The position numbers and the translations under genes are program-made. Of a stretch of DNA of 32,320 bases, positions 1 to 32,320 are shown piece by piece. Under the pieces are notes generated by a model that was not told the DNA's origin, made no database searches, and saw nothing but the letters and a program-made list of their open reading frames with translations. The number at the start of each line of letters is the position of its first letter. The first letter of the stretch is position 1. Source of the DNA: an uncultured Hyphomicrobiales bacterium (lineage in GTDB: Bacteria > Pseudomonadota > Alphaproteobacteria > Rhizobiales > Beijerinckiaceae); contig CAINNX010000077.1 in assembly GCA_903851305.1 (NCBI GenBank), positions 1 to 32,320 on the forward strand, given 5' to 3'.

Positions 1-843
1 ATTGCCTATCAGGGCGAGCCGGGTGCCAATTCACACATGGCTTGCATGGATGTTTATCCAGACTGGCAGCCTTTGCCGTGCGAGACATTCGAAGATGCGC
101 TGGGCGCTATTCAGGATGGCACGGCGCAGCTTGGCATGATCCCGATTGAAAATTCACTCGCCGGTCGGGTGGCCGATATTCATCATCTCTTGCCAGCCTC
201 CGGTCTACATATTGTGGGCGAATATTTTTTGCCGATTCATTTTCAGCTGATGGCGATCAAAGGTGCAAAGCTCGAGGGCATCAAAGAGGTCTACAGCCAT
301 ATTCACGGGCTTGGGCAATGCCGCAAGATCATCAAGAAACTCGGCCTGAAAGCGCATAATGGCGGCGATACGGCAGGTTCTGCGCGCCAAGTCAGTGAGT
401 GGAAAGACCCCGCGCGCGCCGCACTCGCGCCTGCCATGGCCGCAGATATTTACGGCCTCGATATTCTGGCCCGCGATGTGGAAGATGCCGCGCATAACAC
501 GACACGCTTTGTTGTCTTGTCGAAAGAGCAGAGCTGGTCCAAGCCCGACACAGGGCCGCTGGTGACTAGTTTTGTGTTTCGCGTGCGCAATGTGCCGGCT
601 GCTTTGTATAAAGCGCTCGGCGGCTTTGCGACCAATGGTGTGAACATGTCGAAGATCGAGAGCTATATGGTCGAAGGCGAATTTGCTGCGACGCAATTCT
701 TGTGCGATGTCGACGGTCATCCGGAAGAGCCGGGTCTGGCGCGCGCACTCGAAGAGCTTGAGTTTTTCACGCGCGAAGTGCGGATTTTGGGCGTTTATCC
801 GGCGCATCCGTTTCGCATTGAGACGCAGAAGGCGGCTGAGTAG
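1..843 (+). CDS. pheA: prephenate dehydratase, 5' end outside the window
   Basis: Converts prephenate to phenylpyruvate in phenylalanine synthesis. The reading frame is open from base 1 (IAYQGEPGANSHMAC), which matches the N-terminus of monofunctional prephenate dehydratases, so only the first few codons are missing; the ATG at 37 is internal. The catalytic domain carries IPIENSLAGRV near residue 45 and the HNTTRF motif that holds the catalytic Thr-Arg-Phe. A C-terminal ACT domain follows from about residue 190; its phenylalanine-binding element appears as KIESYM rather than the usual KIESRP. No chorismate mutase domain is visible in the part seen. The gene is convergent with folK, and the only sequence between them is a palindromic repeat. 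Confidence 0.95.
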   Translation: MAYQGEPGANSHMACMDVYPDWQPLPCETFEDALGAIQDGTAQLGMIPIENSLAGRVADIHHLLPASGLHIVGEYFLPIHFQLMAIKGAKLEGIKEVYSHIHGLGQCRKIIKKLGLKAHNGGDTAGSARQVSEWKDPARAALAPAMAADIYGLDILARDVEDAAHNTTRFVVLSKEQSWSKPDTGPLVTSFVFRVRNVPAALYKALGGFATNGVNMSKIESYMVEGEFAATQFLCDVDGHPEEPGLARALEELEFFTREVRILGVYPAHPFRIETQKAAE

Positions 844-852
844 TTTTCCCTC

Positions 853-930
853 GTCATTGCGAGGAGCAAAACGACGAAGCAATCCATAGCATGCGACGGT
901 TCTGGATTGCTTCGCTTCGCTCGCAATGAC
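853..930. repeat. REP-like palindromic element, copy 1
   Basis: The element begins with GTCATTGCGAGGAGC and ends with GCTTCGCTCGCAATGAC, so the outer arms are inverted repeats that can fold into a long imperfect hairpin; AAGCAATCCA and TGGATTGCTT form the inner arms. A related element lies at 7502-7594 in the opposite orientation. It fills the gap between the convergent stops of pheA and folK and could act as a bidirectional terminator or mRNA-stabilising hairpin; that role is inferred. Confidence 0.75.
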
Positions 931-932
931 GG

Positions 933-1406
933 CTAAAGGCGATGCAATCCGCTTGTGTCGATTTGCGCCAGCCATTCGCGCACGCTCTTGCCGGCAATCA
1001 TTTCATCGGGTGCAATATCCGCCAGAGGTGCCAGCACAAAGGCGCGCTCATGCGCATGCGGGTGGGGCACGCTCAACCGTTCGTCTGCAATGGTTTCGTC
1101 ACCATAAGTGATCACATCAAGATCAATGATGCGTGGGCCCCAGCGCTGTTCGCGCACACGCCCCGAGGCGCGTTCGATCTCAAGGCACAGATCGAGCAAA
1201 TCATGCGCGGATAAATCCGTCTCGATTTCTGCCACCATGTTGAGAAAATCAGGCTGATCCGTCACGCCCCACGGCGGCGTGCGGTAGATGGGTGATTCTT
1301 GTAGAACGCACACCTGATCTTGCGCGCGCAAAGTTGCGAGCGCCGTGCGAAACGCCTGTTTCACATCGCCGACATTGCCCCCCAATGCGAGATAAGCGCG
1401 CGTCAT
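933..1406 (-). CDS. folK: 2-amino-4-hydroxy-6-hydroxymethyldihydropteridine pyrophosphokinase
   Basis: Transfers pyrophosphate from ATP to 6-hydroxymethyl-7,8-dihydropterin, the step before dihydropteroate synthase in folate synthesis. The 157-residue protein has the usual family length. It shows ALGGNVGD at the N-terminus, the signature GPRIIDLDVITYGD near residue 90 with the metal-binding Asp pair, and the conserved VPHPHAHERAFVLAPL. It follows folB by 9 bases on the same strand, and folP lies just upstream of that, so folP-folB-folK are probably one operon in pathway-relevant order. Confidence 0.95.
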   Translation of the reverse strand: MTRAYLALGGNVGDVKQAFRTALATLRAQDQVCVLQESPIYRTPPWGVTDQPDFLNMVAEIETDLSAHDLLDLCLEIERASGRVREQRWGPRIIDLDVITYGDETIADERLSVPHPHAHERAFVLAPLADIAPDEMIAGKSVREWLAQIDTSGLHRL

Positions 1407-1415
1407 GCAGGCTGA

Positions 1416-1793
1416 TCAGGCGCGCGGCAGACGCAAGTGAATACCCACTGCCGCGAGACGCTCGGGGATCGGGGGCTTCAATTTACGCACCCGCAAATCA
1501 ACCATGGTCACAGCCGGAAATTCTGCGAGGAGGCCTTGGGCCACAGCGGCGGCGGCTGTTTCCACCAGCTTGTAGCGCGTGTCGACAAACAGGCGACGCA
1601 CGGTGGTCACGATCTTGGCATAGTCCAAAGTGTCATGCAGATCATCGCTGGCTGCAGCCGCACCAATATCTGTTTCCAGTTCAAGATTGATCAGAAAGGG
1701 CTGGCCAAACTCGCCCTCATGGCGATGCCAGCCGTGATAGGCGTGGAGTTCGAGTGCTTCGATGAGAACTTGCGCTTTCATAGGGTCTGCCAT
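1416..1793 (-). CDS. folB: dihydroneopterin aldolase
   Basis: Cleaves 7,8-dihydroneopterin to 6-hydroxymethyl-7,8-dihydropterin and glycolaldehyde. The 125-residue protein shows the family's LHAYHGWHRHEGEFGQPF segment around residues 17-34 and the DTLDYAKI segment, which corresponds to the conserved tyrosine-containing region. The C-terminal VDLRVRKLKPPIP resembles the conserved RKPxAP-type ending. Either ATG at 1793 or the one four codons later could be the start. It sits 3 bases downstream of folP and 9 upstream of folK, consistent with co-transcription. Confidence 0.93.
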   Translation of the reverse strand: MADPMKAQVLIEALELHAYHGWHRHEGEFGQPFLINLELETDIGAAAASDDLHDTLDYAKIVTTVRRLFVDTRYKLVETAAAAVAQGLLAEFPAVTMVDLRVRKLKPPIPERLAAVGIHLRLPRA

Positions 1794-1796
1794 TCT

Positions 1797-2630
1797 TCAG
1801 GTCCTGAATGCTGCGAGCATTTTCATCGCATCCACATGTGGGGCGACATCATGCACACGTAAAATATCTGCGCCAGCCTGTGCGCCCAAAAGGTGAAGCG
1901 CCAAAGAGCCAGCCATACGATCGTTCGGGTCTGTGCGGCCAGTCACCGCACCAATGATGCGCTTGCGCGAGGCACCCAGCAGCACCGGGCAGCCCAATAT
2001 ATGCAGGCGGGCGATCTCGCGCACGGCGATCATGTTCTGCTCAGGTGTTTTGCCAAAGCCAATGCCGGGGTCGAGCACAATGCGGTCAAGGGGAATGCGC
2101 GCGCGCTGTGCAATGTCGAGCGAGCGCGACAGAAAGGCCAGCATGTCTTCGACAATGTCGATGCTGGCATCTTCGTGCTCGCGGTTGTGCATGAGCACAC
2201 AGGCCGCGCGATGTTCGCTTGCCACGCGTGCCAGATCGGGATCGCGCTGAAAACCCCACACATCATTGACGATCTGCGCACCAGCGCGCAGTGCCGCTTC
2301 GGCAACCTTGGACTTCATCGTGTCCACCGAGATCACGCTCTCTTTGGCGAGCGGGGCGATGAAGGGCGCGATGCGCGCCGCCTCGTCTTCCGCTGAAACG
2401 GGTTTGTGGCCGGGGCGTGTGGATTCGCCACCAATGTCGATGATGTCAGCGCCATCGGCGATCATCTGGCGGGCATGCGTCAGCCCGCGCGCGACATCAT
2501 TGTGCCGCCCGCCATCCGAGAAGGAATCGGGCGTCACATTGAGAATGCCCATCACAAGCGGGCGGGCCTTGAGATCAAGACAGCGCCCGTCGGGCAGGGG
2601 GATGAGGCGGTTCACCATAATGGCGCCCAT
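1797..2630 (-). CDS. folP: dihydropteroate synthase
   Basis: Condenses 6-hydroxymethyldihydropterin pyrophosphate with p-aminobenzoate; this is the sulfonamide target. Visible signatures are MGILNVTPDSFSDGG and GADIIDIGGESTRPG near the N-terminus and the SVDTMK segment of the TIM barrel. Pterin-site elements follow, including DPGIGFGKT and LGASRKRII. I placed the start at 2630, giving 277 residues, because longer versions run back into nudC; the ATG four codons further in (2618) is also possible. The gene begins 22 bases after nudC ends, on the same strand. Confidence 0.93.
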   Translation of the reverse strand: MGAIMVNRLIPLPDGRCLDLKARPLVMGILNVTPDSFSDGGRHNDVARGLTHARQMIADGADIIDIGGESTRPGHKPVSAEDEAARIAPFIAPLAKESVISVDTMKSKVAEAALRAGAQIVNDVWGFQRDPDLARVASEHRAACVLMHNREHEDASIDIVEDMLAFLSRSLDIAQRARIPLDRIVLDPGIGFGKTPEQNMIAVREIARLHILGCPVLLGASRKRIIGAVTGRTDPNDRMAGSLALHLLGAQAGADILRVHDVAPHVDAMKMLAAFRT

Positions 2631-2652
2631 CAACGTCAGCTGCGCGCGCCTG

Positions 2653-3597
2653 TCAACGCGCGGGGAAACGCGGTTCGCGTCCCTCGGCAAAGACCTTCAG
2701 CAGGTGCCAGGCAATGGCGATGGGGTTGGGGGTTGTCAGCCCTTGCGGATGGGTGCCCGCAAACATGGCCTGCACATCGGTGCGGGTGAGCCAGCGTGCA
2801 TCCTCCAGCTCCGAGGTCTCGACAATAATCTCGCGCGACAGCGCTTGGGCAAAACAGCCCATCATCAGCGAGGCCGGAAACGGCCAGGGCTGGGAGGCGT
2901 GATAGGCGACCTCGCCCACAAGGATGGCTGATTCTTCCGCCACCTCGCGCCGCACGGCGGCCTCTATGGTCTCGCCGGGCTCCACAAAACCCGCCAATGC
3001 CGAATACATGCCGGGGTTGAACCGCGCCTGTCGACCCACGAGGCAATTCTCGCCATCAAGTGTCAGCATAATCACGACCGGGTCAGTTCGCGGAAAATGA
3101 TGCGCCCCGCAGGCTGTGCAAATGCGTTTCCATCCGGCCGCGGCAACGCCCGTGCGGGTGCCACATTGGGCACAAAAGCCGTGGCGCGTGTGCCAATGGA
3201 GAAGGCTCTTGGCTTGTGCCAGCTGGCCCAGTTCCGCAGCAGGCAAGCGGCCCTGCACGGCCAGGCTGCGCAAATCGATTTGGAGGGGGGCGCCATCTTG
3301 CGCCGTCTCGGGCGCGGGTTGCGACAGCTGGCGCGCAAAGACCGCGCCCACCTCATCGGCGCCCAGCAGGACAGGGTCGCCAGACCCGCCCAGCGCATCT
3401 GCCTGCGGCTTCGAAAAATAGGCCGATAGGCCCTGCTTGGTCTCACGCAGCAGCGGGATCTCGCCCGACAGCACGATGTGGCGTGTGCTTGGGCTTGCGA
3501 AAAGCTGAGAGGCGAAATCCGCATCATCCCGGCGCATGCCAAGCCGATCGAGCGGGTTTTCACCATAGCCCGTCCGGGCGGATGCATCCTGTGTCAT
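2653..3597 (-). CDS. nudC: NAD(+)/NADH pyrophosphatase
   Basis: Hydrolyses NAD(H) to NMN(H) and AMP; in E. coli the same family removes NAD caps from RNA. The 314-residue protein has an N-terminal NudC domain, then a four-cysteine zinc ribbon (FCAQCGTR and RICTACGAHHFPR), then a Nudix domain with the box GFVEPGETIEAAVRREVAEE. After the box comes the NADH-specific array SQPWPFPASLM, which separates NudC from other Nudix enzymes. The residue after EES in the Nudix box is Ala rather than the usual Gly. I chose the ATG at 3597; an upstream frame adds 19 residues without similarity. It heads the likely nudC-folPBK transcription unit. Confidence 0.93.
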   Translation of the reverse strand: MTQDASARTGYGENPLDRLGMRRDDADFASQLFASPSTRHIVLSGEIPLLRETKQGLSAYFSKPQADALGGSGDPVLLGADEVGAVFARQLSQPAPETAQDGAPLQIDLRSLAVQGRLPAAELGQLAQAKSLLHWHTRHGFCAQCGTRTGVAAAGWKRICTACGAHHFPRTDPVVIMLTLDGENCLVGRQARFNPGMYSALAGFVEPGETIEAAVRREVAEESAILVGEVAYHASQPWPFPASLMMGCFAQALSREIIVETSELEDARWLTRTDVQAMFAGTHPQGLTTPNPIAIAWHLLKVFAEGREPRFPAR

Positions 3598-3723
3598 GCC
3601 GCCAAGTCTAGGGCCGTGGGTGGGTTGGGGGAAGCGTGAACTGGCCAGTTTCACGGGCGCCGATTAGGCTTGTCTTTTCTTGGGCGCTTTTTTGAGACGG
3701 GGACGCTCTGGCACCGCCTTGTA

Positions 3724-3748
3724 AAACTAACACTTAGTGATATAGTTT
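3724..3748 (+). promoter_or_regulatory. operator-like dyad ahead of the RelE-type locus
   Basis: AAACTA at 3724-3729 and TAGTTT at 3743-3748 form inverted arms around CACTTAGTG, directly before the ATG at 3750. The placement fits an autoregulatory operator for a toxin-antitoxin operon bound by the Xre antitoxin. No ribosome binding site is evident between the dyad and the ATG. Confidence 0.4.
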
Positions 3749-3749
3749 C

Positions 3750-4129
3750 ATGGCACGTATTTTTAAAACCCGGGCATTTGTGAGCGCCCTGAAAAAAATC
3801 GGCATAGATGACACTGCGTTGATGCTTGCTGTGCGTGAGCTGTCGGATGGTCTCCGTGACGGCGATCTTGGCGGGGGCTGTACAAAAAGCGCATCGCCGT
3901 TGATGGCAAAGGCAAGCGCGGCAGTGTGCGAACCCTTGTTGCGACCAGAGCCGGGCGACACTGGTTTTATGTCTACGAATTCAAAAAGAACGAGCGCGCG
4001 GATATCACGCAACGCGAGCAAGTGGCGCTCAAGATTTTGGCAAAAAATCTGCTCGCATTGGATGATGTAGGCTTGGAGATTGCCTTGCAAGACGGCGCGA
4101 TTGAGGAGATTGGTCATGGTACGCCCTAA
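3750..4129 (+). pseudogene. RelE-type toxin (PF06296-like), frameshifted
   Basis: The N-terminal half reads MARIFKTRAFVSALKKIG up to DGDLGGG, and the rest continues one frame away as LYKKRIAVDGKGKRGSVR, then HWFYVYEFKKNERADI, ending at 4129. Joined, the two halves give a normal-length toxin of about 126 residues of the RelE family that includes arginine-rich RNase-like folds. The break lies at a run of five G at 3873-3877; one more G would restore the frame. The second half overlaps the start of the antitoxin gene by 14 bases, the usual toxin-first arrangement. It could be a true null, a sequencing error, or a slippage site; I favour a null because the two other toxins in the window are also broken. 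Confidence 0.8.
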
Positions 4130-4436
4130 AGCAGAAAGCCCACTTCTGGCGGCAATCCATCAAACCGCCAGCGACCTCTCGCGCTTGGGTCTCATCGAAA
4201 AGCGGACCATGCGCAAATACGATGTGCTGTGTCTGGCTCCAGTCGAGCCATTTGATGCAGAGAAGATCAAAAAGCTGCGGCGCTCTCAAAAATTGAGCCA
4301 GGCTGTCCTGGCGGCTGTGTTGAACACCAGCGCCTCGACCGTGCGTCAGTGGGAAGCCGGCGCCAAGCGCCCGAGCGGCCCTTCGCTGAAGCTGCTCAAT
4401 CTGCTCGCACGTAAAGGGCTGGATGCGATTGCCTGA
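4116..4436 (+). CDS. Xre-family antitoxin of the RelE-type locus
   Basis: A 106-residue protein with a C-terminal helix-turn-helix: KIKKLRRSQKLSQAVLAAVL, then NTSASTVRQWEAGAKRPS, ending in LKLLNLLARKGLDAI. This layout matches HigA-2-like antitoxins that pair with RelE-type toxins of this family. The ATG at 4116 is preceded by GAGGAG at suitable distance and lies inside the toxin's last codons, indicating translational coupling. The gene is undamaged although its toxin is frameshifted, so it may persist as a stand-alone regulator. The pairing is inferred from the neighbourhood. Confidence 0.85.
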   Translation: MVRPKAESPLLAAIHQTASDLSRLGLIEKRTMRKYDVLCLAPVEPFDAEKIKKLRRSQKLSQAVLAAVLNTSASTVRQWEAGAKRPSGPSLKLLNLLARKGLDAIA

Positions 4437-4496
4437 GCGGGGCAATCATCCACATGCGCCCCTTGCATCCAGCCCCCCGGACTGCCAAATAGACCT

Positions 4497-4593
4497 CGGG
4501 AGGTTGGCGGTGGACGCACCACTCGCCAACTGGGTCAGGTCCGGAAGGAAGCAGCCCTAACGAGACCGGGCGGGTCTCTGTCCAGCCTCCTAC
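4497..4593 (+). ncRNA. ffs: signal recognition particle 4.5S RNA (small bacterial type)
   Basis: Contains the invariant apical domain GGTCAGGTCCGGAAGGAAGC followed by AGCC, with its GGAA tetraloop and the asymmetric loop bound by Ffh. GGAGGTTGG at 4499-4507 pairs perfectly with CCAGCCTCC at 4582-4590 to close the molecule, and ACTCGCC pairs with GGGCGGGT inside it. This gives an RNA of just under 100 nucleotides, the size of the E. coli type and without an Alu domain. The exact ends are estimated. The position directly upstream of dnaX is a familiar alphaproteobacterial arrangement. Confidence 0.93.
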
Positions 4594-4648
4594 CTTTTGC
4601 CTCCGGCTTTCGGGCCAAGGCGCCCTTTTCCGCGAATTGGCATCCTGC

Positions 4649-6511
4649 ATGACTGACGCGCCTCAGCCGAACGCCCAAAGCCCGGATGACGGTGCCCTTT
4701 CGTTGGGTCTGGATTTGCCTGTCCAGCTCAAGCCCAGTGCGGGCCCTGCCGGCGAATACCGCGTTCTGGCCCGCAAATATCGCCCCTCCAGCTTCGATGA
4801 TCTGATCGGTCAGGAAGCCATGGTGCGCACGCTGTCGAATGCGTTCAAGCTCGACCGTATCCATCAGGCCTACATTCTTACCGGTGTGCGCGGGGTCGGC
4901 AAAACCACAACGGCGCGCATTCTGGCGCGTGCCTTCAATTATGAATTGCCCGAGCAAGGCATCAATCGCCCAACGGTCGATATGCCCGAGCTTGGCGTGC
5001 ATTGTCAGGCGATCATCGAGAGCCGCCATGTTGACGTCATCGAAATGGATGCCGCCTCGCATACGGGCATCGATGACATTCGGGAGATCATCGAGAGCGC
5101 ACGCTATCGCCCGGTGATGGCGCGCTGCAAAGTCTATATCATCGACGAAGTGCACATGCTCTCCAAGGCCGCATTCAACGGCCTGTTGAAGACGCTTGAA
5201 GAGCCCCCGCCCCATGTGCGCTTTCTTTTCGCGACGACTGAAATCGAGAAAGTGCCTGTCACGGTGCGCTCTCGCTGCCAGCGTTTCGATCTGCGCCGCA
5301 TTGAATCACAAGTTCTGATCGATCATCTGGCTGGCATCTGCACCAAGGAAGGTGTGAGGGTTGCCGCTGAAGCGCTGGCGCTTGTCGCGCGCGCCGCCGA
5401 AGGCTCGGTGCGCGATGCGCTCTCGCTGCTTGATCAGGCGATTGCACATGGTTCATCCGCCGGTGCGGATGAAATCGGTGCTGCCACCATTCGTGATATG
5501 TTGGGCGTGGCTGATCGCGCGCGCATTGTTGATCTGTTTGAAAATGTCATGCAGGGCGACATTGCCACCGCCATGACATCGCTCAAAGAGCAATATGATC
5601 AGGGTGCCGATCCGGCGCTGATCTTGTCGGACCTTGCCGAATTTGTGCATTTCGTCACGCGTCTGCGGCTTGTGCCCGATGCCAAGCCGGATGCTTCCGT
5701 CACGCCGGAAGAAGTCAAACGCGGGCGTGAGTTTGCCAGCGCGCTGGGCACACCGACGCTGACACGCGCCTGGCAAATTCTCTCCAAAGGCGTGGCTGAT
5801 GTGCGCCATTCACCGCGGCCATTGGCTGCCGCTGATATGGTGCTGGTGCGTTTGGCGCATGCGTCCGATTTGCCGACACCTGAAGATGTGCTGAAGCGTC
5901 TGCAAAATGCGCCGCTGTCGTCGGGCTCCCCTGCATCCATGCCGTCCGGCGGCGGTGGGGGCGGCGGCAGTTCTGCCATGGCACAAGGTTCGGCCATGCG
6001 CGCGCCTCTGCCTGTTTCCATTCCGCAAAATGCGCCGCGTGCGCAGGTCGGGCCGCGCATTGCGACCTTGCAGGATATGGTGGCGCTGGCGCAGACCAAT
6101 CGCGACATCCAATTGAAAATCGCGCTGGAATCCGATGTGCGGCCGGTGCGCATTGAAGACGGAACATTTGAATTTGCGCTGGTCGAGGGGGCTTCGGCCC
6201 AGCTCGTGCCGCAGATCATGAATAAGCTCAAGGAGTGGACTGGCCAGCGCTGGCTTGTTGCCATTTCCAACGAGCCAGGTGCGCCCACCATCAAGGATGT
6301 GCGCGACGCCAAGGAAGCTGAAAAAATGCGCGGCGTGCGCGCCGAGCCTTTGGTGCGCTCTGTGCTGGACCGTTTTCCGGGTGCGGAAATTGTCGCCGTG
6401 CGCACGATTGGTGATGTGGAACCCGTTGCCAATGCCTATGCCCCGCAGCAGGGCGGTGAAGATGTCATCTATGCCGATACGCAAATCGGCGAGGATGACG
6501 AAGACCTCTGA
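4649..6511 (+). CDS. dnaX: DNA polymerase III subunit tau/gamma
   Basis: The clamp-loader ATPase that also bridges polymerase cores. The AAA+ module has Walker A GVRGVGKTT at about residues 79-87, Walker B VYIIDEVHM at about 162-170, the sensor-1 region LFATTE, and an SRCQRFDLRR segment with the arginine finger. Between the Walker motifs the segment LGVHCQAIIESRH keeps one cysteine where E. coli has four zinc ligands. A glycine-rich linker (near 5947-5970) leads to the C-terminal tau region. I used the ATG at 4649; a TTG at 4637 would add four residues. It is followed closely by ybaB and recR, a conserved cluster. I saw no A-rich slippery site that would yield gamma. Confidence 0.95.
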   Translation: MTDAPQPNAQSPDDGALSLGLDLPVQLKPSAGPAGEYRVLARKYRPSSFDDLIGQEAMVRTLSNAFKLDRIHQAYILTGVRGVGKTTTARILARAFNYELPEQGINRPTVDMPELGVHCQAIIESRHVDVIEMDAASHTGIDDIREIIESARYRPVMARCKVYIIDEVHMLSKAAFNGLLKTLEEPPPHVRFLFATTEIEKVPVTVRSRCQRFDLRRIESQVLIDHLAGICTKEGVRVAAEALALVARAAEGSVRDALSLLDQAIAHGSSAGADEIGAATIRDMLGVADRARIVDLFENVMQGDIATAMTSLKEQYDQGADPALILSDLAEFVHFVTRLRLVPDAKPDASVTPEEVKRGREFASALGTPTLTRAWQILSKGVADVRHSPRPLAAADMVLVRLAHASDLPTPEDVLKRLQNAPLSSGSPASMPSGGGGGGGSSAMAQGSAMRAPLPVSIPQNAPRAQVGPRIATLQDMVALAQTNRDIQLKIALESDVRPVRIEDGTFEFALVEGASAQLVPQIMNKLKEWTGQRWLVAISNEPGAPTIKDVRDAKEAEKMRGVRAEPLVRSVLDRFPGAEIVAVRTIGDVEPVANAYAPQQGGEDVIYADTQIGEDDEDL

Positions 6512-6520
6512 GGATTTGCC

Positions 6521-6844
6521 ATGAAAGACATGTTCGGGCTGATGAAGCAGGCGCAAGCCATGCAGAAGAAAATGGCTGATCTGCAGGCTGAACTTGAAGA
6601 TGTGCTGGTTGAGGGGCAATCGGGTGGCGGCATGGTGCGCATCACCATGACCGCCAAAGGCGCGATGCGCGGCGTCAACATTGATCCTTCGCTGATGAAA
6701 GAAGACGAAAAAGAAATCGTCGAAGATCTCATTGTCACGGCTCATGAAGATGCGCGCCGCAAGGGTGAAGCACTGGTGGCTGACAAGATGCAGGCCATCA
6801 CCGCCGGGCTGCCTTTGCCGCCCGGCATGAAATTGCCTTTCTGA
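6521..6844 (+). CDS. YbaB/EbfC nucleoid-associated protein
   Basis: A 107-residue DNA-binding protein of the YbaB/EbfC family, which forms dimers and coats the nucleoid. It has the typical start MKDMFGLMKQAQAMQKKMAD, a central GGGMVRITMTAKG beta segment, the NIDPSLM element, and the proline-rich end GLPLPPGMKLPF. It begins 9 bases after dnaX with a GAGG ribosome binding site and precedes recR by 12 bases; the dnaX-ybaB-recR order is widely conserved, which supports an operon. Confidence 0.95.
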   Translation: MKDMFGLMKQAQAMQKKMADLQAELEDVLVEGQSGGGMVRITMTAKGAMRGVNIDPSLMKEDEKEIVEDLIVTAHEDARRKGEALVADKMQAITAGLPLPPGMKLPF

Positions 6845-6856
6845 AAGTAAGAGACA

Positions 6857-7462
6857 TTGGCTGAACGTGTTGCCGGTCCAGAAATCCAGCGCCTGATTCA
6901 GCTGCTTGCGCGGTTGCCCGGGCTTGGACCACGCTCAGCCCGGCGCGCGGCGCTTCATTTGATCCGCAAGAAAGAAGAATTGCTCGGCCCATTGGCGGAC
7001 GCGATGCAAGTCGCGCGTGAGCGCATCATCACCTGCACGGCGTGCGGTAATGTCGACACGATGGATCCATGCACCATTTGCTGCGATGAGCGCCGCGATG
7101 CCTCTGTCATTATCGTGGTCGAGACGGTTGCCGATTTATGGGCACTTGAGCGTGCCGCTGCCATGAGGGCGCGCTATCATGTGCTCGGCGGCACGCTGTC
7201 ACCGCTCGATGGTGTTGGTCCCAAAGATCTCAATCTGACCACCTTGGTGGACCGTGTGCAGAAAGAGCGCGTGCGCGAGGTCATTCTCGCGGTCAATGCC
7301 ACGGTCGATGGCCAGACAACGGCACATTATGTGACCGACCTGCTGAGCGCACAGAACATCCGCGTGACACGTCTCGCCCATGGCGTGCCTGTGGGTGGCG
7401 AACTGGATTATCTGGATGATGGCACGCTGGCGGCCGCGATCAGAAGCCGGACGGATTTTTAG
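6857..7462 (+). CDS. recR: recombination mediator protein RecR
   Basis: Works with RecO (and RecF) to load RecA on gapped DNA. The 201-residue protein has the helix-hairpin-helix segment [20 protein letters not shown], a Cys4 zinc finger (CTACGNVD then CTICCDE), and a Toprim domain beginning [14 protein letters not shown] and including [13 protein letters not shown] and the conserved [11 protein letters not shown] end. The start is TTG at 6857, preceded by AAGAGA; no ATG lies in a better position. The gene ends next to a REP-like palindrome and converges on rmuC. Confidence 0.95.
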
Positions 7463-7501
7463 AAAGCTGCAAGAGGATAATTGTTGCGGCGTCTCTCCGC
7501 T

Positions 7502-7594
7502 CGTCATTGCGAGCAAAGCGAAGCAATCCAGCAGCGTCACCTGTCGACTTCACGCTATGGATTGCCGCGTCGCCTTCGGCTCCTCTCAATGACG
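7502..7594. repeat. REP-like palindromic element, copy 2
   Basis: Starts GTCATTGCGAGCAAAGCGAA and ends GGCTCCTCTCAATGAC, with AGCAATCCA and TGGATTGCC as inner arms. Its left arm resembles the right arm of the element at 853-930 and vice versa, so the two copies are in opposite orientation. Like the first copy it lies between convergent genes (recR and rmuC). Confidence 0.75.
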
Positions 7595-7601
7595 GGGTGA
7601 A

Positions 7602-8726
7602 TTAATCGCCCGTCAGTAGCGGCACGTCTGCCTCGCCCTTGAATTCAACTTTTTCGATTCTGTCGCCATGGCGGATGATCTTGCCTGTCGAGACGGTGAT
7701 GTCTTCGACATCTTTTGAGACAAGGCGGAAATGCTGATCGAGCTTGGCGACCCGTTCTGAAAGGCGGCGCACATCTGTCATCAATACGCCGACTTCTTTC
7801 TGGATGACATGGGCCTGCTCGCGCATTTTCGAGTCACGCACCAGCGCTTGCGTCACTTGCACAGCCATCATCAAAAGCGAGGGCGAGATGATGCTGATGT
7901 TCTCGCGATAGCCTTTCTGGATAAGATCATCAAAGAACTCGACCAGGTCAGCATAGATGGATTCCGAGGGCACGAAGATCAGTGCCATGGGCTGGGTCTC
8001 GTCGGGAATGAAATATTTCTCGCGCACATCTGTAATATGCTTGGAAATATCTGTGCGCACGCGCGCTTCCGCCTGCTTGCGTGTGACATCATCCTTGGCA
8101 TCACGAAAGGCCGTGAAAGATTCCAGCGGGAATTTGCTGTCGATCACCAGCGGCCGCTTGTCGCCAGGTAGATGCAAGACGCAATCGGGCCTTTTGCCAT
8201 TTGAAAGCGTGGCCTGAAATTCGTAAGCCCCGATGGGCATGCCATCACGAATGATCGATTCCATCCGCGTCTGGCCAAAAGCGCCACGGCTCTGCTTGTT
8301 GGCCAGAATGTCTTTCAGCGAGACGACTTCCTGCGTCAGGCCGGTGATTTTGGCTTGGGCTGAATCGATCACGGCGAGGCGTTCGCCCAAGGCGGTGAGA
8401 CGTTCAGCCGTTGTATTGGTGGTCGCCTCCATGGAATCGCCGACCCGTTTGGTCACGCTGTCGAGGCGCTCGGACAGAGTGCGGGTGAGTTCCGAATGGC
8501 GCTCATTGAGCTGCTGCTGCATTTGCAGCATTTGCCCCGCCAGCTGAGCATTGATGCGGTTGAGTTCACCCACTTTGTCGTCGAGTTCGCGCTCCCGTTC
8601 AGCCGAGGTTGCAGACGCAATCTCCTGCGAGCGCTGCGCTTGGCTTTGCGCGCGGCTGATGACGAAAACAAGGGCGAGGGTGACGCCTGCAAAGGCGAGA
8701 CCGAGAATGATGAGGGTCGTGTCCAT
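7602..8726 (-). CDS. rmuC: DNA recombination protein RmuC
   Basis: RmuC proteins limit inversion at short repeats and carry a PD-(D/E)XK nuclease-like core. The 374-residue product starts with a transmembrane segment (MDTTLIILGLAFAGVTLALV), continues as a long coiled coil rich in Gln, Glu and Arg to about residue 130, then has the conserved core including PDCVLHLPGDKRPLVIDSKF, FVPSESIYADLVEF and ISPSLLMMAVQVTQAL. It is shorter than E. coli RmuC but normal for alphaproteobacteria. I chose the ATG at 8726; the longer frame adds 18 residues of no similarity. It diverges from def. Confidence 0.92.
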   Translation of the reverse strand: MDTTLIILGLAFAGVTLALVFVISRAQSQAQRSQEIASATSAERERELDDKVGELNRINAQLAGQMLQMQQQLNERHSELTRTLSERLDSVTKRVGDSMEATTNTTAERLTALGERLAVIDSAQAKITGLTQEVVSLKDILANKQSRGAFGQTRMESIIRDGMPIGAYEFQATLSNGKRPDCVLHLPGDKRPLVIDSKFPLESFTAFRDAKDDVTRKQAEARVRTDISKHITDVREKYFIPDETQPMALIFVPSESIYADLVEFFDDLIQKGYRENISIISPSLLMMAVQVTQALVRDSKMREQAHVIQKEVGVLMTDVRRLSERVAKLDQHFRLVSKDVEDITVSTGKIIRHGDRIEKVEFKGEADVPLLTGD

Positions 8727-8843
8727 GAGCCAAAGCCTAGCGCGATTCGCGCTGATGCGCGAACAGAAGATGAACGTCATTGACCCTGTGACGCTTCCTG
8801 ACTACATCGGTTTCCATCTTTTCTCAGGAAAGCGCGCGAAGCC

Positions 8844-9365
8844 ATGGCCATCCTGCCCATCATCGAATTGCCCGACCCGCGTTTGCGGCTGGTTTCCGAG
8901 CCCGTGCCGGCGGTTGACGCAGCTGTGCGCCAGCTCATGGATGACATGCTGGACACGATGTATGACGCGCCCGGTATTGGGTTGGCAGCCATTCAGGTGG
9001 CTGTGCCCAAGCGCGTGCTGGTGATTGATGTCGCCAAAGAGGATGCGCCACCCGCTCCGCTCTGCGTGGCCAATCCTGAGATCGTCTGGGCGTCTGACGA
9101 AAAGAACGTCTATCAGGAAGGCTGCCTGTCGATCCCGGAATATTATGAAGATGTCGAGCGCCCGCAAAAAGTGCGCGTGCGTTTTCTCAATCGCGATGGC
9201 CAGATTCAGGAGATCGAAGCAGACGGATTGCTCGCCACCTGTTTCCAGCATGAGATCGATCATCTCAATGGCGTATTGTTCATCGATCACCTGTCGCGCC
9301 TGAAGCGCGACCGCGTGCAGAAGAAATTTGTTAAAGCTGCGCGTCTGCGCGGCGGCGACGAGTAA
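8844..9365 (+). CDS. def: peptide deformylase
   Basis: Removes the formyl group from the initiator methionine of new proteins. All three active-site motifs are intact: [10 protein letters not shown] (motif 1), [10 protein letters not shown] with the metal-binding Cys (motif 2), and QHEIDHLNG with the two His ligands and catalytic Glu (motif 3). The length of 173 residues is normal. It is followed after 6 bases by fmt, the enzyme that adds the formyl group, and then truA. Confidence 0.97.
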
Positions 9366-9371
9366 AGGCCG

Positions 9372-10307
9372 ATGCGCGTCGTTTTCATGGGGACACCCGA
9401 TTTCTCCGTCCCTGTGATGACGGAGATGTTGGGCCAAGGTCACGAGATGGTCGGCGTCTATACGCGGGCACCCAAGCCCGCAGGCCGTGGCATGGATCTG
9501 CGTCTGTCACCTGTGCATGCATTGGCAGATAAATTTGCCATCCCTGTTTTCACGCCCAAAACGCTGCGCAACGATGATGAGATTGCGCGCTTTGCAGCGC
9601 TGGACGCCGATGTCGCCGTTGTTGTGGCTTATGGCTTGATTCTGCCCAAGGCAGTGCTGGATGCGCCGCGTCTGGGCTGTCTCAATCTGCATGCATCGCT
9701 GCTGCCACGCTGGCGTGGCGCTGCGCCCATTCAGCGCGCGATTATGGCGGGTGACGCCGAGACCGGCGTGATGGTGATGAAGATGGAAGAGGGGCTGGAT
9801 ACCGGCCCCGTTGGAATGGTCGAGCGTGTGACGATCACGCCCGATATGACCGCGTCTGACCTGCATGATCGCCTGTCGATGATTGGCGCTGATCTGATGG
9901 TGCGTGCACTGGCCGCGCTGTCGCGCGACTCTTTGCATTTTACGCCACAATCGGATGTGGGCGTCACTTATGCCCACAAGATTGAAAAGGCTGAAGCCCG
10001 CATCGATTGGGCGCGCAGCGCGCAAGATCTGCACAACCATGTGCGGGGCCTGTCACCCTTTCCCGGCGCATTCTTTGAAGTGGATCTTGGCAAGGGGCCT
10101 GAGCGCATCAAGGTTTTGCGTGCAAAAATCGCGGCAGGACAGGGGCTTCCTGGCACGGTTCTGGATGACGCCCTCACCATTGCCTGTGGCGCGGGCGCTT
10201 TGCAGATTGTCGATGTGCAGCGCGCAGGCAAGGCACCCATGAAAACAGATGAATTTTTGCGCGGTGCGCGCCTGTCGAAGGGCTTTGTCCTTCCTTCTGC
10301 GGCCTGA
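9372..10307 (+). CDS. fmt: methionyl-tRNA formyltransferase
   Basis: Formylates initiator Met-tRNA with 10-formyltetrahydrofolate. The N-terminal domain shows [16 protein letters not shown], and the catalytic region has [18 protein letters not shown] with the active-site Asn-His, then EGLDTGPV. The C-terminal OB-like domain with tRNA-binding residues includes [17 protein letters not shown]. The length of 311 residues is standard. It lies between def and truA with gaps of 6 and 5 bases, so the three are surely co-transcribed. Confidence 0.97.
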
Positions 10308-10312
10308 CGCAT

Positions 10313-11050
10313 ATGGCCCGCTTTCGTCTCGATATTGAATATGACGGCACTGGCTTTTCTGGCTGGCAAAGGCAAGCCAATGCGCTGACCGTGCAGCAGG
10401 TGATCGAAGATGCCATTCAGGCTGTCGATGGCCAGCGTGTTAAAATTACAGGCGCTGGACGCACAGATACAGGTGTACATGCTACGGGACAGGTGGCGAC
10501 TTGCGATCTGCATAAAGACTGGCGCGGCGACAGGTTGCGTGAGGCGGTGAACGCGCACATGCGCCCGCATTTGATCTCTATTCGCAAGGCTGAGCGCGTG
10601 GCGGATGATTTTGACGCGCGCTTTTCAGCGCACCGTCGTCATTATCTCTATCGTATCATCAACCGGCGTGCGCAACTGACTCTTGATTTCAACAAGGCCT
10701 GGCTGATCAAACGGGCGTTGAATGCAGATGCCATGCATGAGGCAGCGCAGGTGTTGGTCGGCTATCATGATTTCACGACTTTCCGTGATGCCGATTGTCA
10801 GGCCGAGAGCCCGATGCGCACGTTGGAGCGGCTTGATGTGTCGCGCGTGGGCGAAGAGATTCATATCTACACATCAGCGCGCTCTTTTTTGCATCGGCAA
10901 GTGCGCTCTATGGTAGGGTCGATCGAAAATGTCGGCTCTGGCAAATGGCAGGCGCGTGATTTGAAAGCCGCACTTGAGTCGAAAGATCGCATGCGCTGTG
11001 GGCCAGTGGCGCCTGCCGCAGGACTATATCTGATAGGCGTCGATTATTGA
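10313..11050 (+). CDS. truA: tRNA pseudouridine(38-40) synthase
   Basis: Isomerises uridines 38-40 in the anticodon arm of tRNAs. The 245-residue protein contains the catalytic motif [17 protein letters not shown] with the nucleophilic Asp near residue 55, preceded by [13 protein letters not shown]. The conserved [19 protein letters not shown] lies in the second half. Start at the ATG at 10313, 5 bases after fmt. It converges on dapE with only 7 bases between the stop codons. Confidence 0.96.
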
Positions 11051-11057
11051 TGCGCGA

Positions 11058-12206
11058 TCAGGCGAAATAAGTTTTCAAGATGCGACGATAAATGGCGGCG
11101 AGCTGTTCGAGTTCCGCCACAGGTGTGCGCTCATCGACTGCATGCATGGTCTGTCCAACAAGGCCAAATTCAACCACCGGACAAGTGGCCCGAATGAAAC
11201 GCGCATCCGATGTGCCGCCTGTGGTGGAGAGCGCGGGACGGTGGCCCGTCTCTTGTTCAACAGCGTCTGCAACGAGATCGACGAAGGGTCCGGGCGAGGT
11301 CAGAAAAGCAACCGCATTGGTTGGATCAAAAGTCAGATCGATTTTGGCCTCGGGTGCGGCGGCGTGGATGCGGCGCGTGATTTCATGCGCGAGCGAGTCG
11401 GGTGTCCACAGATCATTGAAGCGGATGTTGAATGTTGCGCGCACAGCAGCCGGAATGACATTGGTCGCACCATTGCCGGTGTCGACGGTGGTGACTTCAA
11501 GATTGCTAGCGTCAAAATGATCTGTGCCCGCATCAAAGGGGCTGGCTTTGAGGCCAGCCAGTATCGCAACCATATCCGGCACAGGATTATGCGCCAGATG
11601 CGGATAGCCGACATGGCCCTGCTGGCCGTGCACAACAAGACGCCCAGTCAATGAGCCGCGCCGACCGATTTTGATCATGTCGCCGAGCTGTTGCGGATTG
11701 GTTGGCTCACCCAGAATGCAATGATCGAAATGCTCGCCGCGTGCCTTGGCCCATTCCAGCAATTTCACTGTGCCGTTGACGGCGGGGCCTTCTTCATCAC
11801 CTGTGATGAGAAAAGCAATCGCACCCTTGGACGCGCCAAATTCGCGCACATGCGCGATGGCGGCTGCGATGGCCGCAGCCAAGCCGCCCTTCATGTCAAC
11901 TGCACCTCGTCCCCAGAGGTGGCCATCAGCCACTTCAGCGGAGAACGGATCAAAGCGCCATTGCGCGGCGTCACCGGGTGGGACGACATCGGTATGGCCG
12001 GCAAACATCAGACAGGGCACGCCTGTGCCGAACTTGGCGTAGAGATTGTCAATGTCAGGTGTGCCAGCTTCCGAAAAGCGCACGCGCTCGATGCTGAAGC
12101 CAGCGCCTTTGAGATAACGCGCCACGACATCAAGCGCGCCTTCATCGCGCGGCGTCACAGAGGCGCAGCGGATGAGATCGCGGGCAATGTCGAGGGCGTT
12201 GGTCAT
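11058..12206 (-). CDS. dapE: succinyl-diaminopimelate desuccinylase
   Basis: A zinc-dependent M20 hydrolase that releases succinate from N-succinyl-LL-diaminopimelate in lysine and cell-wall synthesis. Metal and catalytic motifs are present: [24 protein letters not shown], and [13 protein letters not shown] with the catalytic Glu pair. The dimerisation domain and the C-terminal [11 protein letters not shown] and [13 protein letters not shown] follow. I chose the ATG at 12206, which overlaps the stop of the upstream membrane-protein gene in an ATGA, so translation is coupled. dapD lies one gene upstream. Confidence 0.95.
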
Positions 12207-12688
12207 TCCGTCTCGTGTGTTGTGGCACGCAGGCCGCATTCAAACGCCATCCAGACAAGCACAAGCACGAGGCCCGTGTCGATGAGCCATGCGGACCAGA
12301 GCGGTACCATTTCCACCAGACGCGGGGACGTCCAATGGGCAGCGCCCGCCAGAAGCGCCAAAGCAAGTGGCAGGCCTGCCAGTGCGGGCGCATGGCCGCG
12401 CGCCCGCAAGCGCTTGGCGGTCAGATTATACCAGCACACGCCTGTCAGCAGGATGAGGAAGGCATAGACCGCGAGATAGAGATGCACGCCAAGTGTGGCG
12501 GGATCAATCAGTCCGCGCTCAGCCAAATCATGTTTGGCCAGCGGTGAGACAACAAGCCAGATGACCGTCGCAACAGATGCGACGGCCCCTGTAAGTGCCG
12601 TGCCAAGCCACCAGACGTCACGCGTGATGACACCCTTGTCCGTACGGAACAGGAAGCGGAAGCCGTCTGCTGACAGAATGGCGCTCAT
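12203..12688 (-). CDS. unidentified integral membrane protein between dapD and dapE
   Basis: I do not recognise this 161-residue protein. It has a polar N-terminus of about 25 residues ([19 protein letters not shown]) and then four hydrophobic stretches: around residues 27-47, 67-87, 101-116 and 129-148. The second ends [19 protein letters not shown], a basic loop expected in the cytoplasm. Its ATG at 12688 shares one base with the dapD stop, and its own stop overlaps the dapE start by four bases, so it is translationally sandwiched between two diaminopimelate genes. That spacing suggests it is made together with them, but no function follows from it. Confidence 0.8.
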
Positions 12689-13545
12689 CAATCCCTCAGC
12701 AATTCATTGATGCCGGTCTTGGAGCGCGTCTGCGCATCGACCGTCTTCACAATCACCGCGCAATAGAGCGAGGGGCCGGGTGTGCCATCGGGCAGCGGCT
12801 TGCCGGGCAGATTGCCCGACACAACCACGGAATAGGGCGGCACATAGCCGACATGCACCTGTCCCGTGGCGCGGTCGATGATCTTGGTCGACGAGCTGAT
12901 GAACACGCCCATGGCGAGCACCGAGCCTTCGCCAACAACGACGCCTTCGACGACTTCAGAGCGTGCGCCGATGAAGCAATTGTCTTCGATGATGGTAGGG
13001 TTGGCCTGCAGTGGCTCCAGAACGCCACCAATGCCCACGCCGCCTGACAGATGCACATTCTTGCCGATCTGTGCGCAGGAGCCCACCGTCGCCCATGTGT
13101 CGACCATCGTGCCTTCGCCCACATAAGCGCCGAGGTTCACGAAGGAGGGCATCAGCACCACACCGGGCGCGATATAGGCCGAGCGGCGCACGATGCAATT
13201 GGGCACAGAGCGAAAGCCTGCTGCGCCATGTTCCGCGGCACCCCAGCCTTCAAACTTGGAGGGCACCTTGTCCCACCAGGATGAGCCACCAGGACCACCC
13301 GAGATCGGCGCCATGTCGTTCAGGCGGAAGGAGAGCAGCACGGCCTTCTTCAGCCATTGGTGCACAGCCCAGCTTTCCGGGCCGCTCTTGCCGGCGATCT
13401 TTTCCGCCACACGCGCTTTGCCGCTGTCGAGCAGGCTCAAGGCCTCGTTGACGGCCTCGCGCACGCGCCCCTGTGTCTGGGCGTTGATGTTATTGCGATC
13501 CTCAAAAGCGGCTTCAATGGTCTGGGCAAGATCGGCGATGGACAT
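12688..13545 (-). CDS. dapD: 2,3,4,5-tetrahydropyridine-2,6-dicarboxylate N-succinyltransferase
   Basis: Uses succinyl-CoA to open tetrahydrodipicolinate in the lysine/diaminopimelate pathway. The 285-residue protein has an N-terminal helical domain and a left-handed beta-helix of hexapeptide repeats, for example [19 protein letters not shown], then [20 protein letters not shown] and [15 protein letters not shown]-terminal domain follows. The ATG at 13545 has a strong GAGGGGAG ribosome binding site; longer frames add only 21 residues of unlikely sequence. It leads a dapD, membrane protein, dapE transcription unit. Confidence 0.96.
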
Positions 13546-13623
13546 GAAAACTCCCCTCACGGCGATGGCGCTGAAAACAGCTGTTTTTCTCGTGCCGCTG
13601 TCTAGCAAGCGGGGGGCTGCCTG

Positions 13624-14049
13624 TCACCCGTGGCGGATTTTTTCCATCAAGGCGGGGTCGTCAGCGATCAATTTCATCAACAGGGCGGTGGGCCAGCTCG
13701 GCAGGGCCTCGCCCCGCTCATATTTGGAGAAGGAATTGGGCGAGCCGGTGAGCAGCTGGCTCGCTTCTTTCTGGGTGAGCCGGGTTTTGCGGCGCAAGTC
13801 TTTGGCGAGCGCGCGTATGTTGGCGGCATATTCGGTTTTGAGTTCGGCGAAGGCTTTCTCGAAGCCGTCATGATCATCACCCATGATGACGCCATCGTTG
13901 CCGTCGTCTGGGAAAAATCCAGTGGCTTCGAATTCCTTCTTCAGGCCCATATATTCAACGGTTTCCATCCGGCGGCCGCGGGTGAGAAGTGCGCCTGTTT
14001 CGGGATGAATCATGGTCTTGCCACATGGAAATTGAACGTCATCTCGCAT
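13624..14049 (-). CDS. mqsA: MqsA-family antitoxin
   Basis: The C-terminal half has the MqsA helix-turn-helix LTQKEASQLLTGSPNSFSKY followed by ERGEALPSWPTALLMKL and DDPALMEKIR, very close to E. coli MqsA. The N-terminal half (MIHPETGALLTRGRRMETVE and GLKKEFEATGFFPDD) resembles the shorter alphaproteobacterial MqsA type, but the cysteine expected before PETG is His, and the only cysteine is residue 9. Zinc binding as in E. coli is therefore doubtful. The ATG at 14049 follows AGAGGA and lies 3 bases after the restored stop of mqsR, the toxin-first order known for mqsRA. The gene is intact while its toxin is broken. Confidence 0.87.
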   Translation of the reverse strand: MRDDVQFPCGKTMIHPETGALLTRGRRMETVEYMGLKKEFEATGFFPDDGNDGVIMGDDHDGFEKAFAELKTEYAANIRALAKDLRRKTRLTQKEASQLLTGSPNSFSKYERGEALPSWPTALLMKLIADDPALMEKIRHG

Positions 14050-14052
14050 GGC

Positions 14053-14357
14053 CTATTTCCTCTTGAACGACAGCAAAATGAATTCGGTCAACGCGTGTGT
14101 TCTGTGAATTTGACGTAGATGAGGACACCGTCCCAAGGGATGACGTAAACGTCCTGCCATTGCTTGTGATCATTGAAACTGGTGACTGATTTGACGAAAT
14201 GCTTGTGTCGAAGGGCATTGATGACGCGCATGACGCCCTCACGCTTTTCAAAGCCCAGGGTTCGAGCACTAGCGAGTGCTGAGATGGTCATTGGCGCTTG
14301 ATGACGGGCAAAAGCCGCCTGAAACGCCTCAAGATCGTGCGTCGGTTTGCGCTTGTC
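14053..14357 (-). pseudogene. mqsR: MqsR-type mRNA interferase, broken at both ends
   Basis: The conserved frame reads DKRKPTHDLEAFQAAFARHQ, continues through a core that includes VKSVTSFNDHKQWQDVY and WDGVLIYVKFTEHTR, and then meets a stop at 14088. One frame away the proper C-terminus resumes as LTEFILLSFKRK and ends at 14053, so a single base is missing near 14090-14093. At the front, the frame contains no ATG, GTG or TTG before the ATG at 14291, which would delete about 22 conserved residues; a TTG near 14359 is out of frame. MqsR cleaves mRNA at GCU sites in E. coli. With two lesions this copy is very likely inactive. Confidence 0.82.
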
Positions 14358-14362
14358 AAAAA

Positions 14363-14391
14363 TAAATAAACCTTAAAGGTTGTATTGTCAA
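14363..14391 (-). promoter_or_regulatory. mqsRA promoter with MqsA operator
   Basis: On the minus strand TTGACA (14391-14386) and TATTTA (14368-14363) are separated by exactly 17 bases. The spacer contains AACCTTTAAGGTT (14369-14381 on the plus strand as AACCTTAAAGGTT), which matches the AACCT-N3-AGGTT palindrome bound by E. coli MqsA. An antitoxin bound there would cover the promoter. The predicted transcript would start close to the N-terminal mqsR codons. Confidence 0.75.
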
Positions 14392-14448
14392 ATAAGCGGG
14401 TCTTTGCTGCCAAACGCAGCCGCGACTATTCGACGGGCGAACCTAAGG

Positions 14449-15195
14449 TCAGGTCAAGCGGGGGAGCCCCAGCCCGAAGAGGAAGCCGGCGAGGTCCTCT
14501 GTCAGGTAATCGACGTGGGCGGCTTTGGCGCCAGCGGCGATTTCCCACTCTTCGCGATGGTCATGGGCGCCAGCTTTGGGTGTGACCAGCACGGTCTTCA
14601 TGCCGCGCGCATGCGGCACGGCCAGATTATGCGCAATGTCTTCAAACATGGCCGCAGTTTGTGGATCAACCGCATGGCGATCAAAAAAACGCTGATAGGT
14701 TTCAGCCGCGGGTTTGGGAATGAGATCGGCTGCGACAATGTCGAAAATATCTTCAAACATATGGTCGATGCCAAGCTGGCGCGCAGTGTGCAGCGCATGT
14801 TTGCGCGAGCCGTTGGTCAGAATGAGCCTGCGCCCTGGCAAGCGCGTGATGGCCTCCGCCAAAGTGTGATCGGGCACCAGCGAGGAGCGATCAATGTCAT
14901 GCACAAAGTCGAGAAATTCAGCCGACGAAATGGCGTGCTCTTCCATCAGCCCGCGCAAAGTTGTGCCGTATCTCTGATAATAATATTTTTGAAGCGCACG
15001 TGACGACAGCCCATCGAGCCCGAACATATGGGCCATAAACACCGTGATGCGGTGATCGATCTTCGGCCACAGATCACTGGAGGGGGGATAGAGCGTATTG
15101 TCGAGATCAAACACCCATGTCGTTACATGAGCAAAAGCTGCCCGTGTTTCTTCGGGCAGCAGCGGAAAAGCCGCATCATCCTTATCGGACTTCAA
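14449..15195 (-). CDS. pyrimidine 5'-nucleotidase, HAD superfamily (SDT1-like)
   Basis: A 248-residue HAD-family phosphatase. Motif I is VFDLDNTLYPP with the nucleophile Asp near residue 32; motif II is LILTNGSRKHA; motif III/IV are LIPKPAAETYQRF and MFEDIAHNLAVPHARGM. The LDNTLYP and NGSRKH context is typical of pyrimidine 5'-nucleotidases of the yeast SDT1 type, common next to argB in Hyphomicrobiales. The natural substrate (UMP, CMP or another phosphate) cannot be read from the sequence. It starts 26 bases downstream of argB on the same strand. Confidence 0.88.
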   Translation of the reverse strand: MKSDKDDAAFPLLPEETRAAFAHVTTWVFDLDNTLYPPSSDLWPKIDHRITVFMAHMFGLDGLSSRALQKYYYQRYGTTLRGLMEEHAISSAEFLDFVHDIDRSSLVPDHTLAEAITRLPGRRLILTNGSRKHALHTARQLGIDHMFEDIFDIVAADLIPKPAAETYQRFFDRHAVDPQTAAMFEDIAHNLAVPHARGMKTVLVTPKAGAHDHREEWEIAAGAKAAHVDYLTEDLAGFLFGLGLPRLT

Positions 15196-15221
15196 ATCTG
15201 CGGCTTTTCCGGAAATGGTGG

Positions 15222-16088
15222 TTACCTCGTGATCAGCGTGCCTGCGCCACCATCGGTGAGCAGTTCCACAAGCACCGCATGCGGTGTCTGGCCATCCAGG
15301 ATCACAACACCTTCAACGCCTTGCTCAAGCGCGTAAATGCAGGTTTCGACCTTGGGGATCATGCCGCCTGTGATGGTGCCATCGGCAATGAGTCTGCGGA
15401 TGTCATCAATCTTCAATTCCTTGATCAGCTGCTTGTTCTTGTCGAGCACGCCAGGCACATCGGTCAGGAAGAGAAGACGCTTGGCACCCAGTGCGCCAGC
15501 AATGGCGCCGGCGAATGTGTCGGCATTGACGTTATACGTCTCGCCGTCTGCGCCCATGGCAACAGGTGCAAGAACGGGTATCAATTCGCGGCCGAGCACC
15601 TGGTCGAGCACTGTTGTATCAACCTTGTCGGGCTCGCCGACAAAGCCAAGATCAACATCGCTATCGGTCACTTTGCGCGCAGTGACCATATTGCCGTCTT
15701 TGCCGCATAGGCCAATCGCGCGGCCACCTTCGGCATTGATGTAGCCGACGAGGTTTTTGTTGATGGAGCCAGCCAGCACCATTTCAACAATCTCAACCGT
15801 AGCGCGATCGGTGATGCGCAGGCCCGAGGCGAATTCTGATTTGATGCCGAGTTTCTTCAGCATGGCGCCGATCTGCGGGCCACCGCCGTGGACCACGACC
15901 GGGTTCACGCCTGACTGCTCAAGCAGGACCATATCTTTGGCAAAGCGGCGGGCGACTGCCTCGTCGCCCATGGCGTGCCCGCCGTATTTCACGACAATGA
16001 TGGATTCGTCATAGCGCAGCATGTGCGGCAGAGCCTGCATGAGGATTTCGGCCTGCTCCTGCGGGCTGCCTTTTAGCATGTTGGTCAT
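15222..16088 (-). CDS. argB: acetylglutamate kinase
   Basis: Phosphorylates N-acetylglutamate in arginine synthesis. The 288-residue protein shows the amino acid kinase signatures [11 protein letters not shown] near residue 33 and [14 protein letters not shown] near residue 60. The N-acetylglutamate site [25 protein letters not shown] follows in two parts, and the nucleotide-binding ends are [13 protein letters not shown] and [14 protein letters not shown]. Start at the ATG at 16088. engB lies upstream on the same strand, with a toxin-antitoxin locus inserted between them in the opposite direction. Confidence 0.96.
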
Positions 16089-16169
16089 GTGTGATCCTTA
16101 TATGATCTCTCTTGGCGCGCCCCTGTTTAGCCCGTCCTCATGGCAGCCTCAAGACGGGCGCCATTGCCA

Positions 16170-16193
16170 AATTGCACCTCATGCTGTGCAATT
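16170..16193. promoter_or_regulatory. 24-base perfect dyad between argB and the HigBA-type locus
   Basis: AATTGCAC and GTGCAATT form perfect eight-base inverted arms around CTCATGCT. The site lies in the divergent region between argB and the third toxin-antitoxin locus, about 80 bases before argB. No T run follows on either strand, so it looks more like a protein-binding site than a terminator. Which gene it controls cannot be told. Confidence 0.45.
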
Positions 16194-16219
16194 AGCTTCT
16201 TTTCAGAACTCTCTTGTTT

Positions 16220-16241
16220 TATTCCTTTTATGGAATATAAT
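16220..16241 (+). promoter_or_regulatory. probable promoter and operator of the HigBA-type locus
   Basis: TATAAT at 16236-16241 with TTGTTT 16 bases upstream forms a plausible promoter. TATTCC (16220-16225) and GGAATA (16232-16237) are inverted arms that overlap the -10 box, as expected for antitoxin autoregulation. Transcription from here would begin near 16248, after the ATG at 16243, which favours the TTG at 16252 as toxin start. Confidence 0.45.
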
Positions 16242-16242
16242 C

Positions 16243-16603
16243 ATGCTATGGTTGGTCGAGGTTACCGACGAGTTTTCGGCTTGGTTTATAGAGCTTCGTG
16301 CTCCGATTCAGGACGAAGTTGATCGCATTGTGGGTTTGCTGGAGGTGAAGGGGCCGCAATTGCCGTTTCCCTTCTCATCTGGCTTGGTCGGATCGCGCCA
16401 TGGGCATATGCGCGAATTGCGCGTGCAATCTGGCGGTGAGCCCTATCGGGTTTTTTTATGCGTTTGACCCACGCCGGACTGCAATTTTGTTGATCGGCGG
16501 ATGCAAGACGGGGGACGACCGATTTTACGAGCGGATGATCCCGCTGGCCGATGAGCTCTATGAAGTTTACCTCGCAGAATTGCGCAAGGAAGGATTGTTG
16601 TGA
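16243..16603 (+). pseudogene. HigB-type toxin (PF05973/Gp49-like), frameshifted in a T run
   Basis: The frame from 16243 reads MLWLVEVTDEFSAWF, then VDRIVGLLEVKGPQLPFPFS and SRHGHMRELRVQSGGEPYRV, after which it runs into a stop. Removing one T from the seven-T run at 16451-16457 gives RVFYAFDPRRTAILLIGG and continues through KTGDDRFYERMIPLADELYE to 16603, the normal end of this ribosome-dependent RNase family. The lesion is thus one inserted base in a homopolymer. It may be a null mutation, a slippage-prone switch or a sequencing artefact. The toxin stop overlaps the antitoxin ATG in TGATG. The start may be the TTG at 16252 (MVEVTDEF). Confidence 0.82.
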
Positions 16604-16926
16604 TGGCAGGACACCGCTCATTTCAGGAATTGCGCAAGGCGATCCCGCCAGAACGCAAGGAGCGCAATCGGCGAGAGACAAGGTCGCTTTTAAAAGCACT
16701 GGCGCTTTTCGAGTTGCGGCAGGCGCGTGGCAAATCACAAGACGAAATTGCGAGTGAATTGAGTGTTAAGCAGCCAGCGGTCGCCAAGATGGAACGACGC
16801 GACGATATTTATGTGAGCAATTTGCGCCGCTATGTCGAAGCCTTGGGCGGGCGGCTCGAAATCACGGCTCATTTCCCAGATCGCGTCGTGCCCATTGCGC
16901 TGGGGTCTTCTGATCCGGCTGAATGA
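16603..16926 (+). CDS. HigA-type Xre antitoxin
   Basis: A 107-residue protein with the helix-turn-helix ELRQARGKSQDEIASELSVK then QPAVAKMERRDDIYVSNLRR, and the typical ending YVEALGGRLEITAHFPD. This form pairs with Gp49-like HigB toxins. The ATG at 16603 shares a base with the restored toxin stop, so the two were translated as a coupled pair. The gene itself is undamaged. It ends 2 bases from the convergent engB stop, showing that the locus is tightly packed into a core gene cluster. Confidence 0.88.
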   Translation: MAGHRSFQELRKAIPPERKERNRRETRSLLKALALFELRQARGKSQDEIASELSVKQPAVAKMERRDDIYVSNLRRYVEALGGRLEITAHFPDRVVPIALGSSDPAE

Positions 16927-16928
16927 AT

Positions 16929-17591
16929 TTAAAACGTAACGCCGCGCTCTTTCAGGATGCGGGCGATGGTTTCGCGCAATTCGCCGATTCCCTCGCCATT
17001 TTCGGAAGAGGTGAAGATGATGTCGGGATGGGCGGCTGGATGCTTGAGCAAAGCCGTGCGAACGCCCTCGATACGGGCCTCGACCTCCGACTTCTTGCAC
17101 TCGTCCTTTTTGGTCAGCACGATCTGGTAGGACATGGCCGACTTGTCGAGCAGGTCGAACATTTCCAAATCAGGCGGCTTCAGTCCGTGGCGTCCATCGA
17201 TCAGCACGAAGACGCGCGCCAGAGAGGCGCGACCACGCAGATAGGCGTGCATCAGCTGCGTCCAGGTCGAGATCTTCTCTTTCGAGACGGCGGCATAGCC
17301 ATAGCCGGGCATATCAACCAAGCGCATCGGCTCTTCGCCAGGCGTGCCCATGGCAAAAAAGTTGAGTTGTTGGGTGCGGCCGGGCGTATTGGAGGTGCGC
17401 GCGAGCGCCTTGCGGCCGGTCAGCGCATTGAGCAGCGACGATTTGCCAACGTTGGAGCGGCCAGCAAAGGCAACTTCAACCGGCCCCATTGGGGGTAAGC
17501 CATCAATTTTGGCTGCTGCCCAGATGAATTCGCAATTGCCCGCAAAAAGTTTGCGAGCTCGCTCGAACAATTCGGGATCGCTCTCGATCAT
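16929..17591 (-). CDS. engB: ribosome biogenesis GTPase YsxC/EngB
   Basis: A GTPase of large-subunit assembly. The 220-residue protein has G1 AFAGRSNVGKSSLLNAL around residues 41-57, G2 around RTSNTPGRTQ, G3 VDMPGYGYA, and G4 VLTKKDECK. The Ser-rich G5 region IIFTSSENGEGI follows. The N-terminal extension FAGNCEFIWAAAKIDGLPP is typical of alphaproteobacterial EngB. It is downstream of yidC on the same strand, with a hairpin in the 51-base gap. Confidence 0.96.
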   Translation of the reverse strand: MIESDPELFERARKLFAGNCEFIWAAAKIDGLPPMGPVEVAFAGRSNVGKSSLLNALTGRKALARTSNTPGRTQQLNFFAMGTPGEEPMRLVDMPGYGYAAVSKEKISTWTQLMHAYLRGRASLARVFVLIDGRHGLKPPDLEMFDLLDKSAMSYQIVLTKKDECKKSEVEARIEGVRTALLKHPAAHPDIIFTSSENGEGIGELRETIARILKERGVTF

Positions 17592-17612
17592 GGAACCAAT
17601 CCCTGTGTGGAG

Positions 17613-17634
17613 CGCGCGCTCACATGAGCGCGCG
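17613..17634. other. GC-rich hairpin between yidC and engB
   Basis: CGCGCGCTC and GAGCGCGCG form a perfect nine-base stem with an ACAT loop. On the minus strand, the direction of transcription, no T run follows, so it is not a standard intrinsic terminator for yidC. It may protect or attenuate the yidC-engB message. Confidence 0.6.
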
Positions 17635-17642
17635 GTGTTTTG

Positions 17643-19451
17643 TTAAGCTGATGTCTTTTTGCCCAGCAGACCTGAGAGATTGTCCCAGAGCTCCACCTTC
17701 ACGCCTGCGCGCTTCATAATGTAATATTGCTGCGTGACCGAGAGCAGGTTGTTCCACGTCCAGTAAATGACGAGGCCCGCCGGGAAAGTGCCTAGCATGA
17801 AGGTGAAGATGATCGGCATCCAGGTAAACATCTGCTTTTGGACAGGATCGGTTGGCTCTGGGTTCATCTTCATCTGGACGAACATGGAAATGCCCATCAG
17901 CAGTGGCCAAATCCCAATCGCCAGGAAATGACCGACCATCGGCAGGCTTGTGGGATCAAATGGCAGCAAGCCGAAGAGATTGAAGACGGTTGTCGGATCT
18001 GGCGCCGAGAGATCCTTGATCCAGCCAAAGAAAGGCGCATGGCGCATTTCCAGCGTGATGAAGATCACTTTGTAGAGGCCGAAGAAGACAGGGATCTGCA
18101 CCAACACGGGCAAGCAACCCGCCACCGGATTGATTTTTTCGCGCTTGTAGAGCTCCATCAGCTCTACCTGTTGCTTCTGCTTGTCATCCTTGTAGCGCTC
18201 ACGCAGGAGAGTCATTTCCGGCTGCACAGCCTTCATCTTCGCCATCGACAGATAAGAGCGATTGGCGAGTGGGAAGAAGACGGCTTTCACGATCACGGTG
18301 ACGATGAGGATCGCGACACCGAAATTGCCAACAAAATGATAAATGAGGTCGATCAGTTTGAAGAGCGGCTTGGTGATGAAATAGAACCAGCCCCAATCAA
18401 TCATCAGATCGAAATTCTTGATGCCGAGTGATGTCTGATAGCCATCAATTGTGCGCACTTCTTTGGCGCCTGCAAAGATGCGTGTGGTGGTAACTTCGCT
18501 GGTGGCACCAGCCTCCACAGTGCGCGCATCTTCCAGAATGAAGGTCTGGTAGAGGCGCGGCTGGTTGGCAGCACCGGTTGCCGAGAAGCGACCGCCGAAT
18601 TTTGCGTCCTGTGCGGGCACGATAGCGGTGGCCCAATATTTATCGGTAAAGCCCATCCAGCCGGCTGTGCCTTCGGCCAGGCGCATGGATTGGGGTTCTT
18701 TTTCAATTGAATCGTAGGTCAGCTCGATCACGCGTGAGTCGCCGACCACACCGAGCAAGCCTTCATGCAGCACGGCATAGCCGCTTGTCGCTGGCTTTCC
18801 TATACGTGTGATGCTGGCGAAAGCCTGCAGCGTCACGGCCGCGCCGCTCTTGTTCTCGATCGTTTCTTTGACGGAGAACATGTAGCGGTCATCGATGGAA
18901 ATAGTGCGTTTGAAGATCAGGCCCTTGCCATTGTCCCATGTCAGCTCAACTGGCGTGGTCGCAGTGAGCTTGGTGCCATTGGCTTTCCAGAGCGTGTTGG
19001 CGTCGGGCAGGGTCAGCGCATTGCCTGCAGCGGTACGAAAGCCTGTCTCGGCATAATAAGCATGGGTAGAGCCCACCGGCGCGAAGAGTTCGATCATCGG
19101 GCTGTTAGGATCAATCGTGTCGCGGAAATTCTTCAGCGACACATCGTCGATCAAGCCACCCTTGAGGGCAATCGAGCCGGCCAGTGCAGGCGTGTCGATG
19201 GTGATGCGTGGTGACAGCGGCAAAGCATCTGCGCGTGTGCGTGCTGCTTGCGCGATATCAGCTGTGGCAGCAGGTGCGCCCGGGTTCACGTTAGCTGCGG
19301 GTGCGGGAGCCGCGGGAACAGCTGTCTGCGTGGCTTGCTGCGCCTGGCGCTGCTTTTCAACGGTCGGTGCACCGTAAAAATAGTTCCAACCAAACAGCAC
19401 GATCATCGACAGGCCGATGGCAAGGAAAAGATTCTTTTGTTCGCTGCTCAT
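17643..19451 (-). CDS. yidC: membrane protein insertase YidC
   Basis: Inserts proteins into the inner membrane, alone or with Sec. The 602-residue protein starts MSSEQKNLFLAIGLSMIVLF, an N-terminal membrane anchor, followed by a Pro/Ala-rich stretch and a large periplasmic beta domain. The insertase core begins around residue 360 with FVGNFGVAILIVTVIVKAVF and PLANRSYLSMAKMKAVQPEM, including the conserved cytoplasmic KQKQQVELMELYKREKINP and further membrane segments such as GCLPVLVQIPVFFGLYKVI. The ATG at 19451 overlaps the rnpA stop in ATGA, the usual rnpA-yidC coupling. Confidence 0.96.
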   Translation of the reverse strand: MSSEQKNLFLAIGLSMIVLFGWNYFYGAPTVEKQRQAQQATQTAVPAAPAPAANVNPGAPAATADIAQAARTRADALPLSPRITIDTPALAGSIALKGGLIDDVSLKNFRDTIDPNSPMIELFAPVGSTHAYYAETGFRTAAGNALTLPDANTLWKANGTKLTATTPVELTWDNGKGLIFKRTISIDDRYMFSVKETIENKSGAAVTLQAFASITRIGKPATSGYAVLHEGLLGVVGDSRVIELTYDSIEKEPQSMRLAEGTAGWMGFTDKYWATAIVPAQDAKFGGRFSATGAANQPRLYQTFILEDARTVEAGATSEVTTTRIFAGAKEVRTIDGYQTSLGIKNFDLMIDWGWFYFITKPLFKLIDLIYHFVGNFGVAILIVTVIVKAVFFPLANRSYLSMAKMKAVQPEMTLLRERYKDDKQKQQVELMELYKREKINPVAGCLPVLVQIPVFFGLYKVIFITLEMRHAPFFGWIKDLSAPDPTTVFNLFGLLPFDPTSLPMVGHFLAIGIWPLLMGISMFVQMKMNPEPTDPVQKQMFTWMPIIFTFMLGTFPAGLVIYWTWNNLLSVTQQYYIMKRAGVKVELWDNLSGLLGKKTSA

Positions 19452-19894
19452 GTGTGTTTGGCCTGATGAGTGTCGGTTGTTTGGATGAGACGTCGGTCGA
19501 TACGTGTGATCAACGCGCCCAGTTTGTTTGTCAGATCTGCAAAGCGGATGGAAAGACATTCACGCCGTGCAACGATCACATAATCGCAAGCATGGCTATC
19601 GGTCGATGTGCTGCGCGTCGAGGGATTTTCGCGCAAAGCAGCACGCAGGCGGCGGCGGATGCGATTACGCTCCACCGAATTGCCGGTTTTCTTTGTCACG
19701 GTCAGACCGAAGCGGCGCCCTGCAGGGGCCAGATCTTGAGAGCGCAATTTCGCTTGCAGGGTAAAGGCCGCCTCATGCAGGCGGGCGCCCTTGGCAACAG
19801 CGAGAAATTCTTTGCGCTCTTTCAGCCGCCCGAAGGCGACTAAGGGTGCTGTGGGTGCCGAGTCATCGACAGATCCGCCAATTTGGACTGTCAT
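19448..19894 (-). CDS. rnpA: ribonuclease P protein component
   Basis: The protein subunit that helps RNase P RNA process tRNA 5' ends. The 148-residue protein carries LKERKEFLAVAKGARL near the N-terminus and GLTVTKKTGNSVERNRIRRR, which contains the RNR signature; basic residues dominate. An N-terminal extension of about 22 residues (GGSVDDSAPTAPLV) is poorly conserved, so the true start could be slightly downstream. It lies 39 bases after rpmH and overlaps yidC by four bases. Confidence 0.93.
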   Translation of the reverse strand: MTVQIGGSVDDSAPTAPLVAFGRLKERKEFLAVAKGARLHEAAFTLQAKLRSQDLAPAGRRFGLTVTKKTGNSVERNRIRRRLRAALRENPSTRSTSTDSHACDYVIVARRECLSIRFADLTNKLGALITRIDRRLIQTTDTHQAKHT

Positions 19895-19933
19895 CTGGGT
19901 CGGCCCCCTTGCGCGAGCCCCGAAGGGTCTCGG

Positions 19934-20068
19934 TTAGGCCGACAGGCGCTTGCGGCCGCGGGCGCGACGAGCAGCGATAATGCGACGGCCGCCAACGGTG
20001 GCCATGCGCGAGCGGAAGCCATGACGGCGCTTGCGCACGATCTTGGAGGGTTGATAAGTCCGCTTCAC
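19934..20068 (-). CDS. rpmH: 50S ribosomal protein L34
   Basis: A 44-residue basic protein too short for most gene finders: it reads [20 protein letters not shown] and ends [15 protein letters not shown], the universal L34 pattern. The start is GTG at 20068, preceded by GGAG seven bases upstream. It is the first gene of the rpmH-rnpA-yidC unit. Confidence 0.97.
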
Positions 20069-20231
20069 GGGTGTGCTCCAGTTACTGGGGAAAAGCAGAA
20101 AGTGACCTGATTTCAGGCTCTTAAGGCAGTTCCAAAGGGGTCGAGGTTGGCGCTTGTTCCGCTTTCCCCGTCAAATGCCTTGCGGCAAAGGGAAAAGGAC
20201 GTAGTCAGCGCTGGCCGAATTCGTTGGCGCG

Positions 20232-20261
20232 CATATAGAGGCAGACCCCGCCCGAAGTCAA
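20232..20261 (-). promoter_or_regulatory. probable rpmH promoter
   Basis: On the minus strand TTGACT (20261-20256) and TATATG (20237-20232) are 18 bases apart, about 165 bases upstream of the rpmH start. The 20069-20369 gap otherwise shows no gene. The long leader between promoter and rpmH contains no hairpin I could define confidently. Confidence 0.5.
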
Positions 20262-20369
20262 TTGACGTTCGTGCCCCTGTGGAGGGTTTGCGCCTCTGCC
20301 AAGCCGTGCCAGATTGATCAGGCAAAGCAAAAACAAGCCCCGACCGGGGGTGAGGGAGGAGACAAGACG

Positions 20370-20906
20370 ATGACCGACACCAGCGCCCGTGCGCCCAAGC
20401 CCATCCGCCGCATCGTGACGGGCCATGATTCTGATGGCCGGGCGACGGTCCTGATCGACAAGGTGGCTACCAATACCAAGAGCTCGCGCCCCGGCCAATT
20501 CTCGACACTGCTCTGGTGCACGGATGGCGCCCCCGCCACTATGCCGCTGGGGCTCGATGCCGAGGATATGGGCGAACGCAAGCTTGGCACTTATCCGCCC
20601 GAAAAGGGCACCCGCTTCATGATTGCCGAATACCCTCCCGGCAATATGCCCCGCCGCCACCGCACGGAGACCATTGATTACATCATTGTCCTCTCTGGCG
20701 AGGTCGAGATGGATCTGGATGGCGATGAGAAGGTCACCATGGGGCCAGGTGACGTCATGATCCAGCGCGGCACCTATCACGCCTGGCGCAATAAGGGGCC
20801 CGATGTCTGCCGTATGGCCTTTGTGTTGCTGGATGCGCAGCCGCTGGGGCTGGGCGACCCCGTCCTGCGCGGCGAGGGGGTCGGGGCGCGCGTTAAGCAC
20901 GATTGA
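20370..20906 (+). CDS. cupin-domain protein
   Basis: A 178-residue protein with one cupin barrel. The first cupin motif reads PGNMPRRHRTETIDYIIVLS and G, with a single His and the Glu but not the second His of the classic HxH pair; the second motif is GDVMIQRGTYHAWRN with its His. Metal binding by a reduced ligand set is possible. The rest is not diagnostic, so the substrate is unknown. It begins at the ATG at 20370, behind a strong GAGGGAGGAG ribosome binding site, and ends before an intrinsic terminator, so it is probably a single-gene unit. Confidence 0.85.
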   Translation: MTDTSARAPKPIRRIVTGHDSDGRATVLIDKVATNTKSSRPGQFSTLLWCTDGAPATMPLGLDAEDMGERKLGTYPPEKGTRFMIAEYPPGNMPRRHRTETIDYIIVLSGEVEMDLDGDEKVTMGPGDVMIQRGTYHAWRNKGPDVCRMAFVLLDAQPLGLGDPVLRGEGVGARVKHD

Positions 20907-20929
20907 GCTAAAAGGCTTCGCATCGTAGC

Positions 20930-20961
20930 GCCCCGCTTGCTACAAGCGGGGCAACTTTTTT
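20930..20961 (+). terminator. intrinsic terminator after the cupin gene
   Basis: GCCCCGCTTG (20930-20939) and CAAGCGGGGC (20943-20952) form a perfect ten-base stem with a CTA loop, followed by AAC and six T. It stops 17 bases before the hisZ start, so hisZ needs its own promoter or relies on readthrough. Confidence 0.88.
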
Positions 20962-20978
20962 CAAGAAGGGTGAGACCC

Positions 20979-22121
20979 GTGAGCACGACCGGACAAAGCA
21001 TGGCTGCAGGCCCTGAGATGGTGGGACAGCGAGAGGCTGTGCTCGCCCATCTCGTTGCTGCCGGTTTTGCCCGCACCGAGCCTGCCATCCTGCAGCCCGC
21101 TTCCGTCTTTCTGGATCTGGCGGGGGAGGATATTCGCGGCCGCATCTATCTGACGAGCGATGCGTCTGGTGCCGAATATTGCTTGCGTCCTGAATATACG
21201 ATCCCTGTTTGCCGCGATTATCTTGCCTCTGCGCAAGCCGGGAAGCCAGCGAGCTATTCTTATCTGGGGCCAGTCTTTCGCTTTCGCGCAGGCGCTGCAG
21301 CTGAATCTTGTCAGGCGGGTCTGGAAAGTTTCGGACGCACAGATCGTGAAGCGGCCGATGCCGAGGTCATGGTGCTGGCGCTGGAATCGGCCGAACAGAT
21401 TTTGGGGCGCAAACTGTCTGTGCGCATCGGCGATGCCGGCATTTTTGCGCGCCTGCTTGATGTGCTGGATTTGCCACCCGTTTGGCTGCGACGTATTCGT
21501 CGTGGTTCGGCTTTGGGTCAACCGATTGCCAAAATTCTGGATCGTGAAGAGACGGCCTCCACCGCCGATCACTCGGGCGTGCTGGCTGCCCTTGCGGGCG
21601 CAGATCGCACGGGCGCACGCGCGCTCGTGCAAGATCTCTTGTCGATTGCAGGCATTTCTTCCGTTGGCGGTCGCTCGGCCAATGAAATTGCGGAGCGCTA
21701 TCTCGAACAAGCCTCGGCTCAAGCCGGCGGCGGTGTCACGGCTGAGAAACGCGCCATTCTGGAGAGCTTCTTGAAGATTACTGGCGAGCCTGAAAAAGCC
21801 TTGGCCGCGCTGCGCAAGCAGGCAGCAGACTCCAAGCTTGATCTGTCGGCGGTGCTCGATGGTTTTGATGCGCGCCTGAAATTCATCTCAGGCCGCGGTG
21901 TGGCATTGTCGCGTCTGACCTTCTCCGCGAGCTTTGCACGCAATCTTGATTATTACACGGGCTTTGTCTTTGAAGCCTCTGATGGTGCGCCTGATGCACG
22001 CCCCGTAGTGGGTGGCGGCCGTTATGATCGCCTGATGACCACTCTGGGCGCGGCGAGCGAGATTGCCGCAGTGGGTGCCGCTATCTGGTGCGACCGATTG
22101 TTTGAAAAGGGAGGCAAGTGA
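20979..22121 (+). CDS. hisZ: ATP phosphoribosyltransferase regulatory subunit
   Basis: A catalytically inactive histidyl-tRNA synthetase paralogue that regulates HisG. The class II fold is visible in [14 protein letters not shown] (motif 2 region), [20 protein letters not shown] and [16 protein letters not shown]; near the end come [16 protein letters not shown] and [15 protein letters not shown]. It lacks the C-terminal anticodon-binding domain of HisS, as HisZ does. I chose GTG at 20979, which follows AAGAAGGGTGAG; a longer frame adds 14 residues through the terminator. Its stop overlaps the hisG ATG. Confidence 0.93.
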
Positions 22122-23089
22122 TGTCCACTCTCGTTCTTGCCGTGCCCTCGAAAGGCCGGTTGCAAGAAAATGCCAATGCCTTCTTCGCGCGTGCGGGGCT
22201 TGAAGTCGTGCGGGGCCGCGGGCTTCGCGATTATCGCGGCACGCTGGCTGGCATTGAAGGCGTCGAAATCGCCTTTCTGTCGGCGTCTGAAATCGTCAGC
22301 CAACTGGCAGCTGGCACAGCGCACATGGGTGTGACGGGTGAAGATCTCGTGCGCGAGACTTTGCCGGATGCTGATGCCAAGGTTGAATTGCTCACCCCCT
22401 TAGGGTTTGGTCAGGCCAATGTTGTTGTGGCTGTGCCGCAGGCCTGGATTGACGTGCGCAATATGGCCGATCTTGAAGATGTGGCCGCTGCCTATCGCTC
22501 GCGGCGTGGCGAGCGTATGCGGGTGGCAACCAAATATATCAATCTGACACGCAGCTATTTTGCCGAACAGGGCGTCACGGATTACCGCATTGTGGAAAGT
22601 CTGGGTGCGACTGAGGGCGCGCCGGCAGCTGGCCAAGCTGAGCTGATTGTCGACATCACCACCACGGGCGCCACGCTTGTCGCCAATGCGCTGAAGGTGC
22701 TGGATGACGGCGTCATGCTGCGCTCGGAGGCTAATCTTGTGGCCTCGCTGACAGCTGACTGGAATGAGCGCACACGCAATCTGGCGCGTATGATTCTGGG
22801 TCGCATTGCGGCTGAAGAAGAAGCACGCACAACGCGTGAACTGCGCACATTGGTGGAAGGTGATCGCGCCAAGCTCGTAGCAGACGCACAAAAGTTGTTT
22901 GATGTGCGCACACCGCTTGGCATTGCCAAGGATGGTCCGCTGACTTTGATTGCGCCCAAGAAAAAAGTCGCGGATCTGTCGGATTGGCTGATCTTGCGTG
23001 GCGCTGATCATGTGACGGTGGCGCAGATGGATTATATTTTCTCCTCGCGCAATCCGCTGTTTGAAAAGCTGTCCGCGCGCCTGGGGTGA
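22121..23089 (+). CDS. hisG: ATP phosphoribosyltransferase catalytic subunit
   Basis: Catalyses the first step of histidine synthesis from ATP and PRPP. It begins [20 protein letters not shown], shows [20 protein letters not shown] and [11 protein letters not shown], then [20 protein letters not shown], and the PRPP-loop region [15 protein letters not shown]. At 322 residues it is longer than the short HisG of about 210-230 residues that usually accompanies HisZ, carrying about 100 extra C-terminal residues, as in other alphaproteobacteria. The ATG at 22121 shares a base with the hisZ stop, so the two subunits are coupled. Confidence 0.95.
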
Positions 23090-23144
23090 GCTGACAATCG
23101 TCCTTGCGCGCACTGTGCAGCAATCCAAAGGGCCGACACAGATC

Positions 23145-23873
23145 ATGATCTTGCGCCTTTTGCCCGTCCTGCTTCTGGCTGTCTGTGCGATGACGCTCTG
23201 GTTGAGCGGTGTCGTCCAGCACGTCTCGCTGGCGCGCCTCGTTGAGGGGCGTGATCTGTTGCAGGCGCAAATTTCAGCGCATCCGTTTTTGTCGTTGAGT
23301 GCCTTTTATCTTGCCTATGTGGCGATGGCGGCAATGGCTTTTCCGGTGTCGCCTTTACTCAGCTTGTCGGCGGGTTTTCTGTTTGGGCCGCTGACGGGTG
23401 CGCTTGTGTCTATTATGGGCGCTACCAGCGGTGGGGCCATTTTGTTTCTGGCGGCCCGCACGGGCTTGTCGGCGTTTTTTCACGCGCGCTTGCGCAGTTT
23501 TGCAACAGGCTTTCGAGAAGACGCGGCCGCCTACATGCTGTTCTTGCGGGTGGCGATTATCTTTCCCTCGTGGTTTGTGAATATCGGCACAGGGCTGATC
23601 GGCATTTCGCTCAAAACCTTTCTCTGGACCACAGCTCTGGGCATTGCGCCTGTGACGCTGGCTTTTGCTTTTGCAGGCTCAGGACTTGAGCGCGTTCTGT
23701 CCGCCGAGCTTGCGGCTTGGCGCGTGTGCAGCGCACAAAGTGCTAGCCCATGCGCCTTTGAGGTGCATCCTTTGGCGCTCCTGCAACCTGAGCTCATCAT
23801 GGCCATTCTGGTGCTGGCCGCCCTTGCCTTGGTTTCGGTGCTGATGCGTCGGCGTTGGCGTGGTGTCAGGTGA
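23145..23873 (+). CDS. TVP38/TMEM64 (VTT domain) membrane protein
   Basis: A 242-residue integral membrane protein of the DedA-like VTT superfamily. It starts with a signal-anchor-like segment (MILRLLPVLLLAVCAMTLWL), then has membrane segments with the VTT hallmarks FPVSPLLSLSAGFLFGPLTG, GATSGGAILFLAARTG, and FLRVAIIFPSWFVNIGTGLI. A final segment near LIMAILVLAALALVSVLM ends in a basic tail. The family is linked to lipid scrambling or membrane homeostasis, but the role here is unknown. It lies 55 bases after hisG on the same strand and may be co-transcribed. Confidence 0.85.
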   Translation: MILRLLPVLLLAVCAMTLWLSGVVQHVSLARLVEGRDLLQAQISAHPFLSLSAFYLAYVAMAAMAFPVSPLLSLSAGFLFGPLTGALVSIMGATSGGAILFLAARTGLSAFFHARLRSFATGFREDAAAYMLFLRVAIIFPSWFVNIGTGLIGISLKTFLWTTALGIAPVTLAFAFAGSGLERVLSAELAAWRVCSAQSASPCAFEVHPLALLQPELIMAILVLAALALVSVLMRRRWRGVR

Positions 23874-23989
23874 TAGGCAGGTGTTAGGGCTGTGATCTTC
23901 ATCGGCATCGCTCCCGTAAGAATCGATAGAATTTAGACGATGCCCTATTGCACCTGTGAAAATTACCCAAGTTCAGATAAACAATCCCT

Positions 23990-25480
23990 ATGCGTGATGA
24001 GCGACGAAATCCCTTGGCCGAGAGGCTTGAAGCACCGCTGCGGCCGAGACTTGGTCTGGCAGGCAGCGTGCTGTTGCTCGTCATAGGCTTTGTCATGCTG
24101 GCGGAAATCGCCGTTTATGTGCCAGCCATTGCGCTTTATCGCGAGAATTGGTTGCGCGACCGCCTGAGCGCGGCCTCGACCGCCGTTCTCTTGCTGGATG
24201 CCACGGCCACACAAGTGCCAGATCGTCTGGTTGAGGATGCATTGGAAGCCGTGCGTGCGCGCACCATTGTGCTCAAAATGCAAGACAGCCGTCGCCTGTT
24301 GGCATCAGGTACGCCGCCGCAACGCATTGATGTGCGGTATGATATGCGCAGCGCGGGTTTCTTCGAATCCGTCTCTGCCGCCTTTGGCACATTGACAACG
24401 CGGCGCAATCGTACGCTGGCTGTGATTGGTCCAGCACCTTTGGGTGGTGAATATATTGAAATCACCATGGCCGAGGCACCTTTGCGCAAAGCCATGCTGA
24501 TCCATTCGCGCAATCTTTTGGCGCTGTCATTGGTTATTTCGCTGATTGTGGCGAGCCTTGCAGCCTTGTCGATCAATTCGCTGGTGCTGCGCCCGGTGCG
24601 GCGTTTGACATCGAGCATTATCTCCTTTGGTGCAGCACCCGAGGATGCTTCGCGGATTATCAGGCCTTCGGGCATGGGCCATGAGTTGGGTCGCGCCGAA
24701 GATGCGCTCGCAGATATGCAGCGCGCATTGTTGCGCGAATTGGCCGAGAAAAAGAATCTCGCAGCGCTGGGACTCGCTGTGGCCAAAGTCAGCCATGATC
24801 TGCGCAATATGTTGGCGTCGGCGCAATTATTGTCGGACCGATTTGTCGAATCCTAGGATCCGCTGGCCAAGCGCCTGGCACCCAAACTGATCGCCACACT
24901 CGATCGCGCCATTGCATTTTGCCAGTCGACGCTCACCTATGGTCGCGCTGTGGAGCGCGCACCGGCCATCCGCCCCATGGGCCTGCGCGGCGTCATCCGC
25001 GAAGCTGCCGAGGTCTTGATGCCAGACGGCACGACGACTGGCTGCATCACCATTCGCAATGAAGTGCCCAAGGGTTTTCAGATCCAGGCTGATCCAGAGC
25101 ATATGTTTCGCGTTTTTCTAAACCTGCTGCGTAATGCCAATGAGGCATTGCAGACAGCGGGCCCACAGCCCGGCCGTGCGGCCGAGATCATCATCACAGC
25201 GACAAGCCGCAATGGCATGGTGCTGGTGGATGTGGCCGATACGGGCCCTGGCGTGCCCCCCAACGCACAAAGGCGATTGTTCGAGCCCTTCAAGGCCTCC
25301 TCGCGCCCCGGCGGAACAGGGCTTGGACTGGCCATTGCAGCCGATCTTGTGCGCGCTCATGGCGGGACGATCACTTTGCTGCCTTCCGACCCGGGGTTGG
25401 GCGCCACATTCCGTATTACGCTCCCGGCTGCCGAGCCGCTCGCAGATGCATCTGTAGAGCCAGTTTCCCCAGCAGCTTGA
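23990..25480 (+). pseudogene. sensor histidine kinase interrupted by an in-frame TAG
   Basis: Two membrane segments (near residues 20-43 and 176-200) flank a periplasmic sensor region. A HAMP-like linker and the phosphoacceptor box VAKVSHDLRNMLASAQLLSD (His near residue 268) follow. Codon 289 is TAG (24854-24856), but the same frame continues with DPLAKRLAPKLIATLDRAIA, the N box FLNLLRNANEAL, DTGPGVPPNAQRRLFEPF and GGTGLGLAIAADLVRAHGG, ending at 25480. All catalytic parts are thus present in one frame, and only the amber codon (from TCG or CAG by one change) separates the two. No response regulator is adjacent. It is either a recent null or, less likely, read through. Confidence 0.85.
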
Positions 25481-25581
25481 AGAATTTGCTGCATCGCGTT
25501 GAAAAAAGCACCCGAACCAGTTGCCATTGCGCAGTGGAGCGGCTAAATGGAGCCCCCGTGCCGCTTTCGCGGCATCGGCAC

Positions 25582-25658
25582 GCGCCCGTAGCTCAGCTGG
25601 ATAGAGCATCAGACTACGAATCTGAGGGTCAGAGGTTCGAATCCTTTCGGGCGCGCCA
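25582..25658 (+). tRNA. tRNA-Arg (anticodon ACG)
   Basis: The seven-base acceptor stem GCGCCCG pairs with CGGGCGC, the D arm is GCTCAGCTGGATAGAGC, the anticodon stem TCAGA/TCTGA encloses CTACGAA with ACG at 25616-25618, and the T arm is AGAGGTTCGAATCCTTT. The terminal CCA is encoded. A34 should be edited to inosine by TadA. It stands alone and marks the change from core to accessory genes. Confidence 0.96.
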
Positions 25659-25772
25659 TTTAACTATTCGATCAGCAGATGTCATCGGCTTCGCGGAGCA
25701 TTTTTGCTTTGCCGCGGATGTTTGGCTTACAGGCAGCCCGCTCACGCGGTGGTCATGTTTGGGTTAGAAAAG

Positions 25773-26669
25773 TCATCGCGCCTCGTTGGCGATACAGTGT
25801 TCGATCACCTTGCCGATGCTTTCCCGCCAGTCCGGCAGCAGTATTCCGAATGTATGTTCAAGTTTGCTGTTGTTGAGCACAGAATATTGAGGGCGGCGCG
25901 CAGGTGTAGGGTAGTCTTGCGTGGTGATGCGTTCGACACGCGCAGATACAGAGCCACGAGCTGCACTTTCATCAAACACGGCTTGAGCAAAATCGGCCCA
26001 AGTGGTTACGCCTGCATTGGTGACGTGAAAAAGACCTCGCAATTTTGAGTCATCATCGCGCGTCACTCTGTTTGCAATGTCGATGATGGCGCGAGCGACC
26101 TCAAAAGCAGATGTTGGCGCCCCGTTTTGGTCAGCCACGACACGGATGACGTCATGCGTTCCTGCAAGGCGAAGCATGGTGCGCGCGAAATTCTGACTGA
26201 AGGGGCTGTATAGCCAACTTGTACGCAAGATCACATAATTTGGGTTGGCCCTTGCAACACCAATTTCGCCGACAGCTTTCGATCTGCCATAGGCGTTGAG
26301 CGGGCCTATCACATCATCCTCCAAATAGGGACGAGAAGATTGACCGTCAAAAACATAATCCGTTGAAAGCTGGACAATGGGTGCGCTGCAAGCGGCTGCA
26401 GCTGACGCGACCGCAATGGCGCCCTCTGCATTGATCACATGTGCGAGTGCTTCGTGGCTTTCTGCTTGGTCGACAGCTGTATAGGCAGCAGCATTGACGA
26501 CAATGTCGGGATTGAGCGCAACGATGGCCTGATGCAGGGTTTGGTGATCTGCAAGATCAATCCGCGGCCGACCTAAGAGCAGGATTTCAACATTTTGATA
26601 TGCAGATGCAGCTACATGCTGCAGAGCGCGGGCAACTTGTCCTTGTGTCCCTGTGACGAGGATTCGCAT
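25773..26669 (-). CDS. rfbD: dTDP-4-dehydrorhamnose reductase
   Basis: Last step of dTDP-L-rhamnose synthesis for surface polysaccharides. The 298-residue protein has the NAD(P)-binding start MRILVTGTQGQVARAL, DIVVNAAAYTAVDQAE, QLSTDYVFDGQ, and the catalytic YGRSKAVGE (Tyr-x3-Lys). The substrate part shows LRTSWLYSPFSQNF and TPARRPQYSVLNNSKL. It starts 9 bases after rfbC ends. The other rhamnose genes, rfbA and rfbB, are not in the window. Confidence 0.94.
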   Translation of the reverse strand: MRILVTGTQGQVARALQHVAASAYQNVEILLLGRPRIDLADHQTLHQAIVALNPDIVVNAAAYTAVDQAESHEALAHVINAEGAIAVASAAAACSAPIVQLSTDYVFDGQSSRPYLEDDVIGPLNAYGRSKAVGEIGVARANPNYVILRTSWLYSPFSQNFARTMLRLAGTHDVIRVVADQNGAPTSAFEVARAIIDIANRVTRDDDSKLRGLFHVTNAGVTTWADFAQAVFDESAARGSVSARVERITTQDYPTPARRPQYSVLNNSKLEHTFGILLPDWRESIGKVIEHCIANEAR

Positions 26670-26678
26670 GGCCGAGGC

Positions 26679-27238
26679 TTATTCAAAATAGTCTGGAAGA
26701 TCGGCCAATCGCGGAAGGGCGCGATCTTTCTCTGAAACGGTCAGTTCTGAAGCAGGAAACGGCCAAGCAATGCCCAGATCAGGATCGTTGAATGCCACGC
26801 CGTGTTCATGCGTGGGGGCATAATTTGCTGTGACTTTATAAAGCACTTCGGTGTCGGGCTCCAATGTACAAAAGCTATGTGCAAATCCAGCTGGTAAAAG
26901 GAGCTGGCGCCAGTTCTCGGCGGATAGTTCTATGGCGACATGTTGACCATATGTGCTTGAGCTTTTGCGCAGATCAACGGCAACGTCGAGAATGCGTCCG
27001 CGGGTCACTCTGACAAGTTTGGTTTGCGCGAACGGGGGGGGCTTTGAAAATGCAAGCCCCGAAGCGTGCCCGCTTTTGTTGATAGGGAATGATTGTCTTG
27101 AACAAATTCAAGATTGATTCCAGCAACATCTAGGCGGGCCTGGCTCCATACTTCCGAGAAAAAACCACGCTCATCATAGAAGCGCTGGCTTTGAATAATT
27201 TTAACAGCTTCGATGGCGGCCGATTCAACGAAAGACAC
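26679..27238 (-). pseudogene. rfbC: dTDP-4-dehydrorhamnose 3,5-epimerase, frameshifted at a C8 run
   Basis: The N-terminal part reads KIIQSQRFYDERGFFSEVW, FVQDNHSLS and TLRGLHFQSPP, then leaves frame at a run of eight C on the coding strand (27034-27041) and stops near 27005. The other frame continues FAQTKLVRVTRGRILDVAVD, AENWRQLLLPAGFAHSF and EVLYKVTANYAP, which complete a normal epimerase with its catalytic His and Tyr. A run of six or nine C would restore the protein. I place the start at GTG 27238 (VSFVESAAIEAVK), preceded by GAGG; the ATG at 27310 is an alternative. Mononucleotide tracts in polysaccharide genes are classic phase-variation sites, so this could be a switched-off state rather than decay. 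Confidence 0.85.
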
Positions 27239-27595
27239 ATGCGCCTCATTTCTAATCTTATGTAAGGCAGCAGCTTTAACCCATTCAGCTTGGGGCGCTT
27301 GCTCTGCCATCACGCTTCTTAACCGAGAGAAGATGGCTTGTATGCCTGACTTTCCGCAGGTCTGGCTTGGCGGCAAATGCTTACAAGCTCTTGTTTGTTG
27401 AAGGGCGATTAAAGCCAAGTTATGGCTAGAAGGCCGCACTGGTTAGGCACCCACCTTGTCGTCAGACCGTCAGCTCAAAATTTGGCCTGTTATAATGACA
27501 CAAGTTGCGATGCATTATGAAGAAAATTTTCAGTTCGACAGGGCCTCCCACTTGACGCTGCCGCTATTTACGCCCCCCCATACTTACCGAGGGAT
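27239..27595. other. divergent intergenic region between rfbC and tctB
   Basis: No convincing gene. An open minus-strand frame runs from rfbC up to 27439 but the extra residues resemble nothing known to me. A plus-strand TATAAT at 27491-27496 could serve tctB, but no good -35 box lies 17 bases upstream. Confidence 0.35.
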
Positions 27596-28084
27596 ATGGG
27601 AAAACACATGGCAGCTTCAAGCAAACAGACGGATTATCTCGCGGGCGCGGTGATGGTCCTGATCGGGGCAGGTGCGGTCTATACTTGCACGCAATACCGA
27701 ATGGGTACTCTCACCAGCATGGGGCCCGGATTTTTCCCGACCGTCCTTGGCGTGATCCTGATCCTGCTTGGATTGGCTATCGCTCTCGTCGGCACAGGGC
27801 AGGTGGATGAATCGCCGATGGCTGTTTTGAAACACCATGCCAGTGACCGGTTCGATTTACGTGGTTGGGCATGCATCATCTCCGCACCCATTGCTTTTAT
27901 TCTGCTTGCTGAGCATCTGGGTTTTCTCGCAGCGTCATTCAGTTCCGTTTTGATTGCAGCCGTTGGTGACAGAACGGCAACCATGAAGGGCTCGCTGGCA
28001 CTTGCGGCGGGGATGACAACCTTTGCGCTCATTCTGTTTGTCTACATTCTTCATATTGAAATCCCGATCGTAAGGTTTGGCTGA
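27596..28084 (+). CDS. tctB: tripartite tricarboxylate transporter small membrane subunit TctB
   Basis: A 162-residue protein with four hydrophobic segments: DYLAGAVMVLIGAGAVYTC, FFPTVLGVILILLGLAIALV, IISAPIAFILLAEHLGFLAA, and the final LALAAGMTTFALILFVYIL. MGPGFFP before the second segment is a recurrent TctB feature. TctB is the small membrane subunit that pairs with TctA. The start is either ATG 27596 or ATG 27608; the second has a better spaced GGGA. It overlaps nothing but is immediately followed by tctA, one base apart, indicating coupling. Confidence 0.88.
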   Translation: MGKHMAASSKQTDYLAGAVMVLIGAGAVYTCTQYRMGTLTSMGPGFFPTVLGVILILLGLAIALVGTGQVDESPMAVLKHHASDRFDLRGWACIISAPIAFILLAEHLGFLAASFSSVLIAAVGDRTATMKGSLALAAGMTTFALILFVYILHIEIPIVRFG

Positions 28085-28085
28085 A

Positions 28086-29588
28086 ATGGAAACCGGTTTC
28101 TTCGATCTTCTGCACGGTTTTCAAATCGCGCTCGAACCAAACAATCTGCTCTGGTGTTTTGTTGGCGTTTTGGTCGGCAACATCGTGGGTGTTTTGCCTG
28201 GCATGGGCGTTTTGTCCGCCATCTCAATTCTGTTGCCGATCACCTTTGGCATGAAGCCGGTCGCGGCTGTCTTGATGCTCTCCGGTATTTATTATGGCGC
28301 CCAATATGGCGGCGCCATCTGCTCCATTTTGCTCAACCTGCCTTGCCATCCGCCACATGCGGTGACCTGTCTGGATGGTTTTCCACTCACCAAACAAGGC
28401 CGCGGCGGTGTCGCGCTTGGCATTACCATGATGGGCTCCGCCTTTGGTGCGGCGTTTGGCATTTTGCAAATGATTTTCTTTGCGCCGCTTGTCGCAAAAG
28501 CCGCTTTGCAATTTGGCCCGTCAGAAATTTGCATGCTGATGATGCTCGGTCTACTGACCGGGTCGACGCTGTCCAAAGGGTCGCCGCTCAAGGGCGTTGC
28601 GATGACGGTTCTGGGGCTTTTGCTGAGCACGGTGGGCACGGATCTGGAAAGCGGCGCAGAGCGCATGACGTTTGACATGACAGATTTGTCGGACGGCGTT
28701 GAGCTTGTCTCTTTGTCGCTGGGCTTTTTCGGGATCGCGGAATTCATTCGGTCCGTGAATAATACAGCCCCGCTTAATCTCGCCTATGCCAAAGTCAGCA
28801 TGGCGGATATGCGGCCCAGCAAGGCTGAAATGAAAACGGCGGCATTCCCGATTTTGCGCGGCACGATCATTGGTAGTCTGTGCGCTTGTATTCCTGGTAC
28901 GGGGCCGACCATCGCCTCTTTCGTTGCTTATGCAACCGAGAAGAAGATTTCAAAGCACCCCGAGAAATTTGGCCATGGCGCGATTGCGGGTGTGGCAGCA
29001 CCCGAGGCCTCGACGCATTCGGCTGTGCAGGGTGATTTCATCCCAACAATGAGTCTCGGGATTCCCGGTGATGCCGTGATGGCTTTGCTCTTGGGTGCAT
29101 TGATGATTCAAGGCATCGCCCCCGGACCCCAATTGATCACCCAGCATCCAGATATCTTCTGGGGCCTGATTGCGAGTTTCTGGATTGGCAACCTGATCCT
29201 GCTCGTCCTTAACGTGCCGATGATTGGCATCTGGGTGAAGCTGCTCTCGGTTCCTTATAAATATCTCTATCCCAGTGCGATTCTGTTTATTTGCGTAGGT
29301 GTCTTTGCCGCCCGTCATTCTATGTTTGATGTCGGGGCAACCTTGTTTTTCGGCCTCGCAGGCTACGCTCTCTTGAAGCTTAAGTTTGAGCCCGCTCCGA
29401 TTTTGCTTGGCTTTGTCTTGGGCCGCCATTTCGAGGAAAGTTTCCGGCGAGCTCTATTGCTTTCGCGCGGCGACGTGATGGTCTTTGTCGAGCGGCCTCT
29501 GTCAGCCTTCTTCCTGTTCTTGTGCATCTTGCTGGTTGGGTCGCAAATTTATTTCTACCTGCGCAGGACAAGAGCAAAGTTGGCTTGA
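28086..29588 (+). CDS. tctA: tripartite tricarboxylate transporter large membrane subunit TctA
   Basis: The 500-residue permease of the TTT family. The first conserved region reads NIVGVLPGMGVLSAISILLP, followed by GIYYGAQYGGAICSILLNLP. The second half repeats the pattern with GTIIGSLCACIPGTGPTIAS and APEASTHSAVQGDFIPTMSL then GIPGDAVMALLLGALMIQGI. At least ten hydrophobic segments are visible. These two glycine/proline-rich loops form the substrate site in TctA proteins. The ATG at 28086 follows the tctB stop directly, with AAGG about ten bases upstream. The substrate is a carboxylate in general; which one is not readable. Confidence 0.95.
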   Translation: METGFFDLLHGFQIALEPNNLLWCFVGVLVGNIVGVLPGMGVLSAISILLPITFGMKPVAAVLMLSGIYYGAQYGGAICSILLNLPCHPPHAVTCLDGFPLTKQGRGGVALGITMMGSAFGAAFGILQMIFFAPLVAKAALQFGPSEICMLMMLGLLTGSTLSKGSPLKGVAMTVLGLLLSTVGTDLESGAERMTFDMTDLSDGVELVSLSLGFFGIAEFIRSVNNTAPLNLAYAKVSMADMRPSKAEMKTAAFPILRGTIIGSLCACIPGTGPTIASFVAYATEKKISKHPEKFGHGAIAGVAAPEASTHSAVQGDFIPTMSLGIPGDAVMALLLGALMIQGIAPGPQLITQHPDIFWGLIASFWIGNLILLVLNVPMIGIWVKLLSVPYKYLYPSAILFICVGVFAARHSMFDVGATLFFGLAGYALLKLKFEPAPILLGFVLGRHFEESFRRALLLSRGDVMVFVERPLSAFFLFLCILLVGSQIYFYLRRTRAKLA

Positions 29589-29732
29589 AAAGTTTCATAA
29601 TTTTTAGATAAGAAGCGCTGGCTTGAATGCCAAACCGGCAAAACTGTCGAGACAGTGATGTTTGTAAAAAAAGAAAAAAGATTGATCCTCCTGGTTGGAA
29701 ACGGAATAATTTATTTATAAAGAATGGAAATC

Positions 29733-30755
29733 TTATTGAGTAATCATCTCACGGATACGAGCAAGCGTATTTGGCGGTGTGTCAACGATCTTCGTAATTG
29801 CCTTTGTGACTTCGTCGCTTTTAGCCGTGTTCATGGTTGTTTTGTTTCTGGAAAAAGCTTGCTTGAAATCATCACTGACAATGGTTTTTTCAAAAGCCAG
29901 ACGAAGTGAGGATTTCATGTCCGTAGACATATTTGCGGGTACGCCATAAGGGCGAACAAAAACTTGTTGCAATAGGAATGTTTCCACGGCCTCCCGGTCT
30001 TTTGCTTGAATAAAATCAAGTACGTTTTGTCCAGGGCTGTTGGGAATGCGTGATTTGCCTGTTGGAAAAGCAAACAGGAGATTGAGATTGCCTGCCTCAA
30101 GCCTGTCAGGCCATAAATCTTCAATGCCACCAATTGAAAAGCCGCAGAACGCATCAATTTCATTTCGCTCAATAGCAAGAAGCATATCTTGACCGCCGGT
30201 ATAACCGTGAACAATTTTTGTGTTTGCTCCAAGCGCATTTTTTAAAAGGTTCCCATACATAGAGGAGGGGCTGCCGACTGTTGAAGCACCAACAATTAAG
30301 GGCGCCTTATCATCCCGACGATTTTCTTTTTCTTTTAATGATAAGCAGTAAATATCACCTGCTTCAGTGCTCCCGAGCCATTCAAATGATTTTGGATCGA
30401 ATTTTGCTGCCGTGTCGGGTGATGCTAAGGCATTAATGATAATGCTTGAAGCGAGGGCAGCTATCATAGGCTCTCGGTCAGAATAATTTTTAAGGACAAA
30501 ATTCGCCGCATTGAGAGATCCCGCACCGGGCATGTTTGACACAACTGATGTCCATTTGTCGCCAAGGTATTTTGGCATCTGTTTGGCTATAATGCGTGCA
30601 GATAGATCAAATGTTCCGCCTGGGACGGCTCCAATAACAACGCGCAAGGTCAAATCATCATTTTTGTTGTTAGGTTCTTGGGCCTCAACCGTCGCAACAG
30701 AAGTGGAAGTGAAAAAAAATATTAAATATGCGAATTTGCAGAATACAGCTCTCAT
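29733..30755 (-). CDS. tctC: TctC/Bug-family solute-binding receptor
   Basis: The periplasmic receptor of the TTT transporter. It starts MRAVFCKFAYLIFFFTSTSV, a signal peptide probably cut near VEAQE. The mature domain shows VVIGAVPGGTFDLSARIIAK, VVSNMPGAGSLNAANFVL and VGSPSSMYGNLL, typical of Bug proteins where a Pro-Gly-Gly loop holds a carboxylate. The 340 residues are normal length. Unusually it is convergent with tctBA rather than in their operon, and its codons are visibly richer in A and T than those of tctBA. It lies 17 bases downstream of the broken ligase gene, which suggests a separate acquisition. GTG at 30758 is an alternative start. Confidence 0.88.
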   Translation of the reverse strand: MRAVFCKFAYLIFFFTSTSVATVEAQEPNNKNDDLTLRVVIGAVPGGTFDLSARIIAKQMPKYLGDKWTSVVSNMPGAGSLNAANFVLKNYSDREPMIAALASSIIINALASPDTAAKFDPKSFEWLGSTEAGDIYCLSLKEKENRRDDKAPLIVGASTVGSPSSMYGNLLKNALGANTKIVHGYTGGQDMLLAIERNEIDAFCGFSIGGIEDLWPDRLEAGNLNLLFAFPTGKSRIPNSPGQNVLDFIQAKDREAVETFLLQQVFVRPYGVPANMSTDMKSSLRLAFEKTIVSDDFKQAFSRNKTTMNTAKSDEVTKAITKIVDTPPNTLARIREMITQ

Positions 30756-30772
30756 CACGACTAAGCCCTGAC

Positions 30773-32214
30773 TTAAAAACCGAGGATGACCAAGCGTATG
30801 GCTGGCCGATTGATCTTGCCGCCCAAATTAATTGGAACCTCATTCATGTAATGAAATTTAATCGAATTAACTTGCGGTAGCGTTTCACGAATACTTGATT
30901 CTTCTGATAAGGTGAGCGGGCTCCGCCGTTCAATGACAGCATGCAAAATATTTTCATTGTTTGAAGCAGGTGCCGTAAACAGGCAAAAGCGAGCGCCGGT
31001 TTGCAATGACAAGCTTTCTTCGATCCATATAGTCGATAGTTTGATTCCACCAATATTAAGCGCGTCGCCTAGTCGTCCTGTGAGTTTGAGCAGGCCTTTG
31101 GGTGAAATAATTCCCATGTCGCCTGTGTAGAAAAACCCTTCACGGAATACGGTTTGGCTTGTTGTGATGTCACCTTCATATTCGCGCGCATCTAGTCGAT
31201 GAAGTTGAACGCGCAGGGCGCCTTCTTGGCCAGCTGGTAATATATTATCTTGTGCATCTACAATTTGAATTTTTCTGCCAGGTAGAACGCGACTCCACTC
31301 CAGATCCTCTTGGGTTCGAATATCTGTGTAGGTTATGACCGTCGAAAGCTCGGTTGCTCCAATTGAGTTGACGACATTTGGGGTGAGCTTTTCGAGCAGG
31401 CTCATCACTTGATTGAATGGCACCTGGCCGCCACCAAGCAAGAGCGTGAGATCATGGCGAGGCTTGTCTTCAATCTTGCTGTCCATGATATTTTTAACAT
31501 GTTCTGGCCGCAAGCTCGTCAACGTCACATCTGGCCGCAGCGCGCTCATAATGGCGTTTGCGCTTTGGTCAAGAATTATTGTGCATCCATCATGAAAAAC
31601 AGATATGCTCCATTTGTAAGCTAAGGATCCGAATATGGGATAGTTGTTGAGTCCGACCCGAAGCTTTTGGCTTCTGGATACAGATTTACAAATTGATGCA
31701 TATTCAATTTCATTCGCGGCCTTAAAGCGGATCATTTTAGGTGTGCCTGTCGAACCAGACGACAGACAGAAGTGATCACCTGCAGGCATCTTGGGCAGAT
31801 CAAAATTGGTCTGTTCCAGTATGGGTGCAGAGTAGATCGCCGTCGGGATCATGACGCGGCGGATGTGTGTGGGCAGATGCTGGCTGGCAATGCGCGCATA
31901 ATCAGCTTGCGGCAGCAACAATGCTGTTACGCCCTTTAATGTTTCTAAAGTTGCCAGGTCACCACATGGCACAGTGACCACACTGATGCCCAAGCTGCGG
32001 GCTGCGAGTGAAATGACCCATTGGTCAAGAATGTCACGAGCCCAGAGAGCGCAGCCCGCGTTTGGTGGCAGGTTCTGCGTTTCCAGAAAGCGGCGGGTCG
32101 ATTGGATGAGCTGAAAGAAGACGCGATAGCTAACGGGTGTCCCCAGGCTTCAATCGCTGTGGCATTGGGCGTTTGCTTGGCCCAGTGTCTGATACGCTTG
32201 TGGCCAGCCCCCAC
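30773..32214 (-). pseudogene. AMP-binding acyl/aryl ligase, frameshifted near the 5' end
   Basis: About 480 residues of an ANL-superfamily adenylating enzyme. The N-terminus RHWAKQTPNATAIEAWGHPL ends in a frameshift at about 32131-32133; one frame away it resumes as YRVFFQLIQSTRRFLETQNL and runs to 30773. Motifs in order are FCLSSGSTGTPKMIRF (A3, phosphate loop), NSIGATELSTVITY (A5), FFYTGDMGI (A7), LTGRLGDALNIGGIKLS (A8) and GGKINR (A10, with the catalytic Lys). Everything after residue 30 is open, so a single missing base is the only visible defect. Start is GTG at 32214. Substrate unknown; the neighbouring tctC hints at an imported carboxylate. Confidence 0.8.
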
Positions 32215-32320
32215 GAGTTGATCCGGTGGTTATGTTAGTTGACGATTTGGTTTGACGCTAGCGCTGGGGTGGCCGGCGAAGCTGGTTGGGGTTGCGCAGC
32301 CGGCCACTGTAGAACTTCTG

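Follow-up and report, generated by a model that had tools for sequence, protein, structure and literature searches.

An in-frame amber codon in the DHp turn of a membrane sensor kinase gene from an uncultured Hyphomicrobiales bacterium, most likely an ordinary broken gene copy

Described kinases and the layout of the interrupted gene

Membrane sensor kinases of the HisKA type contain a DHp hairpin with the H-box and a HATPase_c domain. The DHp and ATPase domains of EnvZ function as separate pieces, and nonsense-mutated alleles of two-component kinases are known as pseudogenes, in which a single in-frame stop lies in an otherwise intact gene. Histidine kinases composed of two polypeptides are also described, for CheA3/CheA4 of Rhodobacter sphaeroides and Hik36/Hik43 of Synechocystis (PMC3591291, PMC7656254). 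In the CheA3/CheA4 pair, CheA4 carries the domains for dimerisation and catalysis, and the P1 domain, which is phosphorylated, is set apart from them (PMC3591291, PMC7656254). The first-pass annotation of the present locus had regarded a split His-box and ATPase pair as unusual, which is only partly right given such descriptions (PMC3591291, PMC7656254); since split kinases are already known, its notion of a split would vary an established idea, moved to a new site within the fold. Among the literature matches listed, none describes a HisKA hairpin made of two chains or placed under amber control, which is no proof of absence.

The kinase gene analyzed here lies in a stretch of 32,320 nucleotides (the window) from a 2.76-Mb draft genome in 186 contigs (G000). 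The draft is probably a MAG, because its closest named relatives are Beijerinckiaceae MAGs. The ATG at 23990 opens a gene of 496 codons (23990-25480) in which codon 289 is a TAG, and reading past it gives a 496-residue membrane histidine kinase of the HisKA type ending at the TGA at 25478-25480 (Table 1). The first-pass claim that a single amber codon divides a histidine kinase, with the same frame on both sides, was confirmed. The break was also said to fall between the phosphoacceptor His and the ATPase domain with the motifs kept, and indeed His269 precedes the stop and HATPase_c follows it. The 'VSHDLRN' segment at residue 269 is presumably the H-box. The HisKA profile match (24770-24946) runs across the stop and is weak (E about 0.002-0.0025, below the Pfam cut-off), and none of the 25 NCBIfam models listed reaches its cut-off on this kinase. 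Read through, which is the ancestral form, the gene has the layout of a HisKA kinase, consisting of DHp helix 1 with the His, DHp helix 2 and HATPase_c. In the window allele as encoded, the TAG separates the His and the ATPase domain, which are not on one polypeptide.

The position of the stop in the fold was taken from a structure model of L043, the intact orthologue of the nearest species, which has the same length and numbering (mean pLDDT 67). The sensor side of the model contains helices 23-71 and 162-214 with a mixed alpha/beta domain in between, and the DHp part contains helices 256-286 and 291-320, where the pLDDT is only about 43-57. Codon 289 thus falls in the turn of the hairpin. 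With L043 as the query, the nearest solved cytoplasmic core is that of ZraS (9jfj), which is the best match both by sequence (E 3.1e-20) and by fold. The window kinase differs from other HisKA-type kinases in having its own sensor part and a HisKA match below the Pfam cut-off. It also differs from CheA3/CheA4, because a single HisKA hairpin would be cut in its turn and there is no sign of a second start.

Table 1. Features of the kinase locus and of the other stop-cut genes in the same genome
Feature	Position	Strand	Basis or remark
Neighbouring gene upstream: DedA-like membrane protein with VTT domain (open frame)	23061..23873	+	PF09335, E 2.3e-15
First open frame: membrane sensor, linker and DHp helix 1 with H-box	23990..24856	+	288 codons and TAG
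Presumed phosphoacceptor His269 codon	24794..24796	+	Sequence; H269 invariant in a 10-sequence alignment of relatives
In-frame TAG, codon 289, DHp inter-helix turn	24854..24856	+	Sequence; model of intact relative
Post-stop frame: DHp helix 2 and ATPase domain	24857..25480	+	207 codons and TGA
In-frame GTG, codon 321, just past DHp helix 2 (291-320 in model)	24950..24952	+	Judged an ordinary Val codon
HATPase_c domain	25091..25432	+	Profile match, E 1.7e-23 (2.1e-23 for the part after the stop, 1.2e-22 for the read-through protein)
Downstream neighbour, ordinary tRNA-Arg (ACG)	25582..25658	+	tRNA match
Cache-HisKA-HATPase_c-receiver (REC) kinase, in-frame TAG in DHp turn	L210:1669-1671 = G000:C12:21669	+	HisKA match; G019 relative
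Hsp70-like gene, in-frame TAG, codon 81	L191:6673-6675, G000:C91	-	Intact in G019, G012
OpgC gene, in-frame TAG	L175:1842-1844	-	One Pfam domain across the stop
NAD-dependent epimerase, in-frame TAA	L189:14424-14426	+	One Pfam domain across the stop

Elsewhere in the window, rfbC (dTDP-4-dehydrorhamnose 3,5-epimerase; 26679-27439, minus strand) carries a frameshift around 27008, with parts of the Pfam profile in different frames. The first ORF of an AMP-binding enzyme (30773-32214, minus strand) covers only profile positions 167-374 of 384, and its N-terminal part may be in another frame. Syntenic pieces from three relatives contain nothing that matches the segment 16158-16941 at the nucleotide level; this segment overlaps a Gp49-like ORF (16021-16464, profile positions 2-58 of 90) and holds a helix-turn-helix ORF (16600-16926), and the two ORFs are possibly a toxin-antitoxin pair. 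An MqsA-like antitoxin gene (13624-14049, minus strand, PF15731) has a high dN/dS of 0.21 against the nearest species (G019) and 0.24 against G032. Two short stretches, 7501-7597 and 850-935, match non-syntenic places in the relatives' pieces and are probably an interspersed repeat.

Orthologues and constraint on both parts of the gene

A match with E 1e-57 or better, taken as an orthologue, was found in 51 of the 60 relatives, and 9 of the 60 have none. The kinase of the nearest species, G019, is 93% identical and uninterrupted. The frame after the stop aligns to intact orthologues up to, or nearly up to, its end (93% for G019, 86% for G032 and 85% for G027), which is more than chance would give. 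The column of the TAG was compared in 40 rows, covering part of the orthologues: the window's own row, 33 distinct rows of relatives and 6 duplicates. None of the 33 distinct rows has a stop in this column, where the residue is S in 22, P in 6, T in 2, Q in 2 and E in 1. The first-pass annotation had proposed a comparison with close strains; in these rows of relatives the stop is shared by none, a stop common to the relatives was rejected, and no split is conserved among them. The only stops in the L017 and L034 rows are C-terminal, at query positions 489 and 493. Outside the 33 rows, the G037 match contains one TGA somewhere in its length, the G020 copy is broken across two contigs, and the G017 match stops short of the TAG column.

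In G018 and G021, both more than 90% complete, hisG is present, and the VTT gene and the kinase are missing beside it. This indicates that the kinase is conserved but dispensable in the genus. Of the 18 stretches in a viral collection that fit a pattern, none codes for a relative.

Constraint was compared between the two parts of the gene. Against G019, dN/dS is 0.036 before the stop and 0.081 after it, and intact gene pairs show a similar step of 1.7- to 2.8-fold (for example 0.024 and 0.067 for G032-L051). The whole-gene value of 0.054 falls between the extremes that the remaining window genes show against G019, 0 and 0.21. When changes were polarised with three outgroups, by simple counts and no codon model, synonymous codons of the 3' part numbered 26 on the G000 branch and 24 on the G019 branch, and amino-acid-changing codons numbered 7 and 4, respectively (Fisher P 0.53). 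A 3' part free over the whole G000 branch should have collected about 71 amino-acid changes, compared with the 7 observed, and the counts reject, at the 5% level, a period of freedom that takes up 14% or more of this branch. Thus, neither dN/dS nor the polarised counts showed relaxed constraint after the stop. Because the 3' part is still constrained, the stop is young, or it is a base error or a minor allele, or the second half is still made; the absence of relaxation would also fit a translated second half.

Use of TAG as a stop and other stop-cut genes

TAG works as a terminator in this genome. In the window, TAG closes pheA, folK and recR (assigned by eye), three genes whose orthologues terminate at the same place with TAG, TGA or TAA. 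In the first G000 sample, TAG terminates 24 of 282 predicted genes. The corresponding figures, counted on longer ORFs with another ORF cut-off, are 20 of 267 for G019 and 35 of 262 for G032. The RF-1 family has three matches in G000, the third of which is 142 residues long; we take the match with the SPF motif to be RF2, and the match with the PAT motif to be RF1, cut by a contig end. Among 40 tRNA matches in the draft (38 typed, and 2 at contig ends read by eye as GTC and GCC), none has the anticodon CUA (CTA), which was the outcome of the search for an amber suppressor tRNA proposed in the first pass. The draft has gaps, since tRNAs for Tyr, Ile, Ala-UGC and Gly-UCC were not seen either, and a suppressor tRNA could sit in such a gap. 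Recoding of TAG was rejected on the terminator use, the encoded RF1 and the lack of a CUA tRNA among the 40.

To find other genes cut by a stop, 74 pieces of G000 with 1,088,225 bases (39%) were scanned by codon usage. The thresholds were loosened twice, the second time slightly, after early versions had missed the window kinase. When stops were placed at random inside genes, the first loosened setting recovered 1406 of 1653 and the final one 1622 of 1977. The final scan gave 98 matches, 5 of which were kept as stop-cut genes (4 TAG and 1 TAA), confirmed by orthologues or, for OpgC and the epimerase, by one Pfam domain spanning the stop. The other matches were taken as gene boundaries, by a start codon close after the stop or by eye, and not one by one. 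Four unclear low-scoring matches were dropped (L213:10950 TGA, L267:2781 TGA, L232:18111 TAA and L232:19232 TAA), which would lower the TAG share if they were real. Random nonsense from the codon usage of G000 would be 48-50% TAG, 30-35% TAA and 16-21% TGA, so an excess of TAG among the internal stops, 4 of 5, was not significant (P 0.16-0.19) and was discarded. Five cut genes in 1.09 Mb could be given by random nonsense, and they point to a background of similar interruptions in this genome. A TAG in the Hsp70-like gene of G014 (L225) was rejected as a shared feature, because it lies at codon 44 and not 81.

As a control, 400 kb each of G032 and G019 were scanned at the first loosened setting, which already found all five G000 genes. 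These gave 35 and 33 matches, of which 8 and 15 were listed and judged by eye, and no gene cut in two was seen among the matches listed. The difference between 5 cut genes in 1.09 Mb and 0 in 0.8 Mb has a conditional P of 0.064, or 0.025 with the G000 rate given; it fits more decay or more base errors in a fragmented draft and is suggestive only. None of the 26 other window genes with a G019 orthologue has a stop in its body, and four window-gene rows have a stop only in an extension beyond their own start or end.

One of the five genes, on contig C12, is a second kinase with its TAG in the DHp turn; its best relative is an uninterrupted G019 gene of only 65% identity. With E up to 1, G000 has 23 HisKA matches (22 when the limit is 0.01). 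Two of the 23 are interrupted by a stop, in each case a TAG at the DHp turn; five relatives together have 99 matches at the 0.01 limit, none of them with an internal stop (Fisher P 0.034 for 2 of 23). The observed density predicts about 0.002 TAGs for the remaining 22 DHp turns, a post hoc figure. The window and C12 TAGs both lie within the 8-base palindrome TCCTAGGA, which occurs 4 times in 1.09 Mb of G000, and all four internal TAGs are followed by G, for which the chance is about 0.02 (post hoc). Because the figures for the DHp turn are post hoc and the context comes partly from a common S-x-D/E, they serve as a flag and not as proof. The repeated TAG at the DHp turn in two kinases of one genome is flagged as an unexplained coincidence that is not easily put down to chance.

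CTAG itself occurs 569 times in the 1.088 Mb of G000 and is less frequent in G019 (105 in 0.4 Mb) and G032 (151 in 0.4 Mb), as if the species of G000 avoided CTAG less strongly.

Origin and consequence of the stop

The stop is very probably a single young nonsense change, fixed or segregating, or a wrong base of the draft, in a conserved and dispensable membrane sensor kinase, and an ordinary broken gene copy is the most likely reading. The first-pass annotation had offered three possibilities, a newly dead gene, a gene split into two proteins and a gene read through, and the first of these is the best supported, by the intact orthologues, the constraint on both halves and the working TAG terminator. 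The relatives are intact and the disruption is private to G000 among the 33 distinct rows compared, and the only difference from known nonsense-mutated alleles is that a second kinase of G000 is cut at the same structural position. Should the base be real, translation would end after DHp helix 1, and the product would be a membrane sensor stub with the phosphoacceptor His and without DHp helix 2 and the ATPase domain. Such a stub, lacking both, would not autophosphorylate, so that the kinase has presumably lost its function, and the pathway would be lost in cells carrying the TAG allele.

Within the same explanation, it is possible, although short of probable, that the TAG is a consensus base error or a minority allele in the draft and that the organism's kinase is intact. 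The 186 contigs of an inferred MAG, the undiminished constraint on both halves of the kinase, the five stop-cut genes in 1.09 Mb, compared with no gene so judged in the 0.8 Mb scanned from two relatives, and the frameshifted rfbC in the window are all in line with this, whereas the absence of stops from the bodies of the 26 other window genes with a G019 orthologue speaks against it. A real young mutation gives the same picture, and the data do not separate the two. Amber readthrough, by a suppressor tRNA or leaky termination, would give enough full-length kinase and allow TAGs to be tolerated in loops. It could account for the four TAGs among five internal stops, two of them in DHp turns and all four followed by G (a post hoc pattern), and for the constraint on the post-stop frame in the window kinase and the Hsp70-like gene. 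However, the 40 tRNAs, the encoded RF1 and the ordinary terminator use of TAG lend it no support in this gapped draft, the share of TAG is as random nonsense would give, the three TAGs compared, those of the window kinase, the C12 kinase and the Hsp70-like gene, are absent from G019, and the Hsp70-like TAG of G014 is at another codon. Readthrough is thus unlikely, and probably does not occur here.

A functional kinase made of two proteins, in which a sensor and His stub is complemented in trans by a separately started ATPase fragment, is least probable, with a very small chance. The cut falls at the inter-helix turn, the GTG at 24950 follows DHp helix 2 directly, and CheA-type split kinases exist (PMC3591291, PMC7656254). 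The first-pass statement that a start is available near 24950 stood insofar as an in-frame GTG exists there, but nothing marks it as a start. The upstream pairing energy of -2.2 kcal/mol equals the median of 500 random sites, and a restart was rejected for want of a signal. This test is weak, as the start of the first frame, at 23990, has no signal either (0.4 kcal/mol). Codon 321 is GTG in 5 of the 5 relatives compared, which indicates an ordinary Val codon, and the stop is found in 0 of 33 relative rows. A restart at this codon would lose DHp helix 2, leaving the His helix without its partner. The split into two proteins therefore found no support, and a restart probably does not take place.

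Returning to the broken copy as the preferred reading, the repeated position in two kinases leaves a slight chance that the species tolerates or uses amber codons in the HisKA DHp turn, with the halves acting in trans or with low-level readthrough giving a little whole kinase. As it stands, the window kinase is one more interrupted gene, and draft genomes carry single-base stops in otherwise intact genes. A repeated amber codon at the DHp turn that proved genuine and selected would give, to our knowledge, the first known HisKA hairpin that functions as two chains or is amber-controlled.
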